Assembly (NCBI GenBank): GCA_944385945.1
Contig: CALWZD010000079.1
Location: 17,078 to 81,077, forward strand
Reading direction: 5' to 3'
DNA length: 64,000 nt
From: an uncultured Anaerofilum sp.
Lineage (GTDB): Bacteria > Bacillota > Clostridia > Oscillospirales > Ruminococcaceae
The position numbers and the translations under genes are program-made. Numbering within the stretch: the stretch's first letter is position 1; each line of letters begins with the position of its first letter. The notes beneath the pieces were generated by a model, which saw only the letters and a program-made list of their open reading frames with translations, had not been told where the DNA came from and did no database searches. Positions 1 through 64,000 of the stretch are shown here, one piece after another.

Positions 1-139
1 ACAAGAGGAAGTTTTTGAGGAGAAACTCACCGGACTCAACCCCAACACCATCTACTATGTAAACGTTGTGGTAGAGGATGCCGACGGAAACAAAACGGTT
101 TATAAGCCGGTTGAACTGATTACCCGAAAAGAAGCCTAA
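1..139 (+). CDS. 3' end of a protein with a fibronectin-III-like C-terminus (partial)
   Basis: An open frame enters from the left edge (first full codon at base 2) and stops at TAA 137-139, giving 45 residues. The visible stretch, with L-x-P-N-T-x-Y-Y-V-x-V followed by V-x-D-A-D-G-N-K, has the strand pattern of a fibronectin III or Ig-like domain. In related flagellar operons the gene just upstream of the TIGR02530-type gene is flgD (hook-capping scaffold), whose C-terminal half contains such a domain, so FlgD is the likely identity by position. The fragment is too short to prove this, and another secreted Fn3 protein is possible. Confidence 0.55.
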   Translation, partial: QEEVFEEKLTGLNPNTIYYVNVVVEDADGNKTVYKPVELITRKEA

Positions 140-159
140 GCGCTGAAGGAACATTTTTT

Positions 160-561
160 ATGGATGAGCTGAAAATGAGGTTTTACACCCCCGTTGTGAC
201 AGGTACGCCCCATATTGGTGCGACCGGGGGACTGTATCCCGCAGGCAATTCAGCTTCAAGCGAAAAGACCTCATTTGAAGAATTGCTGAAGGAACAGCTG
301 TCACAAACACAAGGCGTTTCCTTTTCCAAACACGCCATCAAACGGGCAGCCGAAAACAATATCGAGATCTCGGCGCAAAGTTTGGCAAGGCTGAACGAAG
401 GTGTGCGCCTGGCAGACCAAAAAAATCTTGGCGATACCTTGATCATGGTCGATCAGCTTGCGTTTGTGGTGAATGTGCGCAACCAAACGGTGATTACCGC
501 CATGAAAAGCGGTGAAAAGGCAACCGTATTTACCAACATCGACGGAACAGTGATTGTATAA
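160..561 (+). CDS. Flagellar operon protein, TIGR02530 type
   Basis: A 133-residue protein with the hallmark core of the TIGR02530 flagellar operon family: F-S-K-H-A-I-K-R at about residues 52-59, then a helix with A-x-x-L-x-x-L-N-E-G-V, and a C-terminal V-N-V-x-N-x-T-V-I-T-A-M strand near 105-117. The molecular role of the family is not established; it sits beside flgD and flgE in Gram-positive flagellar loci. GAAGGA at 145-150 lies nine bases before the ATG. A second in-frame ATG at 175 is a weaker alternative. The gene belongs to the hook section of the long + strand flagellar operon. Confidence 0.85.
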   Translation: MDELKMRFYTPVVTGTPHIGATGGLYPAGNSASSEKTSFEELLKEQLSQTQGVSFSKHAIKRAAENNIEISAQSLARLNEGVRLADQKNLGDTLIMVDQLAFVVNVRNQTVITAMKSGEKATVFTNIDGTVIV

Positions 562-644
562 AACCGGACCTTGTGAGGAGGTTTTTGCTGCTCCGACTGC
601 TTGAAGAGCAGCCGCTGTTCCCAACAGAAAAGGAGAGGAACAAA

Positions 645-2306
645 ATGAACAGAGCTATGTTTGCCGGCGTTGCCGGCATGAAAGCCCATCAGACTAAGAT
701 GGACGTTATCGGTAACAACATTGCAAACGTAAATACTTATGGTTATAAAACACAACGTGCAGTATTTAGCGATGTATACTATCAGACATTGAGCGCTGCA
801 TCCGCTGCAACGGCGACCCGTGGTGGTACCAACCCTTCTACCGTCGGTTATGGTTCTACTTTGCTGGGCACACAGGCACAGATGACCCAGTCCAGTATGC
901 AGAACACCGGCTATGGTCTGGATCTTGCTATCCAAGGCGAAGGCTTTTTGCAGGTAATGGACGCTGACGGAAATATTTTCTACACAAAAGCAGGTATGCT
1001 GGACATCGACTCCAACGGCTATTTGGTAGACATCAACGGTAACTTTGTATTGGGTGCTTCCACCGCCGATGGCGACCCTGCAAGCCAGAAGATCCGTGTA
1101 AACAATCTGGGTTCGATCGAAACAAGCCGTGCCAGCCAGACACAGAAAATCAACGGTGTAAACTACACCATCACCTCTGCAAACGCCAACGAGGCAGCCA
1201 ACGTTTCTATTAACTTCTCCAGCAGCGAGGATATGCCCGCAGGACTGAAAGCACAGGCAACGATTTCCACGACCGGTGCGATCACCGTACAGCTGAATGC
1301 TTACGAGAAATTCTCCAGCTGGGAAGAACTGAACGATGCGATCAATGAGGCTATCACCGAGGCAAACGGTGGTGTACAGCACAAAGCAGGTCTGTTTACT
1401 ATTACTTCCAGTGACCCCGAAATGCTCAGTGTAAACAATCCGCTGACCGGTGCGCAGATCGCCGGCGGTAACTTTGGTATCGACTTGGGTGGCGTTACCG
1501 GCATGGATGACGGTGTGTTCGGCACCGCAAATATGCAGGTACAGAAAGTAAGCAGTGACTTTGCCGGCAGCGGTGAAGGTCAGTTCTCGGCAAGCTTTGC
1601 GGACGGTGTTTGGACGATCAAATTGACGATCGACGGTGAAGAATACACCGGTACGCTGAGCGAAGACACTTTGTCCAGTTCGATCCTGCTTAAAGGTGCG
1701 AATGGGGATTATGTACAGGTTTCGAACCCCGGCTATGACAAGTTCAACAACGCTTACAAAAATACTACGGAAGGTGCAAACTTCGACCCCGAGGCAGGTA
1801 CCCCTGCAACATGGACAGACGGTAACGTTTACGGAAGTGGCAACAAACCCAACGATCCCGTATTCACACCATCTACTCCCTCGAAAGATCTGGGTCTGGG
1901 CAGCTATCCGTGGACTCTGACCGGCGGTACGGTTGGCGGCGTTATTGGCTTGAACGAGTTGAGCGTTGCGATCGCTTCCGATGGTTCGGTAGTGGTTTCT
2001 CACTCGGCAGTCGGCGATGTTGTGGTAGGCTCCATCTCTCTGGCAAGCTTTGCAAACCCCAACGGTTTGCAGATGACAGGCAGCAACTACTACACCGTAA
2101 GTTCCAACTCGGGTGACCCTGTTTTGTCCAAGCCCGGCGAGGACGGCACCGGTGCGCTGAAAACAAGTGCTTTGGAAATGTCTAACGTAGACTTGTCCAA
2201 CGAATTTGCCGAGATGATCACAACGCAGCGTGGTTTCCAGGCAAACTCCCGTATGATCACTGTTTCGGATGAGATGCTCGAAGAATTGGTAAACCTGAAG
2301 CGATAA
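645..2306 (+). CDS. flgE: Flagellar hook protein FlgE
   Basis: Encodes 553 residues. The N-terminus has the rod/hook family signature N-N-I-A-N-V-N-T-x-G-Y-K-T within the first 40 residues, and the C-terminus has the matching helix with F-A-E-M-I-T-T-Q-R-G-F-Q-A-N-S-R. These helices form the coiled-coil core of the polymer, and the long variable middle is the exposed hook surface. FlgE polymerises outside the cell into the curved joint between rod and filament. The frame is open from 573, but AGGAGAGG at 631-638 and the family N-terminus (M-N-R-A-M-F-A-G-V) fix the start at 645. Two hairpins follow the stop codon. Confidence 0.95.
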   Translation: MNRAMFAGVAGMKAHQTKMDVIGNNIANVNTYGYKTQRAVFSDVYYQTLSAASAATATRGGTNPSTVGYGSTLLGTQAQMTQSSMQNTGYGLDLAIQGEGFLQVMDADGNIFYTKAGMLDIDSNGYLVDINGNFVLGASTADGDPASQKIRVNNLGSIETSRASQTQKINGVNYTITSANANEAANVSINFSSSEDMPAGLKAQATISTTGAITVQLNAYEKFSSWEELNDAINEAITEANGGVQHKAGLFTITSSDPEMLSVNNPLTGAQIAGGNFGIDLGGVTGMDDGVFGTANMQVQKVSSDFAGSGEGQFSASFADGVWTIKLTIDGEEYTGTLSEDTLSSSILLKGANGDYVQVSNPGYDKFNNAYKNTTEGANFDPEAGTPATWTDGNVYGSGNKPNDPVFTPSTPSKDLGLGSYPWTLTGGTVGGVIGLNELSVAIASDGSVVVSHSAVGDVVVGSISLASFANPNGLQMTGSNYYTVSSNSGDPVLSKPGEDGTGALKTSALEMSNVDLSNEFAEMITTQRGFQANSRMITVSDEMLEELVNLKR

Positions 2307-2314
2307 AAAATTTT

Positions 2315-2340
2315 GCCTGCCAGCCTTTTGGCTGGCAGGC
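2315..2340 (+). other. Perfect 11-bp hairpin after flgE
   Basis: Arms 2315-2325 and 2330-2340 are exactly complementary around a TTTT loop. No T-run follows on the + strand, so it is not a standard intrinsic terminator for flgE. It may act as a 3' stabiliser, processing site or partial attenuator between the hook gene and the downstream motor genes. Confidence 0.7.
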
Positions 2341-2353
2341 ACACAGTTGCTGT

Positions 2354-2408
2354 GCGTAGCTGTGGAAATGTTCCCTTACATCAAAAGGGGATATTTCCAT
2401 CGCTATGC
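2354..2408 (+). other. Second, longer imperfect hairpin upstream of flbD
   Basis: Arms 2354-2375 and 2388-2408 pair over about 20 positions if G-U pairs are allowed, closing a loop of about 12 bases. It stands just after the flgE hairpin in the 169-base flgE-flbD gap. No T-run follows. The rest of the gap is AT-rich up to the flbD ribosome site, and no clear promoter was seen. Confidence 0.55.
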
Positions 2409-2475
2409 GGTGTAGAAGTGCAATATTCATTATAAAAGATAATAAACTGCCACGCAGTTCAAGGAGGAAAAGGCT

Positions 2476-2685
2476 ATGATTTTTCTGACAAAACTGAACG
2501 GAGAAGAATTCGCTTTGAATAGCGATCTGATCGAAACCATCGTAGAAAAGCCGGATACCACCATCCAGCTGACAAACGCACGGTATCTGATCGTGAAAGA
2601 ATCCATGGACGATGTCGTACGCAAAGTAATCGAATTCCGTCGCTCGATTCAAAATCCCCAAAGCTACTTTGGAAACAGACGCTGA
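2476..2685 (+). CDS. flbD: FlbD/SwrD family flagellar protein
   Basis: A 69-residue protein of the small Gram-positive FlbD family (SwrD in Bacillus). It begins M-I-F-L-T-K-L-N-G and continues with the typical F-x-L-N-x-D-L-I-E-x-I segment and a C-terminal helix. In Bacillus the homologue raises motor torque through the stators, which suits its position immediately before motA and motB. AAGGAGG at 2461-2467 precedes the ATG. This is not the unrelated Caulobacter FlbD transcription activator. Confidence 0.88.
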   Translation: MIFLTKLNGEEFALNSDLIETIVEKPDTTIQLTNARYLIVKESMDDVVRKVIEFRRSIQNPQSYFGNRR

Positions 2686-2714
2686 GCGGAGTGGGAGAAA
2701 GGTGTTGAGGAAAC

Positions 2715-3578
2715 ATGAACGAAAAGAAAAAGGGCGGTAGCCGCACATTTGACCCCAACAGTGCCATCGGTTTGGTGCTGGCTGTGTTTTTGATGGTATT
2801 TGGTATCATCCTTACATCTGTAACCGTGGACGGTGTGAAGCAGTACACCATCAAGGTGGACCAGTTGGCAAGCTTCTGGGATCCTCCCAGTGTTGCCATC
2901 GTTATCGGTGGTACTATTGCCAGCTTGATGATCTCATTCCCGCTTTCTCAGTTTGCAAAGATCCCCCAGCATATGTCCATCCTGTTCATGCCACGCAAGT
3001 ACAGCCCCGAGTTTTATATCGACCAGCTGACAGCGTGTGCAAAAAAAGCACGTATCAATGGTTTGCTTGCATTGGAAGAAGACGTTAACCAGATGACCGA
3101 CCCTTTCCTGAAAAGCAGTTTGATGATGGTGGTCGACTCGGTAGACCCCGAAAAATTGAACGAGCAGCTGGAAGCAAGTCTGGAAAATTTGGACGAACGC
3201 CATAGTCAGGACTGTTCGTTCTACGATAAAGGTGCAGCGTTGGCACCTGCTTTTGGTATGATCGGTACCTTGATCGGTTTGATCAATATGCTGAAAGATT
3301 TGCAGGACATCGAGTCGGTCGGCCCTAACATGGCGGTCGCCCTTATCACCACTTTCTACGGTTCGCTGTTGTCAAACATCATCTTTATGCCTATTTCAAA
3401 CAAGCTTCGTGTTCGCCACGAGGAAGAATATTTGTGCATGAAGATCGTATGCGAAGGCGTACGTGGTATACAGGCTGGTGAAAACCCCAACTTTATCGAG
3501 GAACGCTTGCTGAAGATGCTGCCGGAATACCGCCGTGTAAAAATGCAAAAACGCAAGGGCGGCAAAGCAGACGAGTAG
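2715..3578 (+). CDS. motA: Flagellar motor stator protein MotA
   Basis: Encodes 287 residues with four hydrophobic segments: two near residues 15-65 and two near 170-220. The conserved stretch around D-K-G-A-A-L-A-P-A-F-G-M-I-G-T-L-I-G-L marks the third membrane helix. The cytoplasmic loop between helices 2 and 3 carries the charged residues that contact the rotor. MotA and MotB form the ion-driven stator. The basic C-terminus (K-M-Q-K-R-K-G-G-K) is typical. The motB start lies 31 bases downstream, so the pair is co-transcribed. Coupling ion cannot be decided from this sequence. Confidence 0.95.
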   Translation: MNEKKKGGSRTFDPNSAIGLVLAVFLMVFGIILTSVTVDGVKQYTIKVDQLASFWDPPSVAIVIGGTIASLMISFPLSQFAKIPQHMSILFMPRKYSPEFYIDQLTACAKKARINGLLALEEDVNQMTDPFLKSSLMMVVDSVDPEKLNEQLEASLENLDERHSQDCSFYDKGAALAPAFGMIGTLIGLINMLKDLQDIESVGPNMAVALITTFYGSLLSNIIFMPISNKLRVRHEEEYLCMKIVCEGVRGIQAGENPNFIEERLLKMLPEYRRVKMQKRKGGKADE

Positions 3579-3609
3579 GAATAAAAACTGACACAAGGAG
3601 TGTGAATGT

Positions 3610-4611
3610 ATGGCAAGGCGGAAAAGCGGTGGCGATGGCGGCGGCGATTCGGGAACATGGATGAACACATATGCAGATATGGTTACTCTGCTGCTCACTT
3701 TCTTTGCAGTTTTGCTCAGTATGTCTACGGTAGACCAGCAAAAATTCGAAGCACTGATCGAATCTTTCCAAACAGAAGCTACCGAGGAAACCCCCTATGG
3801 CGGTGGTGGCGGAAACATTAACACCAGCAACATTGCAGAAGGAAACATCACCAACTTAGACCAGCTGTACGAATACTTGACAGAGTATGTTGAACAGTAC
3901 CAGCAGGCAGATGCGGTTTCGGTTTCCAAAGGTGACGATGACATCGTGTACATTCGTTTTAACACCGATTTGTTCTTTCGCCCCAACCAGTATACTTTGC
4001 TGACCGATAGTTATCCGGTGCTGCAGTTTATCGGCGATGGGCTGAAAGGCTGTGAAGACATCATACAAATGGTGAATATTGCAGGGCATACCGCCGACGC
4101 ACAGATTGAAACCAATGTGAATGACTGGCGTCTTTCGGGTGACCGTGCTGCAACAGTTGCGATTTTTCTGGAAGACGAGGTCGGTTTCCCCGCAAATAAA
4201 ATCAAGATCGAGGGATATGGTGACCAATATCCCGTGGCAGACAACTCGACCGAAGAAGGCAGAAGACAAAATCGACGTGTTGAACTGGTCGTTATCGGCA
4301 ATGAGGAAAAAATGTCTTCCCCGGAAGCTTACCAGGCAATTCAAAATTTTTATGATACGGAGTTGTATCCTACACAGGGAAATGCCGATGATTTGATAAC
4401 TCCGTCTTCGCAAGTGGAACAGGAGCCGGCACAGTCGCAGTCTGCACAGGCGGAAGAAAACCCGCCACAGTCGCAGTCTGCACAGGCGGAGCAAGCCCCG
4501 GCACAGTCGCAGTCTGCACAGGCGGAAGAAAACCCGCCGCAGTCGCAGTCTGCACAGACGGAAGAAAATCCGCCACAGTCGCAGTCTTCGCAGGAGAATG
4601 CACAAGAATAA
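3610..4611 (+). CDS. motB: Flagellar motor stator protein MotB with repetitive tail
   Basis: Encodes 333 residues. A short cytoplasmic N-terminus leads to one membrane helix (about residues 20-38, A-D-M-V-T-L-L-L-T-F-F-A) carrying the ion-binding Asp23. Residues about 100-235 form an OmpA-like peptidoglycan-binding domain, including N-D-W-R-L-S-x-D-R-A and R-R-Q-N-R-R-V-E. The last 60 residues (274-333) are five tandem 12-residue units of the type P-Q-S-Q-S-A-Q-A-E-E-N-P, rich in Q, S, E and P and lying outside the membrane. AAGGAG precedes ATG 3610; an ATG at 3606 is in another frame. fliL, which often follows motB, is missing here. Confidence 0.95.
   Translation: MARRKSGGDGGGDSGTWMNTYADMVTLLLTFFAVLLSMSTVDQQKFEALIESFQTEATEETPYGGGGGNINTSNIAEGNITNLDQLYEYLTEYVEQYQQADAVSVSKGDDDIVYIRFNTDLFFRPNQYTLLTDSYPVLQFIGDGLKGCEDIIQMVNIAGHTADAQIETNVNDWRLSGDRAATVAIFLEDEVGFPANKIKIEGYGDQYPVADNSTEEGRRQNRRVELVVIGNEEKMSSPEAYQAIQNFYDTELYPTQGNADDLITPSSQVEQEPAQSQSAQAEENPPQSQSAQAEQAPAQSQSAQAEENPPQSQSAQTEENPPQSQSSQENAQE
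4429..4608 (+). repeat. Five 36-bp tandem repeats in motB
   Basis: Five consecutive 36-base units encode 12-residue repeats of the form (P/A)-Q-S-Q-S-A-Q-A-E-x-x-P, ending exactly before the stop codon. The last unit is degenerate. The period is a multiple of three, so unit gain or loss would change tail length without breaking the frame. Confidence 0.9.
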
Positions 4612-4665
4612 GGATGCTGGCAGAAATACTGCGAAAGGCTTCCCAAGAAGAGGAGGAAAACTGAA

Positions 4666-5685
4666 ATGCCAGAGGCACTGTCGCAAAGTCAGATCGACGA
4701 GCTTTTAAATAAAATGCGTTCCGGCGGTATGGAAGAAATGGAACAATCGCAAGCCGAACCGAAAACGAAAGAAAAAGAATACGACTTTGCATCGCCTAAA
4801 AAATTCACGAAGGATCAGCTGAAATCCTTAAACAGCCTTTATGAGAACTTCGCACGGGTGGCATCTTCATACTTCACAAGCGTCCTGCGAGATGTGTGCG
4901 AAGTAAATGTGGTGCAGATCGAAGAACAGCGTTACTACGAATATAGTAACGCTTTGCCGGATAATGCGCTGGTGGCAATGATCCATTTTCAGCCCCGTGC
5001 GCAGCAGTATGACGAAACCATGTTGATGATGGATTTATCGACCTCGTTGGGGTACTACATGGTGGATCATATGCTTGGTGGCTCACGCACGGCATCTCAG
5101 CCAAGCCGTGACTACACCGAGATCGAGGTTAGTTTGCTGACCTACTCACTCACCCGGCTGACCCGTTATCTGCAAGAAGCTTGGTGCAACAACTTTGCCG
5201 TAGACCTTTCGATGCAAAGCATTGAAACCAACGGTCGATTGCTTCAGGCATTTGCACCGCAGGATACGGTGGTGATCGTTACTTTTGAGGTAAAGAGCAG
5301 CGTTGTAGATGCGACAGCAAATATTTGTATGCCGGCTGAAAATCTGGAAAAGATCATCAACAGTTTCAGCGTGAAGTATTCTCGCATTTCCAAGCAACAT
5401 GACAAGGCAGAAGAAGAACAAAAACGCAGTGCGGTTTTGGAGTATCTGAAAGAGTCGGATGTTACGATGGAAGCGGTGCTGGATAGCTGCCAGATGGATC
5501 TGGGCAGCATCGTAAACCTAAAACCTAACGACGTCATCACACTGAACCGTCGTATCAGCGACAATATTACCGTTATGGTAGAGGGAAGTCCCTGGTTCGA
5601 AGCAAAATTTGGTAAAGTGGGGACAAGAACCGCAATAAAACTAATTGACAACATTGATAATCAAAATGGAGGGACACGCTGGTGA
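4666..5685 (+). CDS. fliM: Flagellar motor switch protein FliM
   Basis: Encodes 339 residues. The N-terminal L-S-Q-S-Q-I-D-E-L-L-N motif (residues 5-15) is the peptide that binds phosphorylated CheY. A central CheC-like domain (about 45-230) includes the conserved L-G-G-S-R-T-A turn, and the C-terminal SpoA/FliN-like domain (about 255-330) ends with G-T-R-T-A-I-K-L. FliM links CheY-P binding to the direction of rotation in the C-ring. An AGGAGG site precedes the ATG. The stop overlaps the GTG start of fliY by four bases, suggesting coupled translation. Confidence 0.96.
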   Translation: MPEALSQSQIDELLNKMRSGGMEEMEQSQAEPKTKEKEYDFASPKKFTKDQLKSLNSLYENFARVASSYFTSVLRDVCEVNVVQIEEQRYYEYSNALPDNALVAMIHFQPRAQQYDETMLMMDLSTSLGYYMVDHMLGGSRTASQPSRDYTEIEVSLLTYSLTRLTRYLQEAWCNNFAVDLSMQSIETNGRLLQAFAPQDTVVIVTFEVKSSVVDATANICMPAENLEKIINSFSVKYSRISKQHDKAEEEQKRSAVLEYLKESDVTMEAVLDSCQMDLGSIVNLKPNDVITLNRRISDNITVMVEGSPWFEAKFGKVGTRTAIKLIDNIDNQNGGTRW

Positions 5686-7085
5686 GCAATGAATTAATAG
5701 AATTGAGTACACAAGAGTTAGATACCATCGGAGAGATCATGAATATCAGCATGGGTTCGGCAGCAACTGCCATTTCCACAATGCTGGATCGACCGGTGAG
5801 TATCACTACGCCTCACATCCGCCAGGCAAAGCTGTCCAGTGTGGATTGCTCGGAACTAGAGCCGGCAATTATGGTCAAAATCAAGTACATCGAGGGTGTG
5901 GATGGCACAAATGTCATCCTTTTGCGCCGGCGTGATATGCAGATCATCCTCAACCTGTTGATGGGCAACGAGGAAGAAGAAGCAAGCGACGATTTCGAGT
6001 TTGACGAGATGACCATGAGTGCCGCTTGCGAGGTAATGAACCAAATGATGGGCGCTTCGGCTACGGCTTTGTCTGAAGTGTTGTGTATGCCCATCAACAT
6101 CTCTACACCGGAAAGTATACTGGTGGAGGAGATTTCACAGGCATATGCCGATTTTGGAGAGAACGGACTGGAAACCGAGGTCATCGCAATCTCGTTTGAG
6201 ATGGACATCAGCAAAATTCTGCACACGACCTTTACCAGCTTCTGGCCGGTCGATATGGCGAAGAAAATCGTAGATACCGTTATGGCAGATGTCCACACAG
6301 AGCCTGCACCGGCACAGCCTGCACAACCAAACGTTGCGCCCTCTGCCGCAACGCCCAGCGCAGATGCTGCAAATGCGATGCCGCAAATGAACCCGCAGAT
6401 GGATGCAAGCCAGATGCCACAGATGAACCCGCAGATGGGTGCAAACCAGATGCCGCAAATGAATCCGCAGATGGGTGCAAACCAGATGCCGCAGATGAAC
6501 CCACAGATGGGCATGAACCAGATGCCGCAGATGAACCCGCAGATGGGCATGAACCAGATGCCGCAAATGAATCCGCAGATGGGTATGAATCAGATGCCGC
6601 AAATGAGCCCCGAAATGATGCAGCAGGGATATGCATATGGGCAGCAAAACATGATGGGAATGCCTGCTTACCCGCAAAATCCATGGCAGATGCAGGGTGG
6701 TATGTATGGTGCAAACGGCTATCCCATGTATCCGCAGCAGCAGGAACAAGTAAACCTGCAGCGGGCAGATTTTCCTGCATTCGGCGCACAGCCGAATACA
6801 GCACGGGCATTCGGTGACTCGAATATGGGTCTGCTGATGAATATTCCGCTGGAAGTTTCGGTCGTGATCGGAAAAACCAAGCGCAAAATTCGTGACATCA
6901 TGGACTTTGGGCAGGGAACTGTGGTAGAATTAGATAAGCAGACCGGTGCGCCCGCCGAAATCATCGTAAATGGTCAGCTGCTGGCTTATGGTGATGTGGT
7001 AGTAGTGGACGATAACTTTGGTGTTCGTGTTACCGAAATCGTGGGAACCGAGGAATTGCTGCAAAGCCTGACAGGAAAAGTATGA
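5682..7085 (+). CDS. fliY: Switch/CheY-P phosphatase protein FliY (FliN fusion)
   Basis: Encodes 467 residues from a GTG start that overlaps fliM; GGAGGGA at 5668-5674 supports it. Residues 1-200 are CheC-like with two complete phosphatase motifs, D14-x3-E18-x2-N21 and S113-x3-E117-x2-N120, so both sites look active. Residues about 205-375 are a Q/M/N/P-rich linker containing a 12-residue tandem repeat. The C-terminal 80 residues are the FliN/SpoA domain that builds the C-ring (L-E-V-S-V-V-I-G-K-T-K-R near 385). FliY of Bacillus has the same layout and removes phosphate from CheY-P at the switch. The repeat-expanded linker is unusually long. Confidence 0.94.
   Translation: MSNELIELSTQELDTIGEIMNISMGSAATAISTMLDRPVSITTPHIRQAKLSSVDCSELEPAIMVKIKYIEGVDGTNVILLRRRDMQIILNLLMGNEEEEASDDFEFDEMTMSAACEVMNQMMGASATALSEVLCMPINISTPESILVEEISQAYADFGENGLETEVIAISFEMDISKILHTTFTSFWPVDMAKKIVDTVMADVHTEPAPAQPAQPNVAPSAATPSADAANAMPQMNPQMDASQMPQMNPQMGANQMPQMNPQMGANQMPQMNPQMGMNQMPQMNPQMGMNQMPQMNPQMGMNQMPQMSPEMMQQGYAYGQQNMMGMPAYPQNPWQMQGGMYGANGYPMYPQQQEQVNLQRADFPAFGAQPNTARAFGDSNMGLLMNIPLEVSVVIGKTKRKIRDIMDFGQGTVVELDKQTGAPAEIIVNGQLLAYGDVVVVDDNFGVRVTEIVGTEELLQSLTGKV
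6378..6593 (+). repeat. Six 36-bp tandem repeats in the fliY linker
   Basis: Six near-identical 36-base units encode M-P-Q-M-N-P-Q-M-G-x-N-Q; a partial seventh follows to about 6626. Internal variants change only the residues after the second Q-M (D-A-S, G-A-N, G-M-N), a pattern expected from recent unit duplication. It is coding, not a CRISPR array: there are no unique spacers. Confidence 0.92.
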
Positions 7086-7148
7086 TTATAGGCTAAATAA
7101 CAAAAAAGTACGCATAATGCGACTTGAATGAAGAAAGGGTTGTAAAAA

Positions 7149-7511
7149 ATGTATAAGATTATGGTTGTTGATGATGCAGGGTTTATGCGAATGATGATTA
7201 AGACCACTTTGACCAAGTTGGGTTACACCGACATTGTAGAGGCCGAAGATGGCGAGAAAGCGGTAGAAACCTATAAGGCAGAAAAACCCGACTTGGTTTT
7301 CATGGACATCACCATGCCCAATCTGGACGGTATCGGTGCGCTGAAAGGTATTAAAGCAGTTGATGCCGGCGCAAAGATCGTAATGTGTTCCGCAATGGGT
7401 CAGGAAGCAATGGTTATGGAGGCAATCAAAGAGGGCGCAATGGACTTCATCGTAAAACCCTTCAAGCCCGACCGTATCGTACAGACTGTATCGAAGATCC
7501 TGCCCCTGTAA
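7149..7511 (+). CDS. cheY: Chemotaxis response regulator CheY
   Basis: A 120-residue single receiver domain. The acidic pocket D8-D9, phosphoacceptor D53 (F-M-D-I-T-M-P), switch residue S81 and K103 (V-K-P) are all present. There is no output domain, so it acts by binding FliM after phosphorylation by CheA. It lies between fliY, which dephosphorylates it, and fliO, as in Bacillus. AAAGGG upstream of the ATG at 7149 is the ribosome site; a 63-base gap separates it from fliY. Confidence 0.95.
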   Translation: MYKIMVVDDAGFMRMMIKTTLTKLGYTDIVEAEDGEKAVETYKAEKPDLVFMDITMPNLDGIGALKGIKAVDAGAKIVMCSAMGQEAMVMEAIKEGAMDFIVKPFKPDRIVQTVSKILPL

Positions 7512-7514
7512 AAA

Positions 7515-7877
7515 ATGACAGAGATTCTTTCTACCGCAGGAATGCTGCTTTTGATGGTGCTTGTGTTTGTGGGGGCGTATTATGCGTCACGCATTCTTGC
7601 ACAGCACTATCAAGGCAGTGCTGCCGGCGGAAATATCAAAATTTTAGAGCGCAGCACCGTCGGTCCCAACAGTTATCTGCTGTTGGTTCAGGTAGGCGAC
7701 GAGATCAAGCTGTTGGGGGTCACCCAAAAGGAGATCACTTGCCTTGCTGACGTGGATAAAAACTCCATTCAGCCGCCAACGTCCAAGCAGTTGCCGACAA
7801 TGGATTTTAAAGCCGTTTTGCGCAGTTTGCGAGAGAAACAGGAGGGGTCAGACGATGCCGCAAAACCCAAGCCGTAA
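7515..7877 (+). CDS. fliO: Flagellar biosynthesis protein FliO
   Basis: A 120-residue protein with one N-terminal membrane helix (about residues 8-26) and a short soluble domain with the family pattern I-K-I-L-E-R-S-x-V-G-x-N-S-Y-L-L-L-V-Q-V-G and L-L-G-V-T. FliO helps assemble the FliP pore of the flagellar type III export gate. It starts three bases after the cheY stop without a strong ribosome site of its own, implying coupled translation. Its 3' end overlaps the fliP start. Confidence 0.85.
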   Translation: MTEILSTAGMLLLMVLVFVGAYYASRILAQHYQGSAAGGNIKILERSTVGPNSYLLLVQVGDEIKLLGVTQKEITCLADVDKNSIQPPTSKQLPTMDFKAVLRSLREKQEGSDDAAKPKP

Positions 7878-8634
7878 AACATCTAAGCGGCGAAAATTGT
7901 TGGTTGCAGTCGTAGTGTGGAATCTTCTTTTGCTGGGCGTTCTTTGTCCGATCGCTTATGCAGAAGGGATCACCATTAATGCAACTACCGATGCAGAGGG
8001 TTCGATGGGAGCGATCCAGCTATTGTTCCTGTTCGTGATCCTTTCGCTGGGTCCATCGCTGCTTATTATGATGACCAGCTTTACCCGCATCATCATCGTG
8101 TTCTCGTTTTTGCGCAATGCCATTGGTTTGCAGAGTACGCCACCCAACCAAGTTCTGATTGGCTTATCGCTGTTTTTGTCCTTGTTCATTATGCAGCCTA
8201 CACTTGCACAGGTGAACGAAAATGGTTTGCAACCGTATCTTAACGGCGAGATCTCGCAAGAGCAGGCGTTGGAAGAAATGGAAGCCCCCATCAAAGAGTT
8301 CATGTTGGGGCAGACCAATGCCGACAACCTGAATATGTTTGCCAAACTTGCACAATCCAACGGAAGCTATACCGACATAAGCGATCCTTCGGAGTTGGGG
8401 CTGGATGTAGTGGTACCTGCTTTTATCACCAGCGAACTGAGCAAAGCCTTTATGATGGGATTCCTGTTATATCTGCCGTTCTTGGTCATCGACATGATCG
8501 TGTCCAGTACCCTGATGTCGATGGGTATGGTCATGCTGCCACCATCCATGATTTCGCTGCCGTTTAAACTGATGCTGTTTGTAGTGGTAGATGGTTGGTC
8601 GTTGCTGATGCAAACACTGGTGGCAAGCTTTTAG
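7855..8634 (+). CDS. fliP: Flagellar export gate protein FliP
   Basis: Encodes 259 residues. A basic N-terminus and hydrophobic stretch (about 15-35) form a cleavable-type signal, as is usual for FliP, followed by membrane helices around 50-75, 90-115, 190-215 and 225-250. The family signature S-F-T-R-I-I-I-V-F-S-F-L-R near 80-92 is intact. FliP, with FliQ and FliR, builds the export pore. The frame is open from 7744, but AGGAGGGG just before ATG 7855 and the family N-terminus choose this start, which overlaps fliO by 23 bases. Confidence 0.95.
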   Translation: MPQNPSRKTSKRRKLLVAVVVWNLLLLGVLCPIAYAEGITINATTDAEGSMGAIQLLFLFVILSLGPSLLIMMTSFTRIIIVFSFLRNAIGLQSTPPNQVLIGLSLFLSLFIMQPTLAQVNENGLQPYLNGEISQEQALEEMEAPIKEFMLGQTNADNLNMFAKLAQSNGSYTDISDPSELGLDVVVPAFITSELSKAFMMGFLLYLPFLVIDMIVSSTLMSMGMVMLPPSMISLPFKLMLFVVVDGWSLLMQTLVASF

Positions 8635-8676
8635 CATCGGTCGGATGCAGAAAATCACAAATAAAGGAGTATCCGA

Positions 8677-8940
8677 ATGACGAGCGAGATGGTAATGACG
8701 GTGTTTAAAGAAACGATAAACAAAATCATGTTGCTTTCGGCACCGTTTTTATTGATCAGTATTGTGCTGGGATTGGTGATCGCCGTGTTCCAGGCGGCTA
8801 CACAGATCCATGAGCAGACCATGACCTTTGTGCCAAAACTGGTGGGTATCCTCATAATGATGCTGGTGTGCGGTCCGTGGTTACTGATAAATTTGTCCGA
8901 ATTCTTTCGTATGATTTTAAGTTTGATGCAGGAGCTGTAA
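8677..8940 (+). CDS. fliQ: Flagellar export gate protein FliQ
   Basis: An 87-residue membrane protein with two helices (about 15-40 and 50-75). The conserved A-P-x-L-L-x-x-x-x-x-G-L-x-I-A-x-F-Q-A-A-T-Q-I-x-E-Q-T pattern spans residues 20-48. FliQ subunits pack around FliP to form the export gate. AAAGGAG precedes the ATG, and fliR starts four bases after the stop. Confidence 0.95.
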   Translation: MTSEMVMTVFKETINKIMLLSAPFLLISIVLGLVIAVFQAATQIHEQTMTFVPKLVGILIMMLVCGPWLLINLSEFFRMILSLMQEL

Positions 8941-8944
8941 TGCC

Positions 8945-9709
8945 ATGACCATTTCGCAGACAACGCTGCTAAGCTATGTGCTGGTGTTTTTTCGCATGGC
9001 GGGTTTTTTGGCATTCAATCCGCTGTTTTCCCAAAGCAACATCCCTTCCCGCTTGCGGGTCGGGCTGATGCTGGGGCTTACCTTTCTGGTCGCCCCCACT
9101 GCTGCACAGGGATATACACTGCCCCCGACCGATGCCGCTTTTGTATGGGCAATGACCTGCGAACTGGCTTTGGGGCTAGGGGTAGGATTTATTTTTCAGT
9201 GCTTTTATTATATGCTCTTTTTCGTGGGTGATGTCGCTGACCAAGGCTTTGGATTGTCGATGGCAAAGGCATTCGACCCCGGTACCAATATTCAAACTTC
9301 GATGACCGGCAGGCTGTTGCAGTTTCTGTTTGTCGGCTATTTTTTTGCCACAAACGGGCATCTGATTTTCGTTCAGCTTGCCGCCGCTTCCTATGATTTT
9401 GTAGGGATCGGCGCACAGACTTTTTTTGAAAATGCCCCTTCTTTTATGCTTACCTTATTCGTGTCGGTGTTTTCGCTGTCGGTGCAGTTGCTGGCACCGT
9501 TTTTGGTGGCTACCATCACACTGGAAGCGGCGATGGGTATTTTGATGAAGCTGATCCCCCAAATCAACGTGTTCGTTGTACATTTTCAGCTAAAGATCCT
9601 ATTCGGATTTTTGCTGCTGTTTTTATATGCACGACCGATCTGTAATTTTATTACAAATTACCAAACGAATATGCTGCAACAGATACAAAAACTGCTGGAA
9701 CAGCTGTAA
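8945..9709 (+). CDS. fliR: Flagellar export gate protein FliR
   Basis: Encodes 254 residues with about six membrane helices. Family motifs include the F-R-M-A-G-F-L-A-F-N-P start and the Q-G-F-G-L-S-M-A-K-A-F-D-P segment near residue 100. FliR closes the FliPQR pore. It follows fliQ by four bases and precedes flhB by 25. Length and order agree with the standard fliPQR-flhBA cluster. Confidence 0.93.
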   Translation: MTISQTTLLSYVLVFFRMAGFLAFNPLFSQSNIPSRLRVGLMLGLTFLVAPTAAQGYTLPPTDAAFVWAMTCELALGLGVGFIFQCFYYMLFFVGDVADQGFGLSMAKAFDPGTNIQTSMTGRLLQFLFVGYFFATNGHLIFVQLAAASYDFVGIGAQTFFENAPSFMLTLFVSVFSLSVQLLAPFLVATITLEAAMGILMKLIPQINVFVVHFQLKILFGFLLLFLYARPICNFITNYQTNMLQQIQKLLEQL

Positions 9710-9734
9710 TCGAGCCGTGGGCTTATAAGGGGGG

Positions 9735-10805
9735 ATGCAAATGGCGGGCGAGAAGACCGAAAAGGCGACGCCGAAACGAAAAAAGGACGAACGAAAAAAA
9801 GGTAATATTTTCATGAGCCGTGAGCTTGTGACCGTTGCCACATTGCTTGCTGCTTTCTATACCCTAAAAGCACTCAGTTCTTTTATTTTTGAAAAAATAG
9901 AACAACTTTTGACCAGCATTGCCGAACTTTCGGCGCAGACTTCAGCACTGGACGTAAAAACCATCCACACTATTTTTACCGATTGTATGCTGGTATTCGC
10001 AATATGTTCTTTGCCGATGCTGCTGGCAACCTCTTTAGCAGCACTGATAAGCACGATGTTGCAGACAAAAATGCTGTTTGCAACCGAGAGCTTTAAATTT
10101 AAAGGCGAACGATTGAATCCGTTGAGCGGTTTCAAAAAAATGTTTTCGCTGCGGGCGTTGATCGAACTGCTGAAAGCATCTATCAAGATCAGCGTACTGG
10201 CAGTTGTACTGTATAATATTCTGGAGGGCAGGCTCAACGAACTGCCCCGTTTGATGGATATGCCGCCTCGGCGTGTGTTTGGGCTGACAGGGGAGATCAT
10301 ATCAGAGATCGTGCTGATGGTCGGCATCCTGTTCATTGCACTCGGCGCTGCGGACTACCTTTACCAGTGGTGGGAATACGAAAAAAATCTGCGTATGACC
10401 AAACAGGAGGTAAAGGACGAATACAAACAAATGGAAGGCGACCCGCAGATCAAAGGGCGCATCCGTTCCCTGCAGCAACAGCGTGCAAGGAACCGTATGA
10501 TGCAGGCAGTACCGACAGCCGATGTCGTCATCCGAAACCCCACTCACTTTGCGGTTGCGTTGCGATACGACCGTGAACACGATAATGCCCCCGTGGTGGT
10601 GGCAAAAGGCAAGGATCGCATTGCTTTCAAAATCATTGAAGTGGCACAGCAAAACGGTGTCCACGTTATGGAAGACCGCCCTTTGGCACGGGCGCTGTAT
10701 GCTTCGATCGAGATTGGTCAGGAAATCCCAAGCCAATTCTACGAACCTGTGGCGCAGGCATTGGCTTTTGTTTATAATCTTAAGAAAAAGGAATCGATTT
10801 CATGA
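9735..10805 (+). CDS. flhB: Flagellar export switch protein FlhB
   Basis: Encodes 356 residues: an N-terminal basic segment (K-T-E-K-A-T-P-K-R), four membrane helices between about 30 and 210, a linker, and a C-terminal cytoplasmic domain holding the self-cleavage site N268-P269-T270-H271. Cleavage between N and P is known to switch export from rod/hook to filament substrates. An AAGGGGGG site precedes ATG 9735; an in-frame ATG at 9741 is possible. The stop overlaps flhA by four bases. A separate FlhB-like C-terminal domain without N-P-T-H is encoded at 17812-18099. Confidence 0.96.
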   Translation: MQMAGEKTEKATPKRKKDERKKGNIFMSRELVTVATLLAAFYTLKALSSFIFEKIEQLLTSIAELSAQTSALDVKTIHTIFTDCMLVFAICSLPMLLATSLAALISTMLQTKMLFATESFKFKGERLNPLSGFKKMFSLRALIELLKASIKISVLAVVLYNILEGRLNELPRLMDMPPRRVFGLTGEIISEIVLMVGILFIALGAADYLYQWWEYEKNLRMTKQEVKDEYKQMEGDPQIKGRIRSLQQQRARNRMMQAVPTADVVIRNPTHFAVALRYDREHDNAPVVVAKGKDRIAFKIIEVAQQNGVHVMEDRPLARALYASIEIGQEIPSQFYEPVAQALAFVYNLKKKESIS

Positions 10806-12850
10806 AAATATTCAACAATATCGTAGCGATTTTCGTGATCGTGATCGTTGCGCTTTTGATCGTTCCGCTCAGCACCCCGATTTTGGACTTCATGTTCATT
10901 ATGAACCTTGCGTTTTCGCTGGTGATTTTGCTGATGACCATGTATGTAAAAGAAACACTCGACCTTTCGCTATTCCCGTCGCTGCTGTTGGTAACGACCT
11001 TGCTGCGATTGGGTCTGAACGTTTCTTCTACCCGTTCCATTTTGACCAAAGACGGCTATGCCGGCGAGGTTGTAAAAACCTTTGGCGAGTTCGTTATTCG
11101 GGGCGACGTTGTTGTTGGTTTGGTTATTTTCTTGATCATCGTCCTGGTGCAGTTTATCGTTATCACCAAAGGTGCCGAGCGTGTGGCTGAGGTATCCGCC
11201 CGATTCACTTTGGATGCGATGCCCGGTAAACAGATGGCGATCGACGCTGATTTGAGTTCGGGTATCATCGACGAGCAACAGGCACGGATCCGCCGCAGTA
11301 AGATCCAAAAAGAAGCCGATTTCTTTGGTGCAATGGACGGTGCTTCGAAATTTGTAAAAGGCGATGCCATCATTTCCATCGTTATCACCTTGGTAAACCT
11401 GATCGGTGGCGTGGTCATCGGCTTTTTGAACGGTGGCGATCTTGCCACTGTTATGAGTACCTATTCTACCTCTACCGTTGGCGATGGCTTGATGAGCCAG
11501 ATTCCTGCACTGCTGATCTCGGTAGCGACTGGTATTTTGGTAACACGTTCCACCTCGGAGGCAGACCTGAACACAGACGTGCTAAAACAGTTTAGTGCCC
11601 AGCCGGTGGTTCTCATCATCGCAGGCTGCGCACTGCCTTTGCTGATTCTGATCGGCTTCCCGCCGGTACAGGTTCTGCTTATGGCAGCGGCTTTGATTGG
11701 CGGCGGTCTGCTGATTCAACGGCGGGACAAGGCAAAAGAAGGTCAAGAGCCCGAAATGCCACAGGTGGTGGAAGAAGTTACCAGCGAAGTGGAATACTAC
11801 AAAAACCTCGACAACGTATACGCACTGCTCAGTGTTGACCCCATCAGTGTAGAGGTCGGTTACAGCTTGCTGCCGTTGGTCGACCAAAACAGCGGTGGAC
11901 GTTTCATGGACCGTATCGTTATGCTGCGAAAACAGTTTGCCGACGAAATGGGTCTGGTCATCCCACCGGTGCGTATGCGAGATTCCAGCCAGTTGAACCC
12001 CAACCAGTATGAGGTACGGCTGAAAGGTGAAAGCGTTGCCATTGGTGAAGTACTGGTAGACCACTATCTTGCATTGTCGCCTGCCGACCTGCCCACAAGT
12101 GAGCAGATCGACGGCATCGACACCATCGAGCCGGCGTTTGGAATGCCGGCGAAGTGGATCAGCGAAGACAAGAAAATCAAGGCAGAAATGGCAGGTTATA
12201 CCTTGATCGACCCCACCAGTGTTATCATCACCCATCTGTCCGAGTTGATCCGTACCCATGCGTACGAGCTTTTGACAAGACAAGAAGTGAAGAAGATGCT
12301 GGAAAACCTGAAAAAAACAAATCCCACGATCGTGGAAGACACCGTGCCTGCTCTGATTTCTCAGAACGATCTGCAAAAGGTGCTAAAAAACCTGCTGCGT
12401 GAAAATGTTCCCATTTCGGACATGGAAACCATTCTGGAAACATTGGCAGACTATGCACCCACGGTCAAAGATTCCGATATGCTTACCGAATATGTGCGTC
12501 AGGCACTCAAACGCACGATCACCCACCGCTTCTCCGAGGCGGGTCAGCTGAAGGTGCTGAGTTTGGATGGCGACATCGAAACAAAGATTATCAACAGCGT
12601 CAAAAAGATGGATGGCGGTGCATACCTTGCACTTGATCCCATGACCATCCAAAAGATCGTTTCGGCAACGACCGAAAAGGTGGACGAGATGCGCAAGCTG
12701 GTACAGGTACCCATCATCCTTACTTCGCCCATCGTTCGTATTTATTACAAAAAGCTGTTGGATCAGTTCTGCCCCAACGTTGTGGTGCTTTCTTTTAACG
12801 ATGTAGACTCCAGTGTGCAGATCCAATCGCTGGGCGTAATTGCGATCTGA
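10802..12850 (+). CDS. flhA: Flagellar export protein FlhA
   Basis: Encodes 682 residues. Eight membrane helices lie within residues 1-320, and the cytoplasmic loop contains the FHIPEP-family stretch with G-K-Q-M-A-I-D-A-D-L-S-S-G. A cytoplasmic domain of about 340 residues forms the nonameric docking ring for export substrates and chaperones. The start overlaps flhB in ATGA. In most Firmicutes flhF and flhG follow; here the sigma factor gene follows directly. Confidence 0.96.
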   Translation: MKIFNNIVAIFVIVIVALLIVPLSTPILDFMFIMNLAFSLVILLMTMYVKETLDLSLFPSLLLVTTLLRLGLNVSSTRSILTKDGYAGEVVKTFGEFVIRGDVVVGLVIFLIIVLVQFIVITKGAERVAEVSARFTLDAMPGKQMAIDADLSSGIIDEQQARIRRSKIQKEADFFGAMDGASKFVKGDAIISIVITLVNLIGGVVIGFLNGGDLATVMSTYSTSTVGDGLMSQIPALLISVATGILVTRSTSEADLNTDVLKQFSAQPVVLIIAGCALPLLILIGFPPVQVLLMAAALIGGGLLIQRRDKAKEGQEPEMPQVVEEVTSEVEYYKNLDNVYALLSVDPISVEVGYSLLPLVDQNSGGRFMDRIVMLRKQFADEMGLVIPPVRMRDSSQLNPNQYEVRLKGESVAIGEVLVDHYLALSPADLPTSEQIDGIDTIEPAFGMPAKWISEDKKIKAEMAGYTLIDPTSVIITHLSELIRTHAYELLTRQEVKKMLENLKKTNPTIVEDTVPALISQNDLQKVLKNLLRENVPISDMETILETLADYAPTVKDSDMLTEYVRQALKRTITHRFSEAGQLKVLSLDGDIETKIINSVKKMDGGAYLALDPMTIQKIVSATTEKVDEMRKLVQVPIILTSPIVRIYYKKLLDQFCPNVVVLSFNDVDSSVQIQSLGVIAI

Positions 12851-12887
12851 TCTGACAGCGCCGTATCAAACGCAAAGGAGGACGACC

Positions 12888-13664
12888 ATGAAGGCAGATT
12901 TGGGATGCAGTGAAAACACTTTGCAAGACCCCGATGCGGTCATGCGTGAATACAAGCGCACAGGCGACTTGAAGCTGCGTAACCAGTTGGTGCTTCACTA
13001 TACCCCGCAAATCAATGCGGCGATTTACAGTATGCGGTCGATGCTGCTGTCCAACATTCCCGCAGAAGACTTTTTCAATCAGGGCGTTCTCACTTTGATC
13101 GAAAAAATCGACCGCTTTCAGCCGGAACGTGGAGTACGCTTCGATACATATATTTACAAGTCGCTGCGTGGCGCAATGGTAAACTATGTGCGCAAACAAA
13201 ACTGGCTGCCCAACCGTGTATGGAGTATGGGCAAACAGTTGCGACAGGTACAAAGCGAACTGGAAAATCGCTTGCTGCGCACCCCTACTTCGCAGGAGTT
13301 GGCGGATGAAATGCACATCTCTACCGCAGAACTGGAACGCTTGCTGATCGAAATGAATGCTGCCGACAGCGTTTCTTATGAAGAATTGTTGGAACAAAGC
13401 ATCGAACCCGTTTTGGCAGAGGGACAAACAGCACAAGACGAATTGAGCAATGTACTGAAAAAAGAACGCTGCGTTCAGCTTGCAAATGCGATCGAGCAGC
13501 TTCCTGCCCGTCACAAACAGGTCATCGCTTTGTGCTATTATGAGAATTTGAATCTGCGTGAAATCGGCGAAGTGCTGGGACTTACGCAACAGCGGGTGTC
13601 GCAGCTGCGAGCGAGTGCGCTGCAAAAGCTGCACGAAGCACTAAAAGAATACGAAGAAAATTGA
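12888..13664 (+). CDS. fliA: Flagellar sigma factor (sigma-28, FliA/SigD/WhiG family)
   Basis: Encodes 258 residues. Region 2 (about 35-105) includes F-D-T-Y-I-Y-K-S-L-R-G-A-M, region 3 spans about 115-170, and region 4 (about 195-250) contains the helix-turn-helix L-R-E-I-G-E-V-L-G-L-T-Q-Q-R-V-S. Sigma factors of this group direct RNA polymerase to late flagellar and chemotaxis promoters. AAAGGAGG before ATG 12888 decides the start, although the frame is open from 12840. It lies between flhA and the rod genes. No FlgM anti-sigma gene is present in the window. Confidence 0.93.
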   Translation: MKADLGCSENTLQDPDAVMREYKRTGDLKLRNQLVLHYTPQINAAIYSMRSMLLSNIPAEDFFNQGVLTLIEKIDRFQPERGVRFDTYIYKSLRGAMVNYVRKQNWLPNRVWSMGKQLRQVQSELENRLLRTPTSQELADEMHISTAELERLLIEMNAADSVSYEELLEQSIEPVLAEGQTAQDELSNVLKKERCVQLANAIEQLPARHKQVIALCYYENLNLREIGEVLGLTQQRVSQLRASALQKLHEALKEYEEN

Positions 13665-13698
13665 CCGACGCTACACAAGCCAAAAGGAGGCAACAAAT

Positions 13699-14451
13699 AT
13701 GCATTCTGGATTTTATACCATCGCTTCGGGCATCCTTACCCGGCAAAATGAATTGGACACTATCGCAAACAATCTGGCAAATATCCAAACGCCCGGCTAT
13801 CGTGCCAGCCGTTTGGTAACCAGTTCCTTTGAACAAGAGGTGCAAAAGCGCATAGATGCCAACGGCGAAACCGTGTTGGGCAGTGGCGTTGCGTATCCGT
13901 TGGCGGTGGTAAGCGAAGAACTGGCAGTAATGGAAGGCGGTACGCTGGAAAATACCGGTCGTGTGCTGGATTTTGCGATCAATGGGAACGGCTATTTTAA
14001 CATTCAGGGTGCCGACGGAACCACTTATCTGACCCGTAACGGACAGTTCACGGTGGACGAGCAAGGTTACTTGGAATTGCAGGGCATTGGTCGTGTTATG
14101 GGCACAGCAGGATTGTTGAAAGTGGATGGACAAGATGTTCAGGCAGATGCGACAGGCAACCTGTTTAACAGCGCAGGGCAGTTGCTTGGCAAGTTGCAGA
14201 TCACAGCACCTGCACAGGATACCACGTTGACAAAAATGGGCAATGGAATGTTTACTGCACCGCAGGGAGCAGCTGCTGCACAGAATTACAGCGTGGCGCA
14301 GGGGTGCATTGAAAAATCCAATGTAAACATGAATCAGGAAATGACCAATTTTATTGCAGCACAACGTGCGTTCCAAAGCTGCAGTTCGGCATTGCAGATC
14401 ATCGACGAGATCGACCGCAAAGCGGTATCAGAGATCGGTTCGATCCAGTAA
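13699..14451 (+). CDS. flgF: Flagellar rod protein, FlgF-like
   Basis: A 250-residue rod/hook family protein with N-terminal N-N-L-A-N-I-Q-T-P-G-Y-R at about residues 19-30, a middle G-N-G-Y-F-N-I-Q-G-A-D-G-T-T-Y-L-T-R-N-G segment, and a C-terminal helix ending F-I-A-A-Q-R-A-F-Q-S-C. It lies just before a second, more canonical FlgG, which favours FlgF (proximal rod), though the FlgF/FlgG split is uncertain in Firmicutes. AAAGGAGG precedes the ATG. Confidence 0.85.
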   Translation: MHSGFYTIASGILTRQNELDTIANNLANIQTPGYRASRLVTSSFEQEVQKRIDANGETVLGSGVAYPLAVVSEELAVMEGGTLENTGRVLDFAINGNGYFNIQGADGTTYLTRNGQFTVDEQGYLELQGIGRVMGTAGLLKVDGQDVQADATGNLFNSAGQLLGKLQITAPAQDTTLTKMGNGMFTAPQGAAAAQNYSVAQGCIEKSNVNMNQEMTNFIAAQRAFQSCSSALQIIDEIDRKAVSEIGSIQ

Positions 14452-14469
14452 TAAAAGGAGGAAAACGTG

Positions 14470-15198
14470 ATGAAAGCAGCATTTTACGCAGGTGCAGCGG
14501 GTCTGATGGCACAACAAAGCGCAATGGACAATATCGGTAACAATCTTGCCAACGTAAATACAAGTGGCTACAAAGCGCAAAAAGTTGGATTTCAGGACTT
14601 GCTGTATCGCAATATGTATGTAAATGTTGAAGATACCCCTCTTACCGGAAGCGGAACACGGGTAGTAGATTTGGGTATCAATTATACACAGGGTACACCT
14701 GTCCAAACCGGGATCGGCACCGATTTTGCGATCCAAGGGGATGGATTCTTTGCGGTACAGGGCGACGATCAAGTTTATTATACCCGTAACGGCAGCTTCA
14801 ACATCGGCTTGGTGAATGGTGTTGCTTACCTTACCGATATGGAGGGTCAGTACGTACTGAATGCAGCAGGTGGACGAATCCAGCTGCCTGTGGACGAAAA
14901 CGGAATGCCTCAAACAGAGGGTATCATTGACCAGATCGGGGTATTCGTGGTGCAAAATCCAGCAGAAATGACCCCCGTTTCCAACAACTGTTATGCAGCG
15001 AACGAGCAGAGTGGTACAGTGCGTGTGGGAATCGTAAATACAGATTATATTTTGCGCCAGGGTGCATTGGAAAACTCGAACGTCAGCATGGAAGACGAAA
15101 TGGTGCAGATGATTTTGGCACAGCGTGCATTCCAGTTGAATGCACGGGTAGTACAGACAGCGGATGAGATCGAGCAAAATGTGAATAATTTGCGCTGA
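14470..15198 (+). CDS. flgG: Flagellar distal rod protein FlgG
   Basis: A 242-residue rod protein with the signature N-N-L-A-N-V-N-T-S-G-Y-K-A at about 23-35, the stretch L-L-Y-R-N-M-Y typical of FlgG, and a C-terminal helix with M-I-L-A-Q-R-A-F-Q-L-N-A-R. FlgG forms the distal rod below the hook. AAGGAGG at 14455-14461 is eight bases from the ATG at 14470; an adjacent in-frame GTG at 14467 would be only five bases away and is less likely. Confidence 0.9.
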   Translation: MKAAFYAGAAGLMAQQSAMDNIGNNLANVNTSGYKAQKVGFQDLLYRNMYVNVEDTPLTGSGTRVVDLGINYTQGTPVQTGIGTDFAIQGDGFFAVQGDDQVYYTRNGSFNIGLVNGVAYLTDMEGQYVLNAAGGRIQLPVDENGMPQTEGIIDQIGVFVVQNPAEMTPVSNNCYAANEQSGTVRVGIVNTDYILRQGALENSNVSMEDEMVQMILAQRAFQLNARVVQTADEIEQNVNNLR

Positions 15199-15225
15199 TA
15201 GGCGGCTGGCTGAAGGAGAGATTGG

Positions 15226-15840
15226 ATGAACAACTACGAAAATTTGAATGAAATACAGCTGGATGCACTGCGTGAGATCGGTAATATCGGTTCGGGCAAT
15301 GCTGCAACAGCACTTTCAGTAATGCTGCAAGAGCCGATCGACATTGAAGTTCCGGTTATTCGTGTTTTGGAATACGAGCAAGTTATCGAAAGTTTGGGTG
15401 GCCCTGAACAGCTGCTGGTGGGGCTGATGCTTCAGCTGGGCGGTGATGTGACCGGTATGATGATGTTTTTGCTGAAGCAGGAATTTGCCCATTTGGTTTT
15501 GCAACAGCTGATGGGAGTGGATTTCCCAGAAAATGGTGAGTTGGACGCTATGGCTGGCTCGGCGATCCAAGAGGTGGGAAATATCATGGCAGGATCGTTT
15601 GTGAATGCGATCGGCGATATGACGGGTCTTACCATCGACATCAGTGTTCCCGATTTGTGTGTGGATATGACAGGCGCCATTTTGAGCGCACCTGCCATTT
15701 ATTATGCAAATATCAGCGATAAGATCATCTGCATTGAAGACCGCATCGGAAATCAGAACATGAAAGCAGGGACCCACGTTTTGATGATTCCAGAAGAAGA
15801 TTCTCTGGAAAAAATTATGAACAGTCTGGGGTTGGTATAA
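15226..15840 (+). CDS. cheC: CheY-P phosphatase CheC
   Basis: A 204-residue CheC with two complete phosphatase motifs: D13-x3-E17-x2-N20 and S112-x3-E116-x2-N119. CheC removes phosphate from CheY-P and is activated by binding CheD. With FliY the cell has two such phosphatases and no CheZ. The final TAA overlaps the cheD ATG by one base, so CheC and CheD are translated as a pair. Confidence 0.93.
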   Translation: MNNYENLNEIQLDALREIGNIGSGNAATALSVMLQEPIDIEVPVIRVLEYEQVIESLGGPEQLLVGLMLQLGGDVTGMMMFLLKQEFAHLVLQQLMGVDFPENGELDAMAGSAIQEVGNIMAGSFVNAIGDMTGLTIDISVPDLCVDMTGAILSAPAIYYANISDKIICIEDRIGNQNMKAGTHVLMIPEEDSLEKIMNSLGLV

Positions 15841-16322
15841 TGAGTACGATTACTGTTGGAATCTCCGACTTGAATGTGGCCAAGGGTGATGATGTTCTTG
15901 TAACGTATGCGTTGGGGTCTTGCGTTGGAATTTGCCTATATGATAAAGTCAATAAGGTTGCCGGGCTTTCCCACATTATGCTGCCCAACAGCAAAAGCTT
16001 TTCGGGTGCCCCGCAGCCGTATAAGTTTGCGGATACGGCAATTATTCAGCTGGTGCAGAAAATGCAGCGCATGGGGGCATTGCCCAATCGCTTGCAGGCA
16101 AAAATTGCAGGCGGTGCGCAGATGTTTGCTGCAAAGGGCAATACTTCACTGGCAAATATCGGAGAAAGAAATGTTCAGGCAGTGAAAGAGGAGCTGATGC
16201 GGCTGCGCATTCCTATCATTGCGGAAGATACCGGCAAAAATTATGGTCGCACATTGTTCTTTTCGGCAAGCGATGGCATAATGCGTATCAAGTCGGTAAA
16301 TCGAGGAGAATTCAGTTGGTGA
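15840..16322 (+). CDS. cheD: Chemoreceptor glutamine deamidase CheD
   Basis: A 160-residue protein with the CheD catalytic layout: C28 in L-G-S-C-V-G-I-C-L and H45 in L-S-H-I-M-L-P, with a nearby Thr22. CheD deamidates glutamines on chemoreceptors and partners with CheC in adaptation. It is the last gene of the + strand operon before a strong bidirectional terminator. No chemoreceptor gene is present in the window, so its substrates are encoded elsewhere. Confidence 0.93.
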   Translation: MSTITVGISDLNVAKGDDVLVTYALGSCVGICLYDKVNKVAGLSHIMLPNSKSFSGAPQPYKFADTAIIQLVQKMQRMGALPNRLQAKIAGGAQMFAAKGNTSLANIGERNVQAVKEELMRLRIPIIAEDTGKNYGRTLFFSASDGIMRIKSVNRGEFSW

Positions 16323-16395
16323 AAAAAGGCGACAAGGAAAGTCGTCTATGCCGTGCAGTTTTGCGAAAGTTTGTGCTGCAAAAAAGCATCGGAAT

Positions 16396-16444
16396 AAAAA
16401 GAACCGATTTTGTGGAAGCCATTCCACAAAATCGGTTCTTTTTT
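16396..16444. terminator. Bidirectional intrinsic terminator between cheD and the EAL-HDOD gene
   Basis: A 16-bp perfect stem (arms 16401-16416 and 16423-16438) is flanked by an A-run on the left and TTTTTT at 16439-16444 on the right. It can end cheD transcripts on the + strand and EAL-HDOD transcripts on the minus strand. Confidence 0.93.
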
Positions 16445-16472
16445 AGTAAATACTCAAAACAGAGCTTACAAA

Positions 16473-17717
16473 TTACTTTTGGTTATTGCTGCTTTCGAAC
16501 GGCTCGGTCAGATTGCTCCAAGTATCGTTGACATAGCAAACGGCTTCCAGATACTGCTGACCAATCACGTTCAGCGGAAGCTGCAACTGCTCGGCGTATC
16601 TGTTTACCTGCCCCCACTCGCCCTGTTCATAGGCGATGGTAAGCAGATACATTGCACCGCAAAGACCATCGTGGCTGATCAGACCTCGTTTTAACTCGTC
16701 CGAGATGGGCAACGAAGAAAGAGCATCCTCCATAGGAACATCCAGCAGCTGATCCAGAATGGAGAACATACCCAACATATACGATTCGCTGAATGCCAAG
16801 GGGAAGTTCGGAACACTTTGGGACAGATTCTGGCAGAAAACAGCACGTTGGAAAGAAACTTTGATGAGTTCGTCGGTCAAATCATCTTCGCCACCGAAGC
16901 TGAGCAGATAGATCCACTGACGTAGCTGCCCCAAGCCCAAAATGGTAAGAGCCTGTTTGATTTCTTTTACGCGGTTCGGCAAAGCAAAATACGAGGAGTT
17001 GACCATTTTCAACAGCGAGAAGGTCAGGGTAACGTCCGTGCCGATCAACTGAGAAATCTCGTCCAGATCAGGTTCTTCACGGGTAACGGCAGCCATCAGG
17101 CGGAAAAAGTTTGCTTTTAAATGTTGCGGAGTTTTCTGCGCTTTTGCACGAGCGACCTCTGCAACGGCTTTGCCCTGGATGTAATCGAAGCCGGCACTTT
17201 CGGCAAGTTCACGCAGTTCGGTAGTGTCGACATTGTAGGCGATCAACTTCAGGTTAAATTCGGCAGCAACCGAACGGAAGGTGTCCAGCTGCTCTTGTGT
17301 GATATTTTCTAAATTGATGCGCAAAAGGTCGACCATCGAAAGCACATCCATGTAACGGCTGTTAAATTGGAATCCAACCAGCGCAAGGCGATAGCCCTGT
17401 TTTTTGTAGCGTTGCAGCATCATGCGGGCAACCGGATGAACCAAAACGCTGTCTTCGATTTGGATTACCAGCTTAGAAGGGTCAAAAACACGGGGAATAT
17501 TCTGCATAAGCAGGTTGGGGGTAAAGGTCAAGAATGCTTCTTTACCCTCCAGAAAGGAAGCTTCGTCCAACTGGTTAAAAAACTGAACGATGGCTTTTGC
17601 CGTGTTGGCGTCGTGGGCATTGAATGCATTGCCAGCCTCTTGGTAGTACAAAAGTTCGTATGCAACAATACTTCCGCTGCTGCCAACGATGGGTTGACGG
17701 GCAATATAATTTTCCAT
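16473..17717 (-). CDS. EAL-HDOD signalling protein
   Basis: Encodes 414 residues. The N-terminal half (about 1-190) is a degenerate EAL domain: it starts M-E-N-Y-I-A-R-Q-P-I-V and has Y-E-L-L-Y in place of the E-x-L catalytic motif, and the metal-binding residues of active cyclic-di-GMP phosphodiesterases are not evident. Residues about 195-400 form an HDOD domain (V-T-L-T-F-S-L-L-K-M-V-N-S-S-Y-F). Such YuxH-like proteins are regulatory, not catalytic. AGGAGG 17725-17730 places the start at 17717, although the frame is open further upstream. It follows the FliK-like and FlhB-like genes, suggesting a motility role, which is inference. Confidence 0.88.
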   Translation of the reverse strand: MENYIARQPIVGSSGSIVAYELLYYQEAGNAFNAHDANTAKAIVQFFNQLDEASFLEGKEAFLTFTPNLLMQNIPRVFDPSKLVIQIEDSVLVHPVARMMLQRYKKQGYRLALVGFQFNSRYMDVLSMVDLLRINLENITQEQLDTFRSVAAEFNLKLIAYNVDTTELRELAESAGFDYIQGKAVAEVARAKAQKTPQHLKANFFRLMAAVTREEPDLDEISQLIGTDVTLTFSLLKMVNSSYFALPNRVKEIKQALTILGLGQLRQWIYLLSFGGEDDLTDELIKVSFQRAVFCQNLSQSVPNFPLAFSESYMLGMFSILDQLLDVPMEDALSSLPISDELKRGLISHDGLCGAMYLLTIAYEQGEWGQVNRYAEQLQLPLNVIGQQYLEAVCYVNDTWSNLTEPFESSNNQK

Positions 17718-17730
17718 GGAATAACCTCCT

Positions 17731-17752
17731 AAAATAGCAGAAGACTCTGCTA
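17731..17752 (-). other. Small hairpin before the EAL-HDOD ribosome site
   Basis: Arms 17735-17741 and 17746-17752 pair perfectly (7 bp, loop of four). On the minus strand it is followed by TTTT and then the ribosome site, so it could be a weak terminator or attenuator between the FlhB-like gene and the EAL-HDOD gene. Confidence 0.45.
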
Positions 17753-17811
17753 ATAAAAAATAACCAAGCGATAGTGTGTACAAAAGTTCCGCTTAACAAA
17801 TGCGGCAACAC

Positions 17812-18099
17812 TTAGGTGTGCGGTTCGGTGGGGTTTTGTAGCTTAGAGGCAGCATTTAAAATCTGTACATAGATCGCAGCAACCAACTGATACATCTCCT
17901 GCGGGATAGGGCTGCCTACCTCCAACATACACAGCATGGACGCTGCACTGTCATCTCGATAAACCGGAATCCCTCGCTGCTCGGCAATATCTATAATATT
18001 TTCGGCTACTTCGCCGTAACCGGAAGCGATCACCACCGGCGCATAGTCCTGTTCGGCATTGTACTTTAATGCAACCGCTTTATTTTTAAATTTTGACAT
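17812..18099 (-). CDS. FlhB C-terminal domain-like protein (YlqH type)
   Basis: A 95-residue protein that matches only the cytoplasmic C-terminal domain of FlhB: A-V-A-L-K-Y-N, then A-P-V-V-I-A-S-G, the I-A-E-Q-R-G-I-P-V-Y-R-D turn, and a final helix with I-P-Q-E-M-Y-Q. There is no membrane part and no N-P-T-H cleavage site, as the chain begins after that point. Bacillus has an equivalent free domain (YlqH) next to a FliK-like YlqG, the same pair as here. Its 5' end overlaps the FliK-like gene by 14 bases. The function is not established; substrate switching in export is a plausible inference. Confidence 0.87.
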   Translation of the reverse strand: MSKFKNKAVALKYNAEQDYAPVVIASGYGEVAENIIDIAEQRGIPVYRDDSAASMLCMLEVGSPIPQEMYQLVAAIYVQILNAASKLQNPTEPHT

Positions 18100-19498
18100 C
18101 CAATCCCATCCTTTTGTAGGGTAACGATTTAAAAACCTCCATCAGCGAACGTGGACGTTCAAGGGGGGAGAATTGAAGCGAACCGACCTTGTAGTCCAGT
18201 GAAGCAAAGGTTTGAGCAAGTGGAGTGGAAAGCTGCGAAAAAGCAGTTTCGGTACCGGGAGGACACAACAGGTTGAAGTAGACAGTACGCTCGTGTACGT
18301 GTACATCAGCCTCGAAGCGTCCAACACCTTCTGCGTCGATGACCAACAAGAAATGCACACCGTTGCCGGCTCCTTTGGGCATATCTTTTTCGTCGCTGTC
18401 GGGGTTTACCCAAATTTCTGCAAAACTGCGCATACCGTTGTGGTCTACGGGGATGATAAAATGCAGCAACGGGGTAAAGTTGCAGGGAGAAGAAAGCAAA
18501 CTGTGCAAGATCTGCTCGATGCGTGCTTCGTCGCCGGGCGAAAGCCCTTCTGCCGAAGAATGGTGGGACAACAGTTGCATAAGCGTGTCCATCACTTTTG
18601 AGGAACCGTACTTCAGCACCTGATGGGTCTGACCGTTTGCCAGCATATTGAGAAATTGTTCAGCCATCGTGGCAAACTGCCGCCTCTGTGGACCGTTCAA
18701 CTGTTGGCGCAGCAAAAAAGCGGCTTCGTGAAAATAATCCTCGCTGGAATTGTAACGAGAAAGGTTGTATTTAAGGATAGAAAGCACTTTGTCTAGTTTT
18801 TCGTTGTACAAAATGCTGTCGGAAACAGTGTCCATCAAGTCCAGCACTTCTTTTTTCAGCTGGGCAAATTCTTTGTCGTTTGCATTCGAAAGCCGTTGCA
18901 GCAACTGGTCTATTTTGGAGGTAAGCTCTTTGCTGGTGCAAAGCGATTTTCGAAGGAACATCAGGTTGTTGCATACTGCACCACGAATATCCTCACGACA
19001 CAGCAGACTGTTGGCTGCCCGCAGAAAATTGGCAATGGCGACCTGAAGATCGCTGCGTGGCTGAGCATTGTCGTTCAACTGGCGCAGAAAATCGAACAGT
19101 TCACCACGCAAAAGGGTGGCTGTTTCGCCCTGACGCATCATTTCGGGGGCGACCTCCTGTTCAGGCATCATCATATTGCCAAACAGCTGTTCGATCTCAG
19201 CTGTCATCGAGCGGTTGTTGGCAGGCAACAGCTTGAATATCTCCTCCAAAAAGGAGATATTCTTCAGATAAGATGCAGCAACAGCGGGGTCTTTCAAAAG
19301 GTTTAACAGCATTGCCGGTGCATTGGAACTTTCCAGCATGGCATTGCCGTTTTGGTTCATATCGGTTTGATTGTGCGCCTGCAAAACTTTTGAGGCATTT
19401 TGAATATTCAAAACACCGACTGCATCGCTTTGTGTGGGCTGCGGAACAGCCTGATTTTTGGTGATGACCGGTGTTGTTACTTTCAGTAATTCTGCCAA
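18086..19498 (-). CDS. FliK-like flagellar protein (YlqG type)
   Basis: Encodes 470 residues. The N-terminal 350 residues are helix-rich and poorly conserved. The C-terminal region (about 355-465) has the FliK C-terminal pattern with G-V-H-F-L-L-V-I-D, V-H-V-H-E-R-T-V-Y-F-N and a final Y-K-V-G-S-L. FliK-type proteins measure hook length and trigger FlhB switching. Here the partner is the small FlhB-like gene just downstream. The start is TTG: GAGGAG at 19508-19513 is nine bases away and no better start codon is nearby. A classical fliK would normally lie upstream of flgD, outside this window, so this may be a second copy. Confidence 0.75.
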   Translation of the reverse strand: MAELLKVTTPVITKNQAVPQPTQSDAVGVLNIQNASKVLQAHNQTDMNQNGNAMLESSNAPAMLLNLLKDPAVAASYLKNISFLEEIFKLLPANNRSMTAEIEQLFGNMMMPEQEVAPEMMRQGETATLLRGELFDFLRQLNDNAQPRSDLQVAIANFLRAANSLLCREDIRGAVCNNLMFLRKSLCTSKELTSKIDQLLQRLSNANDKEFAQLKKEVLDLMDTVSDSILYNEKLDKVLSILKYNLSRYNSSEDYFHEAAFLLRQQLNGPQRRQFATMAEQFLNMLANGQTHQVLKYGSSKVMDTLMQLLSHHSSAEGLSPGDEARIEQILHSLLSSPCNFTPLLHFIIPVDHNGMRSFAEIWVNPDSDEKDMPKGAGNGVHFLLVIDAEGVGRFEADVHVHERTVYFNLLCPPGTETAFSQLSTPLAQTFASLDYKVGSLQFSPLERPRSLMEVFKSLPYKRMGLDVKI

Positions 19499-19583
19499 GC
19501 TTGCTTACTCCTCTACAAAAACAAAATGGATGCGATCTGTGTACCAAGATGCCATATACAGCACCACAGACATATCTGCCTCT

Positions 19584-19613
19584 ATTATACAAAAAAACAA
19601 GCATAAAAAGCAA
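19584..19613 (-). promoter_or_regulatory. Candidate sigma-A promoter of the FliK-like/FlhB-like block
   Basis: On the minus strand TTGCTT (19608-19613) and TATAAT (19584-19589) are separated by 18 bases, about 85 bases before the TTG start. The 341-base gap (19499-19839) between this gene and cheA is AT-rich. It also holds a possible + strand promoter, TTACAC at 19767 and GATAAT at 19789, before cheA. Nothing else was recognised in the gap. Confidence 0.55.
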
Positions 19614-19839
19614 AGCTTTTGTGGGGCAAGTGGCTATGGGGTTGCCGAAGATCGTTAAAAAGAACGATGCCCTATAAATATTATCCCATAGAAATGCTAA
19701 AAAACAATAGCAGAGGGTGGTTTTCTGTAAAAAAATAAAAAATCTTAGAAAAAATCGGTATAACCCTTACACTTTTAAAAAAATGTTGGATAATAAAAGT
19801 ATGGCATACTATTTTTGAGCTGTAAGAGGGTGAGATAAA

Positions 19840-21942
19840 ATGAATGATTTAGATACAGGAATGGAATCCTTGCTGGAAGCGTTCATTTACGAAACAAACG
19901 AGTTGTTGGACCACTTGGATGAGATCTTGCTGGAATCGGAAAAGGCAAAGACTATCAGTGAAAACAACATCAACTCCATCTTCCGCATAACCCACACCAT
20001 CAAGGGTTCGGCGGCAATGTTGGAATTTGAGGAAATGTCCACATTGGCACATGCCGTGGAAGACGTGTTCTATATCATCCGTGAAGATGCGTCCAAGTTG
20101 GATCTGGTGTTCGACGAACTGTTCGATCTGGTGTTCCAAGCGTCGGATTTTCTGCGCAAGGAGATCACCGCTATTTCTTCGGGAGAATATACTCCTTCGG
20201 ATGCAAGTTCGCTGATTCAAAGTTTCCACGAGCAGGCACGCATCATGAAAGGGGAGCAACCGGCGGCTGCGAAACCAGCCGATGCCCAGCCTGCTGCAAC
20301 GGCGGAAACTGCTGCATCGGCACCTGCGGCAGCGGTATCGACCGAAACAGAGCATGGCCGGGGAATGCGTGTTCGGGTATTTTTCGAAGATGGCTGTCAG
20401 ATGGAAAATATGCGTGCATTCATGCTTATTTCTCAGCTGCAAAGCTGCTGTGGCAAGGTAGAGTCTGTGCCGGCAAATCCTGAAAAAGACCAGGCTTTGA
20501 GTGCGGAAATCGTTAAAAACGGATTGTTGCTTACCTGCTGTGGCTACGAGTCGGAGGATGAGGTGCTGAAAACCGTAGAGCAGGCACTCAATATCAAATC
20601 CTACGAAATTTTGCCCGCAGAGGGTTCTCCCTGCTCGGTACAAGAGCCGGTCGAGGAATCGTCCCAACAGGCAGCCGTTGAAGAAGCAGAGCAGCCCACA
20701 GCCTCTGCACAGCCTGTGGCTGCCACAAGCGAAAAGGCAAATACGACTGCAACAAAAACAGGTGTAAAACAAAGCCTCATCAGCGTTAACCAGTCTAAAC
20801 TCGACCATTTGATGGATCTGGTAGGCGAGATCGTTACAGCGGAGTCGATGGTTGCACGTGACCCCGATCTGGAAGGATTGCGACTGGATCATTTCAACAA
20901 GTCGGTGCGTGAACTGCGCAAGCTTACCGATGAGCTGCAAGACGTGGTGATGAGCATTCGAATGCTGCCGTTGCACGGCATTTTCCAAAAGATGTCCCGT
21001 ATCGTGCGTGATATGGCGAAAAAGCTGGGCAAGCAGGCAGAACTGATCACTTTCGGCGGTGATACCGAAATTGATAAGACCATCAATGATGCCATCGCTG
21101 ACCCGTTGATGCATATGATCCGAAATTCGATGGATCATGCCATCGAAATGCCCGAGGAGCGTGTTGCAAAGGGCAAACCTTCAATGGGCAAGGTGATTCT
21201 GGCAGCACGTAACGTAGGCGGCGAGATCTTGATCGACGTATCGGACGACGGCTACGGTATGGACGCAAAGAAGCTGTTGGCAAAAGCCAAAGAAAAAGGG
21301 CTTTTGACCAAACCGGAAAGCGAGTATACCGAAAAAGAAATTTTCCAGATGATTATGCTGCCCGGTTTCTCTACCAACAAAGAAGTTACCGAGTATTCCG
21401 GACGTGGCGTTGGTATGGATGTTGTGCGTAAAAATGTCGAGCGTGTGGGTGGTACCATTACCATCAGCAGCGAGTACGGAAAGGGAACGACCTTTACTAT
21501 CAAGATCCCGCTAACCCTTGCTATCGTGGACGGTATGACCCTTGCTATCGGCGATACGGTGTTTACGTTGCCCATCACTTCGATTCGACAATCGTTCAAA
21601 GTGGGCGAGGAACAGCATATCATTAAGAATTCCAACGGCACCGAAATGATCATGGTGCGTGGTGAATGTTTGCCGATCTTGCGGTTGCACAGAATGTACG
21701 GGATCGAGCCTAAGTACGAGGAAATCAAAGATGGTATTTTGGTACAGATCGAAAACAGCAGTGCCAGTGCGTGCATTTTTGCAGACGAACTTTTGGGCGA
21801 ATATCAGATCGTTGTAAAGCCGTTCCCCAAATTCTTCAACAAATATGACCTGAAATCGGAAGGTCTTTCCGGATGCAGCATTTTGGGCGACGGTACCGTA
21901 AGCCTGATTTTGGATGCAAATGCGTTGATAAACAATTTGTAA
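19840..21942 (+). CDS. cheA: Chemotaxis histidine kinase CheA
   Basis: Encodes 700 residues. The P1 phosphotransfer domain has H52 in I-T-H-T-I-K-G-S-A. A CheY-binding P2-like region (about 165-255) sits between Ala/Pro/Glu-rich linkers. The P3 dimerisation helices begin near S-K-L-D-H-L-M-D-L-V-G-E. The kinase domain shows the N box (R-N-S-M-D-H-A-I, about 427-434), G1 (D-x-G-Y-G-M-D, about 469) and G2 (G-R-G-V-G-M-D, about 522). A CheW-like P5 domain ends the protein. CheA phosphorylates CheY and CheB. The ribosome site GAGGGTGAG is only moderate. First gene of the cheAWRB unit. Confidence 0.96.
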   Translation: MNDLDTGMESLLEAFIYETNELLDHLDEILLESEKAKTISENNINSIFRITHTIKGSAAMLEFEEMSTLAHAVEDVFYIIREDASKLDLVFDELFDLVFQASDFLRKEITAISSGEYTPSDASSLIQSFHEQARIMKGEQPAAAKPADAQPAATAETAASAPAAAVSTETEHGRGMRVRVFFEDGCQMENMRAFMLISQLQSCCGKVESVPANPEKDQALSAEIVKNGLLLTCCGYESEDEVLKTVEQALNIKSYEILPAEGSPCSVQEPVEESSQQAAVEEAEQPTASAQPVAATSEKANTTATKTGVKQSLISVNQSKLDHLMDLVGEIVTAESMVARDPDLEGLRLDHFNKSVRELRKLTDELQDVVMSIRMLPLHGIFQKMSRIVRDMAKKLGKQAELITFGGDTEIDKTINDAIADPLMHMIRNSMDHAIEMPEERVAKGKPSMGKVILAARNVGGEILIDVSDDGYGMDAKKLLAKAKEKGLLTKPESEYTEKEIFQMIMLPGFSTNKEVTEYSGRGVGMDVVRKNVERVGGTITISSEYGKGTTFTIKIPLTLAIVDGMTLAIGDTVFTLPITSIRQSFKVGEEQHIIKNSNGTEMIMVRGECLPILRLHRMYGIEPKYEEIKDGILVQIENSSASACIFADELLGEYQIVVKPFPKFFNKYDLKSEGLSGCSILGDGTVSLILDANALINNL

Positions 21943-21955
21943 GGAGGCGGTTTCT

Positions 21956-22438
21956 GTGGCGAACGATATTTTAAATACCGAACAGACTGTGCAGTCTGAG
22001 TTGGATAATCGCTTTTTAATGTTCTATATCAACCATATGTTGTATAGTGTGGAGCTGCGCTATGTTCTTGAGATCATCACTGTGCAAAGCGTTACCCATA
22101 TCCCTTCTGTGCCGGGCTATGTAAAGGGAATCATCAACCTGCGTGGCAAGGTCATTCCGGTGATTGATATGCGCCTGAAGCTGGGAATGGAAGAACGTGA
22201 GTACGACGATAAGGCCTGTATCGTGGTAGTTGAGATCAAAGAGATCCACATTGGGCTGATCGTGGACAGTGTTTCGGAAGTGGTGAATGTTTCGAAAGAC
22301 AACACTTCTTCTACCCCTCCGGGTGACATCACTGAAAAATATATTTCCTCGATCACAGTCCATAACGATAGGACCGTTCTGAACATCGACTGTGAAAAGC
22401 TGTTTATGGACGATTGTAACATGGTGGAGGAAGGCTAA
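21956..22438 (+). CDS. cheW: Chemotaxis coupling protein CheW
   Basis: A 160-residue single CheW domain that links CheA to receptors. Conserved features include L-E-I-I-T-V, H-I-P-S-V-P-G-Y-V-K-G-I-I-N-L-R-G-K-V-I-P-V and the later G-L-I-V-D-S-V-S-E-V pattern. The start is GTG at 21956, eight bases after AAGGAGG (21941-21947). It lies 13 bases after cheA. A 375-base gap with predicted RNA structure separates it from cheR. Confidence 0.95.
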   Translation: MANDILNTEQTVQSELDNRFLMFYINHMLYSVELRYVLEIITVQSVTHIPSVPGYVKGIINLRGKVIPVIDMRLKLGMEEREYDDKACIVVVEIKEIHIGLIVDSVSEVVNVSKDNTSSTPPGDITEKYISSITVHNDRTVLNIDCEKLFMDDCNMVEEG

Positions 22439-22813
22439 AAGATAGACTGCGCTTAAAACAGATGGGGCGCAGATGCATTGGATTTTTTTCGGTGTAGAAG
22501 GTCAAGAGCTGTTCCCTCCGCAATGGCTCTGCCGACCTGTGTGCCACTTCTAAAAGGAATCAAGCAGACGGCGCAGTGTAAAAATTAAAGTCGTTTGCAG
22601 GCAAAGTAAAAATAGCCAGCCCTCCTCTAAATAAAGGGGAGGGCTGCTGTTACAGTCTGTTTTTTGTATCAACAGCTGAAGATCGTTTGGAAACAGCAAT
22701 GCCGCCTATCGTGGCAGAGGTCGCTATGGGTGGAAGGTGCTATCCAGAGTGATTTTGATAGCTTCGGATATGCGTTGATGGAAAATTGCTTTAAGGGGAG
22801 GAGTTTGGGAAAT
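22439..22813 (+). other. cheW-cheR intergenic region with two hairpin elements
   Basis: This 375-base gap inside a chemotaxis gene series has no convincing gene. It contains a nested hairpin at 22496-22551 (helices 22496-22500/22547-22551, 22499-22503/22534-22538 and 22505-22509/22526-22530, sharing a register). A second stem at 22618-22628/22635-22645 (11 pairs, one G-U) has a T-run at about 22660-22665, some 14 bases beyond the stem. The second could be a leaky terminator. No consensus of a known riboswitch class was recognised. Confidence 0.5.
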
Positions 22814-23665
22814 ATGCCAATCGGAGATACACAAAGCTGTATTTTAAAGATAACCGATCAAGAGTTTCAGGAACTGGCAAAATTTGTATATGGGCGATAT
22901 GGTATCGACCTGAGCCGTAAACGGCAGCTCATCGAAGGGCGACTTTCGAATACATTACGTGCGAAAGGGATCACAAGCTTTTCGCAGTATATGAAATTGT
23001 TGTTCAATGATAACAGCGGTGAGGAGCTGCACCTGTTCTTGAATAAAATCACGACAAACCATTCTTATTTTGGACGTGAAAACGAGCATTTCGAGTTTTT
23101 GATGAAGGTTGCGCTGCCACAGTTGGAAAAAACACGCAAAGGCGACCTGCGTATTTGGAGTGCAGGATGTTCTGCGGGACAGGAAGCGTATAACATCGCT
23201 ATGGTAATGGATCAATATTTCGGTCCTCGCAAGCCCCAATGGGACACTACCATCCTGGCCACCGATATTTCCACCAATGTTTTGGCAAAAGCAAAGCAGG
23301 GGATTTATCCTGCCGAAAGCATCAAAGAATTGCCGGAGGCATGGCGGACAAAGTATTTTAATAGGTTGCCGAACGGAAATTATCAGGTGTGTGAGAAGAT
23401 TCGAAAAGAGGTCGTGTTCCGCATTTTCAACCTGATGGACCCGTTTGTTTACAAAAAACCGTTCGACATTATCTTTTGCCGAAACGTGATGATTTATTTC
23501 GATGCCCCAACAACCAACCGTACCGTAGAAAAATTTTACGATGCAACAGCAAATGGCGGTTACCTTTTTATTGGACACTCGGAAAGTATCGACAAGGCAA
23601 AATCTCGTTATACTTACCTTATGCCCGCTATCTATCAAAAACAGTTGATTAAGGGAGGAAGATAA
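22814..23665 (+). CDS. cheR: Chemoreceptor methyltransferase CheR
   Basis: Encodes 283 residues: an N-terminal helical domain (about 10-75) and a SAM-binding methyltransferase domain. Motif I reads W-S-A-G-C-S-A-G-Q-E-A-Y-N; the usual form is G-E-E, so one glutamate is replaced by Gln. F-D-I-I-F-C-R-N-V-M-I-Y-F-D is the conserved motif near residue 220. CheR methylates receptor glutamates with S-adenosylmethionine. The frame is open from 22664, but the family N-terminus and the GGGGAGGA site about 12 bases upstream favour 22814. Confidence 0.92.
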   Translation: MPIGDTQSCILKITDQEFQELAKFVYGRYGIDLSRKRQLIEGRLSNTLRAKGITSFSQYMKLLFNDNSGEELHLFLNKITTNHSYFGRENEHFEFLMKVALPQLEKTRKGDLRIWSAGCSAGQEAYNIAMVMDQYFGPRKPQWDTTILATDISTNVLAKAKQGIYPAESIKELPEAWRTKYFNRLPNGNYQVCEKIRKEVVFRIFNLMDPFVYKKPFDIIFCRNVMIYFDAPTTNRTVEKFYDATANGGYLFIGHSESIDKAKSRYTYLMPAIYQKQLIKGGR

Positions 23666-23667
23666 GT

Positions 23668-24714
23668 ATGAATGGTCCGGCAAAAGTATTGGTGGTGGAT
23701 GATTCTATCCTATTTCGCACAAAACTTCGGATCAGCCTTTCGGAAGATCCTGCGCTTACTGTTGTCGGAAGTGCGATGGACCCCGAAGATGCGATGCGTA
23801 AAATAGAGCAGCTCAAGCCAGATGTTATCACATTGGATGTTGAGATGCCCAAAATGAACGGCATCGAGTTTTTGCGCAAGTTGATCCCCAAAAATCCCAT
23901 TCCGGTCATCGTTGTTACATCGCTGCCAATGAATGCGCTGGACGCATTGGAGGCAGGTGCGGTCGATTTTGTAAATAAACCGCAGGCAGGCGTTGCCGGT
24001 GATGTCGAAAACTTTTTGCAGACCTTGCGCACAAAGGTAAAGATGGCGGCACAGGCAAAGGTACGCCGTCCGCTTACGCAAGCCGTGCAGCGTCCCTCGC
24101 TGGTGCAGCGTATGGCAGCACCTGCGATTCAGGCATCAAGCGATACGGTGATTGCAATCGGTGCTTCTACCGGCGGTACAGAGGCGATCATCGAAGTGGT
24201 AAAAACACTGCCGGAAAATACCCCCGGTATCGTCATCGTACAGCATATGCCGCCTAACTTCACCAACCTGTATGCACAGCGTTTGAATCGTATCTGCAAG
24301 ATGAAAGTAAAAGAGGCACAGGATATGGACCGTGTGCTTCAGGGACATATCATTATTGCAGCGGGTGGGTATCATCTTACCTTGAAAAAGGATGCACGTG
24401 GGTATTATATCCGCAGCTTGCAGGGCGAGCGTGTCAGTGGACATTGCCCGTCGGTCGACGTGATGTTCGATTCGGTCGCAGATTGCGCCGGCAGCAAGGC
24501 AATCGGCGTCATCCTCACGGGAATGGGTGCTGACGGTGCAAGAGGCATCACCAAACTGCACAAGACAGGTGCTTATACGATCGGACAGGATCGTGAAAGC
24601 TGTGTGGTATACGGAATGCCGATGGAAGCTTATCGAATGGGCGGAATCAGCAAACAGTTGCCACTGGATAGCATCAGCGACGAGATTCTTTATAAGCTTT
24701 CTCGTAAGGCATAA
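23668..24714 (+). CDS. cheB: Receptor methylesterase / deamidase CheB
   Basis: Encodes 348 residues. The receiver domain (1-125) has D11-D12 and phosphoacceptor D57. After a basic linker the methylesterase domain shows the catalytic residues S167 (G-A-S-T-G-G), H193 (Q-H-M-P-P) and D289 (G-M-G-A-D-G). CheB demethylates chemoreceptors when phosphorylated by CheA, opposing CheR. The ATG follows the cheR stop by two bases, with GGAGG inside the cheR end, so the two are coupled. Confidence 0.96.
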   Translation: MNGPAKVLVVDDSILFRTKLRISLSEDPALTVVGSAMDPEDAMRKIEQLKPDVITLDVEMPKMNGIEFLRKLIPKNPIPVIVVTSLPMNALDALEAGAVDFVNKPQAGVAGDVENFLQTLRTKVKMAAQAKVRRPLTQAVQRPSLVQRMAAPAIQASSDTVIAIGASTGGTEAIIEVVKTLPENTPGIVIVQHMPPNFTNLYAQRLNRICKMKVKEAQDMDRVLQGHIIIAAGGYHLTLKKDARGYYIRSLQGERVSGHCPSVDVMFDSVADCAGSKAIGVILTGMGADGARGITKLHKTGAYTIGQDRESCVVYGMPMEAYRMGGISKQLPLDSISDEILYKLSRKA

Positions 24715-24730
24715 GAAAGGAGCAGGTACT

Positions 24731-24913
24731 ATGGATACAGTTTCTTTTGCAGGGGCAGTAAGCAGTTATGCACTTGGCAATGTTCAAATGCAGGCATCTA
24801 TCTCTGTAACCAAAAAAGCGATGGATCTGCAAGAAATGCAGGCGGAACAGCTGTTGGAAATGATGCCACAGCAGGCACCGTCGTTTGGGCATTTGTTGGA
24901 TGTAACCGTTTAA
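24731..24913 (+). CDS. Small YjfB-like putative motility protein
   Basis: A 60-residue protein beginning M-D-T-V-S-F-A-G-A-V-S-S-Y and continuing with a helix rich in Q, M, A and E, then D-V-T-V at the end. The pattern I-S-V-T-K-K-A-M-D-L-Q-E-M-Q fits the YjfB putative motility family, whose members are often under sigma-28 control and have no defined function. AAGGAG at 24717-24722 is eight bases before the ATG. It ends the che unit directly before a terminator. Confidence 0.82.
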   Translation: MDTVSFAGAVSSYALGNVQMQASISVTKKAMDLQEMQAEQLLEMMPQQAPSFGHLLDVTV

Positions 24914-24920
24914 CGTAACA

Positions 24921-24971
24921 AAAAACAGGCACTTTCCGATTTCCGAAACGGATAGGAAAGTGCCTGTTTTG
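24921..24971. terminator. Bidirectional terminator between the che unit and coaX
   Basis: Arms 24922-24937 and 24955-24970 form a perfect 16-bp stem with AAAA and TTTT at its ends, giving U-tracts in both directions. It serves the convergent che (+) and coaX (minus) transcripts. Confidence 0.92.
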
Positions 24972-24974
24972 CTT

Positions 24975-25817
24975 TTATTTTGGACGATGCCCTGTGGTCG
25001 GGCGGTCGGCTGCAACTTTTGGATGATGTCGATGCGGTTTCGACCGTTGACGTCCACGCTGTTGCCAGTAGATCTCACGCAGCCCCAGCAGTTGGAGTTG
25101 TGGCTCATATTCTGCCTTGCAGCGCAGCAAGGGCAGGATGTGCCGTGCATGACCGCCGGTAAGCACAACAGTAGGCGTTTCGCCCAGTTCGTCTGCCAAC
25201 CGTTGCACAATGCCCTCGATGGCACCGGCTGTGCCGTACAGCGCACCGTATTGCATACAGGATACCGTATCGGTGCCGATGACCCCTGTCGGCTGTTCGA
25301 ATGTGATAGCAGGCAGTTGGGCAGCACGGGCAGTAAGAGCATCTACCGAAAGCCGCAGCCCCGGCAAAATCATTCCACCGCAAAATGCCCCCTCTTTATC
25401 CAGTACCGAAAGTGTAGTCGCAGTTCCAAGGTCGAACACCGCAAGTGGCGGTTGCCAACGGTTCAATGCTGCAACACAATCGACGATGCGGTCGGTACCA
25501 AGGTTAGAGGTGTCGTAACCTTTGATTTTCAAAAAGTTTTGGTTGGACTTATCCACTACAAGCGGTGTTTTTTTGGTGAGCATTTGTACCGCACGACAAA
25601 CAACGCTGGTAAGCGACGGTACGACCGATGCCATCACACAGCCCTCGATCCGATGCAGAGAAACCGATTTTCCTCCCAGTAGGCGACGCAGTTTTTCGGC
25701 ACATTCACCGGGGGTCAAGGTGCGATCACTGGGCATACGGCACAAAAACCGCAACGAATTTCCACAAAAACCGCCGATGGCAATGGTGGTGTTTCCGATG
25801 TCGATGGTAAGCAGCAT
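24975..25817 (-). CDS. coaX: Type III pantothenate kinase CoaX
   Basis: Encodes 280 residues of the ASKHA-fold type III kinase, which phosphorylates pantothenate as the first step of CoA synthesis. Motifs: D-I-G-N-T-T near residue 6, the pantothenate/metal segment N-L-G-T-D-R-I-V-D near 105, and D-L-G-T-A-T-T near 127. The last 25 or so residues are a His/Arg/Lys/Pro-rich tail not expected in the usual 255-260 residue enzyme. GGGGGG upstream serves as ribosome site. It follows the S-component gene by 16 bases. Confidence 0.93.
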   Translation of the reverse strand: MLLTIDIGNTTIAIGGFCGNSLRFLCRMPSDRTLTPGECAEKLRRLLGGKSVSLHRIEGCVMASVVPSLTSVVCRAVQMLTKKTPLVVDKSNQNFLKIKGYDTSNLGTDRIVDCVAALNRWQPPLAVFDLGTATTLSVLDKEGAFCGGMILPGLRLSVDALTARAAQLPAITFEQPTGVIGTDTVSCMQYGALYGTAGAIEGIVQRLADELGETPTVVLTGGHARHILPLLRCKAEYEPQLQLLGLREIYWQQRGRQRSKPHRHHPKVAADRPTTGHRPK

Positions 25818-25833
25818 TGAAACAAGCCCCCCT

Positions 25834-26490
25834 TTATGCCGATTGCTTTACGATTTTGGAAAGGGGAAGATACAAGGCAGGTACCAGCACCACCGCTGCG
25901 ATTGCTTCGGGGACACCGTTTGCCAATACGATACCGCCAATAAAGGCAAACAGAGCATCGACAGGAATGTTGTTTGCAGCCGAATAGGCGTTGCCGAACA
26001 AAATACCGATCATGCCCATCACCAGTCCGGTGTTGGTGAATGCTCCCACGGCTGCTGCGATTCCTGCCGAAGCGATCTGAAACGTCTTGTTTGGCGTTTT
26101 GGAAAGATTACACAAAAAGCGGAAAACGAACCAAGGCAGAACGCCCACCAGAATGCGGGGAACGAAACAGATGACCAATGCAAGCGGGCTGCCGTAATTT
26201 TCGCCCGGCATGGGAATAAACGGTGAAAATACAAAGGAAGAAAGATTGGGAATCAAGGTGTTTTTCAGCAAACTGGAAAAACCGAACACACCGCCCAAAA
26301 ATGCACCCTTTTTTGGCCCTAAAAGCAGTGATGCAATAATCACCGGCACGTGCAGAATGGTCGCCTTGATGATAGGCAGGTCGATCATGCCGATGGGGGT
26401 GAATGCCAACACGAAAATGATGGCGGTAAAGAGTGACAAAAGCACAAGGTCTTGCGTTTTTTGTCGGCGATGGATGTTCGAATAATTCAT
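25834..26490 (-). CDS. ECF transporter S component, probably for pantothenate
   Basis: A 218-residue membrane protein with about six hydrophobic segments and no ATPase domain. The start Q-D-L-V-L-L-S-L-F-T-A-I-I-F and the G-P-K-K-G-A-F-L-G-G-V-F-G segment near 75-87 are typical of S components of energy-coupling-factor vitamin transporters. Placement directly before coaX and divergent from coaBC makes pantothenate the likely substrate (PanT-like), by inference. AGGAGG before ATG 26490 fixes the start. The shared EcfA/EcfT module is not in the window. Confidence 0.82.
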   Translation of the reverse strand: MNYSNIHRRQKTQDLVLLSLFTAIIFVLAFTPIGMIDLPIIKATILHVPVIIASLLLGPKKGAFLGGVFGFSSLLKNTLIPNLSSFVFSPFIPMPGENYGSPLALVICFVPRILVGVLPWFVFRFLCNLSKTPNKTFQIASAGIAAAVGAFTNTGLVMGMIGILFGNAYSAANNIPVDALFAFIGGIVLANGVPEAIAAVVLVPALYLPLSKIVKQSA

Positions 26491-26617
26491 AATAATACCT
26501 CCTGCTGCTGTTCCTTCTCTTTTTGGGATACAGCGCATTTTATTTTGTGGTCTTTCGGGAAAGCTCGCCTGCCGTCTTTTCCAAAAAGTACAGCGACGAT
26601 GCCGAACGACCACAGTT

Positions 26618-26646
26618 ATTATAATAAAAGTAGCTGCAAAACGCAA
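26618..26646 (-). promoter_or_regulatory. Sigma-A promoter for the S component-coaX unit
   Basis: On the minus strand TTGCGT (26641-26646) and TATAAT (26618-26623) are spaced by exactly 17 bases, about 130 bases before the start codon. The coaBC promoter lies on the opposite strand in the same gap. Confidence 0.75.
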
Positions 26647-26677
26647 TGCCACTGTGGAAAAAAATAAAAAGGTTTGG

Positions 26678-26683
26678 TATACT
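26678..26683 (+). promoter_or_regulatory. Extended -10 promoter for coaBC
   Basis: TATACT preceded by T-G-G forms an extended -10 element 33 bases before the coaBC ATG. The -35 region (TGTGGA) is weak. Confidence 0.55.
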
Positions 26684-26716
26684 AAAGGCAGAACTTTGTG
26701 AAAAGAGGGCTTGCTT

Positions 26717-27922
26717 ATGTTGAAGGGAAAAACGGTGCTGCTGGGCGTGACCGGTGGGATCGCTTGCTATAAATCCGCCAATCTGGCGTCTATGCTGGTG
26801 AAACAGGGGTGTAACGTTCACGTTTTGATGACCAAAAACGCCACCGAGTTCATCGGCCCCCACACTTTCGAATCGCTCACCGGCAATCGGGTGTCGGTCG
26901 ATACCTTCGACCGCAATTACCAGTTTCAGGTCGAACATATCTCGCTTGCCGATCAAGCAGATTTGGTTTTGGTCGCACCTGCTACTGCCAACGTGCTGGC
27001 AAAGCTGGCACACGGATTGGCAGATGATATGCTGACCACCACCATTTTGGCGTGTGACTGCCCCAAAATCGCTGCACCTGCTATGAATACCCGTATGTAC
27101 GAAAATCCCGTCACACAGGATAACCTGAAAACCTTGCGCCACTATGGGTGGGAGGTCATCGAGCCGGCAAGCGGTCGGCTTGCTTGCGGTGCGGTCGGCA
27201 AAGGGAAAATGCCCGAGCCGGAAGATCTGCTTGAAGCCGTGCTGCACACACTGGCGCATGAAAAGGATATGCAGGGATTGAATGTGTTGGTGACAGCCGG
27301 CCCCACGCAGGAAGCTCTCGATCCGGTGCGCTTTCTCACGAATCACTCCACCGGAAAAATGGGGTATGCCATCGCAAAGGCAGCGGCTGCCCGTGGCGCA
27401 CAGGTAACGTTGGTGTCGGGACCCGTGCAGCTGAAAAAGCCGCAGTATATGAATGTGGTGGATGTCGTTTCGGCACAGGATATGTTCGAGGCAGTGACCG
27501 CCCGCAGTGCGCAGCAGGATATTATCATCAAAGCGGCTGCCGTTGCCGACTATCGCCCTGCACAGTTTGCCACCGAAAAAATCAAGAAAACAGCCAATAC
27601 GCAAAACAGTTTGGAACTGACTTCTACACAGGATATTTTGGGTTGGTTGGGCGAACATAAACAGCAAGGACAGTTTTTGTGCGGATTTTCGATGGAAACC
27701 GAAAATATGCTGGAAAACTCCCGCAAAAAGCTGCAAAAAAAGAATCTGGATCTCATCGCTGCCAACAATCTAAAGCAGCCGGGGGCAGGATTTGCGGTGC
27801 CGACCAACCTGCTTACCCTCATTACAGCCGAAACCGAAACCGAGCTGCCACTGCTGACCAAAGAGCAGGCAGCCGACCGTTTGCTGGATGAAATTTTGCT
27901 GCTGCGAAACAGCAAAAAATGA
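26717..27922 (+). CDS. coaBC: Phosphopantothenoylcysteine decarboxylase / phosphopantothenate-cysteine ligase
   Basis: A bifunctional enzyme of 401 residues. The N-terminal flavin-dependent decarboxylase (about 1-185) has G-V-T-G-G-I-A-C-Y-K, the T-A-N-V-L-A-K-L-A-H-G-L-A-D-D segment and A-P-A-M-N-T-R-M. The C-terminal CoaB ligase (about 190-401) has T-A-G-P-T-Q-E-x-L-D-P-V-R and A-V-A-D-Y-R-P. Together they turn phosphopantothenate and cysteine into phosphopantetheine. ATG 26717 is preferred over the in-frame TTG at 26711. It complements coaX on the other strand. Confidence 0.95.
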   Translation: MLKGKTVLLGVTGGIACYKSANLASMLVKQGCNVHVLMTKNATEFIGPHTFESLTGNRVSVDTFDRNYQFQVEHISLADQADLVLVAPATANVLAKLAHGLADDMLTTTILACDCPKIAAPAMNTRMYENPVTQDNLKTLRHYGWEVIEPASGRLACGAVGKGKMPEPEDLLEAVLHTLAHEKDMQGLNVLVTAGPTQEALDPVRFLTNHSTGKMGYAIAKAAAARGAQVTLVSGPVQLKKPQYMNVVDVVSAQDMFEAVTARSAQQDIIIKAAAVADYRPAQFATEKIKKTANTQNSLELTSTQDILGWLGEHKQQGQFLCGFSMETENMLENSRKKLQKKNLDLIAANNLKQPGAGFAVPTNLLTLITAETETELPLLTKEQAADRLLDEILLLRNSKK

Positions 27923-27937
27923 TGGAAAACTTCGCCC

Positions 27938-27976
27938 GTTTTCACCGCACAAACGCCCCATAGATGTGCGGTGAAA
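27938..27976 (+). terminator. Palindrome after coaBC
   Basis: Arms 27938-27950 and 27964-27976 form a perfect 13-bp stem just past the coaBC stop. There is no T-run beyond it on the + strand, so termination may be inefficient. The pyr promoter begins eight bases later. Confidence 0.6.
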
Positions 27977-27983
27977 AATTGGG

Positions 27984-28012
27984 TTGACAAGCAGCCTATA
28001 CCATGATAAAAT
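27984..28012 (+). promoter_or_regulatory. Sigma-A promoter of the pyr operon
   Basis: TTGACA (27984-27989), a 17-base spacer and TAAAAT (28007-28012) with a T-G-A extended -10. This is close to the ideal consensus, and initiation would fall near 28019, giving a leader of about 190 bases before pyrB. Confidence 0.88.
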
Positions 28013-28047
28013 AATATGAAATTTATCGAAGAAAGGAGAACAATGGG

Positions 28048-28134
28048 ATGTTGAAACAGGCGAAAATGTACATTGGTTCTTCTTTCGGTTTTGCAGTTTG
28101 CAAGGGGCATTTTGTCCCGTTTTTTGTGTTTTAA
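28048..28134 (+). CDS. Candidate pyr leader peptide (attenuator ORF)
   Basis: A 28-codon frame starts at ATG 28048, about nine bases after AAGGAG (28033-28038), and stops at TAA 28132-28134. The stop overlaps the first bases of the terminator hairpin. Its 3' half is T-rich (28110-28132) and ends F-V-P-F-F-V-F. This is the arrangement of the enterobacterial pyrBI leader, where coupled translation during UTP-limited transcription blocks termination. An earlier ATG at 28043 gives only three codons. The peptide itself probably has no function; the act of translating it would be the signal. No PyrR-binding consensus was recognised. Confidence 0.65.
   Translation: MLKQAKMYIGSSFGFAVCKGHFVPFFVF
28104..28119 (+). 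promoter_or_regulatory. Candidate transcription pause hairpin in the pyr leader
   Basis: A short GGGG/TCCC stem (28104-28107 with 28115-28118, one G-U pair) is followed by a run of T after base 28119. A weak hairpin plus U-run upstream of the terminator matches the UTP-sensitive pause site of pyrBI leaders. Confidence 0.4.
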
Positions 28135-28163
28135 CTTTTCCTTTCGGGGAAAAGTTTTTTTTT
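28133..28163 (+). terminator. Intrinsic terminator (attenuator) upstream of pyrB
   Basis: Arms 28133-28141 and 28148-28156 form a 9-bp stem followed by a T-run through 28163. It lies between the promoter and pyrB, so it must be conditionally read through for the operon to be expressed. Confidence 0.88.
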
Positions 28164-28209
28164 GCCCAAAAGGATTTTGGAAAGGCTTGTTACAAAAGGA
28201 GTGTGCTTT

Positions 28210-29280
28210 ATGCTGAAAACCCATTCTTTGATCGAACCGCAGGATTTGTCGGTGGAGGAGATCGACCATCTGTTTGCTCTTGCCGACGACATCAAAAATC
28301 GTCCGCAGCTGTATGTCAACGCTTGTGCAGGTAAGCTGATGGGGACCTTGTTTTACGAGCCCAGTACACGCACCCGTCTGTCGTTCGAATCGGCAATGAA
28401 CCGATTGGGAGGCAGAGTGGTCGGCTTCTCCGACCCTGCTTCCTCCAGTGCGACCAAGGGAGAAACCGTCGCCGACACGGCACGTATGGTCAGTGCATAC
28501 GCCGACATCATCGTAATGCGTCACCCGTGGGAGGGCGCACCCAAAGTTGCCAGCCTGTACAGCGACATTCCGGTCATCAATGCAGGGGACGGCGGTCACA
28601 ATCACCCCACCCAGACCCTCACCGACCTGTACACTTTCCACACCGTATTCGGTCGTACCTGCGATTTGAACATTGCGCTGTGTGGCGACTTGAAGTTTGG
28701 TCGCACCGTCCACAGCCTGATTTTGGCAATGAGCCGGTATAAGAATGTGTCGTTCAGCCTTATCAGCCCCAAAGAACTGCGCCTGCCCGACTACCTGCTC
28801 GACTTTATGAAAGAAAAGCAGATCCCCTATAAAGAGGTAGAGAAAATCGAGGATGCCATTGCCGAGTGCGATGTTTTGTATATGACCCGCATTCAGCAGG
28901 AGCGATTCTCGGACAAAGACGAATACGAACGTTTGAAAGATTGCTACGAGCTGGATACCGAAAAAATGAAACTGGCAAAGCAGGATATGATCGTGATGCA
29001 TCCGCTGCCACGTGTTAAGGAAATCAGCACCGAGGTCGACTACGACCCCCGTGCAAAATATTTCCGTCAGGCACGATACGGAATGTTTATCCGCATGGCA
29101 CTCATTCTGGAACTGCTCGAGGGGGGCTATCAGCCCAAAAATACTCGTTTGGTTCCCACCGAGCGCAAATGCAGCAATCCCCGTTGTATCTGCAACCATC
29201 AGGATGAACCGCAGCAGATGCTGAAGATCGGCGAGGGAGTTTATCGCTGCCTGTACTGCGACCACACCGAAAAGGATTGA
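28210..29280 (+). CDS. pyrB: Aspartate carbamoyltransferase with a C-terminal PyrI-like zinc module
   Basis: Encodes 356 residues. Residues 1-310 are the catalytic chain, with the carbamoyl-phosphate motif S52-T-R-T-R56, H-P-T-Q-T-L-T-D-L near 135 and H-P-L-P-R-V near 265. A 45-residue extension follows, with C321-x4-C326 and C347-x2-C350. This is the same Cys spacing type as the zinc domain of the regulatory chain PyrI, but the nucleotide-binding domain of PyrI is absent. The enzyme makes carbamoyl-aspartate, the committed step of pyrimidine synthesis. AAAGGAG eight bases before ATG 28210 decides the start. No separate pyrI is present in the operon. Confidence 0.93.
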
Positions 29281-29296
29281 TAGGAGGAACGCTGTT

Positions 29297-30472
29297 ATGT
29301 TATTGAAAAATGCAATGTTAGCCGACGGCACTCCTGCCGATTTGTGGCTGTACGAGGGAAAGATCCGTGCCATCGGGCAAAATCTGCCTGCAAACGGGGA
29401 CGAGGTGATCGACCTGCAAGGGCGCACGGTATTGCCCGGGTTTGTCGACCTGCACTGTCACTGGCGTACCCCCGGTTTTGAGTATAAGGAAGATTTGCAA
29501 ACAGGTTCCCGTTCGGCTGCTGCCGGTGGATACACCTATTTGAATCTGATGCCCAACACCAAACCCGTCTGCTCGAGTGCCGAGCAAGCCCGTGATATTC
29601 AACGGAGAGTAAAAGAGATCAGTCTGTGCGAGGCAAACCAGACGGTGAGCATCACCGAAAATTTCGACGGCACCAGTGTGCAGCGTTTGCTCGATTTGCC
29701 CGATGATGTCAAATTCATCACCGAGGACGGTAAAGGTGTGCAAAACAATGCTGTCATGGCAAAAGCGTTTGCCATCTGCCGTGAAAAAGGCGTCGTACTG
29801 ATGAGCCATGCCGAGGATATGGAGATCTCGCCGTGGGATTACCGCCTTGCAGAAAATATCGAAACCGTGCGCAATATCCACCTCAGCGAGTATTATGGCA
29901 CTCGTTTGCACCTGTGCCATGTAAGCACCAAAGAAGCCATTCTTGCTATCAGCGAGGCAAAACAAAAGGGCTTGCCTGTCACCTGCGAGGTGACACCGCA
30001 CCACCTGTGGTTCCACGATTTGGAGTATAAGGTCAATCCGCCCATCCGCCAGCAAGCCGATGTAGAGGCGTTGGTGGCTGCCATCAAGGCGGGCTATGTG
30101 GACGCCATCGCTACCGACCACGCACCCCATTCTGCCGAGGATAAGCAAAAAGGCATGGCAGGTATGGTGGGCAGCGAAACGGCTTTCGGTGTTTGCTACA
30201 CCAAGCTGTGTCTGCAAGAGGGCGTATCGCTGCAAATGTTGAGCGATTTGATGAGCTATTACCCTGCCTGCATCATGGGGCTGGAGAATAAGGGACAGAT
30301 AAAAGTCGGCTGGGATGCCGATTTGACAGTGGTGGATTTGGAGCATCCGTATACTGTCGACCCTGACACTTTCCTCAGCAAAAGCCGTAACACTCCTTTC
30401 GCCGGCGAAACGCTGTACGGTAAAGTTTGTATGACCTTGAAAGGTGGAAAAATCACCTTCCAAGCCGAGTAA
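29297..30472 (+). CDS. pyrC: Dihydroorotase PyrC
   Basis: A 391-residue amidohydrolase that closes carbamoyl-aspartate to dihydroorotate. The metal site D-L-H-C-H-W-R-T-P-G-F-E-Y-K-E sits near residues 52-66 (the usual form is D-x-H-x-H-x-R-x-P-G), with N-L-M-P-N-T-K-P near 90 and D-H-A-P-H near 275. AGGAGG precedes the ATG by a short spacer and the gap after pyrB is 16 bases. The following 180 bases before pyrF contain an imperfect hairpin (about 30497-30530) and a promoter. Confidence 0.94.
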   Translation: MLLKNAMLADGTPADLWLYEGKIRAIGQNLPANGDEVIDLQGRTVLPGFVDLHCHWRTPGFEYKEDLQTGSRSAAAGGYTYLNLMPNTKPVCSSAEQARDIQRRVKEISLCEANQTVSITENFDGTSVQRLLDLPDDVKFITEDGKGVQNNAVMAKAFAICREKGVVLMSHAEDMEISPWDYRLAENIETVRNIHLSEYYGTRLHLCHVSTKEAILAISEAKQKGLPVTCEVTPHHLWFHDLEYKVNPPIRQQADVEALVAAIKAGYVDAIATDHAPHSAEDKQKGMAGMVGSETAFGVCYTKLCLQEGVSLQMLSDLMSYYPACIMGLENKGQIKVGWDADLTVVDLEHPYTVDPDTFLSKSRNTPFAGETLYGKVCMTLKGGKITFQAE

Positions 30473-30565
30473 AAGCCCTGTTGGGCAAAATCACCGATTT
30501 CCGACGCAGGGAATCGTGCTGATTTGGCGTGAAAAAAAGAGAAACTGTATCATTATTCCGTAAAA

Positions 30566-30576
30566 TATGGTATAAT
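30566..30576 (+). promoter_or_regulatory. Internal extended -10 promoter before pyrF
   Basis: T-G-G followed by TATAAT at 30571-30576 in an AT-rich stretch of the pyrC-pyrF gap. The -35 region is poor (TATCAT near 30548). It may express pyrF-K-D-E-carAB independently of the attenuator ahead of pyrB. Confidence 0.6.
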
Positions 30577-30652
30577 GGGATAAATATACAAGATATTATA
30601 AAAATATTCACTATTTTATTGAAAATATTCAAAATAGATGGAGGACACCGCT

Positions 30653-31519
30653 ATGACCAATATGGATAAACTGTTCGACGCTGTTGCCAGCCGTGGCCCT
30701 GTTTGTGTGGGTCTGGACACCGACTTCGGCTATCTGCCCGCCGATTTTGTAAAATCCGAGCTGACCGCAGGCGAAAACATCGTGCGCTTCAACAAAGCGA
30801 TCTTGGAAGCAACCAAAGCACAGGCAGGCTGCTATAAAGTACAGGTCGCTTACTACGAGTGTCTGGGCATGGACGGTATGCGGGCATATGCCGAAACACT
30901 GCGCATGGTGCGTGAAGCAGGCATTCCGGTAATTGCCGACATCAAACGTGGCGACATCGCAAAAACCGCTGAAATGTATGCAAAAGCACACTTCGAGGGT
31001 GACTTTGAAGCAGACTATATCACACTGGCACCCTATATGGGCATGGATTCCATCAACCCCTACATGAGCTATGTAAAGGAAAAGGGCAAGGGTCTGTTCG
31101 TACTGGTACGCACCTCCAACCCCGGCGCAAAAGATTTTGAATACGAAAAATTGGCAGACGGTCGCCATGTCTACGATCTGGTAGGCGATAAACTCAGCGC
31201 ATTGGGCAAAGAGTGCATCGGTGAGCGGGGTTATTCCAGCGTTGGTATGGTCATCGGCGGGACCCACATCGAGGAGGCTTCCGAAATCCGTGCAAAATAC
31301 AAAGACAGCTTCTTCCTCATCCCCGGCTACGGCGCACAGGGCGGTACTGCGACTGACATCGCTCAGTACCTGACCAACGGCAACGGCGGTGTGGTAAACT
31401 CCAGCCGTGGTGTGCTGTTGGCATACAAAAAGCAGGAGGGTGTAAAGTTCGACGAGGCTGCTTACAATGAATGCGTAAACATGAGAGGAGCGATCGCTGA
31501 TGCGTGCAGTAAACTGTGA
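30653..31519 (+). CDS. pyrF: Orotidine 5'-phosphate decarboxylase PyrF
   Basis: A 288-residue enzyme of the longer OMP decarboxylase subfamily, converting OMP to UMP. The catalytic D96-I-K98-R-G-D101-I motif is intact, and L-I-P-G-Y-G-A-Q-G-G near 220 forms the phosphate loop. ATG 30653, eight bases after GGAGG (30640-30644), is preferred to the ATG at 30638. The 3' end overlaps the pyrK start by 20 bases. Confidence 0.94.
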   Translation: MTNMDKLFDAVASRGPVCVGLDTDFGYLPADFVKSELTAGENIVRFNKAILEATKAQAGCYKVQVAYYECLGMDGMRAYAETLRMVREAGIPVIADIKRGDIAKTAEMYAKAHFEGDFEADYITLAPYMGMDSINPYMSYVKEKGKGLFVLVRTSNPGAKDFEYEKLADGRHVYDLVGDKLSALGKECIGERGYSSVGMVIGGTHIEEASEIRAKYKDSFFLIPGYGAQGGTATDIAQYLTNGNGGVVNSSRGVLLAYKKQEGVKFDEAAYNECVNMRGAIADACSKL

Positions 31520-32267
31520 TTGCAAAGTTCTGGAAAATATCCGTCTGAACGACACCATCTGTATGCTGAAGGCAGAGTGGACGGATCAAGAACACGCACC
31601 CAAAGCAGGACAGTTCTATATGCTGCGCTGCTGGCGACAGGACGAAGCACCCTTGCTGTCCCGTCCCATCAGCGTACACGAATGGGACGAGGCTGCAAAT
31701 ACGGTTACCTTTTTGTACGAAGTGCGTGGCGAGGGTACCCAAAAGATCGCTGCACTCAAAGCAGGCGAATTGCTCAACCTGACCGGTCCTGCCGGTAACG
31801 GCTGGCCCGTAGACCAGTTGTTGGGCAAAAAGGTCGCACTGGTGGGCGGTGGTATCGGTACCGCTCCGCTGTATCAGCTGGCAAAAGAACTGGCAGCCAA
31901 AGGCGAAAAGCCCAGCTACTTCGCAGGTTTCCGTGATGAACCCTACCGTATGGAGGCATTCGAGCCGTTCTGTGCTTGCACTGCACTGGCGACCGACAGC
32001 GGACGCTTCGGCTATCATGGACTGGTGACCGAGCTGTTCGATGCAAAGGAATACGACGTCATCTGCTGCTGTGGCCCCACCCCCATGATGAAAGCTGTTA
32101 CAAAACTGGCACTCGAAGCAGGTACCGAGATTTTGGTCAGCCTCGAAAACAAGATGGCTTGTGGCATCGGTGCCTGCTTGGGCTGCACCTGTCACACCAA
32201 AAAAAGCGGAGCCATCAGCGTATGTAAACAAGGTCCCGTGCTGAAAGGAGAGGACGTCTATGGCTGA
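31500..32267 (+). CDS. pyrK: Dihydroorotate dehydrogenase electron-transfer subunit PyrK
   Basis: A 255-residue FAD and [2Fe-2S] protein that passes electrons from PyrD to NAD+. The flavin motif R55-P-I-S58, the G-G-G-I-G-T-A-P loop near 116-123 and the iron-sulfur ligands C221-x4-C226-x2-C229-x12-C242 are all visible. AGGAG lies inside the end of pyrF, and both ends overlap neighbours, indicating tight translational coupling with pyrF and pyrD. Confidence 0.95.
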   Translation: MRAVNCDCKVLENIRLNDTICMLKAEWTDQEHAPKAGQFYMLRCWRQDEAPLLSRPISVHEWDEAANTVTFLYEVRGEGTQKIAALKAGELLNLTGPAGNGWPVDQLLGKKVALVGGGIGTAPLYQLAKELAAKGEKPSYFAGFRDEPYRMEAFEPFCACTALATDSGRFGYHGLVTELFDAKEYDVICCCGPTPMMKAVTKLALEAGTEILVSLENKMACGIGACLGCTCHTKKSGAISVCKQGPVLKGEDVYG

Positions 32268-33165
32268 TTTGCGTGTAAATCTGTTGGGCAAAACATTGAA
32301 CGGCCCTGTCATCGGCGCATCCGGTACCTATGGCTACGGTGTAGAATATGCCGATATGGTCGAACTGGCAAAACTGGGCGGTGTTTGCAGCAAGGGTCTG
32401 ACACTCAACGGCAAGCCCGGCAACGAGGGCGAACGCCTGTGGGAAACCCCGTCGGGCTTGATTAACTCCATCGGTCTGCAAAACCCCGGTGTACAGCACT
32501 TCATCGACCACGAACTGCCTGAGATGCAGACGATGGGAACTGCCATCTTTGCAAACCTCGGCGGTGGCTGCATCGAAGACTACGAGGAAGGCACCCGTAT
32601 GCTGAATGCAACGGCGGTCGACTTCATCGAACTGAACATCTCCTGCCCCAATGTAAAGCATGGCGGTATCGCTTACGGCGTCAAAGCCGAAAGCGCAAAA
32701 GAAGTGGTAAGCCGTGTGAAAGCGGTCTGCCAAAAACCCCTGATCGTAAAGCTCAGCCCCAATGCTGAAAACATCTCGGAAATGGCAGCCGCTTGCGTGG
32801 AAGCCGGTGCTGATGCGCTTAGCCTTGTGAACACCTTCCAAGCAATGGCAATCGACCTGGAAGCCCGAAAACCCGTATTCAAAAACGTATACGCAGGTCT
32901 GTCCGGTCCCGCTATCCGTCCTATTGCACTGCGTATGGTGCATCAGGTGTGCAAGACGGTACAGGTTCCCGTCATCGGATTGGGCGGCATCGCCACCGGT
33001 CGGGATGCGCTCGAGTTCATCATGGCAGGTGCGACCGCCGTACAGGTGGGCACCGCAAACTTCGCAGACCCCAAAGCCTGCACCCGCATCACCGACGAAA
33101 TGGCAGCATGGATGGATAAAAACGGCGTGAAAACGCTGGACGAGATTCGTGGCTGCTGCCTGTAA
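32260..33165 (+). CDS. pyrD: Dihydroorotate dehydrogenase PyrD, class 1B catalytic subunit
   Basis: A 301-residue FMN enzyme. The class 1 catalytic cysteine is C129 in N-I-S-C-P-N-V-K. G-L-G-G-I-A-T-G-R-D-A-L-E-F-I near 245 is the FMN phosphate site. Adjacent pyrK shows that it is the NAD+-linked heterotetrameric form. It overlaps pyrK by eight bases. Confidence 0.95.
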   Translation: MADLRVNLLGKTLNGPVIGASGTYGYGVEYADMVELAKLGGVCSKGLTLNGKPGNEGERLWETPSGLINSIGLQNPGVQHFIDHELPEMQTMGTAIFANLGGGCIEDYEEGTRMLNATAVDFIELNISCPNVKHGGIAYGVKAESAKEVVSRVKAVCQKPLIVKLSPNAENISEMAAACVEAGADALSLVNTFQAMAIDLEARKPVFKNVYAGLSGPAIRPIALRMVHQVCKTVQVPVIGLGGIATGRDALEFIMAGATAVQVGTANFADPKACTRITDEMAAWMDKNGVKTLDEIRGCCL

Positions 33166-33211
33166 AAAGATTTATAAATTACTGTTGTTGAGATAGAAGG
33201 AGGATATTTCC

Positions 33212-33808
33212 ATGAGCAGAAATCCTATTGAAGTATTGAAAGAGTGCGAGGCCTTTTTGGAGGGTCATTTCCTGTTGTCGTCCGGCCGTCATTCTTCGGC
33301 ATATTGCCAGATGGCATTTTTGCAGCAGTACCCCGACAAATGCGGCGAGGTAATGGCTGTTGTTGCAGAAAAATTGAAAGACTTGGACGTTGACGTTATC
33401 GTTGGCCCCGCAATGGGCGGTATCGTATATGCTTACGAGTTGGCTCGTCAGCTGGGCAAACGTGCCATCTTCACCGAGCGTGTGGATAACGTGATGACCC
33501 TGAAACGCTTTGCAATCAAACCGGGTGAAAAATGCCTGATCGCCGAGGACGTTGTCACCACCGGTATCTCCTCGCTGGAAACCAAGCGTGTCATCGAAGA
33601 AGCCGGCGGCGTATGTCTGGGCATCGCTTGTGTAGTTGACCGCACCAAGGCAGACGCACCCTCTCCCATCGAGATTTTGGCAAGTGCTGCAAAACTGGAT
33701 CTGCCCAACTACCTGCCCGAAGAATGCCCCATCTGTGCAGAGGGCAAGCTGCCTTTGGTACATCTGGGCAGCCGCAAAATGAAAGAACAGGCAAAGCAGA
33801 CCCTGTGA
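33212..33808 (+). CDS. pyrE: Orotate phosphoribosyltransferase PyrE
   Basis: A 198-residue type I phosphoribosyltransferase joining orotate to PRPP. The PRPP-binding motif L-I-A-E-D-V-V-T-T-G-I-S lies near 109-120, and the N-terminal L-S-S-G-R-H-S-S segment contacts orotate. AGAAGGAGG precedes the ATG. It lies between pyrD and carA, completing the pathway in one operon. Confidence 0.93.
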   Translation: MSRNPIEVLKECEAFLEGHFLLSSGRHSSAYCQMAFLQQYPDKCGEVMAVVAEKLKDLDVDVIVGPAMGGIVYAYELARQLGKRAIFTERVDNVMTLKRFAIKPGEKCLIAEDVVTTGISSLETKRVIEEAGGVCLGIACVVDRTKADAPSPIEILASAAKLDLPNYLPEECPICAEGKLPLVHLGSRKMKEQAKQTL

Positions 33809-33852
33809 TCTCCCCCAAGTGCTGCAAATTATCAAGAAAAGAGGGAAATTCT

Positions 33853-34941
33853 ATGAAGGCATATCTGCTTCTGGCTGACGGAACCCTGTTCGAGGGCAAA
33901 AGCCTCGGCGCACAGGGAACTACCATCGGCGAGGTCGTTTTCTCCACCGGTATGGTGGGCTTTGAAGAAACCCTGACCGACCCCAGTTATTATGGACAGA
34001 TCATCACCCAGACCTACCCGCTCATCGGCAACTACGGCATGAACAGCGAGGACAAGGAAAGCAAAAAGATCTGGGCAAAAGGCTATATCGTGCGTGAAAG
34101 CTGCCAGTACCCCAGCAACTTCCGCTGTGAGGAAACACTGGACGCATTCCTGAAAAAAGAGAACATCGTTGGCATCGAGGGTGTCGATACCCGTCGCTTG
34201 ACCCGCATTCTGCGCAGCCACGGTGTTATGAACGGTGCCGTTACCACCGAGTATTCCGAGGAGAACCGTGAAGCTCTGTTGGAGCAGATTCGTGCGTACT
34301 CCATCGTGGACGCCGTAAAAGCTGTTACCTGCACCGAAAGCAGTGTTTCGGGCGAAGGCAACAAGTACAAGGTGGCACTGCTCGACTTCGGCTGCAAAAA
34401 CAACATTGTTCGTTGTCTGGTAAAACGTGACTGCGAAGTGACCGTTCTGCCCGGCTTTGCAACTGCCGAGCAAATTTCCGCACTGGGCGTGGATGGCGTA
34501 ATGTTGTCCAACGGCCCCGGCGACCCCGCAGAAAACACCGAAATCATCGAGAATCTGAAGTCCATCATGGCACTGGGCTTGCCGGTATTCGGCATCTGTT
34601 TGGGTCATCAGCTGTCGGCTTTGGCTGCCGGCGCAAAGACCGGAAAGCTGAAATTCGGTCATCGTGGCGCAAACCAGCCTGTCACCGACCTGCTGCACGA
34701 CCGCACCCTTATCACCAGCCAGAACCACGGCTATGCAGTTCTGGGCGAAACACTTCCTGCCGAAATGGGCGCAGTCAGCCATGTGAACGCAAATGATAAG
34801 ACCTGCGAGGGCGTACGCTATACCGCATGGAACTGCTTCACTGTACAGTTCCACCCCGAAGCAAGCGGCGGCCCGAAAGACGCCGAGTATCTGTTCGATG
34901 AATTTATCAGCCGCATGGCTGCAAAGAAAGGAGAGTGCTGA
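33853..34941 (+). CDS. carA: Carbamoyl phosphate synthase small subunit CarA
   Basis: A 362-residue glutaminase subunit. The triad is C249 (F-G-I-C-L-G-H-Q), H334 and E336 (F-H-P-E-A-S). The N-terminal domain (1-150) contacts CarB. The frame is open from 33724, inside pyrE, but GAGGG before ATG 33853 and the family N-terminus (M-K-A-Y-L-L-L-A-D-G-T) decide the start. carB begins one base after the stop. Confidence 0.95.
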   Translation: MKAYLLLADGTLFEGKSLGAQGTTIGEVVFSTGMVGFEETLTDPSYYGQIITQTYPLIGNYGMNSEDKESKKIWAKGYIVRESCQYPSNFRCEETLDAFLKKENIVGIEGVDTRRLTRILRSHGVMNGAVTTEYSEENREALLEQIRAYSIVDAVKAVTCTESSVSGEGNKYKVALLDFGCKNNIVRCLVKRDCEVTVLPGFATAEQISALGVDGVMLSNGPGDPAENTEIIENLKSIMALGLPVFGICLGHQLSALAAGAKTGKLKFGHRGANQPVTDLLHDRTLITSQNHGYAVLGETLPAEMGAVSHVNANDKTCEGVRYTAWNCFTVQFHPEASGGPKDAEYLFDEFISRMAAKKGEC

Positions 34942-34942
34942 A

Positions 34943-37900
34943 ATGCCAAAGGATACATCCATCAAAAAGGTTCTGGTGATCGGCTCCGGCCCCATCATCA
35001 TCGGACAGGCTGCGGAATTTGACTATTCCGGTACTCAGGCTTGCCGTGCGCTCAAAAGCGAAGGCATCGAGGTAGTGCTCATCAACTCCAACCCCGCTAC
35101 CATTATGACCGACCCCGAGATCGCCGACCGTGTTTATGTCGAGCCGCTCAATGTTGAGGTCGTAAAACGTGTTATCGAAATCGAAAAGCCCGACTCCATT
35201 TTGCCCAACCTTGGCGGTCAGACCGGCTTGAATCTGGCAATGGAACTGGCTCGCAGCGGTTATCTGGAGGAAAGCGGCGTTCGTCTGTTGGGTGCAAAGC
35301 CCGACACCATCGACCGTGCCGAAGACCGTCAGCTGTTCAAAGACACCATGGAAAAATTGGGTCAGCCCTGCATCCCCAGTAAGGTCGTTGAAACTTTGGA
35401 AGATGCACTGGCATTTGCTGCTGAAATCGACTACCCCGTTATCGTTCGCCCTGCATTCACCATGGGCGGTACCGGCGGCGGTATCTGTGCCAACGAGGAA
35501 GAACTGCGTGAGATCGGCACCAACGGTCTGCGTCTGTCGCCCATCCATCAGGTGCTCATCGAAAAATGTATCGCCGGTTGGAAAGAGATCGAATACGAAG
35601 TAATGCGTGACGGCAAAGGCAACGTGATTACTGTATGTAACATGGAGAACTTCGACCCCGTTGGTGTTCACACCGGCGACTCCATCGTTGTTGCTCCCAG
35701 CCAGACCCTGTCCGACCACGAGTATCAGATGTTGCGTACCGCTGCTCTGGACATCATCACCGAACTGGGCATCGAGGGTGGCTGTAACTGTCAGTTCGCA
35801 CTGAAACCCGACTCCTTCGAATATGCCGTTATCGAGGTAAACCCCCGTGTTTCCCGTTCGTCGGCACTGGCTTCCAAAGCGACCGGTTACCCCATCGCAA
35901 AGGTAGCAGCTAAAATCGCCATCGGTTACAGCTTGGATGAGATCATCAACGAAGTTACCGGTGAAACCTGCGCTTGCTTCGAGCCTGCACTGGACTACGT
36001 TGTCGTAAAATATCCGAAATGGCCTTTCGACAAGTTCGTTTATGCAAAGAAAGACCTCGGCACCCAGATGATGGCGACCGGCGAAGTTATGGCGATCGGC
36101 ACCAGCTTTGAGGCTGCCATGATGAAGGCTGTTTCTTCCATCGAACTGGGTCTGGAAACCCTCACTCTGCCCACTTTGGCAGAGGATAGCGATGAAACCA
36201 TCATCGAAAAATTGCACAACTGCGACTCGGAACGTGCATTTGTTGTATACGAAGCCCTCAAGCGTGGCATTTCTTGGGAAGTTATCCACGACATCACCAA
36301 GATCGACCGCTGGTTCTTGGCAAAAATGCAGCACCTGGCAGACATGGAAAACGCCATGGCAAAAGGCGAGTTGACCGAAGAAAGCTACCGTGCAGCCAAG
36401 CAGTACGGCTTTATGGATAAGACCATCACCCGACTGACCGGTAAGGAGATTCCCGTAGAGCTTCACGCTTCTTACAAAATGGTAGATACCTGCGCAGCCG
36501 AGTTTGCTGCAAAGACCCCCTACTTCTACTCCAGCTTTGACGAGGAGAACGAAGCAGAGGAGTTCATTCGTCAGCATCCCACCGACCGCAAAAAGGTCAT
36601 GGTATTCGGTTCCGGCCCCATCCGTATCGGACAGGGCATCGAGTTCGACTATTGCAGCGTTCACTGCGTATGGACACTGAAAGAAAACGGCTGTGAAACC
36701 ATTCTGGTCAACAACAACCCCGAAACCGTTTCCACCGACTTCGACACCGGCGACCGTCTGTACTTCGACCCGCTCAACCCCGAAAGCGTTGCACACATCA
36801 TCCACACCGAAAAACCGTGGGCGTGTGTGGTACAGTTTGGTGGACAGACTGCCATCAAGCTGACCAAAGCACTGGAAAAAATGGGCGTGAAGATTCTGGG
36901 TACCAGTGCCGATGCCATCGACGAGGCAGAAGACCGTGAACGTTTCGACGCTCTGCTCGAGCGTTGCGGAATCCCCCGTCCTGCCGGCGAAACCATTTTC
37001 ACCTGCGAAGAAGCTTTGGCTGCTGCTGCACGGTTGGGCTATCCTGTTTTGCTTCGTCCCAGCTACGTTTTGGGCGGTCAGAACATGATCATCGCTTACA
37101 ACGAAGCAGACGTTGTGGAATATATGGGTATCATCACCAGCCACGAACTGGAAAACCCCGTTCTGGTCGACAAATATCTGACCGGTGTAGAGTGTGAAGT
37201 CGATGCGATCTGTGATGGCGAGGAGTTCCTCATCCCTGGCATCATGGAGCATATCGAACGTGCCGGTATCCACTCCGGTGACTCCATTTCGGTCTATCCG
37301 CCTCAGACACTGGCACAGAAAATCAAAGGCGTTTTGGTCGACTATACCGGTCGTCTGGCAAAGGCTTTGAAGGTCGTGGGTCTGGTAAACATCCAGTACG
37401 TTGTACACGACGGCAAGGTATACGTTATCGAGGTGAACCCCCGTTCCTCTCGTACCGTTCCTTATATCAGTAAAGTTACCGGTGTGCCTGTTGTAGAGCT
37501 GGCTGTCCGCTGCCTGTTGGGTGAAAAACTTTCCCAAATGGGCTACGGTACCGGTCTGTACCCCACCGGTGACATCTGCGCCGTAAAAGTTCCTGTATTC
37601 AGCTTCGAAAAGCTGCACAATGTAGATACCCAGCTTGGACCCGAAATGAAATCGACCGGCGAAGTTTTGGGCATCGGCCGCAACTTCGAAGATGCAATGC
37701 TGAAAGGTCTGATCGCTGCCGGCTATCAGATGCGTCGCCCCGAACCCGAGCAGGACAAGTGTGTTCTGCTGACCGTAAAGGACGCCGACAAAGAAGAACT
37801 GACCGAAATCGCATACCAGTTCAAGCAGTTGGGCTATAAGTTGTACGCAACTTCCGGCACTGCAAACTGGCTGGCAAAGAATATGATCGCCTGCAACGAA

Positions 37901-38149
37901 GTGCGCAAAATCAGCGAGGAAGCCCCCAACATTCTCAACTTGTTGGAAAGCGGCAGAGTGGACTATGTGCTGTCCACCTCCTCCAAGGGCCGTCTGCCCA
38001 GCTTGGACAGCGTAAAACTGCGCCGCAAAGCGGTAGAATTGTCGATCCCCTGTCTGACAGCGATCGACACCGCAAACGTTCTGCTGAAGTGCTTGCAGAG
38101 CGGACGCACCATTCAGGACGTCGACCTCATCGACATTTCCACTTTGTAA
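34943..38149 (+). CDS. carB: Carbamoyl phosphate synthase large subunit CarB
   Basis: A 1068-residue enzyme with two homologous halves, each with an ATP-grasp fold; G-S-G-P-I-I-I-G-Q-A-A-E-F-D-Y begins the first and G-S-G-P-I-R-I-G-Q-G-I-E-F-D-Y the second near 550. The C-terminal domain (about 935-1068) is the MGS-like allosteric region where UMP and ornithine act in other bacteria. With CarA it makes carbamoyl phosphate for PyrB and arginine synthesis. AAAGGAG within the end of carA is the ribosome site. Confidence 0.96.
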   Translation: MPKDTSIKKVLVIGSGPIIIGQAAEFDYSGTQACRALKSEGIEVVLINSNPATIMTDPEIADRVYVEPLNVEVVKRVIEIEKPDSILPNLGGQTGLNLAMELARSGYLEESGVRLLGAKPDTIDRAEDRQLFKDTMEKLGQPCIPSKVVETLEDALAFAAEIDYPVIVRPAFTMGGTGGGICANEEELREIGTNGLRLSPIHQVLIEKCIAGWKEIEYEVMRDGKGNVITVCNMENFDPVGVHTGDSIVVAPSQTLSDHEYQMLRTAALDIITELGIEGGCNCQFALKPDSFEYAVIEVNPRVSRSSALASKATGYPIAKVAAKIAIGYSLDEIINEVTGETCACFEPALDYVVVKYPKWPFDKFVYAKKDLGTQMMATGEVMAIGTSFEAAMMKAVSSIELGLETLTLPTLAEDSDETIIEKLHNCDSERAFVVYEALKRGISWEVIHDITKIDRWFLAKMQHLADMENAMAKGELTEESYRAAKQYGFMDKTITRLTGKEIPVELHASYKMVDTCAAEFAAKTPYFYSSFDEENEAEEFIRQHPTDRKKVMVFGSGPIRIGQGIEFDYCSVHCVWTLKENGCETILVNNNPETVSTDFDTGDRLYFDPLNPESVAHIIHTEKPWACVVQFGGQTAIKLTKALEKMGVKILGTSADAIDEAEDRERFDALLERCGIPRPAGETIFTCEEALAAAARLGYPVLLRPSYVLGGQNMIIAYNEADVVEYMGIITSHELENPVLVDKYLTGVECEVDAICDGEEFLIPGIMEHIERAGIHSGDSISVYPPQTLAQKIKGVLVDYTGRLAKALKVVGLVNIQYVVHDGKVYVIEVNPRSSRTVPYISKVTGVPVVELAVRCLLGEKLSQMGYGTGLYPTGDICAVKVPVFSFEKLHNVDTQLGPEMKSTGEVLGIGRNFEDAMLKGLIAAGYQMRRPEPEQDKCVLLTVKDADKEELTEIAYQFKQLGYKLYATSGTANWLAKNMIACNEVRKISEEAPNILNLLESGRVDYVLSTSSKGRLPSLDSVKLRRKAVELSIPCLTAIDTANVLLKCLQSGRTIQDVDLIDISTL

Positions 38150-38175
38150 TAGCTGCATCGGCAAATCTTTAAACC

Positions 38176-38218
38176 AATACTGCCACCCTGCATATCAACT
38201 TTGCAGGGTGGCAGTATT
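38176..38218 (+). terminator. Terminator-like palindrome after carB
   Basis: Arms 38176-38192 and 38202-38218 form a perfect 17-bp stem 27 bases past the carB stop. The tail is only weakly T-rich. It is the probable end of the pyr operon transcript. Confidence 0.7.
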
Positions 38219-38348
38219 TATGTATGAGAAAAAAACAAATTGTATATATCCCGCAAAAATCAATCATTTTTTGACAAAAACAACTGTCTTTTTTATGATG
38301 TTTTTGCCGAAGAATGTGAAAAAACCTTTAAAAATTGACGTTTGTCTA

Positions 38349-38377
38349 TTGAAATTTTCCGGTCGTCATCTTATAAT
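38349..38377 (+). promoter_or_regulatory. Sigma-A promoter of the HU gene
   Basis: TTGAAA (38349-38354), a 17-base spacer and TATAAT (38372-38377). The transcript would carry a leader of about 107 bases with a 9-bp stem (38427-38435/38445-38453), a possible 5' stabiliser. The 272-base gap after the carB palindrome otherwise shows only AT-rich sequence. Confidence 0.85.
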
Positions 38378-38490
38378 AGAAACACAGTAATATTTTGTTC
38401 ACATTTTTGGATATTTATACTGTATTCATTCTGTTTGCGGCAATAACAGAATGGGAAAAAGAGAGAATCAAAAATTCGGGAGGATTATGA

Positions 38491-38778
38491 ATGACACGGT
38501 CTCAGCTTATCACAAAGGTTTCGCAGAATGTTGGCCTGCAAGAGGCTCAGGTAGAGCAGGTAATCGACGATGTAGTTGAAAACATCATCACCAGCCTGAA
38601 ACAAGGCGACAAGGTTACCATCGCAGGATTTGGTCGGTTTGAGATGCGTACAAGAAAAACCAAAGCCTTCACTAACCCCAAAACCAAGGTGGCTTCTCAG
38701 TTGGAGCCCACGGCGATCCCCGGCTTTAAGGCAAGCGGGATCTTGAAAAGCCGTTTGGGATGCAAAGATTGCGAATGA
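38491..38778 (+). CDS. hup: HU-family DNA-binding protein
   Basis: A 95-residue histone-like protein. The N-terminal helices (1-40), G-F-G-R-F-E near 47-52 and the basic DNA-binding arm followed by A-I-P-G-F-K-A-S are typical of HU. It bends and compacts DNA as a dimer. The C-terminus has two extra cysteines (G-C-K-D-C-E). GGAGG precedes ATG 38491. It is monocistronic, between its own promoter and terminator. Confidence 0.92.
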   Translation: MTRSQLITKVSQNVGLQEAQVEQVIDDVVENIITSLKQGDKVTIAGFGRFEMRTRKTKAFTNPKTKVASQLEPTAIPGFKASGILKSRLGCKDCE

Positions 38779-38781
38779 TCC

Positions 38782-38817
38782 AAAACCCTCAACCAAGTGT
38801 TGGGGGTTTTGCTTTTT
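38782..38817 (+). terminator. Intrinsic terminator after the HU gene
   Basis: A 12-pair stem (about 38782-38793 with 38799-38810, one G-U pair) is followed by GCTTTTT. Its tail overlaps the -35 element of the helicase promoter. Confidence 0.88.
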
Positions 38818-38837
38818 GCCCCAAAATATGATACGAT
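38809..38837 (+). promoter_or_regulatory. Candidate promoter of the DEAD-box helicase gene
   Basis: TTGCTT (38809-38814), a 17-base spacer and TACGAT (38832-38837) with a T-G-A extended -10. The -35 lies inside the terminator tail of the preceding gene. Confidence 0.6.
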
Positions 38838-38872
38838 AAAACAAAAATCATCTTTTACACAGGAGAATCTCC

Positions 38873-40045
38873 ATGCAATATCAAGAACTCGACACCCTTT
38901 CGGAAATCAAGCAAGCTGTGGAAAAAATGGGATTCACCACCCTTACCGAAATTCAGGAAAAGGCGATCCCCGTGATGCAAAGCGGAAAAGACATCATTGC
39001 AAAAGCCCCCACTGGCACCGGAAAGACCTGTGCTTTCGGCATCCCTGTCATCGAACGCATCGACCGTACCCACAAGCAGCCGCAAGCTGTCATCCTTGCG
39101 CCTACCCGTGAACTTGCCCAGCAAATTGCGCAAGAACTGCGTGCGTTGGCACAATTTTTGGACGGTGTGTCTGTCGTTTGCGTATATGGCGGTGCCGATA
39201 TGCAGCGTCAACAGCAAAAACTGCGCCGTGGATGCCAAATCATCGTGGCTACTCCCGGACGTCTTGCCGACCACATCAAACATAAAAATGTTTCACTTGC
39301 CTATGTACAAACCATCGTACTGGACGAAGCAGACGAAATGCTTGGAATGGGCTTTTACAAAGACGTTGTAAAGCTCATCGAGCAAATGAAAAACCGCAAG
39401 CAACTTGCCATGTTCAGTGCCACCATCAGTCGGGAAGTGATGGACATCGGCTGGCTTTATCAGCGGGACGCTGAGGAGATCACTGTACAGCCTAAACAGC
39501 AAAGCAAACCGAAAATCCTGCAATATCAACTGCACACCACCGGACGCAACAAGCTTGCCGACCTGACCGACCTCATCACCAAGAAGCAGTATCAAAAGGT
39601 GATGGTGTTTTGCAACACCAAATTTACAACGACCATCCTTACCAACCAGCTTATCCGCTGTGGGTTTGAAGCAGATTGTTTGCACGGCGATTTATCCCAA
39701 AAAGAACGCAACAAAATTTTAGACACCTTCCGTGAAAACAAGCTGAAAATTTTGGTTGCGACCGACGTTGCAGCACGTGGGTTGGACATCGACCAACTGG
39801 AAGCGGTGTTCAATTACGACGTTCCCACCAACAACGAAAACTATACCCACCGCATTGGGCGCACCGGTCGGGCAGGAAAAGAGGGCGAAGCTTATCTGCT
39901 GTATGCCGACGAAGACCAAAAACGGATGGAAGAAATGCTGCGCCTTACCCGCAACACCGCCATCCCGATTTTTTGGAATGAAGCAGGAGAACTGGAACAG
40001 GGAGAAGTGAAGAAAAACGACTTCCAGATTCGTCAATACTTTTAA
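38873..40045 (+). CDS. DEAD-box ATP-dependent RNA helicase
   Basis: A 390-residue helicase with the full motif set: Q motif (T-E-I-Q-E-K-A-I-P), motif I A-P-T-G-T-G-K-T, motif II D-E-A-D, motif III S-A-T, and motif VI H-R-I-G-R-T-G-R-A-G. There is no long C-terminal RNA-binding extension, so it resembles the minimal RhlE/CshB-like proteins more than DbpA. It probably unwinds RNA during ribosome assembly or decay; the precise substrate is not known. AGGAG precedes the ATG. Confidence 0.93.
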   Translation: MQYQELDTLSEIKQAVEKMGFTTLTEIQEKAIPVMQSGKDIIAKAPTGTGKTCAFGIPVIERIDRTHKQPQAVILAPTRELAQQIAQELRALAQFLDGVSVVCVYGGADMQRQQQKLRRGCQIIVATPGRLADHIKHKNVSLAYVQTIVLDEADEMLGMGFYKDVVKLIEQMKNRKQLAMFSATISREVMDIGWLYQRDAEEITVQPKQQSKPKILQYQLHTTGRNKLADLTDLITKKQYQKVMVFCNTKFTTTILTNQLIRCGFEADCLHGDLSQKERNKILDTFRENKLKILVATDVAARGLDIDQLEAVFNYDVPTNNENYTHRIGRTGRAGKEGEAYLLYADEDQKRMEEMLRLTRNTAIPIFWNEAGELEQGEVKKNDFQIRQYF

Positions 40046-40049
40046 ATAA

Positions 40050-40115
40050 AAAGCAGCAGGGGGATCGGACGCATCCAAGTTAACGGATGCTTACCGATCC
40101 CCCTGCCGCTTTTTG
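40050..40115 (+). terminator. Branched terminator after the helicase gene
   Basis: An 18-pair outer stem (40051-40068 with about 40094-40111) encloses a second hairpin (40071-40076/40085-40090) and ends in TTTT. It closes the helicase transcript. Confidence 0.88.
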
Positions 40116-40128
40116 TAACAAAACAGGT

Positions 40129-40188
40129 AAAGTTTTCGTCCACCTTTTTCAAAAGGTGGGGTTTTGGGACGCCTTTTCTCAAAAGGCG
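40129..40188. repeat. 60-bp dispersed repeat with two hairpins, copy 1
   Basis: This stretch matches 57286-57345 at 56 of 60 positions. It contains two A/T-looped hairpins, CCACCTTTT/AAAAGGTGG and CGCCTTTT/AAAAGGCG. Both copies stand at the 3' end of a minus-strand gene, where they could act as transcript ends. Confidence 0.85.
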
Positions 40189-40197
40189 TAGCCTTAT

Positions 40198-41376
40198 TTA
40201 CTTCTTAATTTTTGTCTGAGAACCGTAAGTATTGGTGGTGTCGAAAGTGATGTCCAGATCCTCTTTCATCTTGGAGGTAGCACGGCGCTTATCCAACTCT
40301 GCCAGATACAGATCCTCGTCGAAAGGAATCTCCACAGCATGATCCAACCAGCTGGACAGATGCATTGCGTTGGACAAAGTCAAACCACGAATGCCTTCCT
40401 TACCCTCTGCAACCAGAGGAGTACCATGCAGAATGCGACCTGCAAATGCGTTCAGCACACCAATGTGCTGCTCGTTGTAACCGTCGGTTTCTACCTCGAT
40501 CTCGGTGCATTCGGGCTTGTCAAAGCCACCTTTTGCTTCTTTGCACCAAACACGCTCGTTCTGGGACAGCTTGTAAAGGGTCAGCTTGTCGTTTTCACAA
40601 ACCAGCTTGCCCATTTCCATATCAACTTCAAAACGGTTGGTGCCGGGGGCGTCACCGGTAGAAGTGATAAACACACCGGTCGCTCCGTTGGGGTACTCGA
40701 GGTATGCAGTCACGTCGTCCTCAACCTCGATGTCGTGCCATTTTCCGATATGGCAGAATGCGTGTACCTTACTGGGCAGACCACAGATCCATTGCAGCAG
40801 GTCTAGCTGATGGGGACACTGGTTCAGCAGAACACCGCCGCCTTCGCCTGCCCAAGTTGCACGCCATGCACCGGAATCGTAGTAGATCTGGGTACGGTAC
40901 CAGTCGGTGATGATCCAGTTTACACGCTTGATCGCACCCAGTTCGCCACCGGTTACCAATTCGTGCATTTTGCGATACAGGCAGTTGGTACGCTGGTTGA
41001 ACATCATGCCAAATACACAACCACTTTTTTCCGCTGCTTCGTTCATTTCACGCACAGCCTTGGTGTATACACCGGCAGGCTTTTCGCACATGACGTGTAC
41101 GTTATGCTCGAATGCTTCGATCGCCAAAGTGGGATGCTGATAGTGCGGTGTTGCGATGAGCACAGCATCGCACAGACCGCTGGCGATCAGGTCGGAACCT
41201 TCTTCGAAAATCTTTACCGATTCGGGCAGGTTTTCTTTTGCCCATGTGCGACGGCTTTCTTTGCGGTCTGCTACGGCTGTTACCTCGATCTCGGGCAGCG
41301 AGCCTTTTACATAGTTGCTGAGGTGTCCGGTACCCATGTTGCCTACACCAATTACGCCAAGTCGTAATTTTGCCAT
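40198..41376 (-). CDS. Gfo/Idh/MocA family oxidoreductase
   Basis: A 392-residue NAD(P)-dependent dehydrogenase of the sugar/inositol family. The Rossmann loop G-V-I-G-V-G-N-M-G lies near residues 7-15, the catalytic C-E-K-P-A-G near 97-102 and the C-terminal G-G-G-V-L-L-N-Q-C-P-H-Q-L-D near 180. The substrate cannot be told. The frame is open upstream, but GGAGGA before ATG 41376 and the family N-terminus set the start. It has no operon partner; the repeat at 40129-40188 lies just past its stop. Confidence 0.9.
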   Translation of the reverse strand: MAKLRLGVIGVGNMGTGHLSNYVKGSLPEIEVTAVADRKESRRTWAKENLPESVKIFEEGSDLIASGLCDAVLIATPHYQHPTLAIEAFEHNVHVMCEKPAGVYTKAVREMNEAAEKSGCVFGMMFNQRTNCLYRKMHELVTGGELGAIKRVNWIITDWYRTQIYYDSGAWRATWAGEGGGVLLNQCPHQLDLLQWICGLPSKVHAFCHIGKWHDIEVEDDVTAYLEYPNGATGVFITSTGDAPGTNRFEVDMEMGKLVCENDKLTLYKLSQNERVWCKEAKGGFDKPECTEIEVETDGYNEQHIGVLNAFAGRILHGTPLVAEGKEGIRGLTLSNAMHLSSWLDHAVEIPFDEDLYLAELDKRRATSKMKEDLDITFDTTNTYGSQTKIKK

Positions 41377-41995
41377 TGTCGTATCCTCCATTATGTCGGT
41401 CGATGATCGCTTTGCAGCGCAAAGCTTCTTTGAGCTTATTATACCGCAAAGCAAAAGAAAGTACAGTATCTTTTATCACTTTCCGCAAAAAACGAACAGT
41501 TTTGGGGGATATTTTCCGCAATATGTGTAATGTAATACAGCAGTGAAACGATTTTGTTAAAAAAAGGTTTTATAATTTATCTCTATTTTCGTAACAATTT
41601 TCTGTTATGATTTGTCCATTCCAAATGCAAGGCAAAAAACAACGAACAATCGAATTTTTAGGATATGATTTTTTGTTTTTATTTTGCGAACAAATTGTTT
41701 CCTTGGTTTGGTCAGGGATTTTTGTGTACAACCGTTTTGGGCGGGTCGCTTTTGGGGTGTTGAATCAAAAATATTGTTTTTCCACAAAAAACTACTGTAT
41801 TTGAAAATAGTTTTATCACTTTTCATTAACTATACAGATAGAATTTCCTTTTTAAAATAATATTTTTTTAGTTTTAATTAAAAAAATTTTCCAAAAGTAT
41901 CTGTTTTATTTTATTACAATTTTTCTTTCTGTGAGAATAATAACAATTTTGTAATATTTTCGTGAAAACGATTGTATTTTTCTTGTGGATTGCGT
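41377..41995. other. AT-rich intergenic stretch without recognised genes
   Basis: The 619 bases between the oxidoreductase start and the candidate RNA promoter are very AT-rich. Short frames in both directions (for example 41605-41826 minus) lack ribosome sites and recognisable protein character. A TATAAT on the minus strand near 41440 may belong to the oxidoreductase promoter, but no good -35 was found. Confidence 0.6.
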
Positions 41996-42001
41996 TATAA
42001 T
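41972..42001 (+). promoter_or_regulatory. Promoter of a candidate small RNA
   Basis: TTGTAT (41972-41977), an 18-base spacer and TATAAT (41996-42001). No open frame with a ribosome site follows on this strand before the terminator at 42186-42224. Confidence 0.65.
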
Positions 42002-42007
42002 ATACGT

Positions 42008-42224
42008 ACAGGGACATATTTTGACCCCATCATAGCCCTATTTCAATTTGTCGGGCTATGGATTATTAACTTTGCTTACCTCTCATATTTGATTCCTCAT
42101 AAACCTTAAGGCAAGCGGCTCTTTCCCCTTTTGGGAAGGAGCTGTTTGTCGTTTAGCGAAAGAACAAACTTTCAGCAACAAAAATGCCAGCCCTTGTGTA
42201 GTTGTACACAAAGGCTGGCTTTTT
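42008..42224 (+). ncRNA. Candidate structured small RNA, about 215 bases
   Basis: Between a good promoter and a terminator with a T-run lie at least three further hairpins: 42031-42038/42053-42060 (8 bp, perfect), 42118-42127/42133-42142 (10 pairs, one G-U) and 42144-42149/42164-42169 (6 bp). The final stem is 42186-42200/42205-42219, then TTTTT. It matches no RNA family I can recognise: there is no 6S-like closing helix, and no tmRNA, SRP or RNase P signature. It converges on the atp operon. Confidence 0.5.
42181..42224. terminator. Bidirectional terminator at the end of the atp operon
   Basis: Arms 42186-42200 and 42205-42219 pair at 14 of 15 positions. AAAAA on the left and TTTTT on the right give U-tracts on both strands. 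It ends the minus-strand atp operon and any + strand RNA from 42008. Confidence 0.9.
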
Positions 42225-42247
42225 GGTTTTATGATTACGACACGGAT

Positions 42248-44070
<1,823 letters not shown>

Positions 44071-44120
44071 TTATAACGGCGCATTGGCGTTTGGGCATAT
44101 CCGCCCAAACGCATCGCCTT

Positions 44121-44972
44121 TTATTGTTCGGCTCCCGCCACGATCTCGGTGATCTCCTGCGTGATGGCACCCTGACGGGCACGGTTGTAGCGCAGGCTCA
44201 GATCGTCGATCATCTCGCCGGCATTTTTGCTTGCGGCATCCATCGCAGTGCGACGGGCACCCAGCTCGCTGGCGACCGATTCGGACACACCGCCCCATAC
44301 CATACCTGCCAGATATTCCGGCACGATGGCATCGAATACAGCTTCGGGGCCCGGCTCGTACAGGCGCAGTTTGCGCTTGCCGGTCTTTTCTGCTTCGGCG
44401 TTGTACTCCAGCGGAAGCATTCCCAGAACAGTGGGTGTCTGGGTAAGCATGGAAACAAAATTGGTGTATACCAGATACAGCTCGTCGAACTCGCCTTTCA
44501 AGAATGCCTGCGAAAGCAGTTTGGCGATCTCGAAGCAACTGCCTACGTCTACTTCAGCCACTTCGGCAAAGTCTTTGCTTAACAGCTCGATGCCACGGCG
44601 TTCGTAGTATTCCACTGCTTTTTTGCCCAACGGCAACACACATACATTTTTTCCCTGCATATGGGCTGCTGCTGCTTTGAACAGGTTGGCATTGTAGCCA
44701 CCTGCCAAACCACGGTCGCCGGCGATAACGACATAGCAAGTACGTTTCACCTCACGACGGCGGATGTAGGGCGAATCAAAGTCCTGTGTGGAATAGGCAA
44801 TGTCTGCCAACGTTTGATAAAGTACCTCGAAATAGGGGCGGCTGCGCTCGACACGCAGCTTTGCACCTCGAAGTTTGGAGGATGCCACCAGCTCCATCGC
44901 TTTGGTGATCTGCATGGTGCTTTCTACGCTTTTGATGCGCAGCTTGATGTCCTTCATGGAAGCTCCAGCCAT
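44121..44972 (-). CDS. atpG: ATP synthase gamma subunit AtpG
   Basis: A 283-residue F1 rotor subunit. Conserved coiled-coil ends are K-D-I-K-L-R-I-K-S-V-x-x-x-x-Q-I-T-K-A-M near 7-26 and S-L-x-Y-N-R-A-R-Q-G-A-I-T-Q-E-I-T-E-I near the C-terminus. AAGGAGG precedes the ATG. It lies between alpha and beta, as in standard atp operons. Confidence 0.96.
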   Translation of the reverse strand: MAGASMKDIKLRIKSVESTMQITKAMELVASSKLRGAKLRVERSRPYFEVLYQTLADIAYSTQDFDSPYIRRREVKRTCYVVIAGDRGLAGGYNANLFKAAAAHMQGKNVCVLPLGKKAVEYYERRGIELLSKDFAEVAEVDVGSCFEIAKLLSQAFLKGEFDELYLVYTNFVSMLTQTPTVLGMLPLEYNAEAEKTGKRKLRLYEPGPEAVFDAIVPEYLAGMVWGGVSESVASELGARRTAMDAASKNAGEMIDDLSLRYNRARQGAITQEITEIVAGAEQ

Positions 44973-44990
44973 GCGTGTTCCCCTCCTTCT

Positions 44991-46647
<1,657 letters not shown>

Positions 46648-47187
46648 TTACATCATCAGGTTCGACAAACGGCTTTGCAGCGTTGCCAGACGTCCCTGTA
46701 CGGTGCCGTCCAACTGCTTGCCTTCCATTTCCAGACGGATACCGCCCAGAACGGTGCTGTCCACCTTGTTTTTCAGGCGCACGGTCTTGCCGGTCGCCTG
46801 CTGCAAACGCTCGCACAATGCCTGCATCTGTGCATCGGTCAGGGGCAGTGCCGAAACAGCAACTGCCTGTGTGATGCCATGCTGTGCATCGTAGCGGGCA
46901 CGGAACTCGGCTGTACAGCCGGAAAACTGGCCCATTTCGCCACGTTCGCACAGAATGCGAATGAAATTGAGCAGGTAAGGCTGCAATTTTCCTTCGAAAT
47001 CACGGTCGACCACCTGCAAACGTTCCTCTTTTGCAACCAGCGGGCTGCTGAGCAGCTTTACATACTGGGGGTTTTCGCCAAACACCTCGTTAAGTGTTTC
47101 CAACTGCTGCAAAATGGTTTCGTCCAGCTGTTCTTCCAGTGCCAGATCGTACAGTGCGCCTGCATATACTTTCGCAAATTGTGTCAT
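46648..47187 (-). CDS. atpH: ATP synthase delta subunit AtpH
   Basis: A 179-residue peripheral-stalk subunit. It begins A-K-V-Y-A-G-A-L-Y-D-L-A and has the C-terminal G-G-I-R-L-E-M-E-G-K-x-x-D-G-T-V-Q-G-R-L near 150-170 typical of the OSCP/delta family. It links subunit b to the top of F1. The start overlaps atpF by four bases. Confidence 0.94.
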   Translation of the reverse strand: MTQFAKVYAGALYDLALEEQLDETILQQLETLNEVFGENPQYVKLLSSPLVAKEERLQVVDRDFEGKLQPYLLNFIRILCERGEMGQFSGCTAEFRARYDAQHGITQAVAVSALPLTDAQMQALCERLQQATGKTVRLKNKVDSTVLGGIRLEMEGKQLDGTVQGRLATLQSRLSNLMM

Positions 47188-47684
47188 GATGCGTCACCCA
47201 CATCCTTGATGAACTCCTCGATCAAAGCCTCGTGGTCTTTGGCATTCAGCTCACGCTCCACTACCTTGCCGGCAATGGACATGGCGATGCCGCCGATCTC
47301 GTTTTTGATCTCGTTCACAGCTTTTTTGCGCTCTTGTGCAATATCCGCCTCTGCTTTGCTTTTCAGCTCGGCAGCGGTGTGCTTTGCCTCGTTCACGATC
47401 TCCTCGCTGCGAAGCTGTGCAGTATGGGTGGCGGTTTGCACGATCTCGGCAGCCTGCGCACGGGCAGTTGCCATATTTTGCTCATACTCTGCCTTCATCG
47501 CCTGTGCATCTGCGTTGGCTTTTTCGGCGTCGGTATAGATCGCTTCGGTTTCAGCTTTGCGCTTCGCCATGATCTCCTGTACGGGTTTGAACAGGAATTT
47601 ACGGATGAAGTAAGCCAAAATCAGAAGGTTGCAGATTTGTGCTACCAGTGTCCAGAAATTGACACTCACCAGCAGCTCGTACAT
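47184..47684 (-). CDS. atpF: ATP synthase subunit b AtpF
   Basis: A 166-residue stalk subunit: one N-terminal membrane helix (about 8-30), then a long charged helix rich in A, E and K that dimerises. The start V-N-F-W-T-L-V-A-Q-I-C-N-L-L-I-L is characteristic. It anchors F1 to Fo. Confidence 0.93.
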   Translation of the reverse strand: MYELLVSVNFWTLVAQICNLLILAYFIRKFLFKPVQEIMAKRKAETEAIYTDAEKANADAQAMKAEYEQNMATARAQAAEIVQTATHTAQLRSEEIVNEAKHTAAELKSKAEADIAQERKKAVNEIKNEIGGIAMSIAGKVVERELNAKDHEALIEEFIKDVGDAS

Positions 47685-47748
47685 GTTGTATCCTCCCTTC
47701 GGGCAAATTTTTTATCCCAGACGAATCTGCGGAAAGCTCCGCAAATTC

Positions 47749-48039
<291 letters not shown>

Positions 48040-48057
48040 TTAGGATTTTTTATTTTT

Positions 48058-48816
48058 TTATTCCTCTGCAGCCGACGCAATGTAAAGCATGGTAAGCATA
48101 CAGAAAATAAATGCCTGCATAAAGCTCGAGAACAGGTCGAAATAAACCGAAAGCACTGCCGGAATACCCACCTGCAAGAACGGAATGCTGCGCACCACCT
48201 CGCCTGCTGCGCCGGGCAACCAGCCAAACAGCAAGTTAAGGATGCCGTGCGAAGCAAGTGCCAGCGAAGCGTAGATCAGGGTGTTGATAACGCCGCCCGA
48301 AACGATGTTGCCAAAGTGACGGAATGCCATAGAGATCGGCGTTGCCAATTCGCTGATGATGTTGAACGGGGTAAGCACTGCAATGGGTTTGGTAAAACCC
48401 AGCGCATAACCGCCCAAACCACCGGTACGGATCTTGGTAGCCGTGATCAAGCCAAATACCAGCAAAGCCCAACCGAGCTCAGTGGACAGATCGGCAGTAG
48501 GTGCCCACTGTCCGATCAAGCTGATCAAACTGGAACACGCCGACAAGCTGAAGATCGCCGCAATGAACGGGCCATAGTGCGAAAACTTCTTGCCCATATT
48601 GGTATCTACAAAGTTCTGGATCGTTTCCACCAAAAACTCTGCCACCAGCTGTTTTTTGCTTACATCCCGCACCTTCAAGCCACGGGTGAGCCAGTAGCAC
48701 AGACCAATCAGGACCGCCACGATGACCCACGAGTTTACAAGGGTAGCTGTGATGTTGATGCCGCCAAACCAAGGTAATGTGAATAAAATCGGCGCACCAT
48801 TAATTTCGATATTCAT
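48058..48816 (-). CDS. atpB: ATP synthase subunit a AtpB
   Basis: A 252-residue Fo stator protein with about six membrane helices. The conserved arginine lies in the helix near residue 170 (A-F-R-H-F-G-N-I). It forms the ion half-channels beside the c ring. It follows the AtpI-like gene closely and precedes atpE by 42 bases. Confidence 0.94.
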   Translation of the reverse strand: MNIEINGAPILFTLPWFGGINITATLVNSWVIVAVLIGLCYWLTRGLKVRDVSKKQLVAEFLVETIQNFVDTNMGKKFSHYGPFIAAIFSLSACSSLISLIGQWAPTADLSTELGWALLVFGLITATKIRTGGLGGYALGFTKPIAVLTPFNIISELATPISMAFRHFGNIVSGGVINTLIYASLALASHGILNLLFGWLPGAAGEVVRSIPFLQVGIPAVLSVYFDLFSSFMQAFIFCMLTMLYIASAAEE

Positions 48817-48819
48817 CCC

Positions 48820-49227
48820 TTATTCTTCCCCCCCTTCGTTTTCAGTTTCGGGCCGGTATTTTCCCGCCAACTGCATCCCCAAAATGGTGATACGGGGGAA
48901 CACCAGCGGAGCGATCACCGCAAGTGGCTCGAGGATGGGAAGGGTAAATCCCAAAATCATCACCACTGCGCTGCCCAACATTCGTAGACTGTAAGAAAAC
49001 TGCATCAGGTTTTTTGCCCGTGCGTGATCTTGAGCCGCCTTTTGAACGGTAAGCCCCATAAGGAAGAAGTTTGCAACAGCCCAACCGCTGCCCAACGCAG
49101 CGGAAACGACTGTTTGCCAATGCAGCTGCCCAAATGCAAGGTGGAGCAGCAGCATCACCAGTGCCAACGCACCGGTCCCGCAAGCAATGCGAAGCGTTTC
49201 CTGTTTTACTGCTTTCTGTGGTTTCAT
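48820..49227 (-). CDS. atpI: AtpI-like ATP synthase-associated protein
   Basis: A 135-residue membrane protein with about four hydrophobic segments and position-specific similarity to ATP synthase protein I: G-S-G-W-A-V-A-N-F-F-L-M-G-L-T-V near 45-60. AtpI proteins assist c-ring assembly or ion supply but are not part of the final rotor. It ends three bases before atpB starts. Confidence 0.75.
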   Translation of the reverse strand: MKPQKAVKQETLRIACGTGALALVMLLLHLAFGQLHWQTVVSAALGSGWAVANFFLMGLTVQKAAQDHARAKNLMQFSYSLRMLGSAVVMILGFTLPILEPLAVIAPLVFPRITILGMQLAGKYRPETENEGGEE

Positions 49228-49252
49228 TCGCTTTCACCTCCTGACAATCCGG

Positions 49253-49513
49253 TCATTTTTGATTGAATGCGCCGGGTTGCTTGTTTGATTTTCGCTTGGA
49301 TTCTATCGAGATGACCTTAAAAAACCCCAACAGCCCGCAGATCGCACCCCCAATACCCAGCACCACGCCCACAAGGATGGGAATGGGGCCAAGCGGCAGC
49401 ACATCTGCCAGCCAGATCCCGCCTGCGATACAAAGAATCAACGGTGAAGCGACTGAAATTCCGGCTTGCGTAAGCCATGAAATGTGTTTCATTGTACGAA
49501 ACCAGTCCGACAC
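49253..49513 (-). CDS. AtpZ/AtpI-family small membrane protein
   Basis: An 86-residue protein with two membrane helices (about 20-40 and 48-70): W-L-T-Q-A-G-I-S-V-A-S-P, then a G-G-I-W-L-A-D motif and a second helix with G-I-G-G-A-I-C-G-L. This fits the putative F1Fo ATPase accessory family that includes AtpZ, proposed to carry Mg2+ or Ca2+. The start is read as GTG 49513, eight bases after AAGGAGG; an in-frame TTG 21 bases upstream lies before the ribosome site. First gene of the atp operon. Confidence 0.78.
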   Translation of the reverse strand: MSDWFRTMKHISWLTQAGISVASPLILCIAGGIWLADVLPLGPIPILVGVVLGIGGAICGLLGFFKVISIESKRKSNKQPGAFNQK

Positions 49514-49579
49514 AAGCGTTTCCTCCTTTTTCAAAAAGCCGTCCCTCGCCTTATGAAAAGGCGAACGTCTCCGAATATC

Positions 49580-49608
49580 ATTATACCTTTAAACGGTTGT
49601 ATTTTCAA
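49580..49608 (-). promoter_or_regulatory. Sigma-A promoter of the atp operon
   Basis: On the minus strand TTGAAA (49603-49608) and TATAAT (49580-49585) are spaced by exactly 17 bases. The leader of about 60 bases contains a small hairpin at about 49549-49565. Confidence 0.85.
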
Positions 49609-49735
49609 CAAAAAACAAAATTTTGTGACTACAAAAGTTCACAAACTTCTTGTATTTTAACCTAAAATTTTTCATATTTTTTCAAAAAAAACTTTGGCAT
49701 TTAAAGCAAATTCCTCTATTTTTGGTAAAATCATC

Positions 49736-49764
49736 TTGAATTATCGCAATTTTCATGCTATCAT
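49736..49764 (+). promoter_or_regulatory. Sigma-A promoter of the BlaI-like regulator gene
   Basis: TTGAAT (49736-49741), a 17-base spacer and TATCAT (49759-49764) with T-G-C before the -10. A leader of about 125 bases follows. Confidence 0.75.
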
Positions 49765-49894
49765 TATTTCTACTAGGTGCCGCCTCAACCGGTCGGAAAG
49801 TCGTTGTCTGCTACTCGATTTTCCATTCTCCCGTTTTCCTTTTTGTGACTTTTGCTGGCGGCAAAGGCTATTTTCAACTGAGAGGAATACACGC

Positions 49895-50212
49895 ATGGAT
49901 ACAATAAGACTTTTTGACGCTGAGTGGAATTTGATGTGTTTTGTATGGGAGCAACAGCCCATTACCGCAAGCGCAACCGCTGCATATGCTTTGCAGCACT
50001 TTGGCTGGAAAAAGAACACTACATATACTGTCATCAAACGGTTGGTGGAAAAAAAGGTCTTGCGCCGAGATGAGCCGGGATTTTTTATCGTGCCGCTTGT
50101 ACAAAAGCATCAGGTGCAGCAAGCCGAAGCTTCGGCTTTGCTTGAAAAACGTTTCGATAACAACATCGACCTTTTGCGAAGCACTTTGCAGGAGTGCGGC
50201 GTTTCGCTTTAA
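49895..50212 (+). CDS. BlaI/MecI-family transcriptional repressor (orphan)
   Basis: A 105-residue winged-helix protein. The opening L-F-D-A-E-W-N-L-M-C-F-V-W-E, the recognition region N-T-T-Y-T-V-I-K-R-L-V-E-K-K and the C-terminal dimerisation helix fit the penicillinase-repressor family. These usually sit beside a BlaR1-type sensor protease, but none is adjacent, so the signal is unknown. GAGAGGA before ATG 49895 decides the start; the frame is open from 49694. It is divergent from the atp operon. Confidence 0.82.
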   Translation: MDTIRLFDAEWNLMCFVWEQQPITASATAAYALQHFGWKKNTTYTVIKRLVEKKVLRRDEPGFFIVPLVQKHQVQQAEASALLEKRFDNNIDLLRSTLQECGVSL

Positions 50213-50559
50213 CACAATACACTTATCGGCTTTTCGGCAAACCGAAAAGAAGGTTTCCGCCTTTGTCCCGTTTTAACCTGTAAAAAGCCTGTTTGAAGCC
50301 GGCTGCTTGCGCAGCTTCCTTCCCCTGCGAGGGCAAGGCTTTTTGTTTGGAGAAACAGTGGTTTTGCTGTTCTCTCAAAAAGGTCTGTCACGCAAGGCGT
50401 GACCAATGGGGAGATTTTTCTGCAAAAGCAGAAGCCTTTCAAAGTAAAATACACTTTTTCGACCGTTTTCAACACTTTCCCTTTTTCCAGGGAAAGTGTT
50501 TTTTGTTTATAAAGCGGTTTGCCGCACTTCCCATGCAGGACAGTGCGGCATAACAGCAT
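50213..50559 (+). other. Hairpin-rich gap between the BlaI-like gene and the sulfatase gene
   Basis: No gene is seen in these 347 bases. There are several stems: 50318-50326/50330-50338 followed by CTTTTT (terminator-like), 50387-50393/50397-50403 (7 bp, perfect), 50471-50481/50490-50500 (11 bp) with a T-run, and 50520-50528/50542-50550 (9 bp). The last could end the minus-strand sulfatase transcript. Confidence 0.6.
50471..50504 (+). terminator. Intrinsic terminator in the BlaI-sulfatase gap
   Basis: A perfect 11-bp stem (50471-50481/50490-50500) is followed by TTTT. It reads on the + strand, so it would end the BlaI-like transcript if the first terminator leaks. Confidence 0.8.
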
Positions 50560-52050
50560 TTATTTTTCTTTTACACGGGTCGCCTGTTCCATCTCCAAAC
50601 CGGTCGCATAATCCAGCTGGCGTGGTCTATAGTCGTCCTCGCTCTGGCGGGTAAACCCTGTGTAGTCCCAAGTCGGGGTGCAGGCATCTTTTCGCCAAGG
50701 ACGACACTCCCAGTAGTACCCACGGAAGGGGTCACGGGTCTGATTCATGTTGTTCAAGATTGCATCATGCAGCCGACACGCAATGGCGTAATGCTGCTCG
50801 CTGTCGATCAGATTGTGCATCTCGTGGGGGTCTTCCTGTAGGTCGTACAACTCGTCGCTGCTCATCAGGTTCACTGCCAGCTTATATCTGCCGTCAAACA
50901 CCGCCCGCAATGGCTGGAATCCGCCGAACCCATCGTGGTCGATCTCGTACCGCCCAAACTCGATAAAGCAGTAGTCGTTTACCCGTTCGCACTCGCCTCT
51001 TGCCTGTGCCAGGATACTCTTTGCCGGCATCATGGGTACTGCCGGAATGCCGAACAGTTCCAGAATCGTCGGGGTCAGGTTGATGTGGGAAACCGGCTGC
51101 TCACTTACACTTCCTGCTGTAATGCCTTTCCCTGCCATAAACAGCGGAATACGGCAGATCTCGTCGTAGGCAGCAGGGCCTTTGCCATACATACAATGCG
51201 ATTCCAGCATATCGCCGTGGTCGGACGTATATAGGATGGTCACATCTTCGCCGGCATATTCCCGCACTGCATCCAGTACACGTCCAATTTCCATATCCAC
51301 AAAGCTGTTGCACCCAAAATAATACTTACAATCCAATTTCACCGCACTGCGGTCTTTTGCAAGACGTTTTCCCGCCCAGACCTTTTGATAGTCCGGCTTA
51401 CCGTCCAAAACATCCTGTACATTGGACGAAAGCGGAAACTCGTAGTTTTCGTACTGCTGCCAGTATTCCCGTGGGCAAAGGAACGGGCCATGCGGCTCAT
51501 CGTAAGAAACGACCAAGAAGAAATCCTCCTTTTGCCCATTCTCTTTCAAAAAGTCGATGGCACGGTTGGAACAGCGGTGCGCATAGGTGAACTCCGGTGC
51601 GATGTCCTGCGTTTCCATCGTTTTGGCAGAACGGGAAAGCCGCCGCTGGTCGGGAGTCAGTTCTTCCAGATAGTTGCGCATATCATACCAATAATCGGCA
51701 TCCCAACCATCAGGGCATTCGCCCCAGCCAAAGTAATCGCCGCCGTCCAGATGCCATTTGCCGATATATGCAGTATGGATGCCATGATCTCGCAACCGCT
51801 GCCCCACCGTATGCATATCTTCGGACAGTGCGCAGGAATTTGTCCAGCTGTTGCAGGAATGCGGATAAAACCCGGTGAAAATGCCTGCACGGGCTGGCTG
51901 ACATACCGGCTGCGTAGTATATGCACGGGTAAAGCGCACACCGCTTTGTGCCAGTTTGTCCAGACAAGGGGTTTTCAATCCTGTGGCAACATTTGCGTTG
52001 ACCATGTCATATCGCTGGGTATCGGTCATTAAAAAAACTACTTTTGCCAT
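50560..52050 (-). CDS. Sulfatase, cysteine type (first)
   Basis: A 496-residue arylsulfatase-family hydrolase. The signature C50-x-P-x-R-A-G-I-F-T-G holds the cysteine that is converted to formylglycine, and the N-terminal metal residues are in M-T-D-T-Q-R. It lacks a signal peptide, so it should act in the cytoplasm on imported sulfated sugars; the substrate is unknown. The start at 52050 is preferred over an ATG six bases upstream because AAGGAG would be only three bases from the latter. It clusters with its maturase and a second sulfatase. Confidence 0.9.
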   Translation of the reverse strand: MAKVVFLMTDTQRYDMVNANVATGLKTPCLDKLAQSGVRFTRAYTTQPVCQPARAGIFTGFYPHSCNSWTNSCALSEDMHTVGQRLRDHGIHTAYIGKWHLDGGDYFGWGECPDGWDADYWYDMRNYLEELTPDQRRLSRSAKTMETQDIAPEFTYAHRCSNRAIDFLKENGQKEDFFLVVSYDEPHGPFLCPREYWQQYENYEFPLSSNVQDVLDGKPDYQKVWAGKRLAKDRSAVKLDCKYYFGCNSFVDMEIGRVLDAVREYAGEDVTILYTSDHGDMLESHCMYGKGPAAYDEICRIPLFMAGKGITAGSVSEQPVSHINLTPTILELFGIPAVPMMPAKSILAQARGECERVNDYCFIEFGRYEIDHDGFGGFQPLRAVFDGRYKLAVNLMSSDELYDLQEDPHEMHNLIDSEQHYAIACRLHDAILNNMNQTRDPFRGYYWECRPWRKDACTPTWDYTGFTRQSEDDYRPRQLDYATGLEMEQATRVKEK

Positions 52051-52067
52051 CGCCATATGCTCCTTTT

Positions 52068-53195
52068 TTATCGTCTGTAATTTCGTTCCAGATGCAGCAA
52101 AAAGGCAGCTGCCTGCTGCATTCTGGGCATCGCATACTCAAAAAACGCACGGTAGCTTTCGCAGTAATAATTGTGCGGTTCGCTACTTTGCGTATAATCT
52201 CGCCGACATCCGCCCCGACACAGCCCAAACCATTCGCACTGCTTACAACGAGCAGGCTTTTGCAAAGAGTCTTCGATAAACCGTATCTCTGCCCGTTTTT
52301 GGTCGATCTGTTCCAGCGTGTCCTCTCCGATCTTGCCAAGCCGAAATTCATCCAACGCATAAAAATCGCATGGGTAAACACTGCCGTCTGCCTCTACAAG
52401 ATACTGGATATTGCACTGCCCTGTCATGGCACAGCTTTCGGGGGGACGCCCCTGCAAAATGCGCACAAGGTTGTCGAAATACCGCACCGATATGACCAAT
52501 CCATGCCGCAAGTCCTGATACCACAAGTCAAACAGCGTTTTTAAAAATTCGGTATATGCTGCCGGTGTCAGCGAATAGGGCTGCCCACCCCGCACATCTT
52601 CCATTGCATCCATACATGGAATGTACTGATGGTAATACCACCCATTCTTTTTATACGCATTGTAAACAGAAGTGATATTTTTTGCCAGCTGTGCAGTAAC
52701 CACCGTGAGAATGTTGAACTCCACCTTATGTTGGGTCATGCGCTGGGCTGCGCTGAGCACTGCCGAATAGCTGCCCTTTCCGTTTGGGCGAAGCCGATAC
52801 AGGTCGTGGGTCTGCTTGACACCGTCCAGCGACAATCCCACCAAAAAATGATTCTCTGCCAAAAACCGACACCACTCGGCATCCAGCAGCATCCCGTTGG
52901 TCTGCAATGCGTTGATCACAGTAAGCCCTGACGGCGCATATTTCTTTTGCAGTTCCACTACCCGACGAAAAAAGTCCAGCCCTGCCAAAGTCGGCTCACC
53001 ACCCTGAAAGGCAAAGGCACAACTGCCCTCGGCTGCTTGCAAAAAGGTGCGCACGACCTGCTCGAGGGTATCGGGCTGCATCATGCCATAGTTCGGCACA
53101 CAGCGCATGGATGCCTCATCGGCATAAAAACAATATTTGCAGCGCAGATTACACCCTGCACTGGCAGGCTTTATCATCAGATTCAAAGGGGGCAT
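52068..53195 (-). CDS. Anaerobic sulfatase-maturating enzyme (radical SAM)
   Basis: A 375-residue radical SAM protein. C-x3-C-x2-C appears as C-N-L-R-C-K-Y-C near residues 15-22. The C-terminal SPASM region (about 255-340) has further cysteine clusters (C-x5-C, C-K-Q-C, G-L-C-R-G-G-C). The D-G-V-K-Q-T-H-D segment is typical of anSME. It oxidises the active-site Cys of sulfatases to formylglycine without oxygen. It is flanked by the two sulfatases with C-x-P-x-R motifs that it should activate. AAAGGAG precedes the ATG. Confidence 0.92.
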   Translation of the reverse strand: MPPLNLMIKPASAGCNLRCKYCFYADEASMRCVPNYGMMQPDTLEQVVRTFLQAAEGSCAFAFQGGEPTLAGLDFFRRVVELQKKYAPSGLTVINALQTNGMLLDAEWCRFLAENHFLVGLSLDGVKQTHDLYRLRPNGKGSYSAVLSAAQRMTQHKVEFNILTVVTAQLAKNITSVYNAYKKNGWYYHQYIPCMDAMEDVRGGQPYSLTPAAYTEFLKTLFDLWYQDLRHGLVISVRYFDNLVRILQGRPPESCAMTGQCNIQYLVEADGSVYPCDFYALDEFRLGKIGEDTLEQIDQKRAEIRFIEDSLQKPARCKQCEWFGLCRGGCRRDYTQSSEPHNYYCESYRAFFEYAMPRMQQAAAFLLHLERNYRR

Positions 53196-53242
53196 CCCGC
53201 TTCTCCTTTCTGATTTGTGGAACAGCCCTGCTGCCCCAGCTT

Positions 53243-54694
53243 TTAATAAAACTCTTTAATGCGATGGAACCATGTGGAAGCAGGGTCTTTCAATGCGATC
53301 ATCTGCTGGCTCATCTTATCCATCATCTCTTTTTTCACCGCAGCATAGGCAGGGTCGTAACAGACGTTGTGCAGCTGGTAGGGGTCTTTTTCAAAATCGT
53401 ACAACTCGCCCCGCTCACTTTCGTTGAAGGTAAACTGATACCGGTTATTACGAATCATTCTCTGCCGACAGACGTAGAAATGGCTGTGGAACTCGCCATA
53501 TACCTCGGTGCGTCCGTTGCTTTGTTTTTCGCCCATCATCAGCGGCAACAGGCTTTCGCCGTCTACCGGTTTGGGCGGTGTCACCCCTGCAATTTCCAAT
53601 GCCGTCGGCATCAACTCGTGCAGATACACAAAGCTGTCGTTGTCCTGCGTACCGGCACCGCTTACGATCATTGGAATACGATAAATCTCATCAAAGGTAA
53701 ACGCACCCTTTTCAATCAGCTTATGCGCACCCAAACAATCGCCGTGATCCGCCGTATATACGATGATGGTATTTTCCAGTTCGCCGATCTCCTCCAGCTT
53801 TTTCACGATCATGCCCACCATGTCGTCGATCATGGTGCAGTGACCATAATAGCGGGCAATGATTTCGGCAAAACCATCCCAGCCAAAATCGCCCAGTCCC
53901 CACATCTTTTCGGTCAGATAATATCCATACGGCTTATCTTCAAAGGTTTCTTTATAGCTGGGATGTTCTTTGATTTGCTTGGGATCGTACATGGAATAGT
54001 ACGGCTCCGGCACGATGCTGGGGGAATGGGGGCCCCAAAAGTTCGCCCACAAGAAAAACGGGCGGTCATCCTGTTTTGCCTTGTCCAAAAGCCGACAGGT
54101 TTCCTGTGCGACATAGTATTCGATGGTGCTTTCTACCGGTCCATCATGCCGTGCGTACATTTCTTGAATCTGCAAAGCAGGATTGTTGCCCATAAAACTG
54201 CCGCTGATGTCTACCCCTTCGTATCCGTTCTCTTTCAGATACTCCTCGTAGTAGTTGGGGGTATTTTTGGGGGGTGCATCAAATTTCAGGCTTTTAAAGA
54301 CCCGACTGCCGGGGAATCCATACCCCATAAAGGGTTTACCGTCCTCAAAACCGCAATCGGTAGGGGTGCGATTGGGCGAAACGTGCCATTTGCCCGCAAA
54401 TCCACAATAGTAGCCTGCCTGTGCCATGCAGTCCCCTAGCAAAGGAATCCCGTCACGAATATCGGTATAGTTGTCCACTACTCCGTGATTGTGCGGAAAC
54501 AGCCCCGTCATCACACTTGCTCGGGCAGGTGCGCAAATCGCCGACGGCGTAAATGCATTGGTAAATTTCATGCCACGCTCTGCAAGGCGGTCAATGTTGG
54601 GCGTTTTGCAGATGTCATTTTTGCCGTAGGCACTTACAGTATCGAAGCGTTGCTGGTCTGACAAGATAAACAGTACATTTTTTCTTTTTTCCAC
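53243..54694 (-). CDS. Sulfatase, cysteine type (second)
   Basis: A 483-residue sulfatase with signature C54-A-P-A-R-A-S-V-M-T-G. The N-terminal L-F-I-L-S-D-Q-Q-R-F and the later Y-T-A-D-H-G-D carry metal ligands. It shares the fold of the first sulfatase but is clearly diverged. No signal peptide is present. The start is read as GTG 54694, about ten bases after AAGGAG; a TTG nine bases upstream lies too close to that site. First gene of the cluster. Confidence 0.9.
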   Translation of the reverse strand: MEKRKNVLFILSDQQRFDTVSAYGKNDICKTPNIDRLAERGMKFTNAFTPSAICAPARASVMTGLFPHNHGVVDNYTDIRDGIPLLGDCMAQAGYYCGFAGKWHVSPNRTPTDCGFEDGKPFMGYGFPGSRVFKSLKFDAPPKNTPNYYEEYLKENGYEGVDISGSFMGNNPALQIQEMYARHDGPVESTIEYYVAQETCRLLDKAKQDDRPFFLWANFWGPHSPSIVPEPYYSMYDPKQIKEHPSYKETFEDKPYGYYLTEKMWGLGDFGWDGFAEIIARYYGHCTMIDDMVGMIVKKLEEIGELENTIIVYTADHGDCLGAHKLIEKGAFTFDEIYRIPMIVSGAGTQDNDSFVYLHELMPTALEIAGVTPPKPVDGESLLPLMMGEKQSNGRTEVYGEFHSHFYVCRQRMIRNNRYQFTFNESERGELYDFEKDPYQLHNVCYDPAYAAVKKEMMDKMSQQMIALKDPASTWFHRIKEFY

Positions 54695-54761
54695 TTGGCT
54701 CAAACTCCTTTTTTACGCCTGTGTTCACAGACGCATTTTTATCCGTTTTTTCCTGCTTTCA

Positions 54762-54790
54762 TTATATCCCGTTCGCTCTTGATTGTAAAA
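54762..54790 (-). promoter_or_regulatory. Sigma-A promoter of the sulfatase cluster
   Basis: On the minus strand TTTACA (54785-54790) and TATAAT (54762-54767) are 17 bases apart, about 70 bases before the second sulfatase start. Confidence 0.75.
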
Positions 54791-54893
54791 GCCCACAGAG
54801 AGATTTTATTTGTTTGTTCGTCCATAAATTTATCCCCGAACTTTTGTTCTCGGCTGTTCTTTCCATTTTTTCGTAAAAAAGGTATAATATTCT

Positions 54894-54922
54894 CAAAAAA
54901 TAAGGACGGCAACCAGCCGTCC
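54894..54922 (-). terminator. Terminator after the chromate-type transporter genes
   Basis: Stem arms 54904-54910 and 54916-54922 (7 bp) are followed on the minus strand by a T-rich tail (54894-54901). Confidence 0.8.
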
Positions 54923-54935
54923 CTGTAAAAATGCA

Positions 54936-55511
54936 TTATACCAAACCCAGTGCAAAATAAGCTGCCGTGCCGACTACGCCCGAGCCAAAAATAATGGAGA
55001 TGGCATTCGTTTTGTATTTGCGAAGCAGGAACAATCCACCTGCAAACAGTGCCAATTCGATGAGGTGCAGGTTGCTCAGCGACACCGCAGCACCCTCGCC
55101 TGCAAACAGTGCCAGCAGCAAGATCGAGATGCCTGCCGATGCGATCAATGCCACTACCGCCGGACGCAACGCTGCCAAAACGGTCTGCACCCCACCAAAA
55201 CTGCGGTATTTATAATAGAAAAACGCAAGTGCCAGACAGATGATGAAAGACGGAAGCACACAGCCCAGCGTACATAAAACTGCACCGGGGATGCCTGCCA
55301 GACGGGTGCCGACAAAGGTAGCCGAGTTGATGGAGATGGGGCCGGGCGTCATTTCGGCAATGGTGATGAGGTCGGTAAATTCCTCCAAAGTCATCAAGCC
55401 GTAGTGGTCTACGATCTGGTTCTGAATCAGCGGAATGGCTGCATATCCACCACCCACACTGAACAAGCCCACCTGAATAAATGCTGCAAACAGCTGCAAT
55501 AAAATGGTCAT
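54936..55511 (-). CDS. Chromate transporter family protein, second half
   Basis: A 191-residue membrane protein of the CHR family, with about five to six hydrophobic segments. F-S-V-G-G-G-Y-A-A-I-P near 18-28 and M-T-P-G-P-I-S-I-N-S-A-T-F near 54-66 are the family motifs. It starts one base after its partner gene ends. In large ChrA proteins two such halves are fused; here they form a split pair. The true substrate in such anaerobes is unproven and need not be chromate. Confidence 0.87.
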   Translation of the reverse strand: MTILLQLFAAFIQVGLFSVGGGYAAIPLIQNQIVDHYGLMTLEEFTDLITIAEMTPGPISINSATFVGTRLAGIPGAVLCTLGCVLPSFIICLALAFFYYKYRSFGGVQTVLAALRPAVVALIASAGISILLLALFAGEGAAVSLSNLHLIELALFAGGLFLLRKYKTNAISIIFGSGVVGTAAYFALGLV

Positions 55512-56105
55512 TTACGCTTCCTCCTTTTGTGCGGTTTTCTCTCGTTTTGTCTGCAAGAGCATATCGGCGATGCCTACGAACAGGCATACCAAAACGATGG
55601 TCATCGCACTGATGTCCAAAACGACCGCTGCCACGAATGCAGCCGACATCAAACCGATATACAATGCCCGACGGGTCTTCAGCACGTTTTTTGCAAGGTT
55701 GATGACCACATCAAAAATGACTGCGGCAACCCCTGCTCGCATGACCTGCAAAGCAACTGCAATGACCGTGTTGGTTCGGAACTGGGTATAGAAGTAAGAA
55801 ATGGTGGAAATGATGATCATGGGGGGCAAAGCAGTTCCGAGAATCGCCACAACAGAGCCTATGACACCGCACATACGGTAGCCCAAAATGACCGAGGCAT
55901 TGATGGGGATAGGGCCGGGAGAAGATTGGGCGATGGCGGTGATGTCGAGCATTTCTTCCTCGTCCAGCCATTTCAATTCTTCTACGAATTTTTTCTTCAT
56001 CAGCGACACGATCACGAATCCGCCGCCAAAAGTAAAGGCACTCAGCATAAAGGTCGCTTTGAACAGCATCCAAAGCGTTTGCAGTTTTGTTCGTTCGTTT
56101 TTCAT
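55512..56105 (-). CDS. Chromate transporter family protein, first half
   Basis: A 197-residue CHR-domain membrane protein, partner of the next gene. Motifs: F-T-F-G-G-G-F-V-I-V near 24-33 and S-S-P-G-P-I-P-I-N-A-S near 60-70. The C-terminus is charged. It is divergent from a LysR regulator, which suggests regulated expression of the pair. Confidence 0.87.
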   Translation of the reverse strand: MKNERTKLQTLWMLFKATFMLSAFTFGGGFVIVSLMKKKFVEELKWLDEEEMLDITAIAQSSPGPIPINASVILGYRMCGVIGSVVAILGTALPPMIIISTISYFYTQFRTNTVIAVALQVMRAGVAAVIFDVVINLAKNVLKTRRALYIGLMSAAFVAAVVLDISAMTIVLVCLFVGIADMLLQTKREKTAQKEEA

Positions 56106-56138
56106 TTGTCTTCCCCTTTGTTTGATGATGTGCCTCTA

Positions 56139-56207
56139 TCCTATCACAGTTTTTCGATAATGTAAAATTATTTATATTTATTCTTCAATAAATTTTTATT
56201 ATCAAAA
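56139..56207. promoter_or_regulatory. Palindromic divergent control region (LysR/CHR genes)
   Basis: The 113-base gap contains an inverted repeat, TTTCGATAAT (56152-56161) and ATTATCAAAA (56198-56207), around a very AT-rich centre with inner partial symmetry. A possible minus-strand -10 (TAGGAT at 56139-56144) lies beside it. It is the likely operator of the LysR protein; this is inference. Confidence 0.45.
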
Positions 56208-56218
56208 GGAGATCATTT

Positions 56219-57115
56219 ATGCTCGACTTTCGAATCGACACCTTTTTGGCGGTATGCGAATGTATGAATTATACCAAAGCCGCCGAAACTTTGAACATCA
56301 CACAGCCCGCCGTTTCGCAGCATATCCGTTGGTTGGAACAGCAATATGGTGTACAGCTGTTTTTATACGAAGGCAAACGGCTGTTCCTCACCCCACAAGG
56401 ACAAATGCTAAAGACCGCTGCCATCACCCTAAAGCACGACCAACTGCATCTGCAACGCTGTCTGACCGAATCGGCACAGCAACTGTCTGACCTCAATTTT
56501 GGCGTGACCCCTACCGTAGGGATGTACCTGCTGCCAAAACCACTGGCAAATTACCACCGGCAATTTCCCGAAGCCAACGTAAAGGTGCGCATGACCAACA
56601 CTCGAGCTTTATGCAAAGCACTGGACAACGGCGAACTGGATTTTGCTATCGTGGAAGGCTATTTCCACAAAACCGATTACGACTCGCTTTTATATAAGAC
56701 CGAACCGTATCTCGCCGTCTGTGCATCTACCCATACATTTAAAGCACCACCCCACTGTTTGAGCGACCTTTTGGGAGAAACCATCCTTGTGCGAGAGGTC
56801 GGTTCGGGTAACCGTGAAATTTTGCAGCGAACGCTCAGTCGTCAAAACCTGTCGTTGGAAGATTTTTGCTGTCAGATGGAACTGGGGGACATGAATCTGC
56901 TGAAAGAGCTTTTGCTGGAAGATTGCGGCATCACTTTTTTGTACGAAGCTGCCGTAAAACAGGAGTTGCAGCAGGGGCTTGTGCGGCAGATCCATTTGTC
57001 GGATTTTGTTGAATCGCACGATATTTCTTTTATCTGGCGCAAAAACAGTATGTTTGCACAGCGATACCAAGAGCTGCATCAACTTCTTTCCCCTGTCGAA
57101 CCTGCTTTGCCCTAG
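56219..57115 (+). CDS. LysR-family transcriptional regulator
   Basis: A 298-residue regulator. The N-terminal winged helix (1-60) has the family pattern F-L-A-V-C-E-C-M-N-Y-T-K-A-A-E-T-L-N-I-T-Q-P, and residues 90-295 form the two-lobed effector domain. Divergence from the CHR pair suggests that it controls that transporter; the effector is unknown. AAAGGAG precedes the ATG. Confidence 0.92.
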   Translation: MLDFRIDTFLAVCECMNYTKAAETLNITQPAVSQHIRWLEQQYGVQLFLYEGKRLFLTPQGQMLKTAAITLKHDQLHLQRCLTESAQQLSDLNFGVTPTVGMYLLPKPLANYHRQFPEANVKVRMTNTRALCKALDNGELDFAIVEGYFHKTDYDSLLYKTEPYLAVCASTHTFKAPPHCLSDLLGETILVREVGSGNREILQRTLSRQNLSLEDFCCQMELGDMNLLKELLLEDCGITFLYEAAVKQELQQGLVRQIHLSDFVESHDISFIWRKNSMFAQRYQELHQLLSPVEPALP

Positions 57116-57126
57116 GGGCTGCCCAT

Positions 57127-57282
57127 CGACCGACACCACACGCATCACAGAGTGCTATTCGCACAAAAGATGCTTTGTGGTGTCGGTCGCCGTGCAGTAG
57201 TTTCGAGCAAACCGGATGCTACCCCCGCAAGCGGGCGGTACGCACAACGGGCAGGTCGGATGTATCCGACCTGCCCGTTGTG
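57127..57282. repeat. Cluster of strong palindromes downstream of the LysR gene
   Basis: Two exceptional stems lie close together: 57127-57140/57176-57189 (14 bp, perfect, long loop) and 57243-57260/57265-57282 (18 bp, perfect, four-base loop). The interval also holds a small inverted element near 57220-57232. Neither stem has a T-run. The region is followed by the 60-bp repeat. Together they look like a structured intergenic repeat or miniature mobile element, though only one full copy is visible. Confidence 0.65.
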
Positions 57283-57285
57283 ATA

Positions 57286-57345
57286 AAAGTTTTCGTCCAC
57301 CTTTTTCAAAAGGTGGGGTTTTCGCAAGCCTTTTTTCAAAAGGCG
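57286..57345. repeat. 60-bp dispersed repeat with two hairpins, copy 2
   Basis: It is identical to copy 1 (40129-40188) over the first 37 bases and at 56 of 60 positions overall. It overlaps the last codons and the stop of the mutase gene, so the element supplies that gene's C-terminal residues and stop codon. Confidence 0.85.
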
Positions 57346-58442
57346 GAAAACTCGGTGCGCACAGCGTCCAACGCCGCACGGATCACCTTGTCCATATCAT
57401 AATAGCGATAGCCACCCAGCCGTCCGCCAAAAATAACGTCCGGACGGGTCTGTGCCAACTGTTGGTACTTTTGATACAACTGCTGATTCTTCTCATCATT
57501 CACCGGATAATATGGCTCGCTGCCAACCGTCCACTCGACAGGGTACTCCCGACTGATGACCGTCTTTTCCTGCGTGCCGAACTCAAAATGCTTGTGCTCG
57601 ATGATGCGGGTGTACGGCACCTCACGCTCGGTGTAGTTTACGACCGCATTGCCCTGATAGTTGTCGCAATCCAGCACTTCGGTTTCAAATGAAACACTGC
57701 GGTATTCCAGCGCACCATAGCAAAATCCAAAAAATTCGTCAATCATGCCGGTAAACACGGTTTTTTCCGCCCCGTCGGGATTCTGCTTGACCCACTCGGC
57801 GTAATCGGTATTGAGCTGCACCTCTATCCCTTCCAAAAGCCCGTCGGTCAGCGCATTATAGCCCTGTTCGGGAATGCCCTGATAGCGGTCACTGAAGTAA
57901 TTGTTATCATACGTAAACCGCAGCGGAAGCCGCTTGATGATAAACGCCGGCAGTTCGGTGCAATCCCGTCCCCACTGCTTTTCGGTGTAGCCTTTTACCA
58001 ACTTCTCGTACACATCAGTACCCACCAGTTTGAGTGCCTGCTGCTCTAAATTCTGCGGCTCCCCGATATTCAAACTTGCAATTTGACGGGCAATCTCATC
58101 CTTTGCCTGCTGCGGAGTACGGATGTTCCACATCTTCGAAAAAGTATTCATATTAAACGGCAGATTGTACAGCTCATCCTTGTAAATCGCAATCGGCGAA
58201 TTGACATAGTGATTGAAGCTTACAAACTGATTCACATAATCCCATACTTCCTTGTCGGAGGTGTGGAAGATATGCGCACCGTACCGATGTACCCGAATAC
58301 CCTCGACCGTTTCACAGCGGATATTTCCGCCGGTATGTTCACGGCGGTCGATGACCAAACAACGCTTGCCCCGTTTTTTGGCTTCGTGGGCAAATACTGC
58401 CCCAAACAATCCTGCCCCCACGATAAGATAATCGTATTTCAT
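57336..58442 (-). CDS. glf: UDP-galactopyranose mutase
   Basis: A 368-residue FAD enzyme that interconverts UDP-galactopyranose and UDP-galactofuranose. The FAD loop G-A-G-L-F-G-A-V-F-A lies near 8-17; R-Y-G-A-H-I-F-H-T near 53-61 and Y-N-L-P-F-N-M-N-T-F near 92-101 are family motifs. With the glycosyltransferase ten bases upstream it points to galactofuranose in a surface glycan. The last codons lie in the 60-bp repeat. Confidence 0.95.
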   Translation of the reverse strand: MKYDYLIVGAGLFGAVFAHEAKKRGKRCLVIDRREHTGGNIRCETVEGIRVHRYGAHIFHTSDKEVWDYVNQFVSFNHYVNSPIAIYKDELYNLPFNMNTFSKMWNIRTPQQAKDEIARQIASLNIGEPQNLEQQALKLVGTDVYEKLVKGYTEKQWGRDCTELPAFIIKRLPLRFTYDNNYFSDRYQGIPEQGYNALTDGLLEGIEVQLNTDYAEWVKQNPDGAEKTVFTGMIDEFFGFCYGALEYRSVSFETEVLDCDNYQGNAVVNYTEREVPYTRIIEHKHFEFGTQEKTVISREYPVEWTVGSEPYYPVNDEKNQQLYQKYQQLAQTRPDVIFGGRLGGYRYYDMDKVIRAALDAVRTEFSAF

Positions 58443-58451
58443 AGCCGCTCC

Positions 58452-59468
58452 TTAGTTAAACCCTACAAATTTCTGCCCGATTTTATATGCCTGTACCGCA
58501 AACCACCTGCCAAATGCGGTCTTTACATTCATCACACGCCCCAGCAAACCACGGCGCAGACGGCGATATTCCCACGGATGCTGTGTGCGGATCATTTCCC
58601 ACAAATCCTGTTTTTTCTGCAAGTTCTCGGCAGTTCCCGAACGAATGCACAGGATAGAGGAGATCGTCGTAATAATCTCCAAATAGTTATACATATAACT
58701 CTGCAATCGCTTGTTTTGGATTTTTGCCAGCTGCACCTTTTGCAGCATCAAACCGTTTACTCGCAGCTGCTGGTCGATACGCTTGATCATCACTTGCTCC
58801 TGCACCGATTGGTCATCCCGTCCGATAAAATAGCGGTACAGATCCACGTTCAAATAATACAGCGTTTTGACATAAGGCAACGGCAAATACACAAACAAAT
58901 TATCTACATAGAAGGTATGGCGAGGGAGGTCGAGTTTGCAATCCAACAACAGTTGGGTGCGGTAGATGACTGCGTGCATCAGCAGATACTGCCCTTTGCG
59001 GAAATGTCCCACATCGTCCCATGTAAGCAGCTTATTCTCAGGCAATGCGCCCACATAGCGAATGGGACGCTGCAAATTTGCGCTGACCTTTTCGTACACA
59101 TAGTTGCAAATCAGCATATCGGTCTGGGTTCCGCTTTGTTCGAAGCTGTACAGTTGCGCCAAAACTTTTGCATACGCCTCATCGTCCAGCCAGTCGTCGC
59201 TGTCGACCACCTTAAAATATTTGCCGGTCGCATTTTTTACACCGGTCATGACCGCTGCACCGTGACCGCCGTTTTCCTGATGGATGGCTCGCACGATGGA
59301 GGGATAATTGGCTTGATATTCATCGGCGATTTTAGCGGTATCGTCGCTGGAACCGTCGTTTACGATCAAAATTTCTACCGCATCGCCCCCTTGCAAAAGC
59401 ACATCAATGCAATGACGCATATACGCCTGCGAATTGTAGCAAGGCACTGCGATTGACAAAAGTTTCAT
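58452..59468 (-). CDS. Family 2 glycosyltransferase
   Basis: A 338-residue GT-A fold enzyme. The start L-L-S-I-A-V-P-C-Y-N-S, then I-V-N-D-G-S-S-D-D-T near 35-44 and the metal-binding D-S-D-D-W near 88-92 are diagnostic of GT2. The C-terminal region has no clear membrane helix. Next to glf, it may transfer galactofuranose or build the same glycan; the acceptor is unknown. GAGCGAG before the ATG is a modest ribosome site. Confidence 0.88.
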   Translation of the reverse strand: MKLLSIAVPCYNSQAYMRHCIDVLLQGGDAVEILIVNDGSSDDTAKIADEYQANYPSIVRAIHQENGGHGAAVMTGVKNATGKYFKVVDSDDWLDDEAYAKVLAQLYSFEQSGTQTDMLICNYVYEKVSANLQRPIRYVGALPENKLLTWDDVGHFRKGQYLLMHAVIYRTQLLLDCKLDLPRHTFYVDNLFVYLPLPYVKTLYYLNVDLYRYFIGRDDQSVQEQVMIKRIDQQLRVNGLMLQKVQLAKIQNKRLQSYMYNYLEIITTISSILCIRSGTAENLQKKQDLWEMIRTQHPWEYRRLRRGLLGRVMNVKTAFGRWFAVQAYKIGQKFVGFN

Positions 59469-59557
59469 ACTCGCTCCTCTTTTCCGAAAAAACGCAAAAA
59501 ATGTTCCGCTTGCGCCTTTTCTGCCGTTTTTGTTGCAAACATATGTTGTTATGTTTC

Positions 59558-59586
59558 ATTATACGAAAAAAGCAACCTGCATACAA
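59558..59586 (-). promoter_or_regulatory. Sigma-A promoter of the glycosyltransferase-glf pair
   Basis: On the minus strand TTGTAT (59581-59586) and TATAAT (59558-59563) are spaced by 17 bases, about 90 bases before the glycosyltransferase start. Confidence 0.75.
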
Positions 59587-59611
59587 GCCTTTTGCCCGTA
59601 TTTTCCGGTCG

Positions 59612-59653
59612 CAAAAAAAGGCAGCATTTGCGCATACCGCACAAATACTGCCT
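59612..59653 (-). terminator. Terminator after ilvC
   Basis: Arms 59619-59630 and 59642-59653 pair at 11 of 12 positions, and on the minus strand a run of seven T follows (59612-59619). Confidence 0.9.
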
Positions 59654-59679
59654 AAATGCTTTTTTATGAAAGCACTTTC

Positions 59680-60690
59680 TTATTTTTTCAGCCAGCTCAT
59701 CATATTGCGCAGATCTGCACCAACAGCCTCTACGGGATGCTCTGCCTCTCTGCGACGGGTTGCCAAGAATTTTGCTTTACGTCCTGCGCTCATCTCCTGC
59801 ATGAACTCGCTTGCAAAGGTGCCGTCCTGAATCTCGGTCAGCACTTTCTTCATCTCCTTGCGGGTTTCTTCGGTGATCAGACGCTTGCCGGTGCGATAGT
59901 CGCCGTACTCAGCGGTGTTGGAGATGGAATAACGCATTTTGCCGAAGCCACCCTCATTGATGAGGTCAACAATGAGTTTCATCTCGTGGATGCACTCGAA
60001 GTAAGCCATTTCGGGCTCGTAGCCGGCTGCTACCAGAGTGTCGAAGCCTGCGTGCATCAGCTCGCAAACACCACCGCACAAAACTGCCTGCTCGCCGAAC
60101 AGGTCGGTTTCGGTTTCTTCACGGAAGCTGGTTTCCAGAATGCCTGCACGACCTGCGCCGATGCCGCTTGCATATGCCAGAGCATACTCTTTTGCCTTGC
60201 CGGAAGCGTCCTGATGGACTGCGATCAGGCTGGGTACGCCCTTGCCCTCCAGATACTGGCTGCGAACGGTGTGACCGGGGCCTTTGGGAGCGACCATGAT
60301 AACGTCGATGTCCTTAGCGGGCTGGATGAAGTTGAAGTGGATGTTGAAGCCGTGTGCAAACATCAGCACATCGCCCTCTTTCATGTAGGGAGCGACCTGC
60401 TGGTTGTAGATGTCGGCAGCCAGTTCATCGGGAACCAGCATCATTACCAGATCGCCGGCTTTTGCAGCTTCTTCAATTTCCATTACCTTGAAGTTGGGGC
60501 ACTGTGCAGCAAATTTTTCTGCTTTCTCCCAGTGACCGCTGCCCTTGCGCAGACCGACCACAACGTTTACGCCGCTTTCGGCGAGGTTCATGGAATGAGC
60601 ATGCCCCTGGCTGCCAAAGCCGATGACAGCAACGGTCTTGCCGTCGAGCATACCCAGATTGCAATCGGTATCGTAGTATTTCTTGATCAT
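59680..60690 (-). CDS. ilvC: Ketol-acid reductoisomerase IlvC
   Basis: A 336-residue class I enzyme. The NADPH loop [10 protein letters not shown] lies near 25-34. The metal-binding helices in the C-terminal knotted domain include [10 protein letters not shown] near 190 and the conserved [11 protein letters not shown] near 243. It converts acetolactate or acetohydroxybutyrate to dihydroxy acids in valine, leucine and isoleucine synthesis. Last gene of the ilvBNC unit. Confidence 0.96.
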
Positions 60691-60748
60691 TTTTCCTGCA
60701 CTCCTCTATTTTGCATTAAAAATATGTATGAAAAAGGGATATCCCTTT

Positions 60749-61258
60749 TTACAGCTTGGTTGCTTGCTTGTGATGTTTTTGGTCGCCACGTGCCATTGCC
60801 GTGATGCCGGTACGGCACAACTCCAAAATTTGATAGTGTCCCAGTACCGCCAAAAATGCGTCGATCTTTTCGGGTTCGCCGGTCAGTTCGATCGCCATGC
60901 TGGCAGGGGCAAGGTCGATGATCCTCGCTTTATAAATGTCGGCGATCTCGTGCAGCTCGGCACGGTCGTGTGCATTGGCTGCTACTCGCACCAACAGCAG
61001 TTCCCGCAGAAGGCTTTTTTCGTTTTCCAGTTGAAAAATCTGGCAGGTTTCCTCCAAGCGTTCGGTCTGCTTGATGATCTGCTCCAAAACGGTTTCATCG
61101 TCATGCACCACTACCGTGATGCGGGAAATATCGGGTTTATCGGTAGCCGATACAGTGAGGCTGTCGATGTTGAATCCACGCCGTCCGAACAGGCTGGACA
61201 CCCGTGCCAAAACACCCGAATGGTTTTGTACCAAAATGCTGATCACTTTTCTCTGCAT
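60749..61258 (-). CDS. ilvN: Acetolactate synthase small (regulatory) subunit IlvN
   Basis: A 169-residue regulatory subunit. The ACT domain (about 1-75) has H-S-G-V-L-A-R-V-S-S-L-F-G-R-R-G-F-N-I near 13-31 and binds valine for feedback inhibition; a C-terminal dimerisation domain follows. It starts 13 bases after the ilvB stop. Confidence 0.95.
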   Translation of the reverse strand: MQRKVISILVQNHSGVLARVSSLFGRRGFNIDSLTVSATDKPDISRITVVVHDDETVLEQIIKQTERLEETCQIFQLENEKSLLRELLLVRVAANAHDRAELHEIADIYKARIIDLAPASMAIELTGEPEKIDAFLAVLGHYQILELCRTGITAMARGDQKHHKQATKL

Positions 61259-61271
61259 GGTGTTTGCCTCC

Positions 61272-62936
61272 TCAGCTCATCATAATATCGTCCAAGGTTC
61301 CGCCTGCCGGAATCATGGGCAGCACTTTTTCGTCCTTGTCGATGACGCATTCGATCCAAACCGGCCCCTTTTGTTCCAACGCCCAGGCAAATGCCTGCTC
61401 AAACTCCGGCTGACTGGTACAGCGACGCCCCTGTGCGCCGAACGCCTCGGCAAGTTTGGGGAAATCGGTTTTGCGGTGGGGGTCGGTGGAAGAATAACGC
61501 TTTTCGTAGAATACCGTTTGCCACTGACGCACCATACCCAGCACCTGATTGTTGAAAATAACGGTAATAATGGGCAGATCGTAGCTGACAGCGGTGCAAG
61601 CCTCGTTGAGGTTCATATGGAAACTTCCGTCACCGGTAAGCATGACGATCGGCTTTTTGCGTTCCGTCGCCATCGCTGCACCGATCGCTGCACCATATCC
61701 AAATCCCATCGTTCCCAGACCGCCACTGGTCAGGAAGCAACGAGGCTTGAGATGGTGGATATATTGCGCTGCCCACATCTGGTGCTGTCCCACATCGGTG
61801 ACATACACCGCATCGGAACCTGCCATTTTGCAGACTGCGTCCAAAATCTGATGCGGCTTCATGGTGGTGTCGTCGTCTTTGGGGTGGTAATCGTTTTGTT
61901 TCCACTCCTCGATCTGTGCCAGCCACGGTGCATGGTCTGCCGGTTGAATCAGCGGCAACAACGCCCGCAGCACTGCTTTTACGTCCCCGATGACCCAGTG
62001 GCCGACCTTTACATTTTTGTTGACCTCACTGGGGTCAATGTCGATCTGGACAATGGTAGCACGCTTTGCAAAACGGTCGGTGTTCAAAGCAACACGGTCG
62101 GAAAAACGAGTGCCGATAGCAATCACAACATCTGCCTCGTCTATCGCCTTATTGCTGGTGCGACAGCCATGCATTCCCACCAGACCCAGATTCAGCGGTT
62201 CCTGATAGCCCAAGATCCCCGCTGCCATCAAGGTGTAGGTCGCCGGTATCTGTGCTTTTTCGCACAAGCTGCGCAGTTCCTCACCTGCCTCAGCAGCCGA
62301 CACACCACCACCAAAATAGATGACGGGGCGTTTTGCCTCGTTAATGATCTCGGCAGCTTTTGCCAGTGCGATCGCCTGTGGGAAATCGGCACTGGGGGGC
62401 GTCCACTTAGGACGGGGATGGAACTCACAGCTCGCCGACGTGATGTCTTTCGGAATATCCACCAAGACAGGCCCTTTTCTGCCCGACTGTGCGATGCGGA
62501 AAGCACTGCGCATGATGTCGGCGAGTTCTTCCACACGGCGCACGACATAGTTATGTTTTGTGATAGGCATCGTGATGCCTGCAATGTAAACTTCCTGAAA
62601 GCTGTCTTTGCCGATCAAGCTGGTGCCGACGTTGCCGGTAAAAGCGACCATCGGGATGCTGTCCATATAAGCGGTAGCGATGCCCGTGACCAGATTGGTG
62701 GCACCGGGACCACTGGTGGCAAGCACGACGCCGGTTTTTCCGGTCGCACGGGCATAGCCATCGGCAGCATGGGCTGCGCCCTGTTCGTGTGCGGTCATAA
62801 TGTGGGTGAGCTTATCCTGGTACTGATACAGTGCATCATAGATATTCAGCACAGCCCCACCGGGATAGCCAAACAGCACATCCACCCCTTGTTCGATCAA
62901 AACCTCTGCAAAAATTTGCGAGCCTGTTAATTTCAT
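61272..62936 (-). CDS. ilvB: Acetolactate synthase large subunit IlvB
   Basis: A 554-residue thiamine-diphosphate and FAD enzyme. The catalytic glutamate is in A-H-E-Q-G-A-A-H near residue 50; the diphosphate-binding motif G-D-G-S-F-H-M-N-L-N-E lies near 437-447. It condenses pyruvate into acetolactate. The frame is open upstream into the T-box leader, but the family start M-K-L-T-G-S-Q-I-F and a GGAAGG site select 62936. Confidence 0.95.
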   Translation of the reverse strand: MKLTGSQIFAEVLIEQGVDVLFGYPGGAVLNIYDALYQYQDKLTHIMTAHEQGAAHAADGYARATGKTGVVLATSGPGATNLVTGIATAYMDSIPMVAFTGNVGTSLIGKDSFQEVYIAGITMPITKHNYVVRRVEELADIMRSAFRIAQSGRKGPVLVDIPKDITSASCEFHPRPKWTPPSADFPQAIALAKAAEIINEAKRPVIYFGGGVSAAEAGEELRSLCEKAQIPATYTLMAAGILGYQEPLNLGLVGMHGCRTSNKAIDEADVVIAIGTRFSDRVALNTDRFAKRATIVQIDIDPSEVNKNVKVGHWVIGDVKAVLRALLPLIQPADHAPWLAQIEEWKQNDYHPKDDDTTMKPHQILDAVCKMAGSDAVYVTDVGQHQMWAAQYIHHLKPRCFLTSGGLGTMGFGYGAAIGAAMATERKKPIVMLTGDGSFHMNLNEACTAVSYDLPIITVIFNNQVLGMVRQWQTVFYEKRYSSTDPHRKTDFPKLAEAFGAQGRRCTSQPEFEQAFAWALEQKGPVWIECVIDKDEKVLPMIPAGGTLDDIMMS

Positions 62937-62983
62937 ACCTTCCAACACCCTTTCCTGTTCACCCGATCCTCGCCAAGCAGAAA

Positions 62984-63025
62984 ATAACACAAAAGGTCCC
63001 TGTCTCATAAGAGACAAAGACCTTT
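62984..63025 (-). terminator. T-box-controlled terminator before ilvB
   Basis: Arms 63011-63025 and 62992-63006 pair at 13 of 15 positions plus G-U pairs; a T-rich tail follows to about 62984. This is the alternative to the antiterminator that includes 63036-63051. Confidence 0.85.
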
Positions 63026-63250
63026 ACAAAGTTCTCTGCGGTACCACTCTCATTGGCCGCCAACGGCGACCCACTCGCCCCGCACATCGTGCGGGTGTTC
63101 TGTAACGGGAACTGCCCGGCATCGCCTACACAGAAAGCCCTTCGGCGAGCAGCTATGGAAATGACTTCTTCGGATAACACCTGCACTGCCTTGCAGCTAC
63201 CGGCAGCTCTCTGAAGCGAGGTCGAAACCGAATACTTGTTTCCGTCAAAC
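62984..63250 (-). promoter_or_regulatory. T-box riboswitch leader of ilvBNC, probable valine specifier
   Basis: The minus strand contains the T-box core (AGAGTGGTACCGCAG, in 63036-63051) and the stem I elements AGTA (about 63234) and AGAGAG (about 63211-63206). The sequence GAA-GTC-A at 63162-63168 fits the specifier loop, giving GTC (valine) at 63163-63165. Uncharged tRNA-Val would stabilise the antiterminator and allow ilvBNC transcription. The exact limits are estimated. Confidence 0.9.
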
Positions 63251-63346
63251 GCTTTTTTGCTATATGCAGCACAGCTTGGAAAAGCCAAACAAAATCGTCT
63301 TTCACACAAAAGCACTGTGCCACTTTAAAGTGTCTAATTGTTTTAC

Positions 63347-63375
63347 ATTATATCCAGTTTTACCGAACCCGTCAA
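63347..63375 (-). promoter_or_regulatory. Sigma-A promoter of the ilvBNC operon
   Basis: On the minus strand TTGACG (63370-63375), a 17-base spacer and TATAAT (63347-63352). A 12-base palindrome, CACTTTAAAGTG (63322-63333), lies just downstream and could be an operator. Confidence 0.88.
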
Positions 63376-63516
63376 TATTTTTTTGTATTTTTAGCAGAGA
63401 GTTTTGGGGCTGTTTTGGGGTGTATTTTCGGCACAATCCACAATTTAAAGAAAATATGTGCGCCATTAGAGGACACTGCTCTGTATCTGCACCACAAATG
63501 TCGCCTTTTCCACTGT

Positions 63517-63933
63517 TTATGTTTCCACCAGATCGTCGCCGATAAACACCCACAGATCTCCGTTTTCGTCCCAACCAGCCTGCATCAGCCGATTGGGGGA
63601 ACCGGGCATTCCGGGGCATTCGTCCTCATAAGGGACAAAATAGCTTTCCACTTCTTCGCCGTCATATACAAGGTCGATCCACATCACATCCCGAAACCGT
63701 GCGATACGCTCGAGCTGGTCGATACTGGACACCCCACAGGTGGTGGGATACCGCACGGCTGCTTCTTTTGAAATGCAGATACGGGCTCGCTCAAAAGTAA
63801 CGACCTCGTCGGGATTATCGGGGTCTTCCCACGGGTAGGGGCGTTCCACCTCCAACACTTTCACCATGCTGCCCGGAAAAATCAGCACCTCGTCGTTTTC
63901 GGTCACAAGTTCCAGCCTGTGCAGCTTTGCCAT
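63517..63933 (-). CDS. Unrecognised 138-residue acidic protein
   Basis: The protein begins M-A-K-L-H-R-L-E-L-V-T-E-N-D-E-V-L and has a Pro/Trp/Asp-rich stretch at 33-42 (P-Y-P-W-E-D-P-D-N-P). A mid segment resembles Y-P-T-T-C-G-V-S-S-I-D-Q-L, and the C-terminus has W-D-E-N-G-D-L-W-V-F-I-G-D-D. It has no signal peptide, membrane helix or motif that I know. GGGGGA precedes the ATG and codon use looks like the neighbours, so it is likely a real, soluble protein. It stands alone upstream of the ilv promoter, on the same strand. Confidence 0.7.
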   Translation of the reverse strand: MAKLHRLELVTENDEVLIFPGSMVKVLEVERPYPWEDPDNPDEVVTFERARICISKEAAVRYPTTCGVSSIDQLERIARFRDVMWIDLVYDGEEVESYFVPYEDECPGMPGSPNRLMQAGWDENGDLWVFIGDDLVET

Positions 63934-64000
63934 ATCAAAAGATCCCCCTTTCGGATCGCAATATCGTTACCATTGTATCACATTTTATACAAAGAAAATA

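Follow-up and report, generated by a model that had tools for sequence, protein, structure and literature searches.

A putative pyrBI-like attenuator with a predicted Shine-Dalgarno lock in the pyr leader of Anaerofilum and other Clostridia

In Firmicutes, the usual RNA-binding regulator of pyr operons is PyrR. The pyr operon of an uncultured Anaerofilum sp. raises the question of what might stand in for this protein, as a first-pass annotation of the locus saw neither a pyrR gene nor a PyrR-site consensus and proposed a translational attenuator in the style of enterobacterial pyrBI. The operon lies within a window of 64,000 nucleotides (contig CALWZD010000079.1), the whole stretch of DNA that was analysed, which comes from a genome that is 80% complete and whose numbering is used throughout.

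The pyr operon and its leader

The operon starts at 28210, downstream of coaBC, and its genes follow on the plus strand in the order pyrB-pyrC-pyrF-pyrK-pyrD-pyrE-carA-carB. These encode aspartate carbamoyltransferase with a C-terminal PyrI-like zinc tail (pyrB, 28210..29280), dihydroorotase (pyrC, 29297..30472), orotidine-5'-phosphate decarboxylase (pyrF, 30638..31519), the electron transfer subunit of dihydroorotate dehydrogenase (pyrK, 31500..32267), dihydroorotate dehydrogenase (pyrD, 32260..33165), orotate phosphoribosyltransferase (pyrE, 33212..33808), and the small and large subunits of carbamoyl-phosphate synthase (carA, 33847..34941, and carB, 34943..38149). Among the matches listed, the closest named relatives by PyrB are Anaerofilum records at 88, 84, and 82% identity. 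The C-terminal tail of the protein (residues 320-355) matches the zinc part of PyrI at E 2e-4, below the model cut-off, and the same tail was matched in many relatives. An inverted repeat read from the sequence 3' of coaBC (27939..27977, no strand assigned; coaBC identified by TIGR00521) is probably the coaBC terminator, parting that gene from the pyr promoter.

The pyr promoter, TTGACA-17-TAAAAT (27984..28012, plus strand), was recovered by a promoter scan with 11 of 12 consensus matches. The consensus promoter claimed earlier is present in near-consensus form, just upstream of the stretch to which it had been assigned. Scanning of the region returned three terminator-like sites and one promoter-like site, where shuffles lead one to expect 0.9 and 0.6. 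The transcript of E. coli pyrBI begins AAUUU. In the window, the predicted transcription start AATTT (28020..28024, plus strand; start position inferred), which the first-pass annotation had overlooked, lies 7 nt past the -10, and a reading of both sequences finds it identical to E. coli pyrBI in sequence and spacing. It is a candidate for UTP-dependent reiterative initiation, which was first found at E. coli pyrBI, codBA, and upp according to PMC6245113.

The SD sequence of the leader, AAAGGAG (28032-28038), is followed by a leader ORF of 28 codons, MLKQAKMYIGSSFGFAVCKGHFVPFFVF, which runs on the plus strand from ATG at 28048 to the stop codon TAA at 28132-28134 (28048..28134); both the peptide frame and the good ribosome site of the first-pass annotation are thus in place. 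A GGGGC-AUUUU-GUCCC hairpin (28104..28118, plus strand) followed by T6, a candidate pause hairpin, was likewise found as described, and the three further genomes of this genus have a hairpin resembling it. An intrinsic terminator with a 10-bp stem and a T-run (28133..28163, plus strand) overlaps the leader stop codon. The end of the stop codon and the beginning of the stem (28133-28156) share two bases, which confirms the overlap that had been claimed and sets it at 2 nt. The T-run is T9 (28155-28163), and an equal folding was reached by 2 of 200 shuffles. The terminator sequence is unique per genome in five of six genomes searched, always at the pyr leader, and G024, whose terminator is different, contains no copy of it. 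In 7 of the 14 leaders of the survey below, the window's among them (28155-28167), the terminator T-run leads directly into GCCC, as it also does in E. coli pyrBI.

As expected of a pyrBI-type attenuator, there is a predicted translatable leader ORF with its SD sequence upstream of pyrB, and the leader is U-rich between ribosome site and terminator. The layout matches that of E. coli pyrL, where the leader ORF likewise reaches or passes an intrinsic terminator that directly precedes pyrB. By sequence, the proposed pyrBI-style reading as a translation-coupled attenuator is well supported. The E. coli pyrBI leader is not known to have an antiterminator; in an unsystematic look at minimum-energy folds of ten of the present leaders and of L148, L149, L160, and L162, none stood out.

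Distribution and descent of the layout

The leader layout was found in 14 of 238 pyrB upstream stretches, spanning seven genera and three places in the PyrB tree. These stretches were drawn in part from the higher-ranking of 331 genomes with pyrB and come mostly from the same family and order, with the addition of 77 named contigs of several orders that are the best of a longer list. They were scanned as sets of 174, 40, and 24, the first composed of 55, the pair L148 and L149, 40, and 77. Four pairs are identical (L155/L243, L159/L245, L069/L253, L221/L222), four stretches are shorter than 420 nt, and L044-L046 were left out as the same sequences as L010, L039, and L040. The detector asked for an ORF reaching or ending near a terminator, the stop being allowed anywhere over about 95 nt or more; when widened, it found L137 (ORF through the terminator), L148, L149, L160, and L162. 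A leader placed elsewhere would be missed, since pyrB may not always be the first gene of its operon. Detector matches rejected by eye and left out of the count were L021, L023, L025, L105, L118, L127 (PyrR loop present), L150, L183, and L217; that of L023, a 27-codon ORF which we take to be SpoVM-like, lies with its own terminator about 120-210 nt upstream of pyrB.

Four leader-bearing genomes belong to the genus of the window (L009, L010, L039, L040), L011 and L012 represent two further genera, five belong to one genus (L015, L136, L140, L148, L149), and the remaining stretches are L137, L160, and L162. The first-pass annotation had asked whether the leader is conserved in related Clostridia, naming lack of a conserved frame, or a PyrR-binding loop and PyrR dependence, as the outcomes that would speak against it. 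Frame and terminator overlap are kept in four genomes of the genus and in six more genera, and neither adverse outcome was seen.

The leader frames vary from 16 to 65 codons. In 7 of the 14, the stop codon starts exactly 1 nt before the terminator stem; it lies 4 nt before the stem in L160 and inside the stem in 4 of the 14, while in L137 and L162 the ORF passes through the terminator and stops beyond it, as in E. coli pyrL. In all 14, a ribosome that completes the leader would come to lie over the terminator, partly by construction, as the detector required a nearby terminator. Openness of the ORF as far as the terminator is also partly built in because members were chosen for it; the exact register is not. 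In four leader pairs compared, the codon differences mostly change the amino acid (17/25, 18/26, 18/25, and 15/17) and are spread over all codon positions, and the conserved trait seems to be translation up to the terminator rather than a peptide. The leader ORFs are U-rich, above all in their second half, which is 0.28-0.61 U; the beginning of pyrB, taken as its first 300 nt, or as 60 nt for L160 and L162, is 0.17-0.27 U.

No match to a curated PyrR model was obtained at E<=1e-20 in any of the 14 leader-bearing genomes, six of which are 94-100% and eight 80-89% complete. The genome search for pyrR that had been recommended returned nothing above the cut-off in the window's own genome at its 80% completeness, and genus mates at 97% and 99% agree; the best phosphoribosyltransferase match in this genome is hypoxanthine phosphoribosyltransferase, not PyrR. 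The pattern CNGNGAGGYT, taken here to represent the PyrR loop, occurs in none of the 14 leaders, in keeping with the initial remark that no PyrR site is seen ahead of this operon. It occurs in ten other stretches (L014, L022, L038, L105, L120, L127, L130, L133, L139, L142), the match in L038 being the SD of pyrB itself. PyrR is present in six of seven tested genomes with the pattern ahead of pyrB; in the seventh, G015, which is without PyrR, the match falls on pyrB's own SD. Control genomes with a PyrR loop or another terminator upstream of pyrB have PyrR in seven of eight cases, all but G353. With neither gene nor binding loop found, PyrR control was set aside for this leader. Absence of PyrR by itself says little, because 33 of 61 family genomes also give no match above the cut-off, and G118 and G170 have neither PyrR nor the leader; it fits the picture and is no proof of it.

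Rfam returned nothing above threshold at the leader, where nine sub-threshold matches had a best E of 0.2 and included L10_leader at 21.5 of 44 bits, and nothing in 18 loci, the present one included. This silence carries little weight, as PyrR-type controls were silent too. A riboswitch was also considered and set aside. Elsewhere in the window, on the minus strand at 63007-63258, a T-box leader scores 104.6 bits, above the gathering threshold.

The PyrB tree was built from 53 proteins, 14 of them leader-bearing and 39 hand-picked others. Three changes are required to account for the leader-bearing rows, the well supported branches by themselves enforce the same number, and 0 of 200 bootstrap trees join the rows. 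Group A consists of Anaerofilum and two genera, group B of three genera, and group C of a single genome, G382; L022, the sister row of G382, carries a PyrR-loop leader together with PyrR. The three changes may be gains or losses. Given the different lock sequences of each group, described below, repeated origin appears likelier than transfer. No likeness to the E. coli leader was noticed by eye. The first-pass wording, an independent or transferred use of nucleotide sensing, agrees with leaders in three places of the tree.

The start motif recurs as well. ATTT lies 7 or 8 bases past the -10 in 10 of 14 leaders, whereas among the remaining 247 promoter-like sites in the loci analysed only 7 have it; the leaders that have it cover four of the seven genera, and those without it are L040, L011, L012, and L160. 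At pyrB upstreams without an attenuator the enrichment is not significant (8/90 vs 20/486, p=0.06). Among stretches without an attenuator, TAGAAT-7-ATTTG stands about 20-40 nt ahead of pyrB in L017, L141, L145, L161, L195, and L225, with ATTTC in L198; such promoters are possibly controlled by UTP-dependent stuttering alone.

Pairing over the leader Shine-Dalgarno sequence

The region that contains the leader SD (28031..28045, plus strand) is predicted by folding to pair with an in-frame, pyrimidine-rich anti-SD arm within the leader ORF (28071..28086, plus strand), forming a lock over the SD that the first-pass annotation did not mention. Its letters differ by member: the window has GAAAGGAGAACAAUG, L040 has GGAAGGAGGAACAC and a complement to match, and L160 pairs GAAAGGAGCGGUA with UACCGCUCUUUC. 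Across four species of the genus, 15 stem columns divide into eight changed on both sides with the pair kept, three changed on one side, and four invariant, a count that leans high because each sequence contributes its own predicted fold. For this comparison each row was folded alone and columns paired in fewer than 3/4 of the rows were left out; 3 of the 15 have one unpaired row.

When the downstream part is shuffled with dinucleotides preserved, the real lock duplex proves the stronger one at p<=0.023 in half of the leaders (7 of 14); taken singly, L039, L011, L015, L136, L140, L148, and L149 are not significant (p 0.10-0.78). Combining one leader per genus (L009, L011, L012, L140, L137, L160, L162) gives p=7e-6 with dinucleotide shuffles and p=2e-5 with codon shuffles. 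The probability that the SD is paired is >=0.75 in 12 of the 14 leaders (L012 has 0.749 and L149 has 0.53), versus 15 of 91 pyrB SDs assessed in 150-nt stretches. In shuffled leaders this probability averages 0.55-0.86, and only 6 of the 14 leaders are matched by no more than 5 of 100 shuffles. The distance from start codon to lock partner ranges from 20 to 124 nt across members. Taken together, the leaders show an SD lock that exceeds chance expectation, but single members do not all do so.

A simple estimate from the footprints of polymerase and ribosome indicates that a U-rich stretch of 12 U in 20 (28080..28099, plus strand) would be transcribed after the leader start site is exposed and before the lock closes. 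The U content of this timing window is above the same-length leader average in 12 of the 13 leaders judged, most single cases being modest, and the excess is absent in L012. In L040 the timing window is too short to judge, and in long leaders it amounts to much of the leader.

In E. coli and Salmonella pyrC and pyrD, an RNA hairpin hides the SD and start sites are switched. The present leaders resemble these in having a hairpin predicted to hide an SD in a pyrimidine gene leader, but they are not of the pyrC type, as the SD covered is that of the leader peptide and would feed an attenuator, whereas in pyrC and pyrD it is that of the enzyme gene. Two sister rows of group B, L125 and L131, both without PyrR and with no clear leader ORF, carry about 120-180 nt upstream of pyrB an SD-like purine tract opposite a complementary U-rich segment, at the end of which stand a T-run and either GCCC or GTCC; in these the lock itself is perhaps the terminator.

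Proposed mechanism, competing readings, and meaning

Judged by sequence, this is a conserved pyrBI-like attenuator in which the predicted SD lock is a new addition to the known scheme, and the leader probably acts as a translation-coupled transcription attenuator that reads the pyrimidine nucleotide supply of the cell. When UTP (and CTP) are plentiful, RNA polymerase would move fast through the U-rich leader, and the anti-SD arm would emerge and fold over the leader SD before a ribosome loads. With the lock closed, the leader would go untranslated, or be translated by a ribosome far behind, and the terminator would form and turn the operon off. When UTP is scarce, the polymerase would slow in the U-rich stretches and a ribosome could load on the open SD. 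Once loaded, it would hold the lock open and trail the polymerase closely to the stop codon, where its footprint would cover the 5' arm of the terminator and leave the operon on. A second reading of UTP would likely take place at initiation, where AAUUU transcripts would stutter and be wasted at high UTP. The leader peptide itself is probably discarded.

A more specific and more tentative proposal, to which we give somewhat less than even weight, is that the lock is the sensor. Since the anti-SD arm must be transcribed from UTP and CTP, nucleotide supply would set the time available for a first ribosome to load, and this one loading event would decide termination; on this proposal the arrangement had three or more separate origins among Clostridia that lack PyrR. 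The closest competitor is plain pyrBI-type attenuation, in which ribosome loading is constant and regulation acts solely on how far the ribosome lags behind the polymerase; the SD pairing would then be a by-product or no more than a pause hairpin. E. coli pyrL manages without such pairing by the same shuffle test (p=0.45), the pairing is weak in several members (L149, L140, L011), and a purine-rich SD will pair with a pyrimidine-rich ORF partly by composition, as the shuffle means above indicate. This simpler account is nonetheless rather unlikely in view of the combined lock test (p about 1e-5), the 8 of 15 stem columns that changed on both sides among species of the genus, and the strong lock of the separate lineages L009, L137, and L160.

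If the lock does govern loading, its key could also be a trans-acting protein or ligand that opens it, so that leader translation becomes the regulated step and the terminator reads the outcome. SD sequestration is a common site of control, and with PyrR not found another factor could have replaced it. Such a factor is improbable, as the sequence and position of the lock vary widely (20 to 124 nt) with no conserved site apparent, and no Rfam family reaches threshold. An attenuator that senses an amino acid or a stalled ribosome, suggested by several Phe-rich leader peptides in which Phe codons recur near the end, has very little to recommend it: a U-rich frame brings Phe codons with it, regulatory codons form no conserved run by eye, changes in the peptide are mostly nonsynonymous in four pairs, no antiterminator stood out in the folds of ten leaders, and the operon makes pyrimidines. 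The scarcely credible case of a constitutive terminator beside a chance ORF, for which one may cite that only 14 of 238 upstreams carry the layout and that an open frame to the terminator has a 0.06-0.89 chance per leader by shuffling in members selected for it, is met by the spread over seven genera and the identical stop-terminator register in 7 of 14 despite the roughly 95 nt or more allowed.

The leader can be set beside several known systems. In E. coli pyrL, leader translation is coupled to read-through (PMC5021804) and a pause in the leader has been described (PMC9291695). The present case differs in its clostridial host and eight-gene operon, in the SD lock, which was not found in pyrL, and in the stop codon, which 12 of the 14 leaders have at, beside, or within the terminator stem and pyrL has beyond it. 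PyrR-dependent attenuators of Firmicutes also act by transcription attenuation ahead of pyr genes; here PyrR is found in 0 of 14 genomes and the loop pattern in 0 of 14 leaders, and on the proposed model the attenuation would be ribosome-based. Leader-peptide attenuation in Firmicutes is represented by hisS/hisZ of Bacilli (PMC2965389) and by a leucine-rich attenuator peptide of Staphylococcus aureus (PMC5794164), which sense an amino acid via regulatory codons, in contrast to the pyr leader with no conserved codon run. According to PMC2965389, such systems were hardly known outside Proteobacteria and Actinobacteria by 2010; a small number from Firmicutes have joined them in later years (PMC5794164, PMC9226507). 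Among the matches listed from the open-licence literature, titles and the beginnings of abstracts describe no clostridial leader of this type, which is no proof of absence.

Transcription-translation coupling has been questioned in Bacillus subtilis (PMC7858274). That a pyrBI-like switch recurs in Clostridia lacking PyrR suggests that there, too, such coupling serves as a nucleotide sensor. Should Clostridia likewise run uncoupled, the default state of the leader would be off, and a slowing polymerase would be needed to turn it on. The SD lock would be a simple way to tie ribosome loading to polymerase speed. A lock that acts as the sensor, if true, would be well matched to bacteria in which RNA polymerase as a rule runs ahead of the ribosome. 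The leader also suggests a replacement for PyrR in some members of a large family of gut bacteria.
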